Positions 1 to 64,000 of a stretch of DNA of 64,000 bases are shown in pieces. Position numbers and translations under genes: made by a program. Position 1 is the stretch's first letter. Each line of letters opens with the position of its first letter. The stretch comes from a bacterium (GTDB taxonomy: Bacteria; Electryoneota; RPQS01): assembly GCA_023382385.1 (NCBI GenBank), contig JAHDVH010000001.1, positions 62,001 through 126,000 of the forward strand, written 5' to 3'. The notes under the pieces are model-generated. The model was not told where the DNA came from. It ran no database searches and saw only the letters and a list, made by a program, of their open reading frames with translations.

Positions 1-3000
1 AGGTCCCAGCCCCGTGGAACTCCAGAAAATCTCAAATTCTTCACCGGGAACCAACAACTCTCCGCCATTTGGAGCTTGCAGCTGCACAATTGGAACGGCA
101 ATCGTGAAGTTGGCATCAGATGTATCCCCGAACTGCGGCTGAGTGACACTCGTCACACGTATTCGAGCAGCACTCGTCGCTGTCCCAAGTGCCTGCCAAG
201 TGTAGACACCATCGTTTAAAGTATTCAGTGCGACATCTTCCCATGCGCCTGCAGGGTAACTGCGATTCAAGTGAATATTCACATTGCCTGAGATTGCCGA
301 GGTCTGCCAGAGAATGTTGTAGCTTTGCCCAATGTAGTAGGTTTCTCCACCATTGGGGTTGTTAACCGTGACGGAAGCATTAAGTTGACCTGACGGGTCA
401 GTCGTGTACATCACAGAGCGTCCTGCAATCAGCGAAGCTGCGCCGGGGCCATATGTGTTCCAGTAGTAATAGTCGATGCCCGTCGAATGGTCGCTATTCT
501 GAATGCCGACTGACGCATAGTCGTTGTCATTTGTTGCGCTGTTCGGGCTAAGGTTCACAGTATTATACTGCACCTTTATCTTGCCGTCACCCGTCGCAGA
601 CGGATAGAAAGCAGGGTCATACAAAATGATCTGGAACGTCTCAACGACACTGGTCCAGAGCGTCCGTGCGCGCCATTCAACGACGTAGAAGTGCTCGACG
701 GTGTTATGGTATACATAGACGTTCTCATTTGCGCCGGAGACCTTCAAGTCATCCCAATAGGCAGCCACCATATATGGCGGGCCGATCGGCGTTCCCATTC
801 GATAATTCCGGAAGTCTATCATCGTTGGATAGTTTCCAAAGGCAATCCACCCGTTTGAACAGATTGTTACGGTGTCGAATGACTGGCCATAGAAAGTGAA
901 ACTGAAGGGAATCCGTCTCACTTGCGTGTCATCATCATCCTCAGCAACGTCCGACATATTGAGGGAAGTACCGGACCCTCCGAATGCCGGCGCAATCTCA
1001 ACCCACGAATACATGGAGGCGACACCAGGCTGAGCTTCCGTGTTATCAAAAGCATAGTACCCGTACGCATCCGGTCCAGAAGGACTCGTTGTGGTGAAGG
1101 CGCCAATGGTTAGATTGAAGTCCGTACTGTCGCGGAATCCATTGTCATCAAAGACAACCAATTGCATCGGGGCAATATGCCCGTTAAACATTGCGCTGCT
1201 GATCAAAATCGAGAAAGTGTTACCTGCGCTACTGCCATTAGCACCTGCACTGATGTTTCCAAAAACCCCAATCGAGTCCGTGACGCTTACGCGCGGATCA
1301 AACGATCGCAGAATTCCATCTGCACCGACAAGCGCGCGCGCGCCAGAGTTCGTGATTGTGGGTGTGAATGTTCCAGACTCGTTGGGATCGAGGTTGCCAC
1401 CCGGTCCACCGAAAATGAATGAAGAATAAGTAACATCCGGTGCAGCAGGAGTAAGATCAATTCGAACTTGGAAATTTCCTTGTGCGGAGGTTAGATTCAA
1501 ATAGAGGGCGACCGGTTCCCCATTGAAGACGGATGAAACCTGAACACGGAAAGACGAAATTGGTCCGCCCGTTCCACCCGACGAGATATTGGGATAGGAT
1601 TTCGATCCATCAACAATGGTAACGCCTGGTGCAGAACTCGTTAGAATGCCTGAAATCCCCGATACCGTGTTTGTTCCGGTATTGGTGAGGACAATGTTCA
1701 GGTCAACGGTCTCGCCCGGATTCAGAACATCGTCGTTATTCCCGAAGGTACCCCCGACGTTGTCGTCATCAATGGCAACGGATGAGAAAGCGAGATTAGC
1801 AGCCACGGTATTAACAGTAACTGAACCCAGATAAGGCAACTGATCTTCTTTGGTCACAGTGATCAGCAATGTTCCGACGGTCGGAGTTGCAATGGGGAGA
1901 TTGACCTGTCCATTTGAATCAGTGTACCCGCGCGCGAACGTCTCCGTTCCTTTCAGAAGACAAACCAATGCGCCTTCGACATTCGCAGCTAACGGATTCG
2001 TGACGGTAACCGTCATATTGTTCGTTCCGCGGGCTATGTTGACCGGATGGGAAACACTTGTCGAGTTGGGTGTCTTCGTCCAGATCTTGGTGGCTGGATC
2101 TCCCATAAGATTGGCCCAGTAACAGAAGTCGGTGACAGAAGACGGCCTAAAGTTTTGATAATTCTTGTACAGCTCGATCTTGCCGGCGATATTGATGATT
2201 CCCATTTCGTGAATATCCAGCGCATAAATTCCGTACATGGCGCCGGCGTCCACGATATTGTTGTAGGGAACGTGCGTTCCCGATCCGAGCAACCCGACGC
2301 AACCAATTGCGCCACGAGGCGAAGTGTTTGTTTGTGTCGGAGGAATCAGCCACTCTTCTGAGAGCCCTTGCCCGGCAGTATTGAAATTTCCTGTGCCACA
2401 AGTCATGGAGTATACAAACGGCATTGCACCACCGACTGTTCCGCTACCTCCGACGGCGGGAGCACTTGCCAAGTCATCGTTGGTCATTTCGCTGATCCAT
2501 GACATGCGATGATTGAAAACGCTAATCAAGTTATCGAGGATGTCATTGGTCTGCGCTGATGAAATGCCTGACGGAAACACTTGGACAGGAGGACAGGATT
2601 GCCCCCGCTGAAGCATGATCTGCCGTGTATACTCCTTGGTGGAGGGATTTGAAAAGACGAAGCTTGTGTGCGCGGCACAATGCGCTCGTGTGAACCAACC
2701 AGTGTCCCCGGTGTACGGGTTTGACTCGTAGTTGATAGTCTTGGTAACGAGGGCAACCAGCGTCGGAGCATCCTCTGAAGGCAAGCGTCCAACTGCAATA
2801 TCCGGAACTGGGTCGGGGTTCTGGCCGCCTGATGGGTTCAATACACCAAGATAGTTGTCGTATCCCTGCGTGCTGCTGCCCGTAGGTGTGGAGAATGTTG
2901 AAGAGGCGCCCGGATCACCGATCATGCACACGAATTCAAGCCTCCCGTTTGACGCTGTATACTGACTGCTGATGTAGTCGCGTACATTAGTCGCCGTCGT

Positions 3001-3906
3001 CCCTGTTGTTCCAAGTGTGACGTAGGAGGCATCAAGTCCCTTGCGGCGATGCCAATCGACCAAGCGTTGTGCCTCAGTCGTGTTCGTCGCGTTATTGGGG
3101 CAGATGACCAGATACTTTCCGGGCAAAACAGGCAATTCGTCCAGACTGCTTCCCGGGAAGTTCTCGAACCGAGAATAGAGCTTTTTGAAACTGGGAGAGA
3201 TGTACTCGGGAGTAACCACAATCTCATTCTCTCCGATACCACCGATATCCTCGACCACTACTTCGATGTTATCATAGACTCGTAGCTCTCGTCTAACGGG
3301 GTTGTACTGCACCGGTGCAACCGTAAGAGCAACAAATCGAACATCCCGAAGCGTCGCTGGCGTCGAAACCACCGCAATCTGCTCCGGGTACCAGGCATCC
3401 TGACTATATATCGCCGCATCGTAGGCAAAAGCCATGTCGTCAAGGTGGATAGCCAATTCTTCACCTTCGTACGGCTGCTTCGGCGACACGTCCACATTTG
3501 GAACAAGAGTGAATGAACTCGATGACACGTTCACTCTGACATTGCCAGTAGGACTAATCATAAGAAGCTTGCTAACCCGGGGAAGCTCGGGCTCTCCTTG
3601 TTCGACAGTTGTGCCTTCACCAGCCATAGTCACGTGGGTAAATGGCTGCCCGTCGAATTCCACTTGTTGGTACAAGAGTGCAGGGTCGAAGAACCGGACG
3701 TGAACTGAAGCCGGATTCGGGCTTATCAGCTCAAATGGCATCTGCGTTACAGCAGCCGGTCCCGAAAACTCCCAGAAATTGGCCGGTGTTTGGGGCAAGC
3801 CGGCCCCATTGCCGCTGGATTGGGAGGCTTGGGACATTGAAAACATCGAAAGCATCCCGCAGATGCAGAGCACGAAGAAAATACCGGGGCGAATGTTCAT
3901 AAACAT
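1..3906 (-). CDS. Secreted C25 (gingipain-like) peptidase-family protein, C-terminus cut by window edge
   Basis: The minus strand is open for 1,302 codons from ATG at 3906 (or the in-frame ATG at 3900) to the left edge, with no stop. The N-terminus is a signal peptide (basic start, hydrophobic stretch, then Ser/Gln-rich). About 230 residues of C25 propeptide-like sequence follow, then a C25 peptidase domain (roughly residues 255-600) containing TCGTGNF with Cys503. The residue aligned with the catalytic His is Ser469, within NHRMSW. Downstream are Ig-like/CARDB-like beta domains (IDDDNVGG motif), a domain with FYGQ and CSNGWIAFG, and a domain starting NPNGGE, with a second copy (APNGGE) at the cut end. 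It is a close paralogue of the next gene upstream (8717-4185). A T9SS tail may lie beyond the window. Peptidase activity is uncertain because of the His position. Confidence 0.85.
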   Translation of the reverse strand, partial: MFMNIRPGIFFVLCICGMLSMFSMSQASQSSGNGAGLPQTPANFWEFSGPAAVTQMPFELISPNPASVHVRFFDPALLYQQVEFDGQPFTHVTMAGEGTTVEQGEPELPRVSKLLMISPTGNVRVNVSSSSFTLVPNVDVSPKQPYEGEELAIHLDDMAFAYDAAIYSQDAWYPEQIAVVSTPATLRDVRFVALTVAPVQYNPVRRELRVYDNIEVVVEDIGGIGENEIVVTPEYISPSFKKLYSRFENFPGSSLDELPVLPGKYLVICPNNATNTTEAQRLVDWHRRKGLDASYVTLGTTGTTATNVRDYISSQYTASNGRLEFVCMIGDPGASSTFSTPTGSSTQGYDNYLGVLNPSGGQNPDPVPDIAVGRLPSEDAPTLVALVTKTINYESNPYTGDTGWFTRAHCAAHTSFVFSNPSTKEYTRQIMLQRGQSCPPVQVFPSGISSAQTNDILDNLISVFNHRMSWISEMTNDDLASAPAVGGSGTVGGAMPFVYSMTCGTGNFNTAGQGLSEEWLIPPTQTNTSPRGAIGCVGLLGSGTHVPYNNIVDAGAMYGIYALDIHEMGIINIAGKIELYKNYQNFRPSSVTDFCYWANLMGDPATKIWTKTPNSTSVSHPVNIARGTNNMTVTVTNPLAANVEGALVCLLKGTETFARGYTDSNGQVNLPIATPTVGTLLITVTKEDQLPYLGSVTVNTVAANLAFSSVAIDDDNVGGTFGNNDDVLNPGETVDLNIVLTNTGTNTVSGISGILTSSAPGVTIVDGSKSYPNISSGGTGGPISSFRVQVSSVFNGEPVALYLNLTSAQGNFQVRIDLTPAAPDVTYSSFIFGGPGGNLDPNESGTFTPTITNSGARALVGADGILRSFDPRVSVTDSIGVFGNISAGANGSSAGNTFSILISSAMFNGHIAPMQLVVFDDNGFRDSTDFNLTIGAFTTTSPSGPDAYGYYAFDNTEAQPGVASMYSWVEIAPAFGGSGTSLNMSDVAEDDDDTQVRRIPFSFTFYGQSFDTVTICSNGWIAFGNYPTMIDFRNYRMGTPIGPPYMVAAYWDDLKVSGANENVYVYHNTVEHFYVVEWRARTLWTSVVETFQIILYDPAFYPSATGDGKIKVQYNTVNLSPNSATNDNDYASVGIQNSDHSTGIDYYYWNTYGPGAASLIAGRSVMYTTDPSGQLNASVTVNNPNGGETYYIGQSYNILWQTSAISGNVNIHLNRSYPAGAWEDVALNTLNDGVYTWQALGTATSAARIRVTSVTQPQFGDTSDANFTIAVPIVQLQAPNGGELLVPGEEFEIFWSSTGLGP

Positions 3907-3955
3907 CTGACCGCTCTTTCTCTCACTTGATTCAACATAATTACGACGAACATTA

Positions 3956-3984
3956 AATTTAACACAATCTTGCCGCTAGTGCAA
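3956..3984 (-). promoter_or_regulatory. Predicted promoter of the first C25 gene
   Basis: On the minus strand TTGCAC (3984-3979) and TAAATT (3961-3956) are separated by exactly 17 bp, the geometry seen at other promoters here. The start of transcription would be near 3949, giving a leader of about 45 nt before ATG 3906. The -35 overlaps the palindrome at 3979-3995. Confidence 0.5.
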
Positions 3985-3995
3985 CGATGTTGCAC
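3979..3995. promoter_or_regulatory. Perfect 7-bp inverted repeat overlapping a -35 element
   Basis: GTGCAAC-gat-GTTGCAC is a perfect palindrome with a 3-bp centre. It overlaps the predicted -35 of the first C25 gene, the usual position of an operator. No regulator can be assigned. Confidence 0.4.
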
Positions 3996-4128
3996 CGCGA
4001 ATCCTATTTCGCACTTGAATAGAAGTGTAGTAAAAACAAGATATTTAAACAGAATGCGCGAATAGTGTGAAGTTCTTTACGCACACACCTCGGATTATGT
4101 AACAATTTGCACGCCAAGGGAAGCGGGC

Positions 4129-4161
4129 AAAAAAACAGGGCTCGCGAGAGTCGCCAGCCCT
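4129..4161 (-). terminator. Rho-independent terminator after the second C25 gene
   Basis: Read on the minus strand, AGGGCT and AGCCCT form a stem closing a GC-rich loop, followed by G and seven T. It lies 24 bp after the stop codon at 4185 and separates the two tandem C25 genes into distinct transcripts. Confidence 0.8.
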
Positions 4162-4184
4162 ATTGCGGGATTTGAAACCCAATA

Positions 4185-7100
4185 CTACGGACCAGACCAC
4201 CCCACCACGTAATAGAACATCTGTGGTGCGGTTGCACCGCCCGGAATCGTGAAAGAAGTGTCCGTTGTCTCACCTTCAAGAGTCATAAACGGTTGAGTTG
4301 GCGTGTTGCTGCTGAAGATGCGGTAGGCTGTGTTTTCGTCATCTGCCCACCGTAGAACGACATCCTGGCCACTAATTGCAATGGTCAAACCGGCCGGCAC
4401 GAACTGACCACTTGCACTTCCGATACCATAGATCGATACGTCATCCAGATACCAACCTTCACGTGTGGTTCCCGCATCCGACGCAAACCGCCAACGAAGT
4501 CTGATGTCACTTTCCGCATAGGCAGACAGATCAAACTGTTCGCGAGTCCAGGCGTCAATCGTGCCTGAATAGCAGTCTTGTCCTGCCACGGGTCCAGAAT
4601 ATGGATTGCCGCTGCCCGCCGTGTAGCGCGTTGTTTTCGGATAGCCTTCGTTCGGTTGTATGGTTGCGAAAGGACCCCCATCCGCGGAAATCTCCAGCCA
4701 GCCTCCGTCGTATGCAGAGTCGGGGTACTGGTTAGACAACTCGCCCTCAATCTGATGCCAGAACTCGAGGACGGCATTCGCTGGCAGATTGGTTATTAGT
4801 GGCGACGTCAATTGCGCATCAAGCAAGTTTGAATAGGTTCCAGTTCCAGTAGCACCGCACTTGTATGAGTTTGCGCCACTTAAGGAACGTTCAGTGCTAA
4901 TGTGCCATTGATCAAGCCATCCTGCTGGAGACGAATGGATCCATCCCGGCGCACCTGTGTCAAAAGCCTCATGCAATACAACTACAATTGAGGCAATGGT
5001 GAAATCTCCCGCGCTCGTTGCAGAGGAGTCCGGGGTGTTAACAGAAGTTACACGAATTCTGCAGGTTGAAGAGGAGGGACCAGTGACCACATATGTGTGC
5101 TGGCCGTCGTTAAGCGTGTTCAGGGCGATCGGTGACCACGGACCTCCCAATCCACCACGCGAAAGCTCAATATTTACGTTTCCAATCACTGAGCCAGGCG
5201 ACCAGACAACCGTCACAGAGGAGTCCTGAAGCCACATCTCGCCGCCATTGGGCGAAAGCAGCGCGAAACGTGGGTCTATCGCGCCAGTCAGGTCCGTTGT
5301 GAACATTATGGCGCGCCCATCAGCAAGCGGTGTGGAGCCGGGCGTTGCGACATTCCAGTAAGTGATTTCCAGTCCCACAGTATGATTATGGTTCTGAATG
5401 CCTACGGTTGCCCAGTCATTATCAAAAGAAATTGAATTCGGACTCGGATTGACGTCCAAATACTGAACAAGGATTTTGCCGTCACCAGTGGGACTGGGGT
5501 ACGCGAGCGGGTCGTACAAGATAATCTGAAAGGTTTGATTTGCCGCGACCCACGTGCAACGCGTAATCCACTCAATGATAAATCTGCCATTCGTGGCATC
5601 GTTTTGGACATAGACGCCACCATTGGCCACACCGGTAACGATCAAGTCGTCCCAATAAGCCGCAACCATAGATGGAGGTCCAAGCGGCGAGCCCATGTGG
5701 AAGTTTCGATAATCAATCTGATTTGAGCTGCCGAAAGATATCCAGCCGTTTGAGCAAATCGTGACGGTATCATACTGCTGACCATAAAACTGGAATGTGA
5801 AGGGGAGGACTCTAACCGTAATGTCGTCCTGATCTTCACCACCGTCAGTAAAACCAAGCGACTGACCCGAACCACCGAGGCTCGGCGCAATCTCGATCCA
5901 CTCAAACTGCGGGTTTGCACCTGCCGGCTGCGTGTCGGAATTCTCATACGCGAGATAGCCATACGAATCCGGACCAGTCGGGCTGGTCGCAGAGGAAGTC
6001 CCTACCGGAAGAAGGAAGTTGGTTGAATCTACGACTCCATTTCCGTCCGCAACGACAAGCTGCATGCTTGCCTGATAGCCGCCCGGAGTGGCAGCAAGCG
6101 CACTAATGCCGAATGGATTAACAACATTTGTCGATGTGCCACCCGGATTCACGTTTCCAAATGAGCCGACAGAATCGAAGACTGAGACGTAGCTGTTCAA
6201 TGAGCGCAAGATTGAATTCGCTGCAACGAAGCTGCGTGAACCGTCATTCTGCATGGTCACGATTAGGTCTCCGCTGTCTCCCGGGTCAAACTGGCTGTTG
6301 CCGTCCGAAAAAACGCTGGATACGTAGGCGACACTTGCTGCGGAGGGAACCAAGTCAACTCGGACAGTCTGTGATCCAGCTGAAGAAGTGGTGGACAAGA
6401 AGAATGTCACTGGTTCGCCGTCAAACACGGCACCGACATTCACTCTGAAAGGCGTTGTAGGACCGGATGTCGCTCCAACATTAAGATTCGGGTAAGGCTG
6501 CACGCCATTGACTACGCTGACACCAGGGCTGGCACTGACAAGAGTGCCGGTGATGCCGGTTACGGTCTGCGAAGTGCCCGTGTTCTGCAGTACAATGCTC
6601 AAGTCAACAATCTCGCCCGGATTCAAAATGTCATTGTTGTCGCCAACCGTACCACCTACGTTGTCATCATCAATCGATATGCTACTATAAGATAAGGAGG
6701 CCGCGACATTAATCACGCTGATTGCGCCAACAAATGCCTTCAAGTCCTTTCCTGAGACAACGATGTCTAATGTTCCTGTCGTTGGAAGACTGACGGGCAA
6801 ATTAATCTGCCCGTTCGCATCCGTGTAGCCACGAGAAAAGGTCTCAGTTCCCTTGGTCAGGCCGACCAGAGCGTCTACGACAGGATTGCCACCCGACGTA
6901 ACGGTGACACTTACGTTGTTTGTTCCGCGCGTGACATTGATCGGATGTGAAACGCTAAGAGATCGAGGGACGGAGAGATAGATAGGCACTCCTGGATCGC
7001 CCTGCAGATTGCACCATGCGGCAAAATTGCTGACGTCCGAAGGAAAGACCGCATTGTAGTTTCGATACAATTCGAGCTTGGCCCCCACCACTGCCATACC

Positions 7101-8717
7101 GGTCTCCCGGATGTCGTAGGCGAAGATAGTCTGCATACCCCCGCCGTCAAGAATGTTGTTGAATCGCGTATGCGTGCCAGCCCCGGACATTCCTACACAT
7201 CCTATTGCTTTATCGGAACGCACAAATGCTTCATTCAACGAAGATCCTTGACTAAAGGACCCCGTTGCACAGGTTACAACCCACACATAAGGCAACTGGT
7301 CTCCAACGTTGACGCCGCTTAACTGCGTGTCGCTAAACTCGCCAATCCACGACAATCGATCATTAAACAATGTGACTCCAGCGTTCAGACGCGATTCGAG
7401 AATCGGCGTGCTCATGGCGCCGGAAAAGACATCAAAGTGCACTGTCGGAACGCCGTGTTGCAACATTATCTGTCGCATGTATTGCTTCGTCGATGGGTTA
7501 GAAGGAACCTGACTGGTGTGCGCTGCACACCAAGTTCTTTCATACCACCCTGTCTGCGCCATATATGGATTTGCTTCATAGTCAATAATCGAACTGATCA
7601 TGATGCCCAGGTCACCGCTACTCGTGGCCGGAATCCTGCCCACAGACAAATCAGGGACGGGATCCGGATTGCCACCGCTCATGGTGGCAAACGTATTGTC
7701 GAGTGCGGTACCTGTTGCAATCTGATAAGGAGCAGTCGCATTGGGATCCCCAACGAGAGTGACTGCCTCAAGTGTGCCGTTGCTGCTATTGTACTCGTTG
7801 ACGATGTAATTGCGAATGCTTGTCGCAGTTGTCCCCGTTTGCGTGGTAGTGGCGATGTAGGCATCAATGCCCCGCTTTCGCCGCCAGTTTACAAGATTGG
7901 TAACTGAACTGACAACGGTTGCATTAGGATCACAGATGTAGAGGTGCTTGCCGGGCATAACAGGCAGTTCATCAAGATAGCTGCCCTCGAAATTCGGGAA
8001 GGTGCGGTAAAGTTCCTTGAATGCAGGTGAAATCGATGTAGGCGTATGCGTAATCTCGTTTGCTCCTGTACCACCGGCATTAAGAATTGCCACATCGACT
8101 CTGTCAAAAGTTCTGACCTCGCCCGTGAGAGGATTCACTTGCACGGGATATACCGTCAATACGACGAAACGCACATCGCGAAAAGTTGCAGGATCACTGA
8201 TGTGCACGATCTCTTGTGGATACCAATCATCCCGTTCGTAGTACTCAGGTAGGAACAGCTCGGAAGCACCGTCCAGTACGCGTTCTCCCTCTTGCAGAGG
8301 TACATGCGGCGACGGAAGATTCGGAAGGTTGCCCGTCACATAATGTGAGTCAACAACTACAGCATCAAAATTCCCTCGATTGCTAACCATTACAAGCCGC
8401 ACAATTCTTGGCACTTCCGGGGCGCCAGGAATTTCTTCAACACCTTCACCGTTCATACGAATCGCGGAGTACAGATTCCCCTCAACTTCATCTTCTTGGA
8501 AACGAATTACCGGCGGGACGAATGACAGTCGGACCACTTGTGCATCAGATTGGAGGACAGTAACTTCAGCGGATTCAACATCTTGTGGGCCTGAATAGCG
8601 ACTCGGAATGGAAGGCAGCGGGACCACTGTTGTCCGAGTTGAGTTCAAAGCTGCGGCCCCCGCGGAAACGACAAAGATGAGAATCAAAAGTGGCATTAGC
8701 GAGTGCCTAACCTTCAT
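4185..8717 (-). CDS. Secreted multidomain C25 (gingipain-like) peptidase-family protein
   Basis: This encodes 1,510 residues. ATG 8717 is chosen because AAGGAG lies 6 nt upstream and a signal peptide (MKVRH, then a hydrophobic run) follows; the frame stays open for 70 more codons upstream, but that extension has no signal features. Order: propeptide-like region (about 40-250), C25 domain (about 265-610) with TCATGSF (Cys483), and Ser456 in NDRLSW where gingipains have the catalytic His. Then come Ig-like and CARDB-like domains, a FYGQ/CSNGWISFG domain, an SPNGGE domain, an adhesion-type jelly-roll (EAFDTGAPGW to GWYLDDVSIYG), and a final fibronectin-like domain. It ends in VVGWSGP with no T9SS YPNPFNP-type tail, so the export route is unclear. 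It is divergent from a histidine kinase gene. Activity may be lost or altered. Confidence 0.9.
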   Translation of the reverse strand: MKVRHSLMPLLILIFVVSAGAAALNSTRTTVVPLPSIPSRYSGPQDVESAEVTVLQSDAQVVRLSFVPPVIRFQEDEVEGNLYSAIRMNGEGVEEIPGAPEVPRIVRLVMVSNRGNFDAVVVDSHYVTGNLPNLPSPHVPLQEGERVLDGASELFLPEYYERDDWYPQEIVHISDPATFRDVRFVVLTVYPVQVNPLTGEVRTFDRVDVAILNAGGTGANEITHTPTSISPAFKELYRTFPNFEGSYLDELPVMPGKHLYICDPNATVVSSVTNLVNWRRKRGIDAYIATTTQTGTTATSIRNYIVNEYNSSNGTLEAVTLVGDPNATAPYQIATGTALDNTFATMSGGNPDPVPDLSVGRIPATSSGDLGIMISSIIDYEANPYMAQTGWYERTWCAAHTSQVPSNPSTKQYMRQIMLQHGVPTVHFDVFSGAMSTPILESRLNAGVTLFNDRLSWIGEFSDTQLSGVNVGDQLPYVWVVTCATGSFSQGSSLNEAFVRSDKAIGCVGMSGAGTHTRFNNILDGGGMQTIFAYDIRETGMAVVGAKLELYRNYNAVFPSDVSNFAAWCNLQGDPGVPIYLSVPRSLSVSHPINVTRGTNNVSVTVTSGGNPVVDALVGLTKGTETFSRGYTDANGQINLPVSLPTTGTLDIVVSGKDLKAFVGAISVINVAASLSYSSISIDDDNVGGTVGDNNDILNPGEIVDLSIVLQNTGTSQTVTGITGTLVSASPGVSVVNGVQPYPNLNVGATSGPTTPFRVNVGAVFDGEPVTFFLSTTSSAGSQTVRVDLVPSAASVAYVSSVFSDGNSQFDPGDSGDLIVTMQNDGSRSFVAANSILRSLNSYVSVFDSVGSFGNVNPGGTSTNVVNPFGISALAATPGGYQASMQLVVADGNGVVDSTNFLLPVGTSSATSPTGPDSYGYLAYENSDTQPAGANPQFEWIEIAPSLGGSGQSLGFTDGGEDQDDITVRVLPFTFQFYGQQYDTVTICSNGWISFGSSNQIDYRNFHMGSPLGPPSMVAAYWDDLIVTGVANGGVYVQNDATNGRFIIEWITRCTWVAANQTFQIILYDPLAYPSPTGDGKILVQYLDVNPSPNSISFDNDWATVGIQNHNHTVGLEITYWNVATPGSTPLADGRAIMFTTDLTGAIDPRFALLSPNGGEMWLQDSSVTVVWSPGSVIGNVNIELSRGGLGGPWSPIALNTLNDGQHTYVVTGPSSSTCRIRVTSVNTPDSSATSAGDFTIASIVVVLHEAFDTGAPGWIHSSPAGWLDQWHISTERSLSGANSYKCGATGTGTYSNLLDAQLTSPLITNLPANAVLEFWHQIEGELSNQYPDSAYDGGWLEISADGGPFATIQPNEGYPKTTRYTAGSGNPYSGPVAGQDCYSGTIDAWTREQFDLSAYAESDIRLRWRFASDAGTTREGWYLDDVSIYGIGSASGQFVPAGLTIAISGQDVVLRWADDENTAYRIFSSNTPTQPFMTLEGETTDTSFTIPGGATAPQMFYYVVGWSGP

Positions 8718-8783
8718 GACAGTCTCCTTAACCCTCGAATATACATAAGTTGTGCAATTCATTACGCACTTCAACAAGTGACT

Positions 8784-8812
8784 AATATAGTTCCTCTTTT
8801 CGCGGAACGCAA
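8784..8812 (-). promoter_or_regulatory. Predicted promoter of the second C25 gene
   Basis: On the minus strand TTGCGT (8812-8807), a 17-bp spacer and TATATT (8789-8784) fit the window's promoter pattern. The predicted leader before ATG 8717 is about 60 nt and contains the AAGGAG ribosome-binding site. No equally good promoter was seen for the divergent kinase gene in this 295-bp gap. Confidence 0.6.
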
Positions 8813-9012
8813 GGAAAATGGGCTGGCAATCAAAGTCAGCCTCAAAAACGGAACATGGTGAACAGTCATCAGCAGACATGAGCCATGAGATTATCCTTGC
8901 CTTTGCATGGATCAGGGGTGAAAGCAAAGGGTATCAGATTTGCACTTAATAGAGGCACGACTCGGGTCGATTACGTTTACTGCAATTCAGGATTTTAACC
9001 TCAAGGTTTCAC

Positions 9013-12000
9013 TTGAAAGATCAAGTCACGCCAACCAATAACGATTCTTTTGGCCCTTCCGACACTCCCAAAGTTGTGATTGCAGAAAGCACGCTGCTGG
9101 CTGAAGTGGAAGCATTGAGAGATCGGCTTGCCGAGCTTGAAGATCTTGAGGTGCAGCGCCTTACAGAAGAACAAGAGAGGTTTGACTCTCTCAACGTTCT
9201 GGATGAATATGCACAACAGCTGGAGGAGAGTAGGGATAAGCTTGCCCGCCTATTGCAGGCCGGGGTCGCAATCGAAGAAGCGCGGACAACTCATCAGATT
9301 CTCCAGAATGTAGCCAATGCTGTTGGGGCGGCAGGCTGGGCTTCGGCCGTAGTCTACTTGTTTGAGGATTTTGAGATCATTGAAGCGGCATACAACGGCG
9401 TATGCGACGAGGATCGCCAGGAGTTAGAGCGCAATCGGCGCCCAGCAAGCGAACGTGCTCGGATGTACTCACAGGACTACGATGAGTTCAGAGTCAGTCG
9501 CTCTTATTTTGTTCCGGCAGAACGGCTTCATGAGGTTATCCAGAGTCAATACATCGTGCCTGGGCGCCGCGAGGTTATGCCCGGAGATGACTGGGATCCA
9601 CTTGATCTGGCTTATGTCCCCATGTACTCGAGCACTGGGAAAGTGATCGGGTCGATCAACTGTGATGATCCAGTGAACGGCAAACGGCCAAATGCAGAAG
9701 TATTTCAATATCTTGAAATATTCGCCGATCTTGCTGCACGAAAAATCGAAACAGTCCGTCTGCTCAATCGGCAGGCGGAAATTGAGGCCAAGCTGCGAGC
9801 GAGCGAGAAACTTTACCGGACAGTGTTTGACAGATCTGCGGATAGTTTCATTCTGATGGATGACCTGTTTCGCGAATGCAACGAGGCAACGCTTCGGACC
9901 TTTGGATGCGAAAGGGACGACATTGTCGGCCACTCTCCGCTTGAGTTCTCGCCAAAATTCCAACGCAATGGAGAACGTTCCGACAAGCTCGCAAGTGAAT
10001 ACATAGCGAGTGCTCGCGATGGTTTCCCTCAGAGCTTTGAGTGGCTCCACCTGCGCAAGGATGGTACAGAACTGGATTGCGAAGTCTCCCTTGGCGCGAT
10101 TGATGTGGGCGACAGGCCAATGATTATGGCGATTGTGCGCGATGTCTCAGAGCGCAAACGGGCAGCGCACGACAAGGAGACGGCCGCAATTGCATCACAG
10201 CTCTTTCTGTCTTCCCGAACGCCAGATCTCGTCTACTCGCAGCTTCCCAAAATACTCGTGTCGAGATTCGGAGTAAGTGCTGCTGCCATTGAAATCTATG
10301 ATGCTGCTGCCGATGAAATGATACTCGTGGGTGAAGATGGAACAGGGCTTCCCTTGGGGTTTCGAATTCCCCTTTCCATGTCTTTCACGGGCACAGCCAC
10401 GAGAACCGGTGATGCCATTGTTGATCTGCAAGTGGGCAGACGTGCAGACTTCGCGCACGCAGACCTGCGACGAATGGGTATTCAAAGTATAGCTTGTGTG
10501 CCTCTCAGAGTTCGCGATCAAGCTATTGGCGTAATCTGGCTCGGCGACGTCAGAGTACTGCCAAACATGGCACAGTTCGCAATGCCGCTGCAAGTCATTG
10601 CAAACTACCTCGCACAGGCAATAGACCGCTATCGTGCTGAAGAAGAAATGGCTGATCTGAAACACTTCTTCGAAAGTTTGCTTGATAACCTCCCTGCTCA
10701 AGTGTGCGTGTATGACAGCGCCGGCAATTATCGGTATGCAAACAGGGCGTCTACCGAAGATGACTGGTTGGCGGAGTGGATGATTGGCCGTAATGACGGC
10801 GAAATCGCTGCGCGTCGCGGCTTGCTCGAATCCATAGGCGAACAAAGAATGTCGGCATTGGCAAAGGCAATAACGGATCGAAAACTCATTCAATTTGAAG
10901 AATCAGTACGTGACTCTAGTGATAGGGAACGCTACTTCTTGCGAATGATGAGTCCGGTTGAAGATGAACATGGTAACATTGACCACGTCATTGGCTATGG
11001 ACTGGACATTACTGACACCAAGCTCTGGGAACAGGAGCAGAGGCTCCTGCTTCAACTCCCGACGGACAATCCCAACCCAGTGCTATCGTGCCACTCTGAT
11101 GGCAGTATCATCTATATGAACTCTGCAGTGATGAAGCTTGCAGAGTCCGCAACAGACGGTCTGCCGGAAAGACTTCTTCCCGCGGAACATTCCGCGATAG
11201 TATCGGAGTTGATTGCAAGCAATCAAAGCGGAAAACAGTACACAGTTGACCTCGGAGCACGGCGTTTGCATTGGACTTACTGCCTTACGCAAAGCAATCA
11301 GGTCCACGTTTACGGCATCGACCTGAGCGGAGTGGAAGAATCCGCGCAGCGAGCAGATGATCATGTGACTCCTTCAAACGAGGACTACGCGAAAATATTG
11401 GGGAACGTCGTTTGGGTCATTGACAAACATGGCAGAGTGAAATGGCTAACCGCAGGAGCACAGAAGCTCACTGCGGAATCTGGCGCATCGTCAGTTGTCG
11501 AGTTGCTTGGACAGGACTTGTGGACTCGTGCGGTAAATTTGCATTTTGAAGACTCTTCTATAGTACAAGAGACGCAACGCGAGGGGCAAGCTTGGCAGTG
11601 GAGCATCCGGCTTCTGGAAAATGACCGTATACTTATCCAACTCGATGATTTAACTGAATTGCGCGGACTTCAAGACAGTCTCAGGCACGCCCAGCGGCTT
11701 GAATCAGTTGGACGATTGGCAGGCGGTGTCGCCCATGATTTTAACAATTTGTTGACCGGAATCATAGGCAATCTTGAGCTGTTCGAGAACCGTCATGGTG
11801 GAGGAGAAGAGGATATCAGTTGCATCCGCGATGCGGCGCGTGCAGCTGAACGTGCGTCCAGTCTCGTGAAACAGTTGCTGAACTACACGCGAAAGTCGGG
11901 TAGCAGGCAGCGAGCCATTGACCCGAACATCGTTTGTGAATCTGTTGTTCGAATGCTTTCGCGAACAGTTGATCGACGAATTCAGGTCCGGTCTGAGTTA

Positions 12001-12855
12001 TCACCCGACGTTTGGCAGATTAACGCTGACCCAAACCAGCTGGAGCAGGTACTTATGAATCTCGGCGTTAATGCGGCAGACGCAGTACAGGAGAAGAGAG
12101 CGGGAATTTCCGATGCCGGCGAAGACTATGGGATTGTGATTCGAACATGCAACACAACGAGACGATTGGCCCGAGAAGGGCATGAGAATAGCCACGAAGC
12201 TGATTGCATCGCAATTTCGGTCGAGGACAACGGTTGCGGGATGTCACCGCAGATCAAAGGACGGATCTTTGATGCTTTCTTCACAACCAAGTCTGAACCG
12301 CACGGCACAGGTCTTGGCCTTGCCATCGTGTCCGAAATTGTCTGTCTGTTAGGAGGTGAAGTCGACGTAAGGTCGGAAACTGGTCAAGGGTCGGTGTTCA
12401 CGATTTATCTTCCGCGGGCCGAAATCGCGAGCCAGTACAGGATTGATGTGCCTGCGAAACAGGGACTTCAAGCCGACGGAAACGAGACGATTCTACTAGT
12501 AGATGACGAGTCCGTGATCATTGAACTTGGTCGAGAAGTTCTCGAGCACCGAGGGTATCGTGTAATCACGGCATTTGACGGGTTTGATGCAATCGAGAAA
12601 TTCAGAGCTCAAATTGGTGAGATTGATCTTGTCATCGTCGACCTCTGCCTACCCAAGATGGGCGGGGAGGAGTTGATCGCACGGATGCTCGCAGAACGAC
12701 CGGAAATCCCCGTGATTCTCTCCAGCGGCCTCCCGGAATCGGAGAGTCGCTACAGGAACATAAACTTTGGATCCATTGCCTTCATTCAAAAGCCCTACAG
12801 GCCATCAGAGCTCTTGACAGCCGTTCGTGAAGTCCTCGATCACTCAAAACCATGA
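9013..12855 (+). CDS. Hybrid sensor histidine kinase with GAF/PAS sensors and receiver domain
   Basis: A 1,280-residue protein without membrane segments, so a cytoplasmic sensor. Start is TTG 9013 (AAGG 6-8 nt upstream); no in-frame ATG lies near. Order: N-terminal coiled coil (about 20-75), GAF-like domain (about 78-250), PAS (about 265-385), GAF (about 390-545), PAS (about 550-675), and two further PAS-like segments (about 680-880). HisKA follows with phospho-acceptor His908 in GGVAHDFNN, then HATPase with N box (LMNLGVNAADA), G1 (DNGCGM), F box and G2 (GTGLGL). The C-terminal receiver (about 1155-1280) has phospho-acceptor Asp1210 and a conserved Lys in FIQKPY. The HDFNN motif is typical of orphan hybrid kinases. 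There is no adjacent DNA-binding response regulator, so the output is unknown. It is divergent from the C25 genes, which may or may not be its targets. Confidence 0.92.
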   Translation: MKDQVTPTNNDSFGPSDTPKVVIAESTLLAEVEALRDRLAELEDLEVQRLTEEQERFDSLNVLDEYAQQLEESRDKLARLLQAGVAIEEARTTHQILQNVANAVGAAGWASAVVYLFEDFEIIEAAYNGVCDEDRQELERNRRPASERARMYSQDYDEFRVSRSYFVPAERLHEVIQSQYIVPGRREVMPGDDWDPLDLAYVPMYSSTGKVIGSINCDDPVNGKRPNAEVFQYLEIFADLAARKIETVRLLNRQAEIEAKLRASEKLYRTVFDRSADSFILMDDLFRECNEATLRTFGCERDDIVGHSPLEFSPKFQRNGERSDKLASEYIASARDGFPQSFEWLHLRKDGTELDCEVSLGAIDVGDRPMIMAIVRDVSERKRAAHDKETAAIASQLFLSSRTPDLVYSQLPKILVSRFGVSAAAIEIYDAAADEMILVGEDGTGLPLGFRIPLSMSFTGTATRTGDAIVDLQVGRRADFAHADLRRMGIQSIACVPLRVRDQAIGVIWLGDVRVLPNMAQFAMPLQVIANYLAQAIDRYRAEEEMADLKHFFESLLDNLPAQVCVYDSAGNYRYANRASTEDDWLAEWMIGRNDGEIAARRGLLESIGEQRMSALAKAITDRKLIQFEESVRDSSDRERYFLRMMSPVEDEHGNIDHVIGYGLDITDTKLWEQEQRLLLQLPTDNPNPVLSCHSDGSIIYMNSAVMKLAESATDGLPERLLPAEHSAIVSELIASNQSGKQYTVDLGARRLHWTYCLTQSNQVHVYGIDLSGVEESAQRADDHVTPSNEDYAKILGNVVWVIDKHGRVKWLTAGAQKLTAESGASSVVELLGQDLWTRAVNLHFEDSSIVQETQREGQAWQWSIRLLENDRILIQLDDLTELRGLQDSLRHAQRLESVGRLAGGVAHDFNNLLTGIIGNLELFENRHGGGEEDISCIRDAARAAERASSLVKQLLNYTRKSGSRQRAIDPNIVCESVVRMLSRTVDRRIQVRSELSPDVWQINADPNQLEQVLMNLGVNAADAVQEKRAGISDAGEDYGIVIRTCNTTRRLAREGHENSHEADCIAISVEDNGCGMSPQIKGRIFDAFFTTKSEPHGTGLGLAIVSEIVCLLGGEVDVRSETGQGSVFTIYLPRAEIASQYRIDVPAKQGLQADGNETILLVDDESVIIELGREVLEHRGYRVITAFDGFDAIEKFRAQIGEIDLVIVDLCLPKMGGEELIARMLAERPEIPVILSSGLPESESRYRNINFGSIAFIQKPYRPSELLTAVREVLDHSKP

Positions 12856-12919
12856 GGCGAAGCAGGTAAGCTCACTGTCGATTTAAATCATTAAAGTTAT
12901 ATTAAACAATACCTAATAC

Positions 12920-12953
12920 GTCAAGACTGTTTCGCGAATGGTCTTGACTTTTT
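12920..12953 (+). terminator. Rho-independent terminator after the histidine kinase
   Basis: GTCAAGAC and GTCTTGAC form a perfect 8-bp stem around a 13-nt loop, followed directly by TTTTT. It lies 65 bp after the stop at 12855. Its 3' arm also contains the TTGACT used as the predicted -35 of the tRNA genes. Confidence 0.75.
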
Positions 12954-12972
12954 CTTGCTGTTTATATACCAT
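12944..12972 (+). promoter_or_regulatory. Predicted tRNA promoter overlapping a terminator
   Basis: TTGACT (12944-12949), 17 bp, TACCAT (12967-12972). Alternative -10 hexamers TATACC or TATATA sit at 15 or 13 bp. The tRNA-His gene begins about 47 bp downstream. Confidence 0.4.
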
Positions 12973-13019
12973 TGGGGTTCGCACGGCTTGCGGGCTGCCT
13001 CGGCCTCTGGCTGTTCCTG

Positions 13020-13093
13020 GTGGCTGTAGCTCAGCTGGTTAGAGCATTGGATTGTGGTTCCAAGGGTCGGGGGTTCGAATCCCCTCAGCCACC
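13020..13093 (+). tRNA. tRNA-His (GTG)
   Basis: A cloverleaf can be drawn. The acceptor GTGGCTG pairs with CAGCCAC. The D arm is GCTC/GAGC. The anticodon arm TTGGA/TCCAA carries loop TTGTGGT (anticodon GTG). The T arm is GGGGG/CCCCT with loop TTCGAAT. A G precedes position 1 and C73 follows the acceptor, as expected for the G-1:C73 identity pair of tRNA-His. A complete CCA end is not encoded after C73 (the sequence continues CAG). Confidence 0.95.
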
Positions 13094-13123
13094 CAGATTC
13101 TCTTGAACGTAGCTTCGTAATCT

Positions 13124-13198
13124 GGCCCCATCGTCTAATGGTTAGGACTCGAGATTTTCATTCTCGCAATGGGAGTTCGATCCTCCCTGGGGTCACCA
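13124..13198 (+). tRNA. tRNA-Glu (TTC)
   Basis: The acceptor GGCCCCA pairs with TGGGGTC. The anticodon stem CGAGA/TCTCG carries loop TTTTCAT, giving anticodon TTC. A 5-bp T arm carries loop TTCGATC. The CCA end is encoded (13196-13198). It lies 30 bp after tRNA-His and probably shares its transcript. Glutamyl-tRNA synthetase is also encoded in the window. Confidence 0.95.
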
Positions 13199-13226
13199 AA
13201 AGCCCCCGTCATTGACGGGGGCTTTT
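13198..13226. terminator. Bidirectional terminator between the tRNAs and the DoxX-like gene
   Basis: AAAAGCCCCCGTCA and the facing TGACGGGGGCTTTT form a near-perfect hairpin with A- and T-runs on the two sides. It can stop both the tRNA transcript and the convergent minus-strand operon ending at 13254. Confidence 0.85.
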
Positions 13227-13253
13227 GATTAAACATTTTTCATGATCGCCTAC

Positions 13254-13706
13254 TCAAAGATGACGAGAGGCGTCAGGAGTTGAACGAACTGTTCCGCCGA
13301 CAACAAGCGCCGCGCTTACAAGCGTGAGGTTCTTGATGATATATTGGCCCTCGATCGTTAGGCCCCACGGAACATGCGTGAAGCACACGTCAGGGAGTAA
13401 GACCAAAGGCAACATGGTTCCGGGCATCTGAAGCAGAAGCAGAAAGATTGAAACCCTGACCAGTGGACGGTATAGCATACAGACACCAATGGCGACTTCC
13501 CACCAACCCAAGATTGGGATGAAGACATCAGGTGGAAACCAGTAAACTGTTCGCCGCACCAAGTCGGCAGCAGGACTGACGCCAAGTGGCTTCAGCAAGC
13601 CGAACCAAATGAACACGACGGCAAGTGAATAGCGTAGCAGCCGCATACCCCACTTGGCCATCCAGCCCGCTAATCTTCGGTCGAGTTCGTTAATGAATCC
13701 AGTCAT
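13254..13706 (-). CDS. DoxX-like small integral membrane protein
   Basis: A 150-residue protein with four predicted membrane segments (about 24-40, 63-80, 85-105, 125-142). The arrangement of WFG in the first helix, WE in GWWEVAIG and EGQYIIKNL near the end resembles DoxX-family membrane proteins. Members are poorly understood; some are linked to redox or thiosulfate metabolism, but nothing here specifies that. Its ATG overlaps the stop of the preceding minus-strand gene by 4 bp (ATGA), so the two are translationally coupled. Confidence 0.75.
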   Translation of the reverse strand: MTGFINELDRRLAGWMAKWGMRLLRYSLAVVFIWFGLLKPLGVSPAADLVRRTVYWFPPDVFIPILGWWEVAIGVCMLYRPLVRVSIFLLLLQMPGTMLPLVLLPDVCFTHVPWGLTIEGQYIIKNLTLVSAALVVGGTVRSTPDASRHL

Positions 13707-15298
13707 GATTTAATCGCCTTCGCAAATCGGGACTCTTGTTTATCCAATGTGGTGGACGCCGTTATTGCTTTTGCACGATTCAATGTCAACTTCTGCAACA
13801 TGCCCACGTCACCATCATAGCTTCGGCGGACAAGCATTCCTGCAAGTGGCCAAAAGATAAAGTTCATTTGATCACTTTGCCATGCGTTCTGGTAGAATAA
13901 CCAGCTGACATACAGAAAGGTCATTCCTTCCAGCATCCGCCCATATACGCGGTCTTGTTCGTCGTCCGATGCCCTTAAGTGCCTTCCGCGGCGATAAATG
14001 AACCAGAGTACGAGCATGAAAAGTATAAGACCACCGTATCCATACTCTGTCAACATCCACGGAATCGTCGCGGCACTGGAGGTCAACCCAAAACCTGCGA
14101 AGTACTCGGCCTTTCGATCCTTCCGATCAGATACATAGGACAAAGTTATCGACCCCGGTCCGTTGCCCAAGAGAGCAGTTTGCGGCGACGATGCGGCAAG
14201 TCTGATTGCGCTGACGAAGCGAAAAGTTCGTTCAGTGCGGCCATCAGCAGAGGGTTCAAGTTCGCGCTCAAAAACCTCGGGCAGTCGCATAACATATGTC
14301 AATGGATTTCGGCCTTCACGCCAAAAGCCGGTCTGAACGATGATATAGTCTGTGAGCACAACCATGATGACGCCAACGAGTCCCAGTAATATGGCAAGCG
14401 CTGGAGACTTGAACATGTCCCCCCTGGCCATAAAAACCACAAAGAGGGGGAGAAGCAGAAAAAAGAATTTAACCTCTCCGAGGATTACGCCGGGCAACAG
14501 CAGAAACATTGCCCAAAGAAATTGGCCTCTAAGTTTTTTCTCTTCCAGCATTCGTGCAATCATGTAGGCGTACATGACAAGAACGACAAGTGCAACTGCG
14601 GGCGACTGATTGCGGCCGAACGACCCGCTCAACTCATCTTCAGAGACCCAATTCAGGAGTTGCCATTGTGCGAGAATGATTGGCGTTTGTGCCAGCGCAA
14701 TCAAGAAAAGGAATCGGATGAACTTGTGAATTCCCTTCGGCTCGGGGTGCAGTCCGGCCGCTGCCAAGAACAACAAGAGGTATCGAAAGCCGACTCGCAT
14801 GCCAAGGACTGAAGTACTTGCAGGAAGACCATTTATGAGAGCAGAGAGAACTGCGAAAACCAATACCACCAGAATCAGCTTTTCTGCGGCGAAGAACTTG
14901 TGCTTGGCAGTGAAAAATGTCAGTCCGTAGCGGGTAGCGAACAGGACCAGCAGAATGTCGATGAGCCAAGTGGCTTCACGTGGGATTAATCCCCAGAACT
15001 CGGCAATCCAGTCAATTGAATAGACCAACAGGCCGAGAACGTACAGCGAAACTCGGGGGGCAACAAAGAAACCGACTGCAAACGGAACCCCTAATGCGGC
15101 AAGGTAATAGAGTTCGTTTGAAGGGTCAGATCCTTCCAGGAAGGCGAAAATTACGGCCGTATAGAGGACAGCAAGTCCTCCAAAAAGCACAGCCATAATT
15201 GTCCGGTCCAGGTTCAAGCTCAGTTCCTTAAAGAAGTTAGCAAAGTAGTAATGGCAAAGCTCATGCCGCTTTTGCACGTCCTGGGGACGACTTCCCAT
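13703..15298 (-). CDS. O-antigen ligase/polymerase-like polytopic membrane protein
   Basis: A 531-residue protein with about a dozen hydrophobic helices and a larger polar stretch between residues 320 and 400 that includes GNGPGS. This is the general plan of Wzy/WaaL-type (O-antigen ligase superfamily) proteins, which join or polymerise surface glycans at the periplasmic side of the inner membrane. There is no glycosyltransferase cluster around it, so the substrate is unknown. ATG 15298 has no good ribosome-binding site; an internal ATG at about residue 35 (MAVLFGG), just before the first helix, is an alternative. A weak promoter, TTGTTT-16 bp-TAATTT, lies just upstream on the minus strand. 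Confidence 0.6.
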   Translation of the reverse strand: MGSRPQDVQKRHELCHYYFANFFKELSLNLDRTIMAVLFGGLAVLYTAVIFAFLEGSDPSNELYYLAALGVPFAVGFFVAPRVSLYVLGLLVYSIDWIAEFWGLIPREATWLIDILLVLFATRYGLTFFTAKHKFFAAEKLILVVLVFAVLSALINGLPASTSVLGMRVGFRYLLLFLAAAGLHPEPKGIHKFIRFLFLIALAQTPIILAQWQLLNWVSEDELSGSFGRNQSPAVALVVLVMYAYMIARMLEEKKLRGQFLWAMFLLLPGVILGEVKFFFLLLPLFVVFMARGDMFKSPALAILLGLVGVIMVVLTDYIIVQTGFWREGRNPLTYVMRLPEVFERELEPSADGRTERTFRFVSAIRLAASSPQTALLGNGPGSITLSYVSDRKDRKAEYFAGFGLTSSAATIPWMLTEYGYGGLILFMLVLWFIYRRGRHLRASDDEQDRVYGRMLEGMTFLYVSWLFYQNAWQSDQMNFIFWPLAGMLVRRSYDGDVGMLQKLTLNRAKAITASTTLDKQESRFAKAIKS

Positions 15299-15327
15299 CT
15301 ATTCAATAGAATCTGTAAATTAAGAAG

Positions 15328-15357
15328 TTTGGCCGCGAAAACAAGTGCTTGGCCAAA
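15328..15357. repeat. Inverted repeat in the divergent region before sppA
   Basis: TTTGGCC (15328-15334) and GGCCAAA (15351-15357) are perfect inverted arms 16 bp apart in the 80-bp space between the divergent O-antigen-ligase-like and sppA genes. It may be an operator; there is no further support. Confidence 0.3.
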
Positions 15358-15378
15358 TTGACTTTTAGGAGAAATATT

Positions 15379-17163
15379 ATGACTTCCAACAAGGCCTGCT
15401 GCTGGATACTCGGTATTCTTGCCGGTGGTTTCGTCCTGACGATATTGATCTTTGCTTGGGGAGTATCCCGAGCAATGAGCGGCGCTTTTTCCGGCAGTTT
15501 TTCGCAAAGTAACCTACTCAAGAAGGACACATGGCTGCTCCTTGCCCCGACAGGCGACATAGCGGATTACCACATCGAGCCAGATTTTGCCTTCTGGTCA
15601 GACGATCGTGGGTCGTCTTTGAACGAAATGCTGAGGGCACTAAGGTCGGCCGCTCAGGACGACCAGATTTCTGGCGTAATTATTAGGCCGCAAGGATCAG
15701 TGGGATTCGCGACACTTCGGGAGTTGCGTGATGCCATTTCCGACTTCAAGTCCTCGGGAAAACCTGTCTACGCACATCTCGATTTGGCAAGCGATCGCGA
15801 CTACTATCTGGCAAGCGTGGCAGACAGCATATTCCTGATGCCGGGCGGCATGAGCGGAATCAGCTTCGGTGGAATCGCATTTAACACGACTTATCTCAAG
15901 GGTACATTTGAGAAACTTGGTATCAAGTTTCACGTCCTGCATGCGGGTCGATATAAAGGAGCCCTGGAGGAATTGGCCAAGGACAGTATGTCTGCGGAGT
16001 TACGCGCGAGCTACGAGTTCGTGTTCAGCGACTTGTTCGAACGATACCTTTTGGAAACTTCCGAGAGCCGAAGTGGACTCTCATATGCTGATCTTCGACG
16101 GGAGCTGTTAGAGGGCGAGCAACTTATCCTTGGGAGTAAATACTGTCTCTCGCGCGGCTATGTCGACGCACTCGAAGAGTGGCCGGTCTTGCGGAATCGG
16201 CTGAAGGGTAGTAATGAGGAATTTGAGTCCATTTCAGCTAAATCGTACTTGCGAAAAACGCGGCACAAGTCTATGGCACTGAACCAGACCAAGGTTGCCG
16301 TTCTTCATGCAGAAGGCGAGATATCGTTCGGGAACGGCGGAGTGTTGTCCGAAGAAGGCATCACGGCAGATCGGCTCACAAAGGACCTGGAGGAGTTGGG
16401 GGACGATGAGGACGTGAAAGCGGTTGTTCTACGTGTCAATTCCCCGGGCGGTTCAGCGCTTGCATCAAAGCAGATTCTGGAGGCTGTCAAGCGTGTTAAG
16501 CAGAAGAAACCAGTTGTCGTATCAATGGGGAGGGTTGCTGCCTCGGGTGGTTATTACATCTCCGCCGCGGCTGATGAGATAGTCGCGGAACCTAACAGTC
16601 TTACAGGATCGATTGGCGTTGTGACTGCCCTGCCATCGGCAGAAGAGCTGTTCAAGAAGCTTGGCGCTCGTGTCGAAACAATTTCCTATGGACGCTGGGC
16701 GAATTTCTTCCGATTGGATAGGTCAATGACAGCAGAGCAAGAGCGAGTGCTTCGTGATCTGATTGACTCAGTCTACGATGAGTTCAAGCAAGATGTCATG
16801 GAAGGAAGGGGCCTTACGGCAGATGAACTGGACTCGGTAGCAGAGGGCAGAATTTGGACCGGAAGTCAGGCTCTCGAGCGTCGACTGGTGGATACTCTCG
16901 GCGGTGTTCAGGATGCTGTGGAAATCGCGGCTCGGCGGGCGGGTCTCACTCCTGACGACTATGGGGTTTCATACTATCCGAAGCAAAGAGATTTCTTCGA
17001 ATTCGTGGCCAAGAAGCTGATGGTTAGACTCGACGAATTTGAACTTCTGGAGGATGGCCTTCGTCATCCGGAAGACCCGCGAACGCTGATCAGACTCCTA
17101 AGCAGATACTTTGACCGGGCTGAGTTCCTGCAGACTTTGCTGCCAATGGAGTTTAACTTATAG
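15379..17163 (+). CDS. sppA: Signal peptide peptidase SppA, long (two-domain) form
   Basis: A 594-residue membrane-anchored serine protease of family S49 that degrades leftover signal peptides. ATG 15379 is chosen because AGGAG lies 7 nt upstream and a single N-terminal membrane helix follows (about 8-30). Two tandem S49 domains are present as in the 67K form. The N-terminal domain supplies the general-base Lys193 in AGRYKGALEEL, and the C-terminal domain the nucleophile Ser389 in VAASGGYY, followed by LTGSIGV. Both catalytic residues are intact. It is followed by a terminator, so it is probably monocistronic. Confidence 0.95.
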   Translation: MTSNKACCWILGILAGGFVLTILIFAWGVSRAMSGAFSGSFSQSNLLKKDTWLLLAPTGDIADYHIEPDFAFWSDDRGSSLNEMLRALRSAAQDDQISGVIIRPQGSVGFATLRELRDAISDFKSSGKPVYAHLDLASDRDYYLASVADSIFLMPGGMSGISFGGIAFNTTYLKGTFEKLGIKFHVLHAGRYKGALEELAKDSMSAELRASYEFVFSDLFERYLLETSESRSGLSYADLRRELLEGEQLILGSKYCLSRGYVDALEEWPVLRNRLKGSNEEFESISAKSYLRKTRHKSMALNQTKVAVLHAEGEISFGNGGVLSEEGITADRLTKDLEELGDDEDVKAVVLRVNSPGGSALASKQILEAVKRVKQKKPVVVSMGRVAASGGYYISAAADEIVAEPNSLTGSIGVVTALPSAEELFKKLGARVETISYGRWANFFRLDRSMTAEQERVLRDLIDSVYDEFKQDVMEGRGLTADELDSVAEGRIWTGSQALERRLVDTLGGVQDAVEIAARRAGLTPDDYGVSYYPKQRDFFEFVAKKLMVRLDEFELLEDGLRHPEDPRTLIRLLSRYFDRAEFLQTLLPMEFNL

Positions 17164-17183
17164 CGGGTATCAAATCGCTTACG

Positions 17184-17215
17184 GAAGACCCCGCCAATCG
17201 GCGGGGTCTTCTTCT
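17184..17215. terminator. Bidirectional terminator between sppA and the Cys-rich gene
   Basis: GAAGACCCCGCC and GGCGGGGTCTTC form a 12-bp stem with loop AATC, followed by TTCT on the plus strand. It lies between two convergent genes. Confidence 0.75.
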
Positions 17216-17232
17216 GATTTCTCAAATAATTC

Positions 17233-18351
17233 CTACTCCGAGCCGGGTGAGCAACCGACAAAGATCTCATAAGGACCAGTGGTACCCAGTGCACCGCTAA
17301 CCTCAAAGAAATAGGTACCGGATGGCAAAGTCATGGTGACGCGGCTGTCCGTTCCCACAGGCACTCCCGCGCCTGCCCCGTTGAAGTCATTGTTGACTGA
17401 CAGCGGAGCTTCGCAGGTGACGGGCCACACTCTCAGCAGGGAATTCAAACCATGCTCGTAACCGCTGCGGCCGGGAGTATCATCGGCATAAACGGAAACG
17501 GTTACTTCACGGGGACCGTTCTGGACTGTAAGAGCATATACGTCGAGGTCGCCCTGCTGGTCAATCAGACCGCAATAGCCTTGCCCGCAGAATATCGTGT
17601 TGGAAAAAGCGTCACATCCCTCTGGAAACGACTCCTCATGCACTGAGTAGTCCGCGGGGCACTCAGGATCAGTGATTGGTGGAATGCAAGAGTTTCCGTG
17701 GAAAGTAACCGTAAGGCGAAAGCTCCCGTGGGCGGCTGGCGTAGCACCATCAATGCAAATGTAATAGATACCCGGATCAAAGCATCGGGCAACACCCGCC
17801 TGTAGGGTAATCGGAGCATCGCAAAGCAGCGGATTATTGTCATTAGTTGCAAACAAGACCGCGTCTGGACTGTTGCAACAGCCACCAGTCCAGATACAGA
17901 GGTATGTGTCAAAACCAGATCCACAGGTTGAGATCGTGATACTGTCGCGATACAGCACCTCCAGACGCATGAACGCATCGCGCCCATACCGACACGTAGG
18001 GAAGCTGCAGTTGTTCTGCTTGTTCGTCGTCTGGCCGTTGTTGTAATATGACCACACAACTCCGGAATCCGGGCCAGTGATCATCACACCGGGGCAAGTG
18101 TCTGACAGCTCATCGAGTGAACTTACTTCAGTTCGTCCATAATTTTCCGGATGAACCAATCGATCCAGTTCGAAGTACCTGTTGTATAACTCTGGTGGAA
18201 CGTCGCGATCCGTTGCTTTGAAGTCCTCAATTTGCTGGAAAAGTACCCAAAGCTCTCTAACCTCAGGGCTTACTTGCGACGAGCTCTGTTGAGCAAGTCC
18301 GTGCACTGCGAGAAGTGCTGTAACCGCCAACAGACTAAGGACATGCTTCAT
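17233..18351 (-). CDS. Secreted cysteine-rich protein with pre-peptidase-like domains
   Basis: A 372-residue protein. ATG 18351 is chosen because AAGGA lies about 8 nt upstream and a signal peptide follows (MKHVLSLLAVTALLAVHG). More than a dozen Cys residues, clustered in NCSFPTC, CGSG, GGCCNSP and CIPP, suggest disulfides and an extracytoplasmic site. Two stretches (about 85-210 and 225-370) look like bacterial pre-peptidase C-terminal-type beta domains: each binds a DxY-type strand pattern, and both end in GIYYICIDG or GTYFFEVSG followed by a final strand. No catalytic motif and no T9SS tail are visible. It is divergent from the third C25 gene; function unknown. Confidence 0.7.
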   Translation of the reverse strand: MKHVLSLLAVTALLAVHGLAQQSSSQVSPEVRELWVLFQQIEDFKATDRDVPPELYNRYFELDRLVHPENYGRTEVSSLDELSDTCPGVMITGPDSGVVWSYYNNGQTTNKQNNCSFPTCRYGRDAFMRLEVLYRDSITISTCGSGFDTYLCIWTGGCCNSPDAVLFATNDNNPLLCDAPITLQAGVARCFDPGIYYICIDGATPAAHGSFRLTVTFHGNSCIPPITDPECPADYSVHEESFPEGCDAFSNTIFCGQGYCGLIDQQGDLDVYALTVQNGPREVTVSVYADDTPGRSGYEHGLNSLLRVWPVTCEAPLSVNNDFNGAGAGVPVGTDSRVTMTLPSGTYFFEVSGALGTTGPYEIFVGCSPGSE

Positions 18352-18452
18352 GATTTCTTCCTTCGTTTCTAAGAAGGGAACGTCAAGACTTTGCCTGCCA
18401 TCCCGAAATAATTGCCGGGAGAACAATCGGCGTAGCTACATCGTTCCCTAAG

Positions 18453-18481
18453 GTTATAAAAAACAATGATAATACAGGCAA
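18453..18481 (-). promoter_or_regulatory. Predicted promoter of the Cys-rich secreted protein
   Basis: On the minus strand TTGCCT (18481-18476), 17 bp, TATAAC (18458-18453). The leader to ATG 18351 would be about 95 nt. Confidence 0.5.
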
Positions 18482-18571
18482 CGTCCAGTTAGGACTCGGC
18501 CTGCCACGACACTTACCATGATGACGGCAAATCCCGCTCCAACCTCAAATTGAAAAACCTCTCCACTAAAC

Positions 18572-18600
18572 TTGACTCAGCCTCTCCAAACCGCTATCTT
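18572..18600 (+). promoter_or_regulatory. Predicted promoter of the third C25 gene
   Basis: TTGACT (18572-18577), 17 bp, TATCTT (18595-18600). The leader to ATG 18800 would be about 190 nt, unusually long for this window. Apart from this promoter and the divergent one, nothing else is recognised in the 18352-18799 gap. Confidence 0.5.
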
Positions 18601-18799
18601 CCTGAAATAGATAAAGGTAGGAGTGTGGCTGGTTCTCACTCACGTGCCAACAATTGCGCAGACAGCAAGCCTATACAAAATACGGACTTCTCGAGCCAGT
18701 TGTCAAGTCCTCTGGCGTCCCCCGGGAACCATAAGAGTCATTTCATTGTTCCCTAAAACATACTTACCACACTTCAGGGTCACATTCATCAGGTGTCAA

Positions 18800-21700
18800 A
18801 TGGTTCAGAAGCTCCTCCACGTAGCGCTACTTGCTGTATTGCTGAATTTGCAGCCACTTCTGTCTCAGCCGGCGCCCTTTGGCTTCTACGATAATGCTGA
18901 GTTTTCACCGGACTTTGAACTACTGGAGTTCAGTGAGAGTACACTTCTGTTTCGGCTGTCAATGACCAGGCTGCAGCCGACGGGAACAATTGATTTCTTT
19001 CAGAAATTACCGGGCACGTGGGCAGACTTAAATTATAATGGCCACCAGGTAATGCCGAGGTTTACTTTTTACCTTGCATTGCCAAACACGGGCAATCCGA
19101 CCGTCACAGTGCTCGATTGGCAGACCATCTCACGTCCAACTATTCCGCGTGTCATTCCAGAGAATACCGGTTCTCCGGTGCGCCTTGGAGAAGTTGGCAT
19201 CTTCGCGGGCGTTCGCTTAGTACCGGTTACGGTGAAGCCATTCACATATGTGAACAACCAGAGCAGTTGTCTGGTCATGTCTGAAGCCACAATTCGGATC
19301 GATATTGACGGCCAAAGCGGCCTGAACCCGCTGACATCCACAAGACTTGCATTTTCTGAAGTCTCGAGAGACGTATTCAAGTCACTTGTCGCCAATTGGG
19401 AGAGTATACCTAATATTGGGGTTACCGAACCCTCGCATATGCTGATGGTGATTCCAGAGAGTTACCTCGGCACAATGTCGGATTACATCCTCTGGAAACG
19501 GCAGATGGGCATCCGTGTGACGATCGTTCCTGCAGGAGAAATCAATTCGGACGGCACCGGCAATCTGCTGCGCAATCGCATTCAACAGGAACTTGCGAAC
19601 TCATCGCCTCGCATCGATTACGTGACTTTGGTTGGGGACGAGACAGTCATCCCAATTCGGTACCGGTATACCGAAGATCCTGTCACAAGATTCAGCGACT
19701 TCTCGCTCGCGGGTCAGTTTACGAACGAGGGATACTTTTCGGAGCTTGAGGGCAATGATGTTTTTCCTGATGTATTTCTCGGGCGCTGGGTGGTCAATAG
19801 TCAGGCGGAGGCGAGGTCCATCGCTGTGCGCACGGTTCAACATGAGCGTGACACATTTTCCGCCGATTCACTTCGCTTCGAACGTGCCGCCGTTGCCGCA
19901 GACTACACCGAAATTACCCAACGTCTTACGAAGCAAAGAGCGAGGGAGATAATGCTTTCGAGTGGAATCTCCCATGTGGATACGTTATGGGGAGAACAGA
20001 ACCCCGGTCCTCAACTTCTGATGGGATGGCTGACCGAAGGGTTGTCGTTTGTAAATTATCGTGGTTCTGGCTGGCAGCAGGGCTGGGCGGGAATCAGTTT
20101 CTACTACTGGTCAGTACCCCAGATATCGAACGCGGGCAAGCTCCCCATTGTCACGGGGATTGGATGCGGCGTTGGTAAATTTGATGCGCCCGAGGCCCAG
20201 TGCTTCGGAGAAGTTTGGATGCTGCACGGAACAGTGACTACACCACAGGGTGCGGCGGGCTTCATAGGTCCTTGCTGGAATACGCACACTGTCTATAATG
20301 ACTGCTTGGATACTTGCTTGTACAGAGCGATGCTGGACTACGATATCAGGAACCTCATGCCCGCGCTTACTGCCGGCAAGATGTACAGTTGGGCTGTTTT
20401 CAATGAGTTCTTGGGCGAAGGTCCTGTCGAAGAGATTTGCGAAGTGATGTTTCGCCAGTATCTCGTGTTAAGTGACCCGTCGCTGCAGCTATTTACCGAT
20501 ACTCCGGTGCGGGCAATGATCACGATGCCGACAGCGATTCCCTCCGGCCCCTATCAAGTTCCTGTGACAGTGAATCAAGGGCCTGCAATTGAGTCGGATA
20601 GCTTAACAGTTAGCTTCAGCACGTTAACAGGCGTTGTACACTCCGGACGAGTTCCCTCGACGCCCGGTCAGTGGTACGTTCCAGTTGATTTCGACTTCGG
20701 CGAGGAAGTGACTGCTACAGTGACCGCTCCGAATGTTCTCGCCAGGCAGTATCCTGTTCAAGTTTCGCCGAGCGGACCATACTTGACACATCGGGGATTG
20801 AGTTTTTCTGATGCAGCCGGGAACGGTGACGGAAGGATTCAGCCGGGCGAAACCATAGCGATCATTGATACGATGATGAACATCGGCTCCGACGCTGCTT
20901 TTCTCGTTCATGGTGTGCTGGAAACTACGCAGCAGCAGATCACTGTTTTGTCGAGCGAATCAGACTACGGGACGGTCGGGTCCGGTGAATCGAGCGTCGG
21001 GAGTCCATCTTACAGTATTAGCGTCGCACCGGAGATTTCCGCCGCATCTACAATTGTAATGGAATTGACATATAGTGCGAATCAAGTCGCACCGCGATCG
21101 GACGATATCTTTCTGACACTCCATATGCCCAATCTCTCAGTTGGATCATTGTCAATTGCGGACGGAGGGAATGGCCTCTTGGAGCGTTATGAAGTTGCGG
21201 GCCTGTCGTTCAGAGTGACAAACTCCGGAAATGAAGTGTTGCCCGCTTCATCCCTGAATCTGGTATCGAGTAGCCCGTATCTTGAAGTTTTGGACGCAAC
21301 GGCGGATCTCCCGCAGCTCTCGCCTGGTCAAAGCTACCAACTTCCGGAAAACTCGCTTCGAGTCGCGGCAGCGGGGAATAGCCCTTCGGGAGTGCAGGCA
21401 AATCTGAGTGCAGTTGTGACGGCAGAAATGAGCACATATACCTTCGAACGCAGCCTCCCACTCACGATCGTAATCGGCCAAGTCGGACAGGGTGATCCAT
21501 TGTTGGGTTCTGACGGACTTTACTACATGTACGACGACACTGATGTCATTTATGACCGCGTGGCCGTATATGACTGGGTCGAGATATCGCCTTCTCGGGG
21601 AGGTCCCGGAACTGAACTTGACTTCACCCAAAGTCAGCAGACGTTTAATGTTCCGGTTCCTTTCAACTACGCGTACTTCGGCGAGACATACTCGTCACTT

Positions 21701-22492
21701 TCAATCTCTACCGACGGTTGGGTTGTTCCCGGGTTCACACAATCCGTGAGCTATGCCAATCAGCCGCTACCCTACGCACCGGACTTCGTCTCCGGAATGA
21801 TCGGGATACTTTGGAACGATCTGTGGTATTTCTTCGGAGACACAGGCGATGTCAGTTATTTTTATGATGACATAGCTGATCGCTTCATTGTCGAGTGGCG
21901 TGATATTTCGGATTGGGCCACTGGAACGCGGCCGAATACTTTTCAAGTTCAGTTGCTGAATCCTGCGACCTATCCTACCCCAACGGGTGACGCGGAGTGG
22001 CTCTTCATGTATCAAGATTTGACTTTACACGCTTCAGCTGCGGCCGGTGCCACGATCGGGTACGAGAACATGGACGAGTCTCAAGGCGGTACTTATTTCT
22101 TCGAGAACTCTCGTCCACCAACTTCTGCGCCTTTGGAAGACGGGCGAGCGATCCGCTTGACGACCGCACCTCCCACAATTCTTGAGTCGGAGCATGATCG
22201 ACCTGAGTTGCCCGGAGGATTCAGCTTAAGACAGAATTACCCGAATCCGTTTAATCCGGAAACGATGATTGAGTTTACGGTTCCGCATCGTTCCGATGTT
22301 ACGCTTGAGGTATTCGATGTGCTTGGCAGACGCGTATCTCACCTCATCTCGGGTTACTTTGAGGCAGGCACCCATCGGATTGGTTGGAACGGCAGGAACA
22401 ACTCAGGCGTTTCAGTACCGAGCGGCATCTATTTCTATCGATTGACGACACCGGACTACATACAGACGCGGCGTATGCTGCTGATGAGATAA
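18800..22492 (+). CDS. Secreted C25-type protein with T9SS C-terminal sorting domain
   Basis: A 1,230-residue protein. ATG 18800 begins a good signal peptide (MVQKLLHVALLAVLLNLQ) with AGGTG just upstream; an open frame from GTG 18623 adds 59 residues without signal character. Order: propeptide-like region (about 35-215), C25 domain (about 220-570) with GIGCGVGKF (Cys456), Ser423 in NYRGSG where active members have GHG, CARDB/Ig-like beta domains, and a domain with SISTDGW shared with the two minus-strand paralogues. The T9SS type A tail (about the last 95 residues) contains LRQNYPNPFNPET and SGIYFYRL. The tail predicts export by the T9SS and attachment or release at the cell surface. Proteolytic activity is doubtful because of the His position. 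Confidence 0.92.
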   Translation: MVQKLLHVALLAVLLNLQPLLSQPAPFGFYDNAEFSPDFELLEFSESTLLFRLSMTRLQPTGTIDFFQKLPGTWADLNYNGHQVMPRFTFYLALPNTGNPTVTVLDWQTISRPTIPRVIPENTGSPVRLGEVGIFAGVRLVPVTVKPFTYVNNQSSCLVMSEATIRIDIDGQSGLNPLTSTRLAFSEVSRDVFKSLVANWESIPNIGVTEPSHMLMVIPESYLGTMSDYILWKRQMGIRVTIVPAGEINSDGTGNLLRNRIQQELANSSPRIDYVTLVGDETVIPIRYRYTEDPVTRFSDFSLAGQFTNEGYFSELEGNDVFPDVFLGRWVVNSQAEARSIAVRTVQHERDTFSADSLRFERAAVAADYTEITQRLTKQRAREIMLSSGISHVDTLWGEQNPGPQLLMGWLTEGLSFVNYRGSGWQQGWAGISFYYWSVPQISNAGKLPIVTGIGCGVGKFDAPEAQCFGEVWMLHGTVTTPQGAAGFIGPCWNTHTVYNDCLDTCLYRAMLDYDIRNLMPALTAGKMYSWAVFNEFLGEGPVEEICEVMFRQYLVLSDPSLQLFTDTPVRAMITMPTAIPSGPYQVPVTVNQGPAIESDSLTVSFSTLTGVVHSGRVPSTPGQWYVPVDFDFGEEVTATVTAPNVLARQYPVQVSPSGPYLTHRGLSFSDAAGNGDGRIQPGETIAIIDTMMNIGSDAAFLVHGVLETTQQQITVLSSESDYGTVGSGESSVGSPSYSISVAPEISAASTIVMELTYSANQVAPRSDDIFLTLHMPNLSVGSLSIADGGNGLLERYEVAGLSFRVTNSGNEVLPASSLNLVSSSPYLEVLDATADLPQLSPGQSYQLPENSLRVAAAGNSPSGVQANLSAVVTAEMSTYTFERSLPLTIVIGQVGQGDPLLGSDGLYYMYDDTDVIYDRVAVYDWVEISPSRGGPGTELDFTQSQQTFNVPVPFNYAYFGETYSSLSISTDGWVVPGFTQSVSYANQPLPYAPDFVSGMIGILWNDLWYFFGDTGDVSYFYDDIADRFIVEWRDISDWATGTRPNTFQVQLLNPATYPTPTGDAEWLFMYQDLTLHASAAAGATIGYENMDESQGGTYFFENSRPPTSAPLEDGRAIRLTTAPPTILESEHDRPELPGGFSLRQNYPNPFNPETMIEFTVPHRSDVTLEVFDVLGRRVSHLISGYFEAGTHRIGWNGRNNSGVSVPSGIYFYRLTTPDYIQTRRMLLMR

Positions 22493-22523
22493 GATTTCAC
22501 ATTTCAAATAGGACCCAGTGACC

Positions 22524-22916
22524 ATGGCAAAAAAGTGGACCCCATCCGAAGAGAAGTACCTGCTGGAGAATTACGGCAAAGTTCCGATGGCTGAACTCGC
22601 TGACCGTTTCGGCGTAACACGAAAGGCGATCAGCGCCAAGCTTGACAAACTGCGTCAGGCACATGGAATCGACCCGGTAGGTGCCCGGGAACGTGCAACT
22701 GCGAGGCAGCGGCGGCAGGCGTTGCTGAATGAGAAAGTGCCGCAGACTGGCGGAGCAATTCCCAGAAAGATTCCATTGGTTGGAGTCATCTCACAACCGC
22801 AGGTTGAGAATGTCTCGGTTGTGGAACCTGCGGGACTTACCGCTACGACAAACGTTATTCGAACGGAGCAGGGTTGGCAGCCGATTATGGTCGGCAAGAA
22901 GCGCGTGACGAGGTAA
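22524..22916 (+). CDS. Small Myb/SANT-like DNA-binding protein
   Basis: A 130-residue protein. Residues 4-45 (KKWTPSEEKYLLENYGKV followed by ELADRFGVTRKAISAKLDKLR) form a three-helix Myb/SANT-like helix-turn-helix as in GcrA-like proteins. A basic Arg-rich stretch follows and then an unstructured tail ending GKKRVTR. ATG 22524 (AGGA 10 nt upstream) is used; GTG 22518 two codons earlier is possible. It sits 31 bp after the third C25 gene and 4 bp before hutH, so it probably shares a transcript. A regulatory role is inferred from the fold only; targets are unknown. Confidence 0.7.
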   Translation: MAKKWTPSEEKYLLENYGKVPMAELADRFGVTRKAISAKLDKLRQAHGIDPVGARERATARQRRQALLNEKVPQTGGAIPRKIPLVGVISQPQVENVSVVEPAGLTATTNVIRTEQGWQPIMVGKKRVTR

Positions 22917-22920
22917 CAAT

Positions 22921-24489
22921 TTGGAAATCTTGATCGACGGCCACTCGCTTACGCTGGAAGACGTCGAAAGGGTGGCTCAGGGTGCGCACGTTTCGCTAAA
23001 CGACTCGGCGCGCGTGCGTCTGGATAAGTCCCGAGAGTGGATTGCAAGACTGGAGCGGCACGGAGGTGCCGCTCCAGTTGTCTATGGGATCAACACGGGG
23101 TTTGGCAGTCTTAAATCCACGCGCTTCTCAATTGATGAAGCTCGCGATGTATCTTACCGCTTGATCGTTTCGCATTGCTGCGGCACAGGAGTACCATTTG
23201 AAGAGAAAGTTGTGCGGGCAGCCATGCTGCTGCGAGCGAACTCGCTTGCTCAAGGCTACTCCGGGGTGCGATCCGTTGTTGTAGAGACCCTGCTGAAAAT
23301 GCTCAATCGCGGAGTCACTCCGGTTGTGCCATCGCAAGGGTCTCTTGGAGCGTCCGGTGACTTGTCTCCGCTGTCGCACATGGCGCTGGTACTTATCCGG
23401 CCTCCCTTCGGAGAGTCAACTGATACTGGATTCGCTACCTATCTTGGAGAGCAATACTCCGGTTCCGAGGCGATGCAAAGAGCCGGAATAGAGCGGCTTG
23501 TGCTGGAGGCCAAAGAAGGGCTTGCGCTGAATAATGGCGTGCAGTTCATGTGTTCCCTTGCGTTGCTCACACTGCTTCGCGCCGAGCGTCTGGCAAGACT
23601 TCAGGACGTCGCATTAGCCATGCATTTGGATTCAATTCGCGGAGCTTCAGCAGCCTTTGACAGACGAATTGCCGAACTTCGCAAATACCCAGGTCACGCG
23701 TTGGTATCGGATAACGTTCGAAGTCTGTTGGCCGAGAGTTCCAGTGTCGACGACGACGCGAGTCGCATTCAGGATGCTTATAGCATCCGTTGCGCGCCGC
23801 AAATTGCAGGAGCAGTTAGAGACGGGCTGGAGCACGTTAGGCAAGGTCTTGAAATCGAGATAAACTCGGTGACCGATAACCCCTTAATCTTTGCTGACGA
23901 CAATCAATCGTTATCAGGTGGCAACTTTCACGGGGATCCCGTGGGTCTACGCGTGGATTACCTGAAGACCTTGTTGGCAGAGTTGGGTAATCTGTGCGAG
24001 CGCCGAATCAATCGCCTGATGGACCGGAATCTCAACTGTGGTCTTGGACCTTACCTGCTGGATGACGACCATGCAGGCAAACACTCCGGTTTAATGATCA
24101 CGAGCTACACTGCTGCCGCGCTGGCAAGCGAGAACAAGGTTCTGGCACATCCTTCCTGTGTCGATACGATTCCCACGTCAGAGAATCAAGAAGACATTGT
24201 CTCCATGGGAACCCACGGCGCAAGGCAAGCGGCACAAATCCTGGAAAATGTGGAGCGCATCGTTGCGATTGAGTTTCTTTGTTCAGCCCAGGCACTTGAT
24301 CGCCGAATGAACTTGCAACCCTCACTAAGATTCGGCAGAGGTTCTCGAGTCGCCCATCAGGTTGTCCGTTCGGTTGTATCAACGTGGAGTGGGGACCACT
24401 TTATCGCCGCGGACATAGACGCCGTACATTCCTTGATCAAGTCAGGTGAACTGCTGAAAGCAGTCTCCGCCGAAATCGAAATCGCATGA
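22921..24489 (+). CDS. hutH: Histidine ammonia-lyase
   Basis: A 522-residue cytoplasmic enzyme of the aromatic amino acid lyase family that deaminates L-histidine to urocanate. The Ala144-Ser145-Gly146 triad that forms the MIO cofactor is intact (GASGDLSPLSHMA). Also present are YGINTGFG near the N-terminus and GGNFHGDPVG in the active-site region. Start is TTG 22921, supported by GAGG 6 nt upstream that overlaps the end of the previous gene. No other hut gene (hutU, hutI, hutG) is in the window, so urocanate use must be encoded elsewhere, or the enzyme serves another purpose. Tyrosine or phenylalanine lyase activity cannot be excluded, but overall length and motifs fit HutH best. Confidence 0.93.
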   Translation: MEILIDGHSLTLEDVERVAQGAHVSLNDSARVRLDKSREWIARLERHGGAAPVVYGINTGFGSLKSTRFSIDEARDVSYRLIVSHCCGTGVPFEEKVVRAAMLLRANSLAQGYSGVRSVVVETLLKMLNRGVTPVVPSQGSLGASGDLSPLSHMALVLIRPPFGESTDTGFATYLGEQYSGSEAMQRAGIERLVLEAKEGLALNNGVQFMCSLALLTLLRAERLARLQDVALAMHLDSIRGASAAFDRRIAELRKYPGHALVSDNVRSLLAESSSVDDDASRIQDAYSIRCAPQIAGAVRDGLEHVRQGLEIEINSVTDNPLIFADDNQSLSGGNFHGDPVGLRVDYLKTLLAELGNLCERRINRLMDRNLNCGLGPYLLDDDHAGKHSGLMITSYTAAALASENKVLAHPSCVDTIPTSENQEDIVSMGTHGARQAAQILENVERIVAIEFLCSAQALDRRMNLQPSLRFGRGSRVAHQVVRSVVSTWSGDHFIAADIDAVHSLIKSGELLKAVSAEIEIA

Positions 24490-25133
24490 GTGGGCATCCG
24501 GTTTGGACTTTTTTGGAGGACCATCCCGAGGATGCTCAGTTGTTGCTCCTCGCAGCGTTGTCCGTTCTTTGGCTGAAGCCACAGGACCAACTCGCCAGGC
24601 AGCTGGTCGTTCACTACAAGAGCCAAGGCTACGCCATCGAAGCGCTGCGAGAAGCGGCTCTTCAGCTTTTCCTGCTGGCAGGCTTCCAATCCTCATTGGA
24701 AGCCGCGTTCATGATACATGATGTGTACGGTAGCGGCTTGCCGTCCCATTCTGATGAGCTAATCAGTGCACCAACCGAGGAGACATTTGCTCGCGGTTGG
24801 CAATTGCAGGCTAAGGTCTATCAGGGTAACGTTGAAAAGCTCCGTTCAAACCTGGAGATGCTTAGTCCCGAATTGTCGAGGTGGACGGTTTGGATCGGCT
24901 ACGGATTAGTGATGTCCAGGCCGGGATTACCACCTCAGTGGCGCGAAATGTTGGAAATTGCTGTTCTTGCAGTTCAAGGATTTCCCCGGCAGCTATTCTC
25001 GCACCTGAAGGGTGCCTTAAATCTCGGTGCCACGGTGGATAAGATTACTTTGGTTCTTAGATTAACTCAGGAGATTGCAGGGGAATCCGTCCTTCGGCCG
25101 GCTTGGCAGATGTGGCGCCGAATTGACAAGTAG
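24486..25133 (+). CDS. Carboxymuconolactone decarboxylase/AhpD-like protein
   Basis: A 215-residue protein made of two helical halves. The second half (about 130-205) has the family pattern GLPPQWREMLEIAVLAV, then FSHLKGALNLGAT. The redox CxxC motif of AhpD-type members is absent; indeed the protein appears to lack cysteine, so it is not a thiol peroxidase partner. Its ATG overlaps the hutH stop (ATGA), implying coupled translation with hutH. Role unknown; members lacking CxxC include decarboxylases. Confidence 0.65.
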   Translation: MSGHPVWTFLEDHPEDAQLLLLAALSVLWLKPQDQLARQLVVHYKSQGYAIEALREAALQLFLLAGFQSSLEAAFMIHDVYGSGLPSHSDELISAPTEETFARGWQLQAKVYQGNVEKLRSNLEMLSPELSRWTVWIGYGLVMSRPGLPPQWREMLEIAVLAVQGFPRQLFSHLKGALNLGATVDKITLVLRLTQEIAGESVLRPAWQMWRRIDK

Positions 25134-25159
25134 TTCATGACAAAATGGCAGATATTCGT

Positions 25160-25183
25160 GGCAGAGGCTTTTCGCTCTCTGCC
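25160..25183 (+). terminator. Possible weak terminator before dnaK
   Basis: GGCAGAG and CTCTGCC form a 7-bp stem with a 10-nt loop, followed by the T-rich GATTTATTTATAT rather than a pure T-run. It lies 26 bp after the stop at 25133. Confidence 0.4.
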
Positions 25184-25232
25184 GATTTATTTATATAAAT
25201 CAATAGTTTACGCATCTGGTATGACCCTTGCC

Positions 25233-25249
25233 TTATTCAAGTTGAATAA
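25233..25249. promoter_or_regulatory. 17-bp perfect palindrome upstream of dnaK
   Basis: TTATTCAA-g-TTGAATAA is perfectly symmetric and lies 36 bp before the dnaK ATG. It differs from the long CIRCE element bound by HrcA. The dnaK upstream region shows no -35/17 bp/-10 match of the kind seen at other genes here, so this may be a stress-specific operator or part of an alternative promoter. Confidence 0.45.
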
Positions 25250-25285
25250 ACTCTAGAACTTTGAATCAAGCTAAAGGATAAAAAC

Positions 25286-27187
25286 ATGTCGAAGATTATT
25301 GGAATCGACCTCGGAACCACTAACTCCTGCGTTTCTGTTATTGAAGGCGGGGAGCCGGTGGTCATTCCGAATTCCGAGGGTGCGCGCACCACGCCCTCCG
25401 TCGTGGCTTTTTCCAAGACGGGCGAGCGTCTTGTTGGCGCGTCAGCAAAGCGGCAGGCTGTCACCAATCCCAAAAAGACCATATACTCAATTAAGCGATT
25501 CATGGGCCGTCGCCGCGACGAAGTTGAACACGAGATGAAGCTCGTTCCCTATGAGCTTGTAGGGGGCAGCGGATTGGCCAGAGTCAAGATCGAGGACAAA
25601 GAGTATACGCCTGCAGAGATTTCAGCGATGATCCTGCAGAAGATGAAGCAGACTGCCGAAGACTATCTGGGCGAGAAAGTACACAAGGCAGTCATTACGG
25701 TGCCTGCTTACTTTAACGACGCGCAGCGTCAAGCAACCAAGGATGCAGGGGATGTTGCCGGGCTTGAGGTCGTGCGGATCATCAATGAGCCAACGGCAGC
25801 GGCGCTTGCCTACGGTCTCGATAAAACGCACAAAGATGAAAAAGTTGCAGTCTACGACTTGGGCGGCGGCACATTCGATATTTCAATTCTCGAGCTTGGT
25901 GAAGGCGTATTCGAGGTTAAGTCCACGAATGGCGACACTCACTTGGGCGGCGATGATTGGGATCAGCGCTTAATTGACTTTCTTGCGGACGAGTTCAAGA
26001 AGCAGGAGGGCATTGATCTACGTAAGGATCCGATGGCTCTGCAGCGTCTGAAGGAAGCTGCCGAGAAAGCCAAGATCGAGCTTTCCGGTTCGTCTCAAAC
26101 CCAGGTCAATCTTCCGTTCATTACCGCGACAGCGGATGGCCCTAAGCACCTGGACATCGTTGTCACGCGCGCCAAGTTTCAGGAGCTGACCGAAGACCTT
26201 GTTCAGCGTACGATAAGTCCGACCAAAAAGGCGCTGGCCGACGCAGGATTGAGTCCCTCGGACATTGACGAGGTGATTCTCGTGGGTGGTTCGACGCGGA
26301 TGCCGCGCATCATTGACGTGGTTAAGGAATTCTTCGGCAAAGATCCGCATCGCGGAGTGAATCCGGATGAAGTGGTGGCCATTGGCGCTGCAATTCAGGG
26401 CGGCATTCTCGCGGGAGACGTGAAGGACGTGCTTCTACTGGATGTGACTCCGCTCTCGCTCGGAATTGAGACGATGGGCGGTGTGATGACCAAGCTGATT
26501 GAGTCGAACACGACAATCCCCACGCGCCGCACGGAGATTTTCTCCACCGCGTCCGACAGCCAACCATCGGTCGAAATTCATGTGCTGCAGGGCGAGCGCC
26601 CGATGGCGATGGATAACAAGACGATCGGCCGCTTCACACTCGATGGTATTCCGCCTGCGCCGCGCGGCGTGCCGCAGATAGAAGTGACCTTTGATATCGA
26701 TGCGAACGGTATTCTTTCCGTTTCCGCAAAAGATAAGGCAACGAACAAGGAGCAGTCAATAAAGATCACGCACTCGAGCGGTTTGTCCAAGGAAGAAATC
26801 GAGCGCATGAAGAGCGATGCGAAAGCACACGCCGACGAAGATCGAATGCGACGCGAAGAAGTGGACATCCGTAACGGCGCGGACGCTCTCGTCTTCCAGA
26901 CGGAACGTCAGATGAAGGAACTCGAAGCCAAGCTTACCGGTGATAATAAGTCTCGACTTGAGGCAGCCGTTGGCCGAGTCAAGGAAGCACTCAAGGGTTC
27001 GAGTGTCAGCGAAATAAAGAGCGCGACCGAAGATCTGAACAGCGTCTGGCAGCAAATCGCGCCGTCGCTCTATCAAGATGCAGGGCAGGGCCAACCAGCA
27101 GGGTCGACAGGGGGCGGTTCCACTTCATCCGAACCCGGTACCGAATCCGCCGACTACGAAGTCGTTGATGAAGACAAGAAGAAGTAA
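25286..27187 (+). CDS. dnaK: Chaperone protein DnaK (Hsp70)
   Basis: A 633-residue ATP-driven chaperone. The N-terminal ATPase starts [12 protein letters not shown] and holds [20 protein letters not shown] and VGGSTRMP. The interdomain linker [15 protein letters not shown] is near residue 381, followed by the substrate-binding domain and a helical lid. The C-terminus ends EVVDEDKKK, close to the usual EEVKD-type end. Start ATG 25286 has AGGA 7-8 nt upstream. Neither dnaJ nor grpE is next to it; instead clpB follows 119 bp downstream, pairing the two parts of the disaggregation bichaperone. Confidence 0.98.
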
Positions 27188-27196
27188 CTGAGAAGT

Positions 27197-27220
27197 CGGG
27201 CGGGCCGCAAGGCCCGCCCG
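27197..27220. other. Strong GC hairpin between dnaK and clpB
   Basis: CGGGCGGGCC and GGCCCGCCCG make a perfect 10-bp stem with a GCAA tetraloop, 9 bp after the dnaK stop. There is no T-run, so it is more likely an RNA-stabilising or attenuating hairpin between dnaK and clpB than a full terminator. Confidence 0.6.
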
Positions 27221-27306
27221 AGAAGTGAAGCCACTCTTACGATGACCAGTGTGACAAAAAATTCAAAGATCTGTCGCACGAGTCAACTTTGCTTTGAGAA
27301 CACCTT

Positions 27307-29931
27307 ATGAACATTGATCAATGGACCATAAAAGCGCAGGAGGCTCTGCAATCCGCACAGGCGATTGCGCGGGATCAGAGTCATCAGGCTCTGACGCCGT
27401 TGCATTTGCTTGGGGGGATGCTGCGCGATGATGAAGGCATAGTCGCGGAGATTATTGGAAAGCTCGGTCTGAAGGCGGCTGATATCCGTCGGCTGGTGGA
27501 TATTGAGATTGCCAAAATGCCGCGCGTCACAGGTTCTGTTGGATCCACGTATCTCGCGCCCGAGACGTCGCGTCTGTTTGAAAGCGCGCTAAAGGAGATG
27601 AGCGATCTCGGAGACGAGTTTCTCTCAGTCGAGCATCTGCTCTTGGCAATGACAAGGGGCGATGACGCGGCATCGAGACTTCTGCGAGAGTCACGCATCT
27701 CGCATGGCGATGTCCTCAAAGCGATGAAGGACTTGCGCGGTGGTCAGAGCGTCAAGGATCAGAACCCTGAAGATAAGTACCGCGCGTTAGACAAATACGG
27801 GCGCGACTTGACTGACCTGGCTCGCCGTGGCAAGCTTGATCCCGTAATCGGACGGGACGATGAAATCCGCCGTGTTTTGCAGGTATTGACACGACGGACG
27901 AAGAATAACCCCGTGCTGATCGGGGAACCCGGAGTGGGCAAGACTGCCATCGCTGAGGGACTTGCGCAGCGCATCGTGGCGGGGGATGTGCCTGAAAACC
28001 TCAAGAACAAGAGAGTGGTTGCTCTCGACCTGGGCAGCCTTGTTGCTGGAGCGAAGTATCGCGGTGAATTTGAAGACCGCTTGAAAGCCGTCTTAAAAGA
28101 GGTTACTGGTGCTGAAGGCGCGATCATACTATTCATTGACGAAATGCACCAGCTGGTCGGGGCAGGCAAATCGGAAGGTGCAATGGATGCGTCAAATCTT
28201 CTCAAGCCAGCACTCGCGAAAGGTGAGCTCCACGCAGTCGGCGCCACGACAATCGACGAGTATCGAAAGCACATTGAGAAAGACCCCGCACTTGAACGCC
28301 GTTTCCAGCCAATAATGGTGCTGGAACCTTCGGTCGAGGACATGATATCTATCCTCCGTGGATTAAAAGAGAAGTACGAGGTCCATCACGGCGTCCGCAT
28401 CACAGACGGCGCACTGATTGCCGCTGCGCAACTCGCTGACCGCTACATAACCGACCGATTCATGCCGGACAAAGCGATAGATTTGATTGACGAAGCCGCA
28501 TCAAAGCTTCGTCTTGAAATCGATTCGATGCCGGACGAAATTGATACGCTCGTTCGCAGAATTCGCCAGCTCGAAATCGAAAGAGTGGCGGTTGCGCGGG
28601 AGAGAGACGGCGCCTCGCAAGAACGGCTGAAGACAATTGACGAGGAACTTTTGAAGCTGAAGGCGGACGAGCACGCTCTTCGCCTGCAATGGGAGCAGGA
28701 GAAGAAGATCATTCAACAGATACGTCAAATCAAAGAGCAGATCGAACAGGCCAAGCTTGAGGAGCAGCAGGCCGAGCGAATCGGCGATCTGGGCAAAGTC
28801 TCTGAGATTAGGTATGGTTTGCTCAGAGATCTTGAACGCAAAATGGAGCGGGCACAAACGGACCTCGCAAAGCTGCAAGCTACGCAATCACTATTGAAAG
28901 AGGAAGTCACTGAAGACGACATTGCGGAAGTAGTCTCAAAGTGGACTGGTATTCCCGTTTCGCGCATGCTTGAAGGCGAGCGCGAAAAGTTGCTGCACAT
29001 CGAAGAGCGGCTTCACGAACGGATTGTTGGACAGGACGTTGCCGTAAGTGCCGTCGCGGCAGCGATTCGCAGAGGGCGCGCCGGTTTATCAGAAGAGAGC
29101 AAGCCGATCGGGAGCTTTATGTTTCTGGGTCCAACAGGAGTGGGGAAGACGGAACTTGCTCGAGCATTAAGTGAGTTCTTGTTCAACGATGAGCATGCGA
29201 TGATCCGGATTGATATGTCAGAGTATCAGGAACGGCACACTGTATCACGATTAATCGGCGCTCCTCCGGGCTACGTAGGGCACGACGAAGGTGGACAACT
29301 CACCGAGGCAATTCGCCGCCGACCCTATAGTGTTCTGCTGCTCGATGAGATTGAAAAGGCGCATCCGGATGTCTGGAATATTCTGCTGCAAGTGCTTGAT
29401 GACGGACGATTGACCGATTCCAAAGGCCGTACGGTCGACTTCAAGAACACTATCGTCATTATGACATCAAACATCGGCTCAGATTTGATTAGTGCGAGAG
29501 CGGAAAAGCTCGAGAGCGCAGACGGGTATGAGGAAGTCAGATCGGCTGTGCTGGACCTGTTGAAACATTCCATTCGCCCGGAGTTCTTGAACCGCATTGA
29601 CGAAATTCTTGTGTTTGGACCGTTGACAAGGGAGAACTTGACTCGGATCCTCGATATCCAGATCGCGTTTGTAGCGAGGCGTCTTGCAAAGCTATCAATA
29701 GAATTGACAATGACTGCGAAGGCAAAGGAACTCATACTGGCGAGCGGCTACGATCCAGTCTTTGGGGCGCGACCCATGAAGCGAGCTATCCAGACCCTCT
29801 TATTGAACCCCTTGTCAGAAGCAGTTCTATCCGGTCAAGTGCTGCCGGGCAGCCAAGTGGAGGCGGACGAGCTACGCGGAGAGCTTTCGATAACGGTGGT
29901 GAATCCTGAGGAACGCCCAGAATTCGCGTAA
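27307..29931 (+). CDS. clpB: ATP-dependent disaggregase ClpB
   Basis: An 874-residue Hsp100 that threads aggregated proteins through its hexamer together with DnaK. Order: N-domain (about 1-145), first AAA+ module with Walker A GEPGVGKT (about 206-213), a long coiled-coil middle domain rich in Glu/Lys/Gln (about 400-530) that distinguishes ClpB from ClpA/ClpC, and a second AAA+ module with GPTGVGKT (about 608-615) followed by the C-terminal small domain. Pore loop KYRGEFE is present. Start ATG 27307; no strong ribosome-binding site. Ends at a strong terminator, so dnaK and clpB may form one heat-shock unit. Confidence 0.98.
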
Positions 29932-29947
29932 GTTAGAAATAGCGTCG

Positions 29948-29985
29948 AAAGGGCTGGAAATTGTTGATTTCCGGCCCTTTTTTTT
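29948..29985 (+). terminator. Strong rho-independent terminator after clpB
   Basis: AAAGGGCTGGAAAT and ATTTCCGGCCCTTT pair over 14 positions (one T-G wobble) around a 5-nt loop, followed by a run of eight T. Confidence 0.92.
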
Positions 29986-29992
29986 GTATATT
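29964..29992 (+). promoter_or_regulatory. Predicted promoter of the B12-binding protein gene, embedded in a terminator
   Basis: TTGATT (29964-29969, in the loop and 3' arm of the clpB terminator), 17 bp, TATATT (29987-29992, just after the T-run). Transcription would start near 29999, giving a leader of about 70 nt. Confidence 0.55.
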
Positions 29993-30010
29993 GAACGTTT
30001 AGCTGGATGA

Positions 30011-30037
30011 AAATGTGCAATTTGCGAGGGCACATTT
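30011..30037 (+). other. Leader hairpin before the B12-binding protein
   Basis: AAATGTGC (30011-30018) and GCACATTT (30030-30037) are perfect 8-bp inverted arms with an 11-nt loop at the very start of the predicted transcript. There is no T-run after it. It is far too small for a known cobalamin riboswitch. Confidence 0.4.
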
Positions 30038-30069
30038 GTTCCATTAATTCCCTTTCTCCAACTACCCTT

Positions 30070-30477
30070 ATGGATAGAAAAATCAGAGTCTTAGTAGCAA
30101 AGCCGGGATTGGATGGCCACGATCGTGGTGCTAAGGTGATGGCGGCTGCCCTTCGAGATGCAGGTATGGAGGTCATCTACACAGGCCTCCGACAAACTCC
30201 AGAGATGATTGTCACGGCGGCTCTGCAAGAGGATGTTGATGTGGTTGCACTATCAATTCTCTCTGGCGCTCACATGACATTTTTTCCGGCGGTTCTGCAG
30301 CTGATGCAGGAGAAGGGCATTGGCGATGTCCTGTTGACCGGAGGCGGAATCATCCCGAAATCCGACATGGATGAATTGGAGAAACTTGGGGTTGGAAAGC
30401 TGTTTGGCCCGGGCACGCCCACCACGGAGCCAATCAACTATATCAAAGAGTGGGTAGCTTCGAATCGAGCCGCATAA
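30070..30477 (+). CDS. Cobalamin-binding small subunit, methylmalonyl-CoA mutase type
   Basis: A 135-residue stand-alone B12-binding domain of the kind forming the small subunit or C-terminal part of acyl-CoA mutases. The base-off motif DxHxxG is intact (Asp15, His17, Gly20 in [10 protein letters not shown]), followed by LSILSGAH and the TGGGI and FGPGTPT turns that cradle the nucleotide tail. ATG 30070 is chosen because the family starts just before [11 protein letters not shown]; an in-frame ATG at 30007 adds 21 unlike residues. No mutase large subunit, epimerase or MeaB is in the window, so the partner lies elsewhere. Confidence 0.88.
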
Positions 30478-30508
30478 GCATAGTTCATCAACAGCCTACG
30501 AATAGAGT

Positions 30509-31258
30509 ATGTCCGGTCATAGCAAATGGGCGACTATCCGTCGCAAGAAAGAGAAGATTGACGCCGCTCGCGGCAAAGTCTTTACCAAGCTGATCCGAGA
30601 GATTCAGATCTCCTCGCGTATGGGGGGCTCGGACCCAAATTCAAATCCCAGGCTGCGAACCGCGATTGACGCGGCCAAAGCAGCGAATATGCCTGCGGCG
30701 AATCTCGAACGTGCTATCAAGAAGGGTGCTGGCGAGCTGGATGGGCAGCAGATGGAAGAAGTCCTCTATGAGGGATACGGCCCGGCAGGGGTGGCAATTC
30801 TGATTGACACGGCGACGGATAACCGCAATCGCACAGTTGGAGAAATTCGCGCAGTGTTTAACAAGCGCGGGGGGTCGATGGCAGAGGCAGGTGCGGTATC
30901 CTGGATGTTTGAGAAGCTTGGCTATCTCACATTGAACGGCGATCAGGCAAGCGAGGAGCAGCTGATGGAAGTTGCACTTGACGCGGGTGCGACAGACGTT
31001 AAAGGCGATGGAGATGTGTGGGAAGTTTACTGCGCGACGAGTGAGCTGTACAACGTGAAAGCGTCACTTGAATCAGCCGGCATGAAAGTCGAATCGGCTG
31101 AACTTTCCTACGTTCCGAACAATACGATCAAGGTGGAAGATGCCGGTTCTGCGAAGTCCGTCTTGACACTAATTGAGCTCCTCGAGGACCTGGATGACGT
31201 CCAGAGTGTCTACTCAAACTACGAGATGGACGACAGTTTGATCGAAAGTCTTGCTTGA
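30509..31258 (+). CDS. yebC: YebC/PmpR (TACO1) family protein
   Basis: A 249-residue three-domain protein with the family signature MSGHSKWATIRRKKEKIDAA and the GGSDPNSNPRLR loop. Members were first annotated as transcription regulators; some act on translation. It lies directly upstream of ruvC (stop overlapping the ruvC start), the common yebC-ruvCAB order. ATG 30509 is fixed by the conserved N-terminus. Confidence 0.95.
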   Translation: MSGHSKWATIRRKKEKIDAARGKVFTKLIREIQISSRMGGSDPNSNPRLRTAIDAAKAANMPAANLERAIKKGAGELDGQQMEEVLYEGYGPAGVAILIDTATDNRNRTVGEIRAVFNKRGGSMAEAGAVSWMFEKLGYLTLNGDQASEEQLMEVALDAGATDVKGDGDVWEVYCATSELYNVKASLESAGMKVESAELSYVPNNTIKVEDAGSAKSVLTLIELLEDLDDVQSVYSNYEMDDSLIESLA

Positions 31259-31773
31259 TGAACGCGTTTCCCCCTGTAGAAATCATTCTTGGGGTTGATC
31301 CTGGATTGACGTGCACGGGATGGGGGATAGTGAAGAGAGAATCACGCAAACTCATCTACGTAGATAGCGGGTGCCTGCGTACTAAGTCATCAACGGTGAT
31401 GGCCGAGCGCCTGAGCTACTTGTACGAAGAGATTGTCGCGATATGCCGCAAGCATTCGGTTACCAGTGGGGCGGTCGAGGCGGGGTATGTCGGCACAGGT
31501 GCATTGTCCGCTCTGAAACTCGGTCAGGCGCGAGCTTGCGCGGTTCTTGCCATACAACGGGAAACAGGAAGAGTTTTGGACATTGCGCCTCGTGAAGTAA
31601 AACTGTCCATTACCGGAAACGGCGCCAGTTCCAAGCAGCAGGTGAGCTACATGGTTGCGCAGATTCTTGGGGTTGAGTTTGACCGCGGCGAAGAGGACAT
31701 TTCAGATGCACTCGCAGTTGCTCTGGCAGCCGCGAATGCACGGCAGATCAAACCACTTGCAGCGCGCACATGA
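31258..31773 (+). CDS. ruvC: Crossover junction endodeoxyribonuclease RuvC
   Basis: A 171-residue Holliday junction resolvase. The RNase H-like fold carries Asp14 in GVDPGLTCTGWG, the second acidic residue in GAVEAGYVG, and the C-terminal pair in EEDISDALAVAL. ATG 31258 overlaps the yebC stop by one base; a TTG one codon earlier is in frame. It forms the RuvABC resolvasome with the next two genes. Confidence 0.96.
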   Translation: MNAFPPVEIILGVDPGLTCTGWGIVKRESRKLIYVDSGCLRTKSSTVMAERLSYLYEEIVAICRKHSVTSGAVEAGYVGTGALSALKLGQARACAVLAIQRETGRVLDIAPREVKLSITGNGASSKQQVSYMVAQILGVEFDRGEEDISDALAVALAAANARQIKPLAART

Positions 31774-32357
31774 TGGAGTACTTGAAGGGGCGACTTGTTG
31801 CGAAATCACCTTCAGAGGTTGTTTTGGAAGTCGGTGGCGTTGCCTTTGCGGCACGAATTGCTCTGAGCACCTTCGACAAGCTGCCTGCTGTTGGTGAAGA
31901 AGCGAAAGTCTGGACGAAGTTGTTCGTACGTGATGAGCAAGTTGAGTTATTCGGGTTTTCCTCGCGCGATGAACGCTGGGTGTTCGATGAGCTTATTTCA
32001 ATCAGCGGGGTTGGACCAAGGCTCGCGTTAACATTGCTTTCTGGTATGTCGGCAGAGTTGGTAAGAGAGACGATTGCTGCAGGCGACGCTGCCCGATTGA
32101 AATCTGTGAGGGGGATCGGGGCCAAGATTGCGGATCGCATAGTCCTCGAGCTTGGGAAGAAGTTCTCGCAAGCATCAACAGAGTGGACACCAAGCAGTCT
32201 CTCATCTAACGGCAACACTGCCGTTGTACAAGCACGACAAGCTCTCCTCGCGTTGGGCTTGACACAGGCCGAAGTGGATAAGAGCCTTGAATCTGCCCGC
32301 AATCGGAATATTGAAGACGCCGAATCATTGATCAAGTTTGTGTTGCATAAAGGCTGA
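31770..32357 (+). CDS. ruvA: Holliday junction branch migration protein RuvA
   Basis: A 195-residue tetrameric junction-binding protein. It has an N-terminal OB fold ([22 protein letters not shown]), two helix-hairpin-helix motifs ([15 protein letters not shown] and [16 protein letters not shown]), and a C-terminal helical domain that contacts RuvB (about 145-195, [16 protein letters not shown]). It overlaps ruvC by 4 bp. Two consecutive ATG codons (31770 and 31773) are possible starts. Confidence 0.96.
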
Positions 32358-33373
32358 TGCCAAGGCTCATCGAACCCATACTGCAGGAAGATGACCAGGT
32401 TGTTGAGCAGAGTCTCAGACCCGTCAGTTTCGCCGAGTTCGTAGGACAACAGCGCGTCAAGGAACAATTGAGCGTGTTTCTGCAAGCCGCGCGAGAACGT
32501 GGTGAGGCGCTTGACCATTGCTTGCTCTACGGTCCGCCCGGACTAGGCAAGACGACACTCGCGCACTTGATCGCCCGCGAAATGGGCACTCATATCCGGG
32601 TGACGACGGGGCCTGTTTTGGAACGTCCAGCTGACCTGGCAGGTCTGCTCACAAACCTTCAGCAGGGCGATGTGCTGTTCATTGACGAGATCCACCGATT
32701 GAACGCTACGGTCGAGGAGTATCTCTATCCCGCTCTGGAAGATTTTCGTTTGGATATTCTCATTGACAAGGGTGCCGCAGCGCGAACATTGCAGCTGAAC
32801 TTAAGTCGCTTCACATTGGTCGGCGCGACGACGCGTGCAGGCTTGCTGACGTCACCCTTGCGCTCGAGGTTTGGAGTTACGCTGCGCTTGGACTATTACT
32901 CGCCAGAAGAGTTGGTTCAGATACTTCATCGAACAGCACGACTGATGAATGTCGCGGCTACAGAAGAGGGAATGTGGGAAGTTGCCTCGAGGTCGCGAGG
33001 AACTCCGCGAGTTGCCAATCGGCTGTTAAGACGAGTTCGCGATGTCGCACAGGTGAGGGGAGAGAAGAGTATCTCTGCTGACCTTGCGAAGGAAGCTTTG
33101 CATCTTTTGGAAATTGATGATTTTGGCCTCGATGACCTTGACAAGCGACTTATGCTCGCATTGCTTGAAAAGTTTCGCGGCGGCCCGGTTGGTCTTGGCA
33201 CACTCGCAGTTACGGTCGGAGAGGATGAAGGTACCCTTGAAGAGCTATGCGAACCATACTTGATTCGGCAAGGATTCTTGGAACGTACCGCTCGCGGGCG
33301 GCAAGCAACAATGCGCGCATTTGAGCACTTTGGGATCCATCGTCATACCGCGGACCAGACGCGGTTCTTATGA
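32357..33373 (+). CDS. ruvB: Holliday junction branch migration helicase RuvB
   Basis: A 338-residue AAA+ motor. Walker A GPPGLGKT is at residues 59-66, Walker B is LFIDEIHR, sensor 1 is VGATTRAG followed by PLRSRFG (arginine finger), and the C-terminal winged helix ends [14 protein letters not shown]. Its ATG overlaps the ruvA stop by 1 bp. Confidence 0.98.
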
Positions 33374-33422
33374 TAGTTTTGACAACAGCTTTGCTAAGCA
33401 CCATTAGGAGTATACAAACGCA

Positions 33423-34499
33423 ATGCCAGTAACATCGGCAGTCTATGAACCCCGGGGTGTACAGACCATTCCGCGCCTGTCCGACTTCAAGTACAATTTG
33501 CCAGAGAAGCTGATTGCGCAGTCTCCTCTTGAACGCCGTGACCAGTCGCGCATGCTTGTGGTGGATCGGGAGACCAAAGAAGTTCGGGACGAGCTCTTCA
33601 CAGATATCACGAACTATGTGAATAAAGGCGACGTTGTTGTTGTGAACGCAACTCGTGTCTTTCCGGCGCGCCTGTTCGGGTATAAGGAGAAAACCGAAGC
33701 AGAAATCGAAGTCTTTCTATTGAGAAAATTGACGGACGAACTTTGGGAAGTATTGGTGAAACCCGCTCGCAAGGTCCGAACGGGCAACAATATTATTATC
33801 GGCGACGAAATTGTTTGTGAAGTAATTGACAACACAACGAGTGGTGGAAGGGTGGTGCGTTTTCACTACGAGGGGGATTTTGCAAGCCTCGTCGAAAAGC
33901 ACGGTAAGCCTCCACTTCCACCCTATATCCGGCGCGAACCGACACCGGATGACAAGGATCGTTATCAGACGATTTTTGCGCAAGAGTCGGGTGCAGTCGC
34001 GGCTCCCACCGCAGGACTTCATTTCACTAAGGAAATGGTCAGCAAGCTGAAACGCAAAGGGGTGGAAATCGCTCCGATTATCTTACACGTCGGACTCGGT
34101 ACGTTTCGCCCTGTTCAAGTTGAAGATCTGTCACGCCATAGGATGGACTCTGAGTACTACGAAGTCATGCAATCCACTGTGGATATGGTGAACGGAGCGA
34201 TCGAACGTGGCAACAAGATAATCGCAATCGGCACTTCAGTAACGCGCACGCTCGAAACGGTTGCGAATTTCAACGGTGGAATCAAGCCTGCAAGCGGTTG
34301 GACAGATAAGTTCATTTATCCGCCCTATCACTTCAAAGTCGTGGACACACTTTTGACTAACTTCCATTTGCCCGGATCGACGCTTCTTATGCTCGTGTCC
34401 GCCTTTAGTGACCGCGAATTCATTATGAAGGCTTATCGCCATGCCGTCAAGGAGAAGTACCGCTTCTACAGCTATGGCGATTGTATGTTGATTCTTTGA
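33423..34499 (+). CDS. queA: S-adenosylmethionine:tRNA ribosyltransferase-isomerase
   Basis: A 358-residue enzyme that transfers and isomerises the ribosyl group of SAM onto 7-aminomethyl-7-deazaguanine in tRNA, the next-to-last step of queuosine synthesis. Seen: FKYNLPEKLIAQSPLERRDQSR, VVVNATRVFPARLFG, GAVAAPTAGLHFT, HVGLGTFRPV and FHLPGSTLLMLVSAF. ATG 33423 has AGGAG 12 nt upstream, rather far. TATACA lies 6 nt before this ATG and could be a -10 for a leaderless mRNA, though its -35 match is poor. Fits the usual place after ruvB. Confidence 0.96.
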   Translation: MPVTSAVYEPRGVQTIPRLSDFKYNLPEKLIAQSPLERRDQSRMLVVDRETKEVRDELFTDITNYVNKGDVVVVNATRVFPARLFGYKEKTEAEIEVFLLRKLTDELWEVLVKPARKVRTGNNIIIGDEIVCEVIDNTTSGGRVVRFHYEGDFASLVEKHGKPPLPPYIRREPTPDDKDRYQTIFAQESGAVAAPTAGLHFTKEMVSKLKRKGVEIAPIILHVGLGTFRPVQVEDLSRHRMDSEYYEVMQSTVDMVNGAIERGNKIIAIGTSVTRTLETVANFNGGIKPASGWTDKFIYPPYHFKVVDTLLTNFHLPGSTLLMLVSAFSDREFIMKAYRHAVKEKYRFYSYGDCMLIL

Positions 34500-35191
34500 C
34501 CTATGCGTTGCTGATTCCCGCTGCTGGACGCGGAGAGCGGTTAGTTTCAGCCGTGTCAAAAGCGCTTGTAACAATTGCAGGCAAACCAATTCTGTGGTGG
34601 GCCGTCAAGTCGTTTTTAGAAGACGCCAACCTGCGGCAGATCGTGATAGCGGCATCGAAAAGCGATACGTCTACTATTCGAGACCTGTTTGATGGTAGCT
34701 CGCCGCATGCAAGATTTGAGGTCGTTGAAGGCGGAGCGAGTAGGCAAGACTCTGTCGGAAAAGCGTTGGACGTTGTAGACTCGGACGTGGAACTCATACT
34801 GGTGCACGATGCTGCACGACCGATCCTAAGTAAGTCCACGATCAAAGCCGTGATTGATGCGTTGCATGCCTCCGAAGCGGCAGTTCCGGGGCTTCCAGTG
34901 GTTGATACGATTAAGCAAGTCAATAGCCAGTCTTTCGTTGAGTGCACCTTGCTGCGCGAAAGACTATTTGCCATTCAGACTCCGCAGGGGATTCGGGCCG
35001 ACGTGTTTCGAAAAGCGCACAGTCTGGCAAGGTCTTCCGGAGTACAATGCACGGATGACGTTGCGTTGGTAGAGCACTTCCAATTAGGAACCGTCAAGCT
35101 TGTCTCTGGCGATCCAAACAACTTTAAGATTACCCACCCTATCGATTTGACGCGTGCCGCAGCCTTGCTGCAGAAGAAACTTTCTTCGTGA
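34496..35191 (+). CDS. ispD: 2-C-methyl-D-erythritol 4-phosphate cytidylyltransferase
   Basis: A 231-residue nucleotidyltransferase of the non-mevalonate (MEP) isoprenoid pathway. Seen: LLIPAAGRGERL (nucleotide loop), LVHDAARPIL, PVVDTIKQV, AIQTPQGIRADVF, CTDDVALVE and SGDPNNFKITHPIDL. There is no in-frame ATG at the start; TTG 34496, overlapping the queA stop as TTGA, best fits the family N-terminus. TTG 34481 is an alternative. It stands next to ispF, which acts two steps later in the pathway. Confidence 0.92.
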   Translation: MTYALLIPAAGRGERLVSAVSKALVTIAGKPILWWAVKSFLEDANLRQIVIAASKSDTSTIRDLFDGSSPHARFEVVEGGASRQDSVGKALDVVDSDVELILVHDAARPILSKSTIKAVIDALHASEAAVPGLPVVDTIKQVNSQSFVECTLLRERLFAIQTPQGIRADVFRKAHSLARSSGVQCTDDVALVEHFQLGTVKLVSGDPNNFKITHPIDLTRAAALLQKKLSS

Positions 35192-35232
35192 GTTGCACGG
35201 TACCTATTTCTTCCTGCATCGTCCCTCATTAA

Positions 35233-35733
35233 ATGTATCCCGACTTGACACCTATCCGCATAGGAATTGGCATCGACGCACATCGATTTGTTGCGGGGCG
35301 GCCGCTCGTGCTTGGAGGAGTTACTATCCCTTTTGACCTCGGCTTGGAAGCTCATTCAGACGGTGACGTACTATCACATGCAGTGTTGGATGCTCTTCTG
35401 GGTGCAGCAAATGCGGGAGACAAAGGGAAGCTCTTTCCTCCCTCTGATCCACGATTTAAGGATGTGCGTTCGACCATTCTGCTGCACGAGGCCATGCGTG
35501 AAGTGATCAAGCTTGGGTATGAGGTAGGCAACGTCGATGTCAGCGTCATGTGTGAGGAACCGAAAATTGGACCTTTTCGCGAAGAAATGTGTGACGCGAT
35601 CGCTACAGCACTTGGGATCGATACTACTCGTGTTTCTGTCAAGGGCACCACTCTGGAAGGGATGGGATTTACTGGACGGAAGGAAGGAATCGCGGCTGTT
35701 GCAACAGTGTTGTTGGTGAAACAACATGACTAA
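35233..35733 (+). CDS. ispF: 2-C-methyl-D-erythritol 2,4-cyclodiphosphate synthase
   Basis: A 166-residue trimeric zinc enzyme of the MEP pathway. The metal ligands Asp15 and His17 (GIDAHRF) and His49 (VLSHAVLDALLGA) are present, with SVKGTTLEGMGFTGRKEGIAA at the C-terminus. ATG 35233. It ends overlapping gltX by 8 bp. Confidence 0.97.
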   Translation: MYPDLTPIRIGIGIDAHRFVAGRPLVLGGVTIPFDLGLEAHSDGDVLSHAVLDALLGAANAGDKGKLFPPSDPRFKDVRSTILLHEAMREVIKLGYEVGNVDVSVMCEEPKIGPFREEMCDAIATALGIDTTRVSVKGTTLEGMGFTGRKEGIAAVATVLLVKQHD

Positions 35734-37192
35734 GGAAGTTCGTACAAGGTACGCACCGAGTCCGACAGGCTTTTTGCACGTGGGCGGATTGCGTACCGCC
35801 CTTTATAACTACCTATTTGCGCGGCAGCACAATGGTCAAATTCTGCTTCGGGTCGAAGACACGGACCGCACCCGGCTTGTAGAAGGCGCGGTTGAAAACT
35901 TTCTCGATATCTTTGATTGGCTGGGAATTTCGTTCGATGAAAGTCCTCGCGCGGGTGGGCCGCACGCGCCATATGTGCAATCGGAACGACTCGATCATTA
36001 CAACAGAGCGATCGAAGTTCTCCGCCAGAACGGGCACGCTTACCCGTGTTTTTGCACGACAGAACGTCTGGAACAAGTACGAGCTGATCAACAGGCGAGG
36101 GGCGTGCCACCTATGTATGATCGGCATTGCAGATCCTTGACCCGTGAAGAAGCGCGTGCAAGGTTGGAGGCTGGCGAAGCACACGTTTGGCGAATGGCTG
36201 TGCCGGACGCGCGATCTGTTGAAGTGGACGACATCATCCGAGGAAAGGTAGTATTTCTCTCCTCGACGATTGACGACCAGGTTTTGCTTAAGAGTGACGG
36301 ATATCCGACCTATCATCTTGCTAACGTCGTAGATGATCATGAAATGAAAATCTCTCACGTGATTCGTGGCGAAGAATGGTTGCCGTCGACCCCAAAGCAC
36401 GTGTTGCTCTATGAGTTCTTTGATTGGGAATTGCCACAGTTTGCTCATCTTCCACTATTGCTAAACCCTGATCGCTCGAAAATGTCGAAGCGATCGGGAG
36501 ACGTGGCGGTCGAGGCCTATCGCGAAAAGGGGATTCTTGCGGAGTCATTGATAAACTTCGTAGCGCTTCTGGGCTGGCATCCTCAAGACGACAGAGAGTT
36601 TTTCACAATTGATGAGCTGATCCAGGAGTTTAGATTGGAAAGGGTGAGCAAAGCTGGGGCAGTGTTTGATCAAGCTAAACTGCGCTGGATGAATGCAGAG
36701 TATCTGGCGAAGCTGGACGACGAAATCGTGTGGAACGCCGTGGCGCAGCTTTTGCCTGATGCGTTGCAGGAACAGTCGGTCGCGCGAGTCAGGTATGCGG
36801 TTGAGCATTTGCGGCCCGGAGCTGAGAGCTTTGACGATTTAGCTCGTCGTGTGGTGGAGTCTTTTGCTCCGGCTTCGGATTTGGGCGAAGTATGGGAGGA
36901 AAATCAACTGAAGTTGGTTACGGAACTTGTTGAGGGTTTGTCGAGTTTGCCTGCAGAGCGATGGAACGATTTTGATCACCTGATGATTGACTTTAAAGAG
37001 TTAGCCAGCGCAGCAGGTGCTCGCCTTGGACTCAAAGGCAAGGGGATTTGGATGACGCTTCGACATGCCCTAACTGGGCGTGAACATGGTCCCGAGTTGG
37101 GACGATTGATAGGCATGTGGGGGAGAGAGGAAACTCTGAATCGTTTGAATGCCGCCGTAGCGGGCAGACTTTCCCAAGATTCACATACATGA
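35726..37192 (+). CDS. gltX: Glutamyl-tRNA synthetase
   Basis: A 488-residue class I synthetase. The HIGH-type motif HVGG is near residue 17 in SPTGFLHVGGLRTALYN, and KMSKR is at residues 252-256. A CFC and YDRHC set (about residues 110-135) resembles the zinc site of E. coli GltX. The anticodon-binding helices fill the C-terminus. Start overlaps ispF by 8 bp and the stop overlaps ddl (ATGA). Confidence 0.97.
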   Translation: MTKEVRTRYAPSPTGFLHVGGLRTALYNYLFARQHNGQILLRVEDTDRTRLVEGAVENFLDIFDWLGISFDESPRAGGPHAPYVQSERLDHYNRAIEVLRQNGHAYPCFCTTERLEQVRADQQARGVPPMYDRHCRSLTREEARARLEAGEAHVWRMAVPDARSVEVDDIIRGKVVFLSSTIDDQVLLKSDGYPTYHLANVVDDHEMKISHVIRGEEWLPSTPKHVLLYEFFDWELPQFAHLPLLLNPDRSKMSKRSGDVAVEAYREKGILAESLINFVALLGWHPQDDREFFTIDELIQEFRLERVSKAGAVFDQAKLRWMNAEYLAKLDDEIVWNAVAQLLPDALQEQSVARVRYAVEHLRPGAESFDDLARRVVESFAPASDLGEVWEENQLKLVTELVEGLSSLPAERWNDFDHLMIDFKELASAAGARLGLKGKGIWMTLRHALTGREHGPELGRLIGMWGREETLNRLNAAVAGRLSQDSHT

Positions 37193-38235
37193 ACATCTTA
37201 GTCCTCTGCGGCGGAGCGTCTTCAGAGCGAAACGTATCACTTGCATCTGGTGATGCAGTGGCAAACTGGTGCAGTTCGCTTGGACATCGCACATTGAAGT
37301 ATGATCCGGAGCATCCAGGCACCACATTCGATTCCGAAACGCCTATCGCGCCTGAAGCGATTGGTATGGAAGCTCCGAGGGTGAGTACATCACAATCGTT
37401 TGATGCCGGGGTCGTGAGGGGTCTGCTTGATGCAATTGAAGAGCATGGGATAAACGTTGTTTTTCCTATCCTGCACGGCGGATACGGAGAGGACGGATCC
37501 CTGCAGGCACTGCTTGAATGGACGGGCATTGCTTATACAGGATCTGGACCACGTAGTTGCGCAGTCTCCATGCATAAGCCTACGGCCAAAGCTCTCATGG
37601 CGCAAGCTGGAATCGCGGTCGCCAATGGTTTTGAGGTCGCCGCGTACGAGCTTGATGACGAGACGATGATTCGCAGCCGTCTTCGGGATGAAATAGGCTA
37701 CCCCGCAATCGTCAAACCTCAGAGCGGCGGGTCCACGGTTGGATTGACAGTGCTCAATTCTGAATCTCAACTCCCCGATGCACTTCGTTTGATTCGCGAA
37801 CAGCGAGACGGTGCTTTAATCGAGTCGTATTTCAGGGGGAGGGAAATTGCTGCTGCTGTAGTTGATGGCAGGGCACTTCCTCTTGTAGAGATAATGCCGA
37901 AATCCGGAATCTATGATTACGCGAACAAATATACGTCCGGTCGCACCGAGTATGTTTGCCCGGCTGAACTCTCTGCAGATTTGACGCAATCTGTTCAACG
38001 ATCGGCAGTAAGTGTCTTCAATGCTCTCGGTGCACGTGGCTTTGCAAGAATTGATTTCTTGGTGGATGACGAGAAGTTCATCTGCTTGGAGCTGAATTCC
38101 CTGCCGGGGATGACCGCAACTTCTCTTGTCCCCAAGGCAGCACGCGCGCACGGCTGGAGTCCGGAAGTATTAATCAGTCGTATTCTGGAGACTGCTTGGA
38201 TACCGTCCGGAACTGCCGCAAACCAACGACATTGA
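37189..38235 (+). CDS. ddl: D-alanine--D-alanine ligase
   Basis: A 348-residue ATP-grasp ligase that makes the D-Ala-D-Ala dipeptide of peptidoglycan in the cytoplasm. Seen: ILVLCGGASSERNVSLASG, VFPILHGGYGEDGSLQALLE, GSGPRSCAVSMHKPTAK, IVKPQSGGSTVGL, and FARIDFLVDDEKFICLELNS ending GMTATSLVPKAARAHG. ATG 37189 overlaps the gltX stop as ATGA; a longer open frame from 37117 is not needed. Confidence 0.95.
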   Translation: MNILVLCGGASSERNVSLASGDAVANWCSSLGHRTLKYDPEHPGTTFDSETPIAPEAIGMEAPRVSTSQSFDAGVVRGLLDAIEEHGINVVFPILHGGYGEDGSLQALLEWTGIAYTGSGPRSCAVSMHKPTAKALMAQAGIAVANGFEVAAYELDDETMIRSRLRDEIGYPAIVKPQSGGSTVGLTVLNSESQLPDALRLIREQRDGALIESYFRGREIAAAVVDGRALPLVEIMPKSGIYDYANKYTSGRTEYVCPAELSADLTQSVQRSAVSVFNALGARGFARIDFLVDDEKFICLELNSLPGMTATSLVPKAARAHGWSPEVLISRILETAWIPSGTAANQRH

Positions 38236-38247
38236 TAGGGCAAATCG

Positions 38248-39378
38248 GTGTCAAGTAAGCTGCAAGCCAGTAATGAGGATCGTCGATTCATGCAGCTTGC
38301 ACTGCGCGAGGCTGAAAAAGGCGCAGGTGCAGTGAGCCCGAATCCGCTTGTCGGAGCCGTTGCGGTGAAAGACGGTCAAGTCCTTGCGAAGGCTTTTCAT
38401 CGGAAGTTTGGCGATGTTCACGCGGAAGTTGCGTTGCTCAACAAATTGAAGGGAGAGCGGGCGCAAGGGGCAACGATCTACGTCAACCTCGAACCATGTT
38501 GTCACTTTGGGAAGACTGCACCCTGCACGGCCGCACTAATCGAAGCAGGAGTAAAGCGCGTCGTTGTGGCACTGCAGGATCCCAATCCTCTGGTCGACGG
38601 CAAAGGGATGATGCAGCTATCGGCAGCCGGTATCGAAGTCACACATGGCATATGTGAGGCTGAAGCTCGAAGGCTTAATGCTCCATTCATTACCTACATG
38701 GAGAAGGGCCGACCTTGGCTTCTGCTGAAGGTCGCGCAGAGTCTTGATGGTCGGATTGCCCTCTCGAATGGGAAGTCACGATGGATAACTGGTACCGAAT
38801 CTCGTAAGGAAGTGCATCGGATTCGCGCGCGGCTTGATGCTGTTCTTGTCGGGGTATTGACTGTAATAGATGACGATCCGGAACTGACAGTCCGGCATGT
38901 GAAGGGTCGCAATCCCATTCGGTTGATAGCAGACTCTAAACTTCGCATTCCCGAATCCGCCCGCGTCTTACGACACCCGGACCCGGAAAAGACTTGGATA
39001 CTGACAACTGCCGGAGCAGATATGGACAAGGCAAAATTCCTTGACCAATTAGGTGTCAAGGTGATTACTTGCCGTGAGTCTGCTGATGGCAAAGTGGATA
39101 TGAGAAGCGCGATGCGCGAACTGGCGCGTCGAGAAATCTCATCAATATTGGTTGAAGGAGGCGGCACTGTTCATGCCGCGCTTCTTGGTTCCGGCCTGTG
39201 TGACGAGATGATTGTCGCAGTTTCGCCTATGGTGATTGGTTCCGACGGTCGTGCTAGCGTTGGACAGTTGGAGCTTGAGTCGCTTGAGGATGCGCCGCGC
39301 TTCAAGACTTTCCGTCACAAAGTATTAGCAGACGATTATTGGTTTTATTTGGAGCGAGATGTTTACCGGCATCGTTGA
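38248..39378 (+). CDS. ribD: Bifunctional riboflavin deaminase/reductase RibD
   Basis: A 376-residue protein for two steps of riboflavin synthesis. The N-terminal deaminase (about 1-150) has PNPLVGAVAV, the zinc and catalytic motif VHAEV and PCCHFGKTAPC. The C-terminal reductase (about 151-376) has KVAQSLDGRIAL, SRWITG, and ILVEGGGTVHAALL. Start GTG 38248 fits the family N-terminus. It overlaps ribE by 20 bp. Confidence 0.95.
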   Translation: MSSKLQASNEDRRFMQLALREAEKGAGAVSPNPLVGAVAVKDGQVLAKAFHRKFGDVHAEVALLNKLKGERAQGATIYVNLEPCCHFGKTAPCTAALIEAGVKRVVVALQDPNPLVDGKGMMQLSAAGIEVTHGICEAEARRLNAPFITYMEKGRPWLLLKVAQSLDGRIALSNGKSRWITGTESRKEVHRIRARLDAVLVGVLTVIDDDPELTVRHVKGRNPIRLIADSKLRIPESARVLRHPDPEKTWILTTAGADMDKAKFLDQLGVKVITCRESADGKVDMRSAMRELARREISSILVEGGGTVHAALLGSGLCDEMIVAVSPMVIGSDGRASVGQLELESLEDAPRFKTFRHKVLADDYWFYLERDVYRHR

Positions 39379-39982
39379 AGCCATGGGGACGGTGACCAAG
39401 TTGGAGGACCGGCCCGGCTTTCGAAAAATGTGGTTGTCAGGACCGTCATGGTTGAACAACTATCCTTCTGGCGGAAGTCTTTCTATTAACGGATGTTGTA
39501 CCACGAATATTGGTGAGGGCGATTTTGCCTGTGACTTGATGAAAGTCACACTGGAGAAGACGTCGCTGGGGCTGCTCGAACTCGGCAGCCGTGTGAATCT
39601 TGAAAGGCCGTTGACTCTTGGTGCAGAGTTGGGCGGGCATTTGGTGCAAGGTCATGTCGACGGGACAGGCGAGGTGAAGTCTATAGAGACGATAGGCGAT
39701 ACTCGACTGTTAGAGATCACAATTCCTGCTGATTTGCGCCGATATGTCGTCTTGACCGGTTCAATAGCCATCGATGGAGTCTCCCTCACCGTTGCGGAAA
39801 TCCACGAGCAGTCTATCGTCATCGGAATTATTCCCCATACCTGGGATGTAACGAATTTCCAGGACTATTACGCGGGTCGCAGGGTGAACATCGAGGTGGA
39901 CTTGATTGGCAAATACATCGAGCGTCTGCTTCCGGAAAGACTGCTGAAGGGTGACTTGTTCCAAGGACTCACTCATGAATAG
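39359..39982 (+). CDS. ribE: Riboflavin synthase, alpha subunit
   Basis: A 207-residue trimeric enzyme of two repeated barrel domains. The signature MFTGIVEAMG opens the protein, and each half holds a conserved substrate-site segment (SLSINGCCTT in the first half, IAIDGVSLTV in the second). GGHLVQGHVDGTG separates the halves. It combines two lumazines into riboflavin. The start lies 20 bp inside ribD and the end overlaps ribBA by 8 bp. Confidence 0.95.
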   Translation: MFTGIVEAMGTVTKLEDRPGFRKMWLSGPSWLNNYPSGGSLSINGCCTTNIGEGDFACDLMKVTLEKTSLGLLELGSRVNLERPLTLGAELGGHLVQGHVDGTGEVKSIETIGDTRLLEITIPADLRRYVVLTGSIAIDGVSLTVAEIHEQSIVIGIIPHTWDVTNFQDYYAGRRVNIEVDLIGKYIERLLPERLLKGDLFQGLTHE

Positions 39983-41201
39983 CAAAGATCAAATGCCACA
40001 TTTTCTGGATTCGCTTGCTGATGGCCTGCGTGATTTCGCAAGCGGGAAAATGGTAATAGTCGTCGACGACGAGGATCGCGAGAATGAAGGTGATCTGGTT
40101 CAGGCGAGCGAGTTTGTGACTCCCGAGTCCGTCAACTTCATGGCCGCATACGGCCGCGGAATGATCTGTGTCTGTTTGACAGCCGAACGTTGCGCTCAGC
40201 TTGGTCTCCGCCAGCAGGTAACCGAGAACACGGCGAAGCTTGGTACAGCCTTTACGGAATCAGTTGACTATCTTCACGGTACGACGACGGGAATTTCTGC
40301 CAGCGATCGCGCAACGACGATTCGCGCACTGGTGAACGCTCAGACGAAACCGCACGACTTAGGACGACCGGGCCATATTCACCCGTTGCGAGCGCATCCC
40401 GGCGGAGTTCTTGCGAGACCAGGTCAGACCGAGGCTTCTGTTGATCTGGCACGACTTGCAGGACTGTATCCTTCCGGGACTCTTTGCGAGGTAATGGGTG
40501 ACGACGGTAAGATGCTGCGTGGAGCTGCGTTAAGAGCGTATGCCGATCGTTACGGACTGAAGATCATTTCAGTTGAGCAGATTGCGACTCATCGCGCACA
40601 GACTGAGATTTTCATGGAGGAACGCGTGCGCGTGCCGTTTCCGTCAAAGTTCGGACGATTCACATTGATCCACTTCTCGGATAAGATCAGACATGAGGAC
40701 CATCTTGCGCTCGTAAAAGAGCCTTTGGACTTTGACAAACCGATTTTGGTCAGAGCACACTCCGAGTGTCTGACGGGTGACGTTTTTGGCAGCGGCCGCT
40801 GTGATTGCGGATCGCAGCTCGAGGCCGCTTTGCGCAAGATGGAAGCGGAGGGATCAGGTGTGCTGGTTTATCTGCGTCAGGAGGGCAGAGGGATCGGCCT
40901 GGCAGCGAAGCTCCAAGCATACAAATTGCAGGACAGCGGTTTGGACACTGTCGAAGCAAATCTAAGACTTGGTTATCGCGCCGACATGCGTGGATATGCT
41001 CAATGTGCACAGATACTGAAACTGCTGAAAGTGAAACAGGTTCGCTTAATCACAAATAACCCTGACAAAGTGGCGGACTTGGAGCGCTACGGGATCGATG
41101 TTGTGGAGAGAGTCCCTTCGATGAGTGAACCAACAGCTTCCAATAGAAGTTATCTTGCTGCAAAACGGGACAAGCTTGGTCACTTGATTGAGCTAAAGTA
41201 G
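39975..41201 (+). CDS. ribBA: Bifunctional DHBP synthase / GTP cyclohydrolase II (RibBA)
   Basis: A 408-residue fusion supplying both riboflavin precursors. The N-terminal 3,4-dihydroxy-2-butanone-4-phosphate synthase has VVDDEDRENEGDLV and GRPGHIHPLRAHPGGVL. The C-terminal GTP cyclohydrolase II has the zinc motif ECLTGDVFGSGRCDCG and LRQEGRGIGL. ATG 39975 has AAGGA 7 nt upstream; an earlier TTG adds eight residues. The usual next gene, ribH (lumazine synthase), is not here or elsewhere in the window. Confidence 0.95.
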   Translation: MNSKDQMPHFLDSLADGLRDFASGKMVIVVDDEDRENEGDLVQASEFVTPESVNFMAAYGRGMICVCLTAERCAQLGLRQQVTENTAKLGTAFTESVDYLHGTTTGISASDRATTIRALVNAQTKPHDLGRPGHIHPLRAHPGGVLARPGQTEASVDLARLAGLYPSGTLCEVMGDDGKMLRGAALRAYADRYGLKIISVEQIATHRAQTEIFMEERVRVPFPSKFGRFTLIHFSDKIRHEDHLALVKEPLDFDKPILVRAHSECLTGDVFGSGRCDCGSQLEAALRKMEAEGSGVLVYLRQEGRGIGLAAKLQAYKLQDSGLDTVEANLRLGYRADMRGYAQCAQILKLLKVKQVRLITNNPDKVADLERYGIDVVERVPSMSEPTASNRSYLAAKRDKLGHLIELK

Positions 41202-41212
41202 GGAGACCACTG

Positions 41213-42193
41213 CTGGGCTGCCGGCTTTTAACGATTTGCATGATTTCGTGCATCCTTGCTTCAGGTTGCCGGGACAAATGCAATGACTGTGATACATCAG
41301 GCCAACTCGAACCACCGTATGGCGTTGTTATTAGTGCCGTCGGTGGCGAGGTGGCCTTTTTTGACTTAGAGACGCTTGAATTTGTCTTGGTAGACAAGCA
41401 GCAAGGATGGGCGACTGCCTGCGAGCTGCTTCCGGTAAGCAGCAGACTGGTAACGACCGATAATGAGGCAGGTGGCATTGCTGTCTATCAGGTGCCTACT
41501 CTCGAGAAGCTTCAGAGTATTGCGCTGTCCGGAACGCCGATAGACGTCAAGTTGGATCATGCCTACCTTTCGGCACATGTTATCACGAATAATGGGTTGT
41601 ACTTTCGAGTGCCTTTCTCAACACTTATCGCAGATACGGCCGATACTGGTCCGTCGCCTCGCACGTTGCGATTCAGACCGCCCAGCGATCAGGAGGCTTG
41701 GATACCGTGCACAGGTGACAGAACGGTGCGTGTGATCAATATGCTTGGGCTGCAGGAAACCGCGCGACTGTCTTTTGCCGAAGCATGCACTGACGTTTGC
41801 TTTTCGACTGACGGTAGCGTAGCCTACTGTGCAGTCCCCGGCTCTGGAAAGCTCTACAAGTTCTCATCGCATGATTATGAGATACTCGATTCACTTAGCT
41901 TGGTTAGCGGCGTTGTGGATTTGGCAATTTCTGCTGACGGACGTTACATTGCAGCCGCAGACTCGATCAATGGCATTGTGAGAGTTTATGATCTGTCGAA
42001 TAATGAGCACTCGACCATTCGTTGCGGGACAGAGGCTCGCCGTGTTCGCTACTCAAGTTCCCGCTCCTCATTCTTCGTAATCTGTCCCCAGGAGTCTTGG
42101 GTGCTCCGCATCGATCCTTCGGTATTCCCGGCAGAGGTACGGGATACGCTGGTCGTAGAGCGCATTCCGCAGTGCATGTCCTTCTTGGAGTAG
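41213..42193 (+). CDS. Beta-propeller-like lipoprotein, probable CTG start
   Basis: From ATG 41240 the protein would have 317 residues, but only eight hydrophobic residues would precede the lipobox Cys (ILASGC), with no charge. Starting at CTG 41213, 7 nt after GGGAG, adds LGCRLLTIC and yields a normal lipoprotein signal with an Arg. No ATG, GTG or TTG exists upstream before a stop. The mature protein has repeats of about 40-45 residues with [12 protein letters not shown] and [12 protein letters not shown], the pattern of YVTN/WD-like beta-propellers. It is probably anchored facing the periplasm. It sits between ribBA and dtd. Function unknown. Confidence 0.7.
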
Positions 42194-42197
42194 CTTG

Positions 42198-42635
42198 GTG
42201 AAAATTGTTTTGCAGCGTGTCACCTCGGCAAAAGTTGTGGTCGAGAATGAAGTGGTCGGGGCAATCGAACAGGGTCTACTCATTCTATTGGGAATTGCCG
42301 AGAATGACACAGATGAGCACGTGAGTTGGGCAGTGCAGAAGGTTTGTGAACTTAGGATATTCACTGATTCAGAGGGCAAATTCAATCTGAGCCTTGAGGA
42401 CGTCGGGGGAGCTGCTTTGGTCGTAAGCCAATTCACTCTGCTGGGCGATGTGCAGAAGGGGCGACGGCCGAGTTTCATCAAGGCTGCCCGCCCGGATGTG
42501 GCGATACCATTATACGAGAAGTTTGTAGAGAGGCTTCGAGGCAGAGGTGTTAGGACCGAAACTGGCCAATTTGGGGCTAAAATGGACGTCCACTTGGTCA
42601 ATGATGGGCCGGTGACTTTGATAATTGAGAAGTAG
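42198..42635 (+). CDS. dtd: D-aminoacyl-tRNA deacylase
   Basis: A 145-residue homodimeric proofreader that removes D-amino acids from tRNA. The two active-site motifs are intact: SQFT at residues 77-80 and the Gly-cisPro pair at 137-138 in NDGPVT, the same positions as in E. coli. Start is GTG 42198, with GGAG 7 nt upstream. It ends the long co-directional run before lexA. Confidence 0.96.
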
Positions 42636-42648
42636 TTGGCTTGACCCC

Positions 42649-42677
42649 TTGACTTATGAACAAATGTTTTGTATATT
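42649..42677 (+). promoter_or_regulatory. Predicted lexA promoter
   Basis: TTGACT (42649-42654), 17 bp, TATATT (42672-42677). Transcription would start near 42684, giving a 21-nt leader with GAGG before ATG 42705. Confidence 0.7.
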
Positions 42678-42683
42678 TGTTCA
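42657..42683. promoter_or_regulatory. Putative LexA operator (SOS box) of lexA
   Basis: TGAACAAAT (42657-42665) and ATTTGTTCA (42675-42683) are perfect 9-bp inverted arms with a 9-bp spacer, covering the spacer and -10 of the lexA promoter. Each arm contains a GAAC core as in the Gram-positive-type SOS box, but the centre spacing is larger than the common GAAC-N4-GTTC. Autoregulation by LexA is inferred from the position. Confidence 0.65.
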
Positions 42684-42704
42684 AGGAATCAACGAGGAAA
42701 AGTC

Positions 42705-43331
42705 ATGTCAGATCAACTTACAGAAAAACAACAGCGTGCGCTGAAGTTCATTCAGACCGAGATTCATGAGAAAGGCCGTCCGCCAACGCTTCGCGAGATT
42801 GGCAGCGAGATCGGTGTTTCTTCCACGAATGGGGTCAGATATGTTTTGGATGCGCTCGTGCGAAGAGGCTATCTTGGTCGCAGCCCAATGCTTTCGAGAG
42901 GTATTGAGCTAACCGAACGTTCAATGGTTCAGACTGCTCGGTCAAGTACCCGCGACGTACCAATACTGGGTCGAATTGCCGCGGGTGTGCCGATCACAGC
43001 CACTGAAAACATTGAAGGCAGAGTATCTGCGGATCGCAGTATTGCACCGACGGACGATACTTTCGCACTAAGGGTTCGCGGCGAATCGATGATTGAGGCC
43101 GGAATTCGCGAGGGGGACGTCATTTTTGCACGGCCACAGAGGACAGCCGATACCGGTGATATCGTCGTGGCCTTGATAGGCGATGAGGCAACGGTGAAGT
43201 ACTATCGGCTGATGGGGGACCGGATTCTGCTGGAGCCGGCAAATTCCCGTTTCAAGCCAATCGTCGTGGAGTCGGGGACACCTGGATTCCAGATTCTCGG
43301 CAAAGTAGTCGGACTCATGAGGAAATTTTAG
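42705..43331 (+). CDS. lexA: LexA repressor
   Basis: A 208-residue SOS repressor and autoprotease. It has an N-terminal winged helix-turn-helix (about 1-65, TLREIGSEIGVSS), the cleavage site Ala93-Gly94 in GRIAAGVP, and the catalytic Ser128 (RGESM) and Lys165 (EATVKYY), all intact. ATG 42705 follows GAGG at good distance. A palindrome over its promoter suggests autoregulation. Confidence 0.97.
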   Translation: MSDQLTEKQQRALKFIQTEIHEKGRPPTLREIGSEIGVSSTNGVRYVLDALVRRGYLGRSPMLSRGIELTERSMVQTARSSTRDVPILGRIAAGVPITATENIEGRVSADRSIAPTDDTFALRVRGESMIEAGIREGDVIFARPQRTADTGDIVVALIGDEATVKYYRLMGDRILLEPANSRFKPIVVESGTPGFQILGKVVGLMRKF

Positions 43332-43358
43332 GGCCGGGTAAGCAGGTGTTGTGACACA

Positions 43359-43385
43359 AGAATCCGGCTCGAAGAGCCGGATTCT
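43359..43385. terminator. Hairpin after lexA
   Basis: AGAATCCGGCTC and GAGCCGGATTCT form a perfect 12-bp stem with a GAA loop, 27 bp after the lexA stop, followed by GTTTA. The T-run is poor on both strands, but the stem is strong, so it is probably a terminator or a rho-assisted stop. Confidence 0.6.
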
Positions 43386-43409
43386 GTTTAAGATAGCAAG
43401 CCGAACGGC

Positions 43410-43438
43410 TTGACAAATCAATAAGGTTTGTCTATATT
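43410..43438 (+). promoter_or_regulatory. Strong predicted promoter firing antisense to the PorD-like gene
   Basis: TTGACA (43410-43415), 17 bp, TATATT (43433-43438) is one of the two best promoter matches in the window. The start would be near 43445, inside the 3' end of the minus-strand PorD-like gene. No plausible plus-strand gene begins before 44290. Confidence 0.55.
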
Positions 43439-43439
43439 C

Positions 43440-44291
43440 TCAAGGTGCTTGGGTTTCGCCGAAAATTTGGTTGTATTCCTTGGAATGGGTCGGGTCCATG
43501 CGCCGCAAAACGTCGATCCCTCTGTCGTAGTTGCAGTTTTTCAAGGCTGTGGCGAGGGCGACGTGCTCAGCGTCAAGAATGCTGCTGCGTTTGTCAATGG
43601 GAACCTCGCCTAGTCTGAGTAACGCATAGTGCAGGTAGGCTTTCGAGTCCTCGTACTGCCGTCTTTCATCGTAGTAGAGTCCGGTATAATAGAAGAACAC
43701 GAATTCTCGGTAATTCCTATTACTTTCACCGGTTACTTCCCGCAATAGATCGCTGCGTTTGTCCCAGCCGAAATAGTAAATGGACGACGTGCTGGAAAGT
43801 TGAACACTTCGCGCTTTGTCGAAGTAGCGATCCCCTCCTAACTTCTCATATTTGTCTTCCTCATTCGCAATCAACAGCCAAACATAGAATTCGATCACGC
43901 TCATGAACGGATCGAATGACGCTTGACCGGGAGTATAGGGAGTCCGCATTCCAAACTCCCACCTTTTGTCCTCAAAGCGAGCGTCTCGCTTGTTGGTGAT
44001 GATGAGATTGGCCTTAAACTTGTCTTCTTGCGGGTTTGCATTGTATTCAGTGAAATAGATATTGGCCTGGATGTCCAAGTCATATCCGCCGTCATCACGG
44101 TTCCACGGATGCCGGGTATCTTTGAGGAAATGCACAATGACTGAGTCGATGCCCTGCAATTTCTGCTGCGCCTCTTCGGGCAGTCGTTGCATATCCACCA
44201 TGACTTCGGGGTAAATAAGCTGTGCGCGGCCTGTTTGGCCGCAGATCGCCGAAAAAAGGACGGCAATCCAAAGGAGAATGGACCGCTTCAT
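43440..44291 (-). CDS. PorD/DUF4835-like secreted protein (possible T9SS accessory)
   Basis: A 283-residue protein. ATG 44291 starts a signal peptide (MKRSILLWIAVLFSAICGQ). The mature part has IPE-type strands, then SVIEFYVWLLIANEEDKYEKLGGDRYFDKA, then GWDKRSDLLREV, NRNYREFVFFYYTGL and DSKAYLHYALLRLGEVP. This order (FY..I..D.D.., GG..YF.KA, GW, NR, Y.GLY) matches the pattern of DUF4835/PorD, a T9SS-associated protein of Bacteroidetes. The match is by eye. The predicted promoter places the transcription start at or next to the ATG, so the mRNA looks leaderless. The longer open frame (to 44441) has no signal peptide at its start. Confidence 0.6.
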   Translation of the reverse strand: MKRSILLWIAVLFSAICGQTGRAQLIYPEVMVDMQRLPEEAQQKLQGIDSVIVHFLKDTRHPWNRDDGGYDLDIQANIYFTEYNANPQEDKFKANLIITNKRDARFEDKRWEFGMRTPYTPGQASFDPFMSVIEFYVWLLIANEEDKYEKLGGDRYFDKARSVQLSSTSSIYYFGWDKRSDLLREVTGESNRNYREFVFFYYTGLYYDERRQYEDSKAYLHYALLRLGEVPIDKRSSILDAEHVALATALKNCNYDRGIDVLRRMDPTHSKEYNQIFGETQAP

Positions 44292-45129
44292 GCCGGACAG
44301 TATACGGATTGGAGGGCGGATTGTCAAGATTGGGTTGCTTGGGCTTGCGCTCTGCAGCTCAAAACTGGTTGACCCCGTTATGGCGGCCTTTGAGCGGACA
44401 GCATACTCCACACGAGCTGCTGGTCGGGCAGGAGCAGGCATTGCTGCGGTTGAGCCTGGTTGCCAGTGGCTGAACCCAGCCGTGTCGCACCGGAGTTCGA
44501 TTGCACTTGGCTGGTCAGAACCATTTGGTTTAGCAGAACTCGGCAGCGAGTTCGGGTGTGCTCAGTATAGCGCTCCCCGCTGGTCGGGCGGGATTATGGT
44601 AAGCCGGCTGGGTGATGCATCTTACAGTGAACAGACTGTGCGCGGTGGTGCAAACTACGCCGTTGGTCAAGATCTTTCCTTGGGGTTTGCCGCGAGTTGG
44701 CACGATCTGGCAATCCAGAGCTTACCATCTGGTGACGCAGCGACAGTCGACGTCGGACTGTTGACAACCTTGCGCTCGGACTTGCGAATTGGTGCTGTTT
44801 GGCGCAATTTGACGCGAGCGCAGTTGTCCGACTATGAGGATCGCTTGACCGAGTCGATCACTGTCGGGGGAAGTTTCGATGTTGACTCTCGAACGACGGC
44901 GATGTTGGATGCCGTGCAAGAATCTGGTTTTCCGTTGGAAATCCGTGCAGGTGCCCAAGTTTCAGCGTTCAAGCAACTCATTCTGCGCTGTGGAGTGCTG
45001 TTTGACCCCGCGCAATATGCTCTGGGTCTCACCCTGAAGCATCGACTGCTCTATGCGAATTACGCGCTGCAATGGCATCGCTCTTTGGGTGCGACTCACT
45101 TCATCGGGCTGGATATCGAATTGAAGTGA
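44290..45129 (+). CDS. PorV/PorQ-like outer-membrane beta-barrel protein
   Basis: About 279 residues. Start ATG 44290 gives a signal peptide with Arg/Lys and a hydrophobic run (IGLLGLALC); the next upstream ATG, 44278, is only 1 nt from AAGGAG. After cleavage, RAAGRAGAGIAAVEPGCQWLNPA is the typical opening of PorV/PorQ-type barrels (small residues followed by NPA). Alternating strands with aromatic ends continue to the C-terminus. It could be a T9SS-linked barrel or another outer-membrane protein. Its start codon would overlap that of the divergent PorD-like gene in a shared CATG. No promoter of the local pattern lies directly upstream. Confidence 0.6.
   Translation: MPDSIRIGGRIVKIGLLGLALCSSKLVDPVMAAFERTAYSTRAAGRAGAGIAAVEPGCQWLNPAVSHRSSIALGWSEPFGLAELGSEFGCAQYSAPRWSGGIMVSRLGDASYSEQTVRGGANYAVGQDLSLGFAASWHDLAIQSLPSGDAATVDVGLLTTLRSDLRIGAVWRNLTRAQLSDYEDRLTESITVGGSFDVDSRTTAMLDAVQESGFPLEIRAGAQVSAFKQLILRCGVLFDPAQYALGLTLKHRLLYANYALQWHRSLGATHFIGLDIELK
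44299..44327 (-). promoter_or_regulatory. Near-consensus promoter giving a leaderless PorD-like mRNA
   Basis: On the minus strand TTGACA (44327-44322), 17 bp, TATACT (44304-44299), then GTCCGGC and the ATG at 44291. Counting from the -10, the start site falls on 44292 or 44291, leaving no room for a ribosome-binding site. Confidence 0.7.
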
Positions 45130-46766
45130 TTGTGTTCAGTTGGGTATTCGTTTTGATTTTGCCAATTGTGGCACTATGCCAACCTGCAGAGGAGCGCATC
45201 GAAGACGGGTTGATGTCCGCCGATGAAGAAGGCTATCTGCCCGAGGACAGTGCCTTTGTATTCGGTACGGAGAATGCGCAATCATCGCAGCGTGTTCAGA
45301 TGCTGAATTCTACAGTGTTTGATGCCAATAGCGGAAAGCGCGTTACCGGATCTCATGTTTGGGTCAGGTCGCGCCTCGGAGTGCAAGCGGACAGCCGATT
45401 TCGTACCGATCTGCTGGCAGTACGGCGCAAGTACGATCCACGTGCCTTTGATGAAGTGCATGTATCCATATCCGGCCGCCACGATCCAACGAATGTCACT
45501 TTTGCACTCGGGACATTTCAGCATGACTGGGGATTTGGTCTTGTTTCCAGCGCGGGCTTTGGTGCTGCCAGAAAATTCTCTTATGCAGGCTCAACATTCG
45601 CTCCGCTTGGATCGGGTCTGTCTACCCGCCCGACTTCCCGGGAGTCCAGCTGGTTCTACGGGCTAGCGGCAAGTCGGCGATTCCAGAGACTCTCGGCGAC
45701 GCTGTTCGGCAGTATCAGACCTTGGAATGCTGAAGTCTCTAGCGGCTACGGCATTTTGACTGGCAACTTTCAACCCGCAAGCTCGACAGGCTATTTGCAG
45801 CGGGATCGCGTGGAAGAGCAGCTCCTTGGAGGATCGCTCGAATTTACCACTGAGAATCTCCGAATCGGAACATTTGCGCAGTCCAGCGCGTACTCGATCC
45901 CGCTGGTAGGAATCGGTGATCGCCTTGATCAACTCTCGGCCGTTGCCTCTGCCTCTTGGCGAAATGTAACTGGAACCGGAGAGGCAGTACGTTCCGGAAA
46001 CAAATCAGCCTGGCAAATGGTATTATCTGGGTATACGGGGCATTTTGCAGGCGCGGTCTACACTGTTTACGCTGATCCCGACTACTTTGCACCGCGCAGC
46101 CAGAGTTTCGTCAGCTTTGGCGAGCCGACCACGAATCAGCGTGTTATCGGAGTTCGCAGTTCTTATTCGACCTCTGCGCATACACTGACAGGTGAAATTC
46201 AGAGTTCGAATTCGCCCGCAGCGACACCTACGGTTTCACCTTCGAAGTCCGAGTCTCGGGCCGTCATGTCATGGCTTTACCGTGTCGACAGTTCACTGAA
46301 CCTAGCCTTGCGAGTTGCACGGGGCATTCGTGAAGAGCGTTCATCCGAAACGATTGCAGATCGCACGTATCAAGATGTGCGGCTACTGATAAAGTGGCGC
46401 CGAGGTCTCGAGTGGTCTGCGCGACTGGATGATCGGCGAGCAAGAGACTTAACTGGTGAACGCCCATCTGCTGGCTCTTACGAGCACATTCAAGCGGCAA
46501 AAGTTGACGGAAGAATTCGTGCCGGATTGAGAGTTTCGCTGCATTCGGTGCCCACAGGTGTCGCGCCGCTTCTCGTCTATGAACCAAGTGTGGTTGGCGC
46601 ATATCCCTTGCAAACGATCGCGGGTGACGGCCGAAGGCTGCTTGGATGGCTTGGAGTCGGTTCGCGCAGCTGGAGCATCTTCGCAAAAGTTGGCTGGTCG
46701 ATTGCTTCAAATAACTCCATTGGTGCCACCTCAATCGGTCTGCACGTCAATTACCTAAGTCGGTAG
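45126..46766 (+). CDS. Predicted outer-membrane beta-barrel protein
   Basis: About 546 residues. GTG 45126 overlaps the preceding stop (GTGA) and starts a signal peptide (IVFSWVFVLILPIVALC). The acidic linker at residues 25-45 precedes a long series of short amphipathic strands (e.g. ASRRFQRLSATLFGS, RRGLEWSARLDDRRARD) to the C-terminus, typical of large barrels, with a terminal strand SIGLHVNYLSR. No family recognised. It is translationally coupled with the PorV/PorQ-like gene. Confidence 0.6.
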   Translation: MIVFSWVFVLILPIVALCQPAEERIEDGLMSADEEGYLPEDSAFVFGTENAQSSQRVQMLNSTVFDANSGKRVTGSHVWVRSRLGVQADSRFRTDLLAVRRKYDPRAFDEVHVSISGRHDPTNVTFALGTFQHDWGFGLVSSAGFGAARKFSYAGSTFAPLGSGLSTRPTSRESSWFYGLAASRRFQRLSATLFGSIRPWNAEVSSGYGILTGNFQPASSTGYLQRDRVEEQLLGGSLEFTTENLRIGTFAQSSAYSIPLVGIGDRLDQLSAVASASWRNVTGTGEAVRSGNKSAWQMVLSGYTGHFAGAVYTVYADPDYFAPRSQSFVSFGEPTTNQRVIGVRSSYSTSAHTLTGEIQSSNSPAATPTVSPSKSESRAVMSWLYRVDSSLNLALRVARGIREERSSETIADRTYQDVRLLIKWRRGLEWSARLDDRRARDLTGERPSAGSYEHIQAAKVDGRIRAGLRVSLHSVPTGVAPLLVYEPSVVGAYPLQTIAGDGRRLLGWLGVGSRSWSIFAKVGWSIASNNSIGATSIGLHVNYLSR

Positions 46767-46851
46767 CTCGTATTAGCGGCCTTGGACCGTCAGGAAGAGC
46801 CTGAATCACGTTACAGAGTTTCAACTAAGGCAAAGTTGCTCAGATAACCTT

Positions 46852-48036
46852 ATGCGTAAGAATCCTATGCCTGTCTTGATGATCGCATATCTGTTCTCTT
46901 TGCTCATAGTGAACGGAGCGGTAAGTGTCGCTGCTCCGAATATATTGCTAACAGATTTGACGGGAACGCCGGTTTCGCGTCTGCCGTATCTCAACAGAGG
47001 AGATACGCGACTCATTCCTCTTGCAATGCTGGCGAAATCAGCAGGCTTCGAGATAACTAATCATCGTGGCAAAGAGCGGATTAACTCAGCTGGGTGCGAA
47101 ACCGTTTTGGAAGTCAGGAATAGCTTTGCGGAAGTGAATGGTGCGTTTGTTCAGTTAATAGCACCTGCGGAATCGTGGGATGGATCACTTTGGATTCCAC
47201 TTCCAAATCTGGACGAACTGTTTCCGACAACAATTGAATTGAGCGAGACGGGAGAAGTTATTCGACTGCTCGGCATTGCCGATTCTGCGAGCGGCGTGAT
47301 CATACCGATCGAGGTTGGACCCCTGTCAGGCACTCAACGTTCATGGCAGTTCGGGAAGGTAATCTTGGACGCGGGCCATGGTGGGAAGGATCCGGGCGGC
47401 AAGGGGCTGCAGGGCTATACGGAGAAGGACATCGTTCTTGATATCGCGCGTCGCACAGAGCTCGCTTTGACCGGGATGGGCGTTCCCGTTGTTTTGACAC
47501 GCCGTGCAGACGAGTTCTTGACACTCGGGCAGAGAACGAGAATGGCTAATGCTGAATCTGGAGATTTATTCATATCCATTCACTGCAATAGCTACAAGGA
47601 TCCGACAATTGGAGGGGCGGAGTGCTACATCTTGAAGCCCGCAAGAACCGAACGCGCGATTGAGGTTGCAGCTAAAGAAAATCAAGTCATTGAATTGGAA
47701 CGAGGCGTAGAACGCTACGAAGAATTACCTGAAGAGAATCACATTCTTTTGAGCATGGCGACAAGCCAGTACCTGCGTGACAGTGAACGCTGGTCTGAGG
47801 TTCTTTTGGAAGAGTTGTCTGTGAAAACGAAGTTGCGAAGTCGGGGTGTTGATCAGGCTGGATTCTATGTCTTAATGGGCGCTTCGATGCCGGCGATTCT
47901 GCTGGAGTGCGGGTATTTGTCTAATCCGGAAGATATGCTCGTGCTTGGGACGGAGCGCGGACGTCAGTTGATTGCAGAGGCGATTGCCGCCTCGGTATTG
48001 AGAATGAAGACAGAAATGGAATCAGCGTCGAGGTGA
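46852..48036 (+). CDS. N-acetylmuramoyl-L-alanine amidase (Amidase_3)
   Basis: A 394-residue secreted peptidoglycan hydrolase. It has a signal peptide (about 1-28), an N-terminal segment resembling copper-amine-oxidase-N/stalk-like domains (about 30-155), then the zinc amidase domain (about 168-392). The ligands are His176 (DAGHGGKDPGG), Glu191 (YTEKD) and His244 (SIHCNS), with the catalytic Glu in ILLECGYLSNPED. It cleaves peptide stems from septal or side-wall peptidoglycan. The stop overlaps murI by 1 bp, linking two cell-wall genes. Confidence 0.92.
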   Translation: MRKNPMPVLMIAYLFSLLIVNGAVSVAAPNILLTDLTGTPVSRLPYLNRGDTRLIPLAMLAKSAGFEITNHRGKERINSAGCETVLEVRNSFAEVNGAFVQLIAPAESWDGSLWIPLPNLDELFPTTIELSETGEVIRLLGIADSASGVIIPIEVGPLSGTQRSWQFGKVILDAGHGGKDPGGKGLQGYTEKDIVLDIARRTELALTGMGVPVVLTRRADEFLTLGQRTRMANAESGDLFISIHCNSYKDPTIGGAECYILKPARTERAIEVAAKENQVIELERGVERYEELPEENHILLSMATSQYLRDSERWSEVLLEELSVKTKLRSRGVDQAGFYVLMGASMPAILLECGYLSNPEDMLVLGTERGRQLIAEAIAASVLRMKTEMESASR

Positions 48037-48872
48037 TGGAGTCGCAAAGTGTGACTGGTCATAGCAGACCCATTGCAGTTTTTGACTCGGGACTTGGCGG
48101 TCTGACAGTACTGGCCGCGCTGTGTCAAGCTCTGCCTCATGAGAACTTTGTTTTTCTTGCCGACCGAGCGCGCGTTCCTTATGCGTCTCTTAGTCCGGCG
48201 TTGATAAGCCGATATGCCTGTGAATGCGCGGCGTTTCTGGCTGACTTTGATCCAAAAGCCGTCGTCATCGCCTGTAACACAGTCTCTGCTGTTGCGCTTA
48301 AAGATGTCGAAAGTATATTCTCCGCGCCAGTAATCAACGTACTCCACCCAACGGCCAGCGCGGCGGCGAAACTTACGACAAACAGGCGAATCGGTGTGCT
48401 CGCGACGACTGCGACCGTGAAGCGGAATACGTATGCAACGGTGCTTAAAGAGTTGGTCCCAAACGTTGAAATCACTTCGCAGGGGTGTCCCTTGCTTGTG
48501 CCTTTGGTTGAAGAAGGGTGGACTCAAGGTGACATTCCTCGGCTTATCGTCGAGCACTACTTGGACCGCTTGAAAGCCGCACTTGTGGATACCGTTGTGC
48601 TGGGCTGTACCCACTACGAGTTCTTTCGCGAGCACATCCAGCATGCAATGGGCAGGCATGTCAATTTGGTTAACACTCCGTCAGTCACCGCTGAAGAACT
48701 TAAGCTGCTGTTGCCTGAACCACAAAAGCAACAAGGTAGCGTCACGATTTACAGCAGCGATGTCACCGATGCACTTTTCAAAGTCGTGGAATCACTTTTC
48801 TTGAATTCAACAGATCTCACCATTGAGACTGTCTCCGTTGAAGATCTAAGCAAACGTAAGGTATTAGCGTAG
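48036..48872 (+). CDS. murI: Glutamate racemase
   Basis: A 278-residue cytoplasmic enzyme making D-glutamate for peptidoglycan. The two catalytic Cys are present: Cys80 in VIACNTVSA and Cys191 in [19 protein letters not shown] is near the N-terminus. ATG 48036 overlaps the amidase stop by one base. Confidence 0.96.
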
Positions 48873-48963
48873 TCCCTTCCCGGCTTTTGACATTGTGTTT
48901 GCACTGTCAAGAGTTTGCAAATCATTCCCCTCAATTCTCTCACCTTTCAAATCGTTTGAAGCC

Positions 48964-50214
48964 ATGGACATTTCAACCCTGCAAGCAATGACAGTACCGG
49001 ACTTAATCACCTTGGGCAAACAACTTGAGGTACAGGAAACGTCCGGTTTACCAAAGCACGAGCTTATCTTCAAGATCCTCGCGCGGCAATCTGCAAAAGA
49101 TGAAGTCTTGACCGCAAGTGGCGTGCTTGAGATTCTTCCGGATGGCTACGGATTTTTGCGAAGCGCTCAGGCATCGTATCTACCAAGCCCTGATGACGTC
49201 TATGTCTCTCCATCACAGATCAAGCGTTTCGGCCTCAGAACCGGGCATTTGATCACCGGACAGGTAAGGCCGCCGAAAGAGGGTGAGCGATTCTTCGCGC
49301 TGCTCAAGGTGCATAATGTAAACGGAACGAACCCTGATGTCACCAAGGAGATCGTTCACTTCGATGACTTGACTCCAATTTATCCTGACAACAAGTTCAA
49401 GATGGAACTTGATGCCAAGGATTTGACTTTGCGTGTGATCGATATTTTTGCCCCGGTAGGAATGGGGCAACGCGGTCTGATCGTTGCACCACCCAGGACG
49501 GGAAAGACGATCATCCTGCAAAAAATGGCAAATGCAATCACGGCAAATCATCCGCAGGTTGAGTTGCTCGTCCTGCTTATCGACGAACGACCGGAAGAAG
49601 TTACGGACATGGAGCGTTCCGTTAAAGGAGAAGTGGTATCGTCAACATTTGATGAGAAGGCAGAGCGTCATGTTCAGGTCGCCAACATGGTTCTGGAACG
49701 CGCAAAGCGCATGGTGGAGTTGGGAAAGGATGTCGTAATTCTATTGGACTCCATTACGCGCTTGGCTCGGGCACACAATTCAGTAATGCCCCACTCTGGA
49801 CGCGTGCTCTCCGGAGGTATTGACGCGAGCGCACTCTATGAGCCAAAGCGGTTCTTTGGTGCCGCACGTAACATTGAGGAGGGCGGAAGCTTGACAATAC
49901 TTGCCACAGCACTCATTGATACGGGGTCTCGTGCCGACGAAGTGATTTTCGAAGAATTCAAGGGCACGGGCAACTTGGAATTAGTGCTCGACCGTCGCCT
50001 CGCGGAGATGCGCGTCTTCCCCGCAATAGACGTTTTGCGCTCAGGTACACGCCGCGAGGAGCAGTTGTTGACCCCGATGGTGCTTCAGAAGATGTACGCA
50101 TTGAGAAGTGTGCTTGATCACGGGAATTCATTCGAATCGATGAAGTTCATTTTGGACAAAATGCGCGACACGCGCTCGAATGCGGAGTTTTTTGAGCTTA
50201 TGACGAAGTCCTAA
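48964..50214 (+). CDS. rho: Transcription termination factor Rho
   Basis: A 416-residue hexameric RNA helicase. It has an N-terminal helix bundle ([21 protein letters not shown]), a cold-shock-like RNA-binding fold ([14 protein letters not shown]), and an ATPase with Walker A PPRTGKT (Lys181, the same number as in E. coli) and [14 protein letters not shown] 48964 is the family start; the open frame extends 23 codons upstream. TTGACA at 48888 with GAGTTT 17 bp later is a weak promoter candidate. Confidence 0.98.
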
Positions 50215-50217
50215 GCG

Positions 50218-50517
50218 ATGCAGATCCCAATGATTGGTCAAGTTCAGGTGGATGGATGGACGCTGCTCGGTTTGGCCGGTCAAGTTCTGTTTTTCACACG
50301 GTTCATCATTCAATGGATTGCCACCGAAAGAGCTCGACGGACTGTCGTTCCACGTTCCTTTTGGTACTTTTCTATTGCCGGTGCGCTTGTGCTACTCTTT
50401 TACTCTTTTGTACGCAAAGATCCGGTGTTTATTGCAGGCTATTTGCTGGCAATGATCATCTACTTACGTAACCTCCGATTTGCTCTACGGCCGGGAAACG
50501 TGAGAACCGTTGACTAA
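50218..50517 (+). CDS. Stand-alone LAB_N (lipid A biosynthesis N-terminal) membrane protein
   Basis: A 99-residue protein with three membrane segments. GQVLFFTRFIIQWIATER, then PRSFWYFSIAGALVLLFYSF, KDPVFIAGY and IIYLRNL match the LAB_N domain found fused to LpxB or alone beside lipid A genes. ATG 50218 starts 3 bp after rho. There is no lpxB next to it; lpxK lies 4.4 kb downstream. Biochemical role is not established. Confidence 0.85.
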   Translation: MQIPMIGQVQVDGWTLLGLAGQVLFFTRFIIQWIATERARRTVVPRSFWYFSIAGALVLLFYSFVRKDPVFIAGYLLAMIIYLRNLRFALRPGNVRTVD

Positions 50518-50532
50518 ACGGTACTGTTCCGG

Positions 50533-51759
50533 TTGTGGTACACAAAACTAGAAAAGACATTGAGACATTTAAGTAATACCGCTGCCTTGGCTTGTTCACT
50601 CTTTCTGCTTGGTGTGTTTGGTTGTGCACAGCGTGAGTCAGATGTTGGAACTGGCGCTATTCCGTTGCGACCGGAAGGGCAAGAGGGACAATCAACTATT
50701 GTCGCAACAAGATCGGCCGAATGGGACTTAGACCTTTCGCCGGGTCGTGGCAGCACCTTGCAAATCGGCGAAGCGGAGAGCTTTCGAGTCGTCTCGGCTC
50801 TACGGTTTCAGCCAAGGGATGTCTTGCCTGACAGTTTTGAATTGGACACAGCCCGAATTCGATTGCGAGTTGACCGGATTTACCCGGGGCGGGGAAGTTC
50901 ACCCGATTTGCGCATGTTGATCAAGCAGGTTACACAACCATGGGATGAAGACTCTCTGGTTCAGGGCGTTTTTGCAGATCGCTCAAACTACCCCGTGATA
51001 GACACGATCCTTGTTCCCACTGGCGTTGATGCTGCAGACTCCCTGTATTGGTATCTGCCTGATAGCGTGTGGGAGTCCTGGCTCGTTGAGGACTCGATGA
51101 ATTTCGGAATCCTGTTTGAAGCTGCGAATCCCGGCGTGATTGTCGGGTTTCAATCAGCCGAAGGCGCAGTAGCATTTCGCACATTTCTCGAGATCATCGG
51201 TCGGGAATTCTCCACTGACTCAGCCTCTGCTCCTTCCTCGTGGGCTGATACGTTGTATGCAATTGACGACGGTTATGTCGCAGAAGATTTGAGCGAACCG
51301 CTACCCGGCCGTCTGCGAATCAGCCAGGGTGCCTATCGTCGCGCGCTGTTATATTTTCCGTTAGACAGTGTTGTTTCAAACCCGCTACGAACAGTTGTGC
51401 GAGGTCGACTTCATTTCTTTGCAGATCTTGACGTACCGGGAAGTCTTCTTTACAGTGGCTCGAATTTTCTGTACAAGGATGCGTCGCTGACTGACACTCT
51501 TTGGTTTGCTGATCCGGATAGCGCACGTCAAAACTTCGTCGCCATCAGCTCAAGTTCATTCGGCTCCGACAACGTGCAAATAACTTTTGAACTGACCAAC
51601 GTACTCGCATCAGTTGTGGGGAATCCGACGTCCTATGGTGGATTTTCCGTGCAGGCGACTTTGGAAAGTGACGTAGTGTCACGCCAATACTTCCATGCTC
51701 ACGACAGCGAAATCGACTCGCTTCGACCACGACTCGAGATTTGGTGGGTCGAGCCATGA
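50533..51759 (+). CDS. Predicted lipoprotein with beta-rich domains
   Basis: Up to 408 residues from TTG 50533; TTG 50560 is an alternative, with a signal LACSLFLLGVFGC ending at a lipobox Cys in either case. The mature part is acidic and rich in beta strands, with a repeated pattern: AESFRVVSALRFQ then SYRRALLYFPLD, each followed by FELDTARIRLRV and PLRTVVRGRLHFFADL. This is reminiscent of DNRLRE-type domains, but the match is not certain. It overlaps the next outer-membrane gene by 4 bp (ATGA), so the two likely act together at the outer membrane. Confidence 0.6.
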   Translation: MWYTKLEKTLRHLSNTAALACSLFLLGVFGCAQRESDVGTGAIPLRPEGQEGQSTIVATRSAEWDLDLSPGRGSTLQIGEAESFRVVSALRFQPRDVLPDSFELDTARIRLRVDRIYPGRGSSPDLRMLIKQVTQPWDEDSLVQGVFADRSNYPVIDTILVPTGVDAADSLYWYLPDSVWESWLVEDSMNFGILFEAANPGVIVGFQSAEGAVAFRTFLEIIGREFSTDSASAPSSWADTLYAIDDGYVAEDLSEPLPGRLRISQGAYRRALLYFPLDSVVSNPLRTVVRGRLHFFADLDVPGSLLYSGSNFLYKDASLTDTLWFADPDSARQNFVAISSSSFGSDNVQITFELTNVLASVVGNPTSYGGFSVQATLESDVVSRQYFHAHDSEIDSLRPRLEIWWVEP

Positions 51760-52994
51760 TCTTTCTTGTATTCCTCTTTGTATCTTGTTCACAAGCGTTG
51801 GCAGGTGGGTCAATTTTTGGCGCGCAGCCGACCGGGGATCCGTTGCATACCGGCGGTGTAAGATCGGTGGGCTTGGGAGGCGCGGGTCTGGCTATTTGGG
51901 ATAGTCTTGGGATTCACTCGGACAACAGTGCGCAAATGGGGGCACTCTCAGGAACCATGCTGCGAGCCGGCATGTTCACAGGTTTATACAACTCGACGGA
52001 AGGCTCGAACGGCGATACGGACAGCGAGTTCGGCTGGCAGTCTTTTCGACTCTATCTCAGGCTTCACCCACGGTATCGCACTGCATTAGGCATTGATCCC
52101 ATCCGGCGATCGGACGTGCGTGTATTTGGAATTGACACTCTCTTCTATGAGTCGGGAGGCGAAGTGATTTCCGAGCCGTACGAGAGTCGTATGTCGTGGC
52201 AAGGGAGCGGAGTGGATATTCGTTGGGACCATGCGATTGTAGTTTCTTCGAAGCTTTCCATTGGAGCGACAGCAGGTTTTCTGACGGAGCACCTTGAAGT
52301 CATTAGTGACCTGGATTTCCCGGAGGCAACCAATGGAGCGCGTGACGCGTCTTTCAGAGACGTTCAGCGATTCAGTGGGTTTTGGGGAGGAGCTTCTGTG
52401 CACATCAGAGCGACCGAGAGGCTGAGTCTTGGGGGATTTTGGCGTTCAAAGGCAAGCGGAGATTTTGCTTATGAAAGTGCGGTCAACCACGGCGGGAATC
52501 CTGTCCTTCAAGAAACGAGTGGCGACCGACCTGGCGCATACGGCGTCGGTGTTGGATATCAGTGGCACCGTCTGTGGAGTCTATTTGCAGATGTCCGTCA
52601 GCAGAGTTGGAGCAAGGCCGAATTTGGTCCTATGTACGCGGCCAGCACCTTGCGCGGAATCGAGACAACATCGATCATGCTGGGCATTGAACGCAAGGGT
52701 GGAACCCGTATCACCGACGAAGGATTCGACCGTTGGGATTTCCGCGCCGGTCTCGCTCATCGACTTCAGCCTTGGCAATTAGAAAGCTCTCAGAATGACG
52801 TTACTGAGACAGCAATTGCTCTTGGTACGTCATTGCCGCTCAGCCAGCAAGCTGGGAAATTGCATTTTGCACTTGAGATGGGCCGTCGAGAACCTCAGAG
52901 CTTGGATGTATCCGAGAATTATGTGCGCTTCTATATGCAAATGGACATGCACGAGCGATGGTTCCAACGCAAGCGCCGCACTTTAGATAAGTAG
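51756..52994 (+). CDS. Predicted outer-membrane beta-barrel protein (PorV/FadL-like)
   Basis: About 412 residues. ATG 51756 starts a signal peptide ([18 protein letters not shown]). [18 protein letters not shown] followed by NSAQMGAL is the N-terminal pattern of PorV/UPF0164-like and FadL-like barrels. The rest is alternating strands with many Gly, Trp and Tyr (e.g. [17 protein letters not shown]), and the protein ends with a strand rich in aromatic residues and a short basic tail. Coupled to the preceding lipoprotein gene; glyA follows 8 bp downstream. Confidence 0.65.
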
Positions 52995-53002
52995 GAATAG
53001 TC

Positions 53003-54316
53003 ATGCACTCACATTTGAAGAACTTCTTGCAAGAGAGCGACCCCGCAGTCGCGTCCATTATAGAGCGCGAGCGTAGTCGCCAGAATACTGGTCTTGAGCT
53101 CATCGCTTCCGAGAACTTTGTCTCGCCGGCTGTTATGGAAGCAATGGGCAATGTTATGACCAACAAGTACGCGGAAGGTTTACCCGGCAAGCGGTATTAT
53201 GGCGGTTGTAAGTATGTTGACGAAGTAGAGACGTTAGCTATTGATCGCGCGAAAGATCTATTCGGTGCGAAATGGGCGAACGTTCAGCCGCATTCTGGTG
53301 CGCAGGCGAATATGGCGGTCTACTACACATTCTTGAAACCAGGCGACAAGATTCTCGGAATGGATTTGGCGCATGGCGGCCACCTGACCCATGGTTCGCC
53401 TGTTAACTTCTCGGGGAGAATGTTCGAAGTGGTGAGTTACGGTGTGACCCGTGACTCGAATCTTGTAGACATGGATGATGTAGCACGCAAAGCACGTGAG
53501 CACAAGCCGAAACTGATTATGACCGGATCGTCGGCCTATCCCCGCAAATGGGAGCTTGCCAAGTTTCGCGAAATCGCCGATGAAATAGATGCTTATTTGA
53601 TTTGCGACATGTCGCACTTTTCCGGACTCGTCGCGGGCAAAGTTCATCCCGACGTCGTTCCGTTCTGTCATGCTGTTACTTCGACAACTCATAAGACGTT
53701 GCGCGGCCCGCGCGGCGGAATCATTCTGTCATCGCAGGAAGGCGGTGAGCTACTCCTGGGCGGGATGCCGAAGCCAAAGAGCTTCTGGGACGCACTTGAT
53801 TCGTGGGTTTTTCCCGGGGTACAAGGCGGCCCGCTCATGCATGTGATCGCGGCGAAGGCTGTTGCTTTTGGTGAGGCATTGACCCCGGCTTTTCGAGAAT
53901 ACGCAAAACGCGTAGTCGAGAATGCCAAAGTTCTCGCTGACGAGTTTATGGCACGTGGCTACAAAGTTGTGTCTGGTGGCACCGACACACATCTTATATT
54001 GCTCGACCTCTCGCCGATGGGCAAAACTGGAAAGGCTGCAGAAAGGGCACTTGAAGCTGCGGACATTACGGTCAATAAGAACATGGTTCCGTTCGATCCG
54101 CAGAAACCACTTGTAACTTCCGGAGTGCGAATTGGTTCGCCGGCCGTAACTTCAAGAGGGATGGGACCCGATGAGATGAAACGGATCGCCCGCCTTATTG
54201 ATCGTGTGATCCAGAATCTTGATTCTGACGATGTAATATCTGAAGTTCGAACGGATGTTCAGGATCTTGCCTCAGGTTTTCCGCTTTACTCCTCGCCTCT
54301 ACAGTACAGGACTTAG
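53003..54316 (+). CDS. glyA: Serine hydroxymethyltransferase
   Basis: A 437-residue PLP enzyme converting serine and tetrahydrofolate to glycine and methylene-THF. The PLP Lys231 lies in [28 protein letters not shown] and [14 protein letters not shown] are also present. ATG 53003 follows AGGA at 7 nt. The C-terminal end is about 15 residues longer than in E. coli. Confidence 0.97.
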
Positions 54317-54324
54317 TACCAACC

Positions 54325-54783
54325 TTGCGCTGCCCGTTTTGCAGCACTGACGACGACCGCGTGATTGATTCGCGACCTGCAAAGGAGGGTCGTGCCATTC
54401 GCCGACGCCGCGAGTGTTTGAAATGCGGTCACAGATTCACGACATACGAGTCCGTCGAAGACCGTGTTGTGCAAGTTATCAAGTCTGACGGAGCTCGCGA
54501 GCCATTTGATCGAGAAAAGGTCTACCGCGGACTTTCAATTGCCTGCACGAAACGTCCCGTAACGGCGAACTCAATTGAGACGATGACAGCAGCAATTGAA
54601 GCGCGTGTGCTCGCGGACATGAGCCGCGAAGTGACTTCCTCTCAAATTGGCCAGTGGATACTCGAGGAACTTTCCAGGGTAGACGAAGTTGCTTATGTGA
54701 GATTTGCTTCAGTGTACAAGCGTTATAAGTCTGTTTCAGAGTTCTTAAGCGAATTGGATCGAATGAAAGCTGTCATAAAGTAG
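54325..54783 (+). CDS. nrdR: Transcriptional repressor NrdR
   Basis: A 152-residue regulator of ribonucleotide reductase genes. The N-terminal zinc ribbon has Cys3, Cys6, Cys31 and Cys34 with DSRPAKEGRAIRRRREC, followed by an ATP-cone domain (VIKSDGAREPFDREK). Start is TTG 54325; no ATG exists before the zinc ribbon and the ribosome-binding site is weak. It lies 8 bp after glyA, a frequent glyA-nrdR pairing. No nrd gene is in the window. Confidence 0.96.
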   Translation: MRCPFCSTDDDRVIDSRPAKEGRAIRRRRECLKCGHRFTTYESVEDRVVQVIKSDGAREPFDREKVYRGLSIACTKRPVTANSIETMTAAIEARVLADMSREVTSSQIGQWILEELSRVDEVAYVRFASVYKRYKSVSEFLSELDRMKAVIK

Positions 54784-54895
54784 ACACCGTGATTGTACCC
54801 GATGGACGACGTGACGCTGTTCACTACTTCGGGGCAACTCAGAGCCCGATTTACCGGCAATCTCAGTCCACGCATGTTGGCAAAGTCTGCTTCGC

Positions 54896-55897
54896 ATGAT
54901 TCTCAGGTTACCTGAATACTTCTATGGAGTCGGTGCAAGATTATTTCACCGCTACTGGGATAGACAGGGTGGGTGGAAGGCCCCGGTACCAGTTCTTTCC
55001 GTTGGCAATATTACAGTGGGAGGTACAGGGAAGACTCCCTTCGTGATAGCTCTGGCGAGACTTCTTTCCCTGCAGTTCCCAGACCTTGCGGATCAAGATC
55101 GAATCGCAGTACTCTCGCGTGGATATGGCCGGAAGTCCAGAGAACTCGTGGTAGTGACAGAGTTCTCAGACTGGCGGGAAGCAGGAGACGAACCACTTCT
55201 CATCAAGCGTAGTTGCCCAGGTTTGCTTGTGATTTCTTGCGCCAAGCGAGTCGAAAGCGCTCGCTTCGCGGTCAAGAAGTATGGTACCAAGCTGATTATC
55301 CTGGACGACGGCTTCCAGCATCGTGCTTTGGCCAGGGATATTGACATGGTAGTTTTGGACGCATTGAATCCTCTGGGAAATGGTAGATTGTTGCCCGCGG
55401 GTCCTTTAAGAGAGCCGGTTTCTGCCTTGGCACGTGCCTCTGCGTTTGTAGTAAATGGTGAAGGAAGCACGGCAGAGCAGCTGGCGGATCGATTCGGGAA
55501 AACCATTATTCACGTTGCGTCTGTTCCGCTGTCCGAAGCCTGGAGTTCCTCCGTAACTCAGCCAGCGTTTCTCCTTACCGGAATTGCAAGGCCAGAGAGA
55601 GTGCGTCAGTCGCTGGAAGATGCTGGCATCCGCTTGGTGGGACATCGCGCGTATCGTGATCACCACGCGTTTTCGGCGCGGGAGTTAAGGAGCGTCCAGA
55701 TTGATGCACAGAAGCGTGGTGCAAGTTCGATTCTTATGACAGGTAAAGACAAAGTTCGCATGTCACCGATTCAAGGCGGTTTACCTGTCATAGAAATCCC
55801 ACATGAATTGAAGATCACTCTGGCGCAAGAGTTGATTGCCGATGTCTTGCGTTTAAGAACCGCGCAAGCGGCCTCCAGCAGCGGTTCAATCTCTTAG
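54896..55897 (+). CDS. lpxK: Tetraacyldisaccharide 4'-kinase
   Basis: A 333-residue inner-membrane-associated kinase that adds the 4' phosphate of lipid A. The P-loop is VGNITVGGTGKTP (about 42-54); ILDDGFQHR follows. The N-terminus (LRLPEYFYGVGARLFHRYWDRQ) matches the amphipathic membrane helix of the family, though slightly short. ATG 54896; in-frame CTG codons just upstream could extend it by four residues. The 112-bp gap after nrdR contains no recognised signal. Confidence 0.94.
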   Translation: MILRLPEYFYGVGARLFHRYWDRQGGWKAPVPVLSVGNITVGGTGKTPFVIALARLLSLQFPDLADQDRIAVLSRGYGRKSRELVVVTEFSDWREAGDEPLLIKRSCPGLLVISCAKRVESARFAVKKYGTKLIILDDGFQHRALARDIDMVVLDALNPLGNGRLLPAGPLREPVSALARASAFVVNGEGSTAEQLADRFGKTIIHVASVPLSEAWSSSVTQPAFLLTGIARPERVRQSLEDAGIRLVGHRAYRDHHAFSARELRSVQIDAQKRGASSILMTGKDKVRMSPIQGGLPVIEIPHELKITLAQELIADVLRLRTAQAASSSGSIS

Positions 55898-55979
55898 TCC
55901 GTTCTCTTAGCGAGCCTGCAAGCCAAACAAAAACAATATAGAAGCTTTCCCAATACATGTGCAATCCTTCACAAAATGA

Positions 55980-56008
55980 TTGACTTTTTCTGGAGAAACC
56001 GCTATATT
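55980..56008 (+). promoter_or_regulatory. Predicted promoter of nuoJKLMN
   Basis: TTGACT (55980-55985), 17 bp, TATATT (56003-56008). Transcription would start near 56015, 42 nt before the nuoJ ATG. Confidence 0.7.
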
Positions 56009-56056
56009 CAGCAATCTGTGGATGTTATAGAGTTCCCGCGAAGATTTTGACCGAAA

Positions 56057-56578
56057 ATGGGCCTCGAAACAGTACTATTTTTGTTACTCGCGCTCGGGTC
56101 AATTTTGTCGGCCCTGCTGGTCGTGACTTCTCCGTCGCCGATTGGCAGCGCGCTCTACTTGATTGTTACAATGTTTTGTCTGGCTGGCCTCTATGTCTTG
56201 CTGGCCGCCCCATTTCTCGCAGCAATTCAGATCATCGTTTATGCAGGAGCCATCATTGTGCTCCTGCTTTTTGTTATTATGTTACTGAATTTGCGTCAAA
56301 TAGAAGAGAGACTCCCGAAGGGATGGCGCATAGCCGGTCTTGCTGTGGCAGGTCTGACGCTGCTGATTCTCTTTATGGCAATTGTGCGCGGCAGTGCGGT
56401 TCTTCCGGACATGCTTGCAGTTCCTGATGAATTCGGTGAGGTGAAGCCTCTTGGCGCTCTTTTGTTCAGTAAGTACTTGTTTGCTTTTGAAGCAACCTCG
56501 GTGCTGCTGCTAACAGCTATGATCGGAGCGGTGGCACTGGTAAGGAAGTCCGACGGGGAGGGCAAAGATGGCCGTTGA
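56057..56578 (+). CDS. nuoJ: NADH-quinone oxidoreductase subunit J
   Basis: A 173-residue membrane subunit with five helices. The motif IQIIVYAGAIIVLLLFVIMLLN contains the broken helix of NuoJ. It opens a block of membrane-arm subunits; its stop overlaps nuoK by 11 bp. The preceding gene is lpxK, not nuoI, so the hydrophilic subunits are elsewhere. Confidence 0.93.
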   Translation: MGLETVLFLLLALGSILSALLVVTSPSPIGSALYLIVTMFCLAGLYVLLAAPFLAAIQIIVYAGAIIVLLLFVIMLLNLRQIEERLPKGWRIAGLAVAGLTLLILFMAIVRGSAVLPDMLAVPDEFGEVKPLGALLFSKYLFAFEATSVLLLTAMIGAVALVRKSDGEGKDGR

Positions 56579-56873
56579 ATTGGCCCACTATCTTCTGCTC
56601 TCAGCTGTTCTCTTTGGTATCGGGGTGATGGGCGTCCTGACACGGAAGAATCTTATCATCATCTTAATGTGTGTAGAATTGATGCTGAATGCGGTTAACC
56701 TGAGTTTTGTCGCTTTGGCGCGCCACGCCTTGAATCAAGAAGCTCAGGTAATTGTGTTCTTTGTGCTATGTGTCGCGGCCGCAGAAGTTGCGGTGGGGCT
56801 TGCCATATTGATTTCCGTGTGGAGGAAACGCGGAACTATGAATATCGACGCGCTGAGTGCGCTGCGAGGATAA
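56568..56873 (+). CDS. nuoK: NADH-quinone oxidoreductase subunit K
   Basis: A 101-residue subunit with three helices. The conserved helix Glu is in CVELMLNAVNLSFVA and the second in VAAAEVAVGLAI, both needed for proton transfer. It starts inside nuoJ and ends directly before the nuoL ATG. Confidence 0.96.
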   Translation: MAVELAHYLLLSAVLFGIGVMGVLTRKNLIIILMCVELMLNAVNLSFVALARHALNQEAQVIVFFVLCVAAAEVAVGLAILISVWRKRGTMNIDALSALRG

Positions 56874-58793
56874 ATGCTCGACCTGCTTTATCTAATCCCG
56901 CTTTTCCCTCTGCTTGGTGTTGTGCTGAACACTTTTGTGTTGCGCGGCCAGCCGGAGAAATTGGTCGGGAGTGTCGCGGCTGCGATGGTTGGCGCCAGCT
57001 TCGTCGTAGCTATTGGTGGTTTCATTCAATTGCTCGGCATGCCCGCTGAGTCACGGCACTTCGAGCAAGAGTTGTTCCGCTGGATTGTGGTCGGGAATTT
57101 TGCCGCGCAAGCGAGTTTTTTGGCTGACCAGCTGTCCATGATTATGATGCTGGTCGTCACAGGCGTGTCATTCCTGATACATGTTTACTCGATCGGCTAC
57201 ATGCATGGTGATGAGGGCTTCAGGAAGTTCTTTATCTATCTTAACCTGTTTGTATTTTTCATGCTCCTTTTGGTCATGGGGAGCAACTATTTGGTCATGT
57301 TCGTGGGTTGGGAAGGTGTGGGGCTTTGCTCGTATTTGTTGATTGGATTCTGGTATACTGACGAGCTGAAGGCTTCGGCAGGGAAGAAGGCCTTCATCAT
57401 GAATAGGATTGGCGACTTCGGCTTCCTGCTCGCGATCTTCCTGATTTGGACGACATTCGGGACTATCAACTTCCGTGAGATTGCGCCGATGGCGCAAGCA
57501 TACCCGATCGGTGCCGGCGTCATTACGGCAATCTGCCTGCTATTGTTTATGGGTGCGACGGGCAAATCTGCACAACTGCCACTCTACACCTGGTTGCCGG
57601 ACGCAATGGCTGGCCCGACGCCAGTGTCTGCGCTGATTCACGCCGCAACGATGGTCACGGCCGGAGTGTACATGGTTGTACGCTCTAATTTCCTATTTAC
57701 GCTTTCGCCTATCGCAATGGATGTTGTCGCGTGGGTCGGCGCGTTAACCGCACTATTCGCGGCAACCATTGGCCTTGTCCAGACCGACATAAAGAAAGTG
57801 CTTGCCTATTCCACGGTCAGTCAGCTTGGTTTCATGTTCTTGGCTTGTGGCGTTGGCGCTTACACGGCGGCCATCTTCCATTTGATGACCCACGCATTCT
57901 TCAAAGGGCTGTTGTTCCTTGGTTCGGGATCGGTAATTCACGGTATGTCCGACGAACAAGATATTCGTCTAATGGGTGGACTAAAGAGCAAGATGCCGAC
58001 TACATATTGGACGTTTCTGGTGGGTACGCTTGCAATTGCTGGAATCCCTGGACTTGCTGGCTTCTTTTCAAAGGACGAGATTCTTTGGAAGACTTTTGAG
58101 TCCCATAATTATGTTCTCTGGGCCATAGGCGCGACAGCCGCTTTCTGTACTGCATTCTACATGTTTCGGTTACTGTATCTTACATTCTTCGGCAAGTTCA
58201 GAGGATCGAAGTCTCAAGAGCACCACGTTCATGAGTCGCCTAAGCTAATGACAATCCCACTGATAGTGCTTGCCGTCTTCTCGATCATTGGCGGATATGT
58301 CGGCGTCCCTCATGCACTAGGAGGCAGTAACCCCTTCCACACGTGGCTTCTGCCCCTGATTTCCGAAACAACGGGCGCACACGGAGGCACTCATCACGGC
58401 GTACCTACAGCAGAGTATGTCTTGATGGTTGTTTCCGTAGTGATAGCACTCTTGGGAATTCTGCTCGCAAGATCTTGGTACCTCGGCAAGTCACCGACTG
58501 TGGAAGCATTAGGCAAGTCGAGTGCCCAACGGTTACTCTACAACAAGTATTGGGTTGATCAGATCTATGATACGATGATTTCCCAGCCACTGGTGAAATT
58601 GTCTGAACTCTTTGCAAAGTACATTGACATTGGAACGGTCGATGGCGCAGTCAATGGAGTCGGCTCGACTTTGAGCGGCCTTGGTGGAGTAGTTCGTAAG
58701 ATCCAGACGGGTGTTACGCAGAACTACGCTGTGATGATGAGCTTGGGCGTAGTGTTGCTTTTGAGCGCAATATTGTGGACAGTTTTGGGATAG
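56874..58793 (+). CDS. nuoL: NADH-quinone oxidoreductase subunit L
   Basis: A 639-residue antiporter-like subunit with about 16 helices and a C-terminal amphipathic arm. Seen: GWEGVGLCSYLLIGFW (conserved Glu), GKSAQLPLYTWLPDAMAGPTPVSALIHAATMVTAGVY (discharge-helix region with Lys), and THAFFKGLLFLGSGSVIH. ATG 56874 follows the nuoK stop with GAGGA just before. Confidence 0.97.
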   Translation: MLDLLYLIPLFPLLGVVLNTFVLRGQPEKLVGSVAAAMVGASFVVAIGGFIQLLGMPAESRHFEQELFRWIVVGNFAAQASFLADQLSMIMMLVVTGVSFLIHVYSIGYMHGDEGFRKFFIYLNLFVFFMLLLVMGSNYLVMFVGWEGVGLCSYLLIGFWYTDELKASAGKKAFIMNRIGDFGFLLAIFLIWTTFGTINFREIAPMAQAYPIGAGVITAICLLLFMGATGKSAQLPLYTWLPDAMAGPTPVSALIHAATMVTAGVYMVVRSNFLFTLSPIAMDVVAWVGALTALFAATIGLVQTDIKKVLAYSTVSQLGFMFLACGVGAYTAAIFHLMTHAFFKGLLFLGSGSVIHGMSDEQDIRLMGGLKSKMPTTYWTFLVGTLAIAGIPGLAGFFSKDEILWKTFESHNYVLWAIGATAAFCTAFYMFRLLYLTFFGKFRGSKSQEHHVHESPKLMTIPLIVLAVFSIIGGYVGVPHALGGSNPFHTWLLPLISETTGAHGGTHHGVPTAEYVLMVVSVVIALLGILLARSWYLGKSPTVEALGKSSAQRLLYNKYWVDQIYDTMISQPLVKLSELFAKYIDIGTVDGAVNGVGSTLSGLGGVVRKIQTGVTQNYAVMMSLGVVLLLSAILWTVLG

Positions 58794-58800
58794 GCTGCTT

Positions 58801-60312
58801 ATGCTGTTGACACTCTGCATAGCCATCCCCGCCTTAACCAGTTTGCTGGTGTTGCTCGTTCCTCGCACTTCGCCTGGGCTTGTCCGCGTCTTGGCCTTGG
58901 CTGGATCGCTCGTTACGTTTCTCGTCTCGCTGTCCGTACTCTCTATCTTCAAAGTTGGCGAGGCGAGTTTTCAGATGATCGAAAAGGTGCCTTGGGTACC
59001 CTCAATTGGCGCCGACTGGCATCTTGGAGTTGACGGCATCAGCCTATTTCTGATTGTCTTAACGACTCTATTGACCGTTTTGTGTATTCTCGCCAGTTGG
59101 CATAGCATTCAGGACCGAGTTCACGAATATCACTTCTTCTTCATGCTCTTGGAAGCAGGTATGATCGGCGTCTTTGCCGCGCTTGACCTATTTGTGTTCT
59201 ACGTTATGTGGGAAGTGATGCTGGTGCCGATGTTCTTCCTAATCGGTGTTTGGGGCGGACAGCGCAGGTTATATGCAACGATCAAGTTCTTTCTGTTCAC
59301 GATGGCAGGTTCAGTCTTGATGCTTGCAGGTGTGCTTTACCTGTACTTCCACACAATAGATCCGGAAACACAACGCAATACCTTCAATTTGCTCCATGTC
59401 ACGGCCCAGTCGAGTTACTCTATAGGAACTCAAACTTGGCTGTTCTTGGCATTCGGCTTGGCCTTCGCAATTAAAGTACCACTCTTCCCACTCCATACGT
59501 GGCTGCCTGATGCCCATACCGAGGCTCCGACTGCAGGTTCTGTTATCCTTGCGGGCGTATTGCTAAAGATGGGGACGTACGGTTTTCTCAGATTCTGTCT
59601 GCCAATTTTCCCCGAGGCAACCCTGGAGTTTGTTCCGTGGGTAAGCTGGCTATCAATCATCGGTATCACGTACGGAGCGATGGTAGCCATGGTGCAGAAG
59701 GACATGAAGAAGCTGGTGGCCTACTCATCTGTCGCCCACTTGGGGTTTGTGATGATCGGCATGTTTGCACTGAATCAGCAAGGACTTGCGGGGTCTTTAT
59801 TGCAGCAGATAAATCACGGAATCTCGACGGGTGCGTTGTTCTTGCTGGTTGGTGTGGTCTATGAGCGACGACACACGCGATTGATTGCGGATTACGGCGG
59901 TATCGCGAAAGTGATGCCGGTTTACGCAGCCCTATTCATGATTGTGGCGCTCTCGTCAATAGGCTTGCCGATCACGAACGGATTTGTAGGGGAGTTCTTG
60001 ATTCTGGTGGGAACTTTTGCATCCAATACTTTGTATGGTGTCATTGCTACGTCAGGTGTAATCCTTGCAGCAGTTTACCTGCTCTGGATGTATCAGAGGG
60101 TATTCTACGGAAAACTGATCCACGAGGCAAATCAGAAACTCAAGGACATCACTTTGTTCGAAGCGACGCCAATAGTAGTCCTCATTGTGCTGGCACTTTG
60201 GATTGGTATCTACCCGGATCCGCTCCTTGTTCGGATGGAACCGTCGTTGCAGTTAGTCCTTGAGAAGTTTCAGCAGGTACAGTTATCGCAGCTTCAAGGG
60301 GTTCTTCACTAA
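58801..60312 (+). CDS. nuoM: NADH-quinone oxidoreductase subunit M
   Basis: A 503-residue antiporter-like subunit. Conserved Glu in WEVMLVPMFFLIGVWGG, Lys in AFAIKVPLFPLHTWLPDAHTEAPTAGSVILAG, and HLGFV in AYSSVAHLGFVMIG. ATG 58801; overlaps the nuoN start by 1 bp. Confidence 0.97.
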   Translation: MLLTLCIAIPALTSLLVLLVPRTSPGLVRVLALAGSLVTFLVSLSVLSIFKVGEASFQMIEKVPWVPSIGADWHLGVDGISLFLIVLTTLLTVLCILASWHSIQDRVHEYHFFFMLLEAGMIGVFAALDLFVFYVMWEVMLVPMFFLIGVWGGQRRLYATIKFFLFTMAGSVLMLAGVLYLYFHTIDPETQRNTFNLLHVTAQSSYSIGTQTWLFLAFGLAFAIKVPLFPLHTWLPDAHTEAPTAGSVILAGVLLKMGTYGFLRFCLPIFPEATLEFVPWVSWLSIIGITYGAMVAMVQKDMKKLVAYSSVAHLGFVMIGMFALNQQGLAGSLLQQINHGISTGALFLLVGVVYERRHTRLIADYGGIAKVMPVYAALFMIVALSSIGLPITNGFVGEFLILVGTFASNTLYGVIATSGVILAAVYLLWMYQRVFYGKLIHEANQKLKDITLFEATPIVVLIVLALWIGIYPDPLLVRMEPSLQLVLEKFQQVQLSQLQGVLH

Positions 60313-61739
60313 TGGGTATGCGTGACTTCCTTGGGGTTCTGCCAGAGCTTGCGGTTGTACTGACGGCGCTCTTGGCCATTTTAGTGGATATCGCGGCAAG
60401 GGAGAAAAATCCATCCGCGTCTCAAGGTGTCACTGCCGTTGGATTGACCGTTGCTGCAGCTTTGGCCCTCAGTCTGCCAACTAGCAACGGCATGCTGATG
60501 TCCGACCAGCTTTTTAGCGACGGTTTCTCTGCTTGGTTTCGTGCTCTTTTCTGTGTCGTTGGCGTCATTACTGCAATCTTCTCGCCACTTTATCTCAGGC
60601 ACCGTAACATCAGGCTTGGCGAGTATTATTCGCTGTTAGCTATGTCAGTATTTGGCATGATGGTTATGTCGTCGTCGGCGAATCTGCTCTTGTTCTTCGT
60701 CGGACTGGAAACGATGTCCATCTCCCTATACGTGTTGGTCTCCCTGCGAAGAGACGATGCGACCTCAGTGGAAGGTGGATTGAAGTACTTGGTCCTCGGT
60801 GCTTTTTCATCGGCTTTCTTGTTGTATGGCATGGCCCTTATCTTTGGCGGAATAGGATCACTGGACTACGCCGTGATTGGTGAGTACCTTCGGCAGAGCC
60901 ATGGTGTCGGACCGATGACTCTAACCGGAATCGGACTATTGTTGGTAGGATTTGCTTTTAAGGTTTCTGCCGTCCCGTTCCACTTCTGGTCACCCGACGT
61001 CTACGAGGGCGCACCGACCACAATTACTGCATTCATGTCAACGGGAGCGAAAGCCGCAGCTTTTGTTGGATTGATTCGAGTATTTGGCGTTGCTCTTGCC
61101 GAAACCAGTGAGCATTGGACTTTCGCACTTGCCGTGATTTCAGTCCTGACGATGACTCTTGGTAACGTGGTAGCCATCCGGCAAACAAGCGTGAAGCGGA
61201 TGCTCGCGTATTCTTCTATTGCGCATGCGGGGTACATGCTGGTTGCCGTTATTGCTGGTTCGCGGGAAGCGTATGCGGCTGCGGGATTCTATCTGGTTGG
61301 TTACGCATTTATGAATCTCGGTGCCTTTGGAGTGCTGATGCTGATTAACCAGCGCGGCAAGGGTGATTATTCATTCGAATCTCTTCGGGGAATGGGAACT
61401 GTCCATCCATTGCTCGGTTTGACCATGACGGTTTTTATGTTGTCACTAATCGGCATTCCGCCGACGGCCGGGTTCTTCGGCAAGTTGTACGTTTTTTCGG
61501 CGGCCATCAAGCAAGGATACCTGTGGTTGGTGATCATTGGACTGCTGAACAGCGCTGTGGGAGCATATTATTACCTGAAAGTCATTTCGACAATGTTCAT
61601 GTCAAAGGCAGAGGGAGAGGTTCAGTTTGGACAACCTGTTGCGTACAAAGCTGCACTGGCAATCTCATCGCTACTGATCATTATCCTCGGCATGTTCCCC
61701 GAGCAACTTGTAACGGCGATGCTGAAAGCTGTCCCATAG
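60312..61739 (+). CDS. nuoN: NADH-quinone oxidoreductase subunit N
   Basis: A 475-residue antiporter-like subunit with about 14 helices. Conserved Glu in FFVGLETMSISLYVLV, Lys in FKVSAVPFHFWSPDVYEGAPT, and AYSSIAHAGYML. ATG 60312 (a second ATG two codons on). It ends the block at a strong terminator. Confidence 0.97.
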   Translation: MGMRDFLGVLPELAVVLTALLAILVDIAAREKNPSASQGVTAVGLTVAAALALSLPTSNGMLMSDQLFSDGFSAWFRALFCVVGVITAIFSPLYLRHRNIRLGEYYSLLAMSVFGMMVMSSSANLLLFFVGLETMSISLYVLVSLRRDDATSVEGGLKYLVLGAFSSAFLLYGMALIFGGIGSLDYAVIGEYLRQSHGVGPMTLTGIGLLLVGFAFKVSAVPFHFWSPDVYEGAPTTITAFMSTGAKAAAFVGLIRVFGVALAETSEHWTFALAVISVLTMTLGNVVAIRQTSVKRMLAYSSIAHAGYMLVAVIAGSREAYAAAGFYLVGYAFMNLGAFGVLMLINQRGKGDYSFESLRGMGTVHPLLGLTMTVFMLSLIGIPPTAGFFGKLYVFSAAIKQGYLWLVIIGLLNSAVGAYYYLKVISTMFMSKAEGEVQFGQPVAYKAALAISSLLIIILGMFPEQLVTAMLKAVP

Positions 61740-61760
61740 CTCATTATCGCACGAGTATAA

Positions 61761-61791
61761 AAAGCCCTCGCTTCTACGAGGGCTCTTTTTT
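61761..61791. terminator. Bidirectional terminator between nuoN and the aminotransferase
   Basis: AGCCCTCG and CGAGGGCT form an 8-bp stem with loop CTTCTA, with a T-run on the plus strand and an A-run upstream that serves the minus strand. It lies between convergent genes. Confidence 0.9.
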
Positions 61792-61810
61792 GTGCATGCG
61801 AGATGAAGTG

Positions 61811-63013
61811 TTACGACGCAGGTTTAAATACTGCGAGAAACTCCGCAATGTGCCCAAAAGCTTTCCTCAGTGTTTCCTCGGGAGGCAGAAACACGACGCG
61901 GAAGTGCTTTGTACCTGGACGTTGACCAAAACCGGAGCCATGTACAGTGACCACGCCTGTTGCCTTAATCAACTCACGAACAAAGTCTTCATCAGTCTGT
62001 TCAATACTGAGTTTTGGAAAGGCATAAAAGGCACCGCGCGGAGTCACGCATGAAATCCCGGGAATATCATTTAACATCTTAACCGTGAGATCTCGCCGGC
62101 GCGACAGCTTTGCCTTGATCTCAGACAAATGCGACTGGTCACCGTCGAGTGCTGGCGCAATGGCATACTGTTCAGGATGATTAGCGGAAAGTCTGGCACG
62201 AAGAAGTTTATTAAGTGCCTCTACATAGTCATTCAAGACTGAGGAACTGCCAGATACAACACCCCAACCAATGCGAAAGCCCGGCGCAACATATGCTTTT
62301 GACATCCCATTGAACGTGACGATAGGATGCTCATGATCCAAAGATGCGATGGAGATATGCTCACCGCCATCGAGAATCAGCTTATCGTAAATTTCATCTG
62401 CGAAAATGACAAGATTATGACGTCGTGCGAGTTCGAGAATCCCTTCCAGAGTCCTGCGCTCACATACCGATCCTGTCGGGTTGTTCGGGTTGATTAGGAC
62501 AATAGCACGAGTCTTGGGAGTAATCTTCGCAGCGATGTCTTCGAGATCCGGCTGCCAACTGTTCTCTTCGTCAAGATAGTAGGGAATTTCCTTTGCTTCG
62601 AGCTTGGCGAGAACTGCAGTGTAAAGCGGATAGCCGGGAGTTGGTGTCAAGACATGTTCACCCGCATTTACCAGTGCCGAAAAGCAGACTTCAATTGCCT
62701 CGCTTGCACCAGTCGTCACAAAAACATCGCGAATATTTTTTATACCATTGCGGTCAGCCTGACGGCGGATGGACTCCGTAGCTTCTCTAATTCCGCTTGA
62801 AGGTGCATATCCATTGTGATTGTCTCGCATCGCGCGAAGTGTCGCCTCAATGATATGTGGTGGTGTAACAAAATCAAAGAGGTTCGGATCGCCAATGTTC
62901 AAATAGAGCATCTCGCGCCCACTTGCGGCAACCTGCTGTGCTACAACGACAACGTCACGAACGGCATATGTTACTTGCTCTGTACGTTTCGCCGGTATTA
63001 CGTGAGTAAGCAT
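61811..63013 (-). CDS. Class I/II aminotransferase, alanine aminotransferase-like
   Basis: A 400-residue PLP enzyme of fold type I. The PLP Lys239 is in NGMSKAYVAPGFRIGWG; NPNNPTG, DEIYDKL and the C-terminal Arg in FRVVFLP are present. The AlaA/AlaT-like pattern (YLNIGDPNLFDF, GYAPSSGIREA, TPGYPLY) suggests pyruvate/glutamate as substrates, but substrate cannot be fixed by sequence alone. It lies 30 bp after the MFS gene on the same strand. Confidence 0.88.
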   Translation of the reverse strand: MLTHVIPAKRTEQVTYAVRDVVVVAQQVAASGREMLYLNIGDPNLFDFVTPPHIIEATLRAMRDNHNGYAPSSGIREATESIRRQADRNGIKNIRDVFVTTGASEAIEVCFSALVNAGEHVLTPTPGYPLYTAVLAKLEAKEIPYYLDEENSWQPDLEDIAAKITPKTRAIVLINPNNPTGSVCERRTLEGILELARRHNLVIFADEIYDKLILDGGEHISIASLDHEHPIVTFNGMSKAYVAPGFRIGWGVVSGSSSVLNDYVEALNKLLRARLSANHPEQYAIAPALDGDQSHLSEIKAKLSRRRDLTVKMLNDIPGISCVTPRGAFYAFPKLSIEQTDEDFVRELIKATGVVTVHGSGFGQRPGTKHFRVVFLPPEETLRKAFGHIAEFLAVFKPAS

Positions 63014-63043
63014 ATTCTAAACTCATTAGTCTGATGATAACTT

Positions 63044-64000
63044 TCAAACATCCTTGGCGTTCCACTTATTTGCAAAGTGAGCGTAAATTGCAACACCGAT
63101 TGCGGAGAAAATGCCGATTGCAGCAAACTGGTACCATAGTTTGTACGGGTGATATGCATTCCATAGTGTTTGCATGACCTGCATTGCATCCATACCTGAG
63201 ACGGACTGCAGAAACTCAGTGGCCTTAGTTCGGGCAATTCCCTCGCCTTCGACGAAAGCTTCCGACACAAGCCTGACGGCTCTTGAGGAATCTACACCTG
63301 CGGCCTGCACCTTAGCAACAATATCTTCTGGCGATTGACCATTTGTTATGCCGAACTTCGTTGCAAGATAGTTTAGCGACAAGTTTGCCTTGTCACCCAT
63401 TCGATCATAGACTTGGCCACCCATCAGCGATCCGTAGCTCCAGCCAATTGCAAGCGGAATGTTTGCATAGCCCATGTAAAGGGCCTTCTGGCCTTCAGGC
63501 GCGATAACTCCGAGATAGTCGTTCATCTTAGGACTTGCGAGCATCTCGCCAACGCTGAAACAGAGTATACCCAGAATGCAAAGATAACCCGACATCGTAA
63601 AGCCCGCTGCTACCAGACCGATCGCGGAAATCGTCATCCCCAGGAGAATCGATGTCAAGCGACGCATTCTTGCCACAAGGTACGATACAAACACAACGCA
63701 AACGACGATGAGTCCGGCATTAGCATTAATCATCCACTCCTGAGTGATCATCGTTCCGCGTGCGGTTTCAGTAGTCATCCAGGAGGGCAATCCAAGTGCC
63801 TTGACAATCATCGAGCTGTCAACCCAATCGACAATGAAGTTCGGCAGCATATCAAAGAGCTGCATAAACATCAGCCAGAATCCGGACATCAACCAGATAA
63901 AGGCGCCGACACGTGTTGTGCGGATGATCAGAAGTCCAAGCGACACTGCGACGGCTACCATCCGCACTTCTTTCGGAAACGGAATCAAAAAGACAATGAG
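63044..64000 (-). CDS. MFS transporter, POT-like, N-terminus cut by window edge
   Basis: The minus-strand frame is open from its stop at 63044 to the right edge (318 residues, no stop), so the gene continues beyond the window. Six or more membrane segments are visible. APEGQKALYMGYANIPLAIGWSYGSLMGG resembles the POT (proton-coupled oligopeptide) branch of the major facilitator superfamily. A long hydrophilic loop (about 205-275 of the visible part) precedes the last helix. Substrate is not known; peptides are possible. Confidence 0.85.
   Translation of the reverse strand, partial: LIVFLIPFPKEVRMVAVAVSLGLLIIRTTRVGAFIWLMSGFWLMFMQLFDMLPNFIVDWVDSSMIVKALGLPSWMTTETARGTMITQEWMINANAGLIVVCVVFVSYLVARMRRLTSILLGMTISAIGLVAAGFTMSGYLCILGILCFSVGEMLASPKMNDYLGVIAPEGQKALYMGYANIPLAIGWSYGSLMGGQVYDRMGDKANLSLNYLATKFGITNGQSPEDIVAKVQAAGVDSSRAVRLVSEAFVEGEGIARTKATEFLQSVSGMDAMQVMQTLWNAYHPYKLWYQFAAIGIFSAIGVAIYAHFANKWNAKDV

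Follow-up and report, generated by a model that had tools for sequence, protein, structure and literature searches.

A near-consensus plus-strand promoter, here termed P(+), lies at the stop codon of a porD-like gene and points antisense into it, and its position is kept in every close relative checked. The locus is a lineage-conserved, excludon-like arrangement, and the base-level conservation of the antisense promoter is the most useful result of this analysis. Judged from the DNA, this conservation suggests that the porD-like gene (porD below) and the outer-membrane barrel gene beyond it are deliberately read against each other. The features concerned, with positions in the window (the whole stretch of DNA analysed, 64,000 nucleotides), are the following:

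42705..43331, plus strand: lexA, convergent with porD, with its own promoter at 42649-42677
43360..43384, no strand assigned: stem-loop GAATCCGGCTCGAAGAGCCGGATTC in the lexA-P(+) interval, T-rich tails on either strand, the shared lexA/porD terminator
43410..43438, plus strand: P(+), TTGACA-N17-TATATT, conserved, antisense into porD, predicted start at about 43445
43440..44291, minus strand: porD-like gene (DUF4835), 283 aa, with signal peptide
43445..44289, plus strand: predicted leader of the barrel1 mRNA, 845 nt, fully antisense to porD, with no plus-strand intrinsic terminator
44327..44299, minus strand: porD promoter, TTGACA-N17-TATACT, within the barrel1 signal-peptide region
44290..45129, plus strand: barrel1, PorV/PorQ-like outer-membrane barrel, its start codon overlapping that of porD as CATG
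45126..46766, plus strand: barrel2, the second of the predicted outer-membrane genes, with a 4-nt overlap (GTGA) with barrel1

Conservation of the promoter at the porD stop codon

The -35 hexamer TTGACA (43410-43415) and the -10 hexamer TATATT (43433-43438) of P(+) are separated by 17 nt, exactly as the first-pass annotation had given them, and the -10 hexamer ends 2 nt ahead of the stop codon of the minus-strand gene. Only P(+) and the porD promoter match 11 of 12 promoter positions in the 64-kb window. Genome-wide, the strict pattern TTGACW-N17-TATATT occurs 80 times as compared to 0 for the reversed-pattern control: it is the organism's real promoter consensus, P(+) matches it, and its enrichment extends to most of the phylum except families f4 and f5. 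Among 77 records of strict sites in the own genome, for which gene calling was rough, 41 lie at most 300 nt before a gene start and 13 are directed antisense into a gene, the majority of the latter stemming from one dispersed repeat.

Homologues of porD were present in 37 of the 39 genomes of the phylum. Informative for P(+) were only the 11 genomes of the order that include the porD 3' end, namely nine of family f1 and two of family f2; those with named records are metagenome-assembled. The comparison of synteny and promoter conservation in relatives that the first-pass annotation had proposed detected TTGAC[AT]-17-TATATT at the porD stop, pointing into porD, in all 11 genomes, which share 42-66% porD identity across the two families, and the divergent porD/barrel1 pair is kept throughout the relatives compared as well as in most families of the phylum. 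The -10 hexamer ends 0-2 nt before the porD stop in 10/11 genomes, and the remaining genome has a distance of 9 nt. Between pairs of genomes, identity was 0.95 for the -35 hexamer and 1.0 for the -10 hexamer, as compared to 0.43 for the spacer and 0.30-0.33 for the flanks. The gene upstream of P(+) is lexA in f1 and encodes an SMC-like ATPase of approximately 1035 aa in f2; P(+) thus follows the porD-barrel1 pair and not lexA, and a reading of P(+) as a lexA-linked promoter was discarded, since f2 keeps it beside a different upstream gene. At the porD stop of the sister families that retain the divergent pair P(+) is absent, and it therefore appears, from this distribution, to be an innovation of this order. 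A 10/12 site is present at this stop codon in one sister genome (G034), where chance is a plausible explanation.

The spacer of P(+) contains an inverted repeat, GACAAATC/GGTTTGTC (43412-43432), which is perfect in G001, partial in G002 and G010 and missing from most other relatives; in some of the species it may serve as an operator.

Strict promoters were also observed elsewhere in the genome. A dispersed element of approximately 95 nt, TTGCCCAAATGTTTACAACATTTTTACGAAAACCAC-TTGACTTTTCGTAAATATTGTATTATATT-AGCACCA, present in at least 16 copies in the own genome (e.g., L065:1440-1540, L077:1440-1540, and L167:2006-2106), carries a strict promoter together with self-complementary arms and, upstream, a motif similar to the lexA box; it is often aimed at the 3' terminus of a gene on the other strand. 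Moreover, a strict minus-strand promoter at about position 4164 of locus L146 is directed through a 358-codon ORF whose coding score is low, in antisense to it, with a same-strand gene approximately 1.18 kb further on, which makes this locus a possible second excludon-like case.

The porD and barrel1 genes and the predicted antisense leader

The porD protein scored 55.6 bits with PF16119 (DUF4835), above the cut-off of 25, and 56 bits with the NCBIfam profile T9SS_PorD (NF052317), below the equivalog cut-off of 170; given the latter, PorD-like, the name already chosen in the first-pass annotation, is the right one. The -10 hexamer of the porD promoter ends 7 nt before the porD ATG in the window and 6-9 nt before it in family f1, throughout which this promoter lies in or beside the 5' end of barrel1 and fills the whole divergent gap. 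Owing to this short distance, the porD mRNA is predicted to be leaderless or nearly so, a property conserved in f1, in which case the antisense leader would span it edge to edge. The first-pass annotation had overlooked the porD promoter, as well as the bidirectional lexA/porD terminator and the conservation of P(+).

On the other side of porD, several relatives show a clear signature of the terminator shared with lexA, on one strand or on both, and P(+), lying downstream of the stem-loop, is thereby insulated from lexA. The lexA promoter, TTGACT-17-TATATT, contains GAACAAATGTTT (42656-42672), likely a LexA autoregulation box of the Gram-positive (Cheo) type. A LexA operator at P(+) was rejected because this motif is missing there.

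The barrel1 gene, for which an alternative ATG exists at 44278, and barrel2 are probably part of the same operon. Of 14 aligned barrel1 relatives, 12 match the PorV/PorQ profile NF033709 at E<=0.1 (best 7e-11), and 7 match PorQ; the barrel1 protein of the window itself gave no PorV/PorQ profile match at E 0.1. The genome's type IX machinery includes a SprA_N match of 131.5 bits and 127 matches to the cargo tail Por_Secre_tail. The PorD of Bacteroidota is a binding partner of PorW/SprE, which belongs to the extended translocon (PMC8754138, PMC10994853). Secretion is less efficient in P. gingivalis when PorD is lost and shows no detectable change upon its loss in F. johnsoniae, and PorQ belongs with PorU, PorV, and PorZ to the attachment complex. 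These roles indicate that both partners are parts, or likely parts, of one machine.

The first-pass annotation had placed no plus-strand gene start before 44290, and this held: none of the plus-strand ORFs starting between 43445 and 44290 has family support, and the small ORFs there are not conserved. The leader that it had given as 840 nt would indeed be fully antisense to porD, the length being corrected to 845 nt. A plus-strand terminator was not found within the leader in any of 10 genomes, by the same scan that does find the lexA/porD stem-loop. Its further statement that no promoter of the same pattern precedes the barrel gene was likewise borne out: in the 220 nt upstream of the barrel1 signal peptide, the best plus-strand site reached at most 8/12 in 12/12 genomes, which is no better than shuffled sequence, and a barrel-proximal promoter was rejected on these grounds. 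Proximal sites are also weak, at most 9/12, in the sister families lacking P(+); scores in the sister lineages are somewhat above those in this order (Mann-Whitney p=0.002), a difference to be given little weight since base composition differs. As these families must express barrel1 without P(+) or a strong proximal match, a barrel promoter can evidently escape the scan used here, and the missing match in this order is not proof.

Proposed mechanism and alternative explanations

We propose that P(+) would act as the housekeeping-type promoter of a PorV/PorQ-like operon comprising barrel1 and barrel2 and perhaps extending to the amidase gene. Its transcript would start at the 3' edge of porD, cross all of porD in antisense and enter barrel1. 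Transcription of porD would run the opposite way, beginning at the porD promoter within the 5' end of barrel1 and giving an mRNA with little or no leader. Both RNAs would thus overlap along the whole porD mRNA, each polymerase crossing the promoter of the other. Pairing of the RNAs and cleavage of the duplex by RNase III, for which the genome has a gene (TIGR02191, 241.8 bits, cut-off 166), together with transcriptional interference, would make porD and the barrel operon dampen each other, as is expected by analogy with described excludons and noncontiguous operons (PMC7154746). Both promoters look housekeeping-like, without any sign of opposite regulation, and for this reason the arrangement may be less a switch than a means of keeping two type IX secretion components in a fixed proportion.

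We regard this explanation as a whole as somewhat favoured. The excludon architecture is well supported by the sequence: a conserved distal promoter, a fully antisense leader that lacks a terminator, a barrel gene for which no proximal promoter can be recognised, and a porD promoter that faces P(+) and overlaps the barrel start. Hence the excludon reading of the first-pass annotation stands in part, namely in its architecture; transcription from P(+), its arrival by read-through at the barrel gene and a regulatory effect such as mutual repression are what we infer from that architecture. A more far-reaching version, in which an evolutionarily fixed excludon balancing type IX components and overlapping a leaderless porD mRNA edge to edge was invented in one order and kept through a change of gene order, is put forward tentatively, as its chances fall a little short of even.

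The overlap might also be a passive result of compaction: the intergenic space between porD and barrel1 would have been lost and a distal promoter would have taken over, so that P(+) is the barrel promoter and its transcript crosses porD without any regulatory role. The divergent region is indeed very tight (in G000 and G001 the two start codons share bases, and in most other genomes 18-65 nt lie between them), both promoters are near consensus, and no conserved regulator site was seen except the spacer inverted repeat of a few genomes. However, the edge-to-edge layout is kept in two families at the P(+) end and in all of f1 at the porD end, and an antisense leader of 850 nt without effect seems costly, and we consider compaction alone rather unlikely.

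Another explanation concerns the fate of the transcript, which might stop inside porD, e.g., by the action of Rho, and as a free cis-antisense RNA tune porD only, barrel1 being served by a promoter in the 5' part of porD that is weak or depends on an alternative sigma factor. The leader, with approximately 850 nt, is untranslated and rho lies in the same gene cluster as the porD locus, which makes early Rho-dependent termination possible; such termination inside the leader is the main rival to read-through. The leader, whose C/G ratio is about 1, includes a C-over-G patch that lies near +390 in most genomes and reaches a maximum of 0.14-0.24 over 78 nt. This explanation would also account for the sister families, which express barrel1 without P(+) or an obvious proximal promoter. 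Against it stand the lack of a terminator in the leader, the divergent gap of f1 that is wholly taken by the porD promoter, and the lack of anything marking a discrete RNA: neither an Rfam match at E<=1 nor a strong local excess of synonymous conservation was found, by which a small RNA or riboswitch in the leader was rejected. Overall, a free antisense RNA is judged improbable.

That P(+) serves a small protein or a structured small RNA opposite the porD 3' end is very unlikely. In f1, antisense ORFs of 50-154 codons near the leader start, in a frame registered with the porD codons, would fit the former; however, they are missing in f2, their start codon and length vary, and the frame is presumably open because porD rarely uses TTA, CTA, and TCA codons, and an antisense peptide was rejected as not conserved in f2. 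A structured RNA is opposed by the Rfam result as well as by the poor conservation of the sequence just after P(+). Finally, despite the fact that consensus matches are often accidental, with 6 looser sites expected per 8 kb, a functionless chance match is refuted by the conservation of P(+), as the genome-wide rate predicts only about 0.0001 strict sites per genome in the 10 positions concerned at the porD stop and one was found at this fixed position in 11/11 genomes with diverged surroundings.

Comparison with known systems

Antisense promoters are usually suspected to be noise. Here, an antisense promoter kept by selection at a single base-level position in two families was detected from DNA alone. 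If confirmed, the locus would add an excludon linked to type IX secretion from a lineage without cultured members, and would provide a comparative signature for functional excludons without RNA data, i.e., a strict promoter at the stop codon of the opposing gene together with a downstream gene without its own promoter. Our literature search returned no report joining antisense overlap with type IX secretion.

The locus resembles a divergent pair with a shared intergenic promoter region in that porD lies next to barrel1, in divergent orientation, across most families of the phylum; in this order, however, the barrel promoter apparently lies at the opposite end of porD, at a distance of approximately 850 nt. 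With the noncontiguous operon, such as menE-menC-MW1733-ytkD-MW1731 of S. aureus (PMC7154746), it shares an opposite-strand gene spanned by a transcript serving genes beyond it. By contrast, the stem-loop terminator here splits off lexA and the promoter starts after it, and the sequence predicts no cotranscription of the genes on both sides of the inverted gene; because the upstream gene is separated by a terminator and differs between families, the locus is not a noncontiguous operon as defined. In its predicted working the locus resembles the excludon of Listeria with its long antisense 5' UTR (Sesto et al., 2013, reviewed in PMC7154746): a long mRNA is predicted whose untranslated leader is antisense to the coding region of the neighbouring gene, P(+) and the porD promoter oppose each other, and the double-strand-specific RNase III is encoded. 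The locus differs from the Listeria case in being known from sequence alone, in that both promoters are of the housekeeping consensus, in the predicted leaderless porD mRNA, which the overlap is predicted to cover exactly, and in its partners, which are type IX secretion genes of an uncultured lineage.
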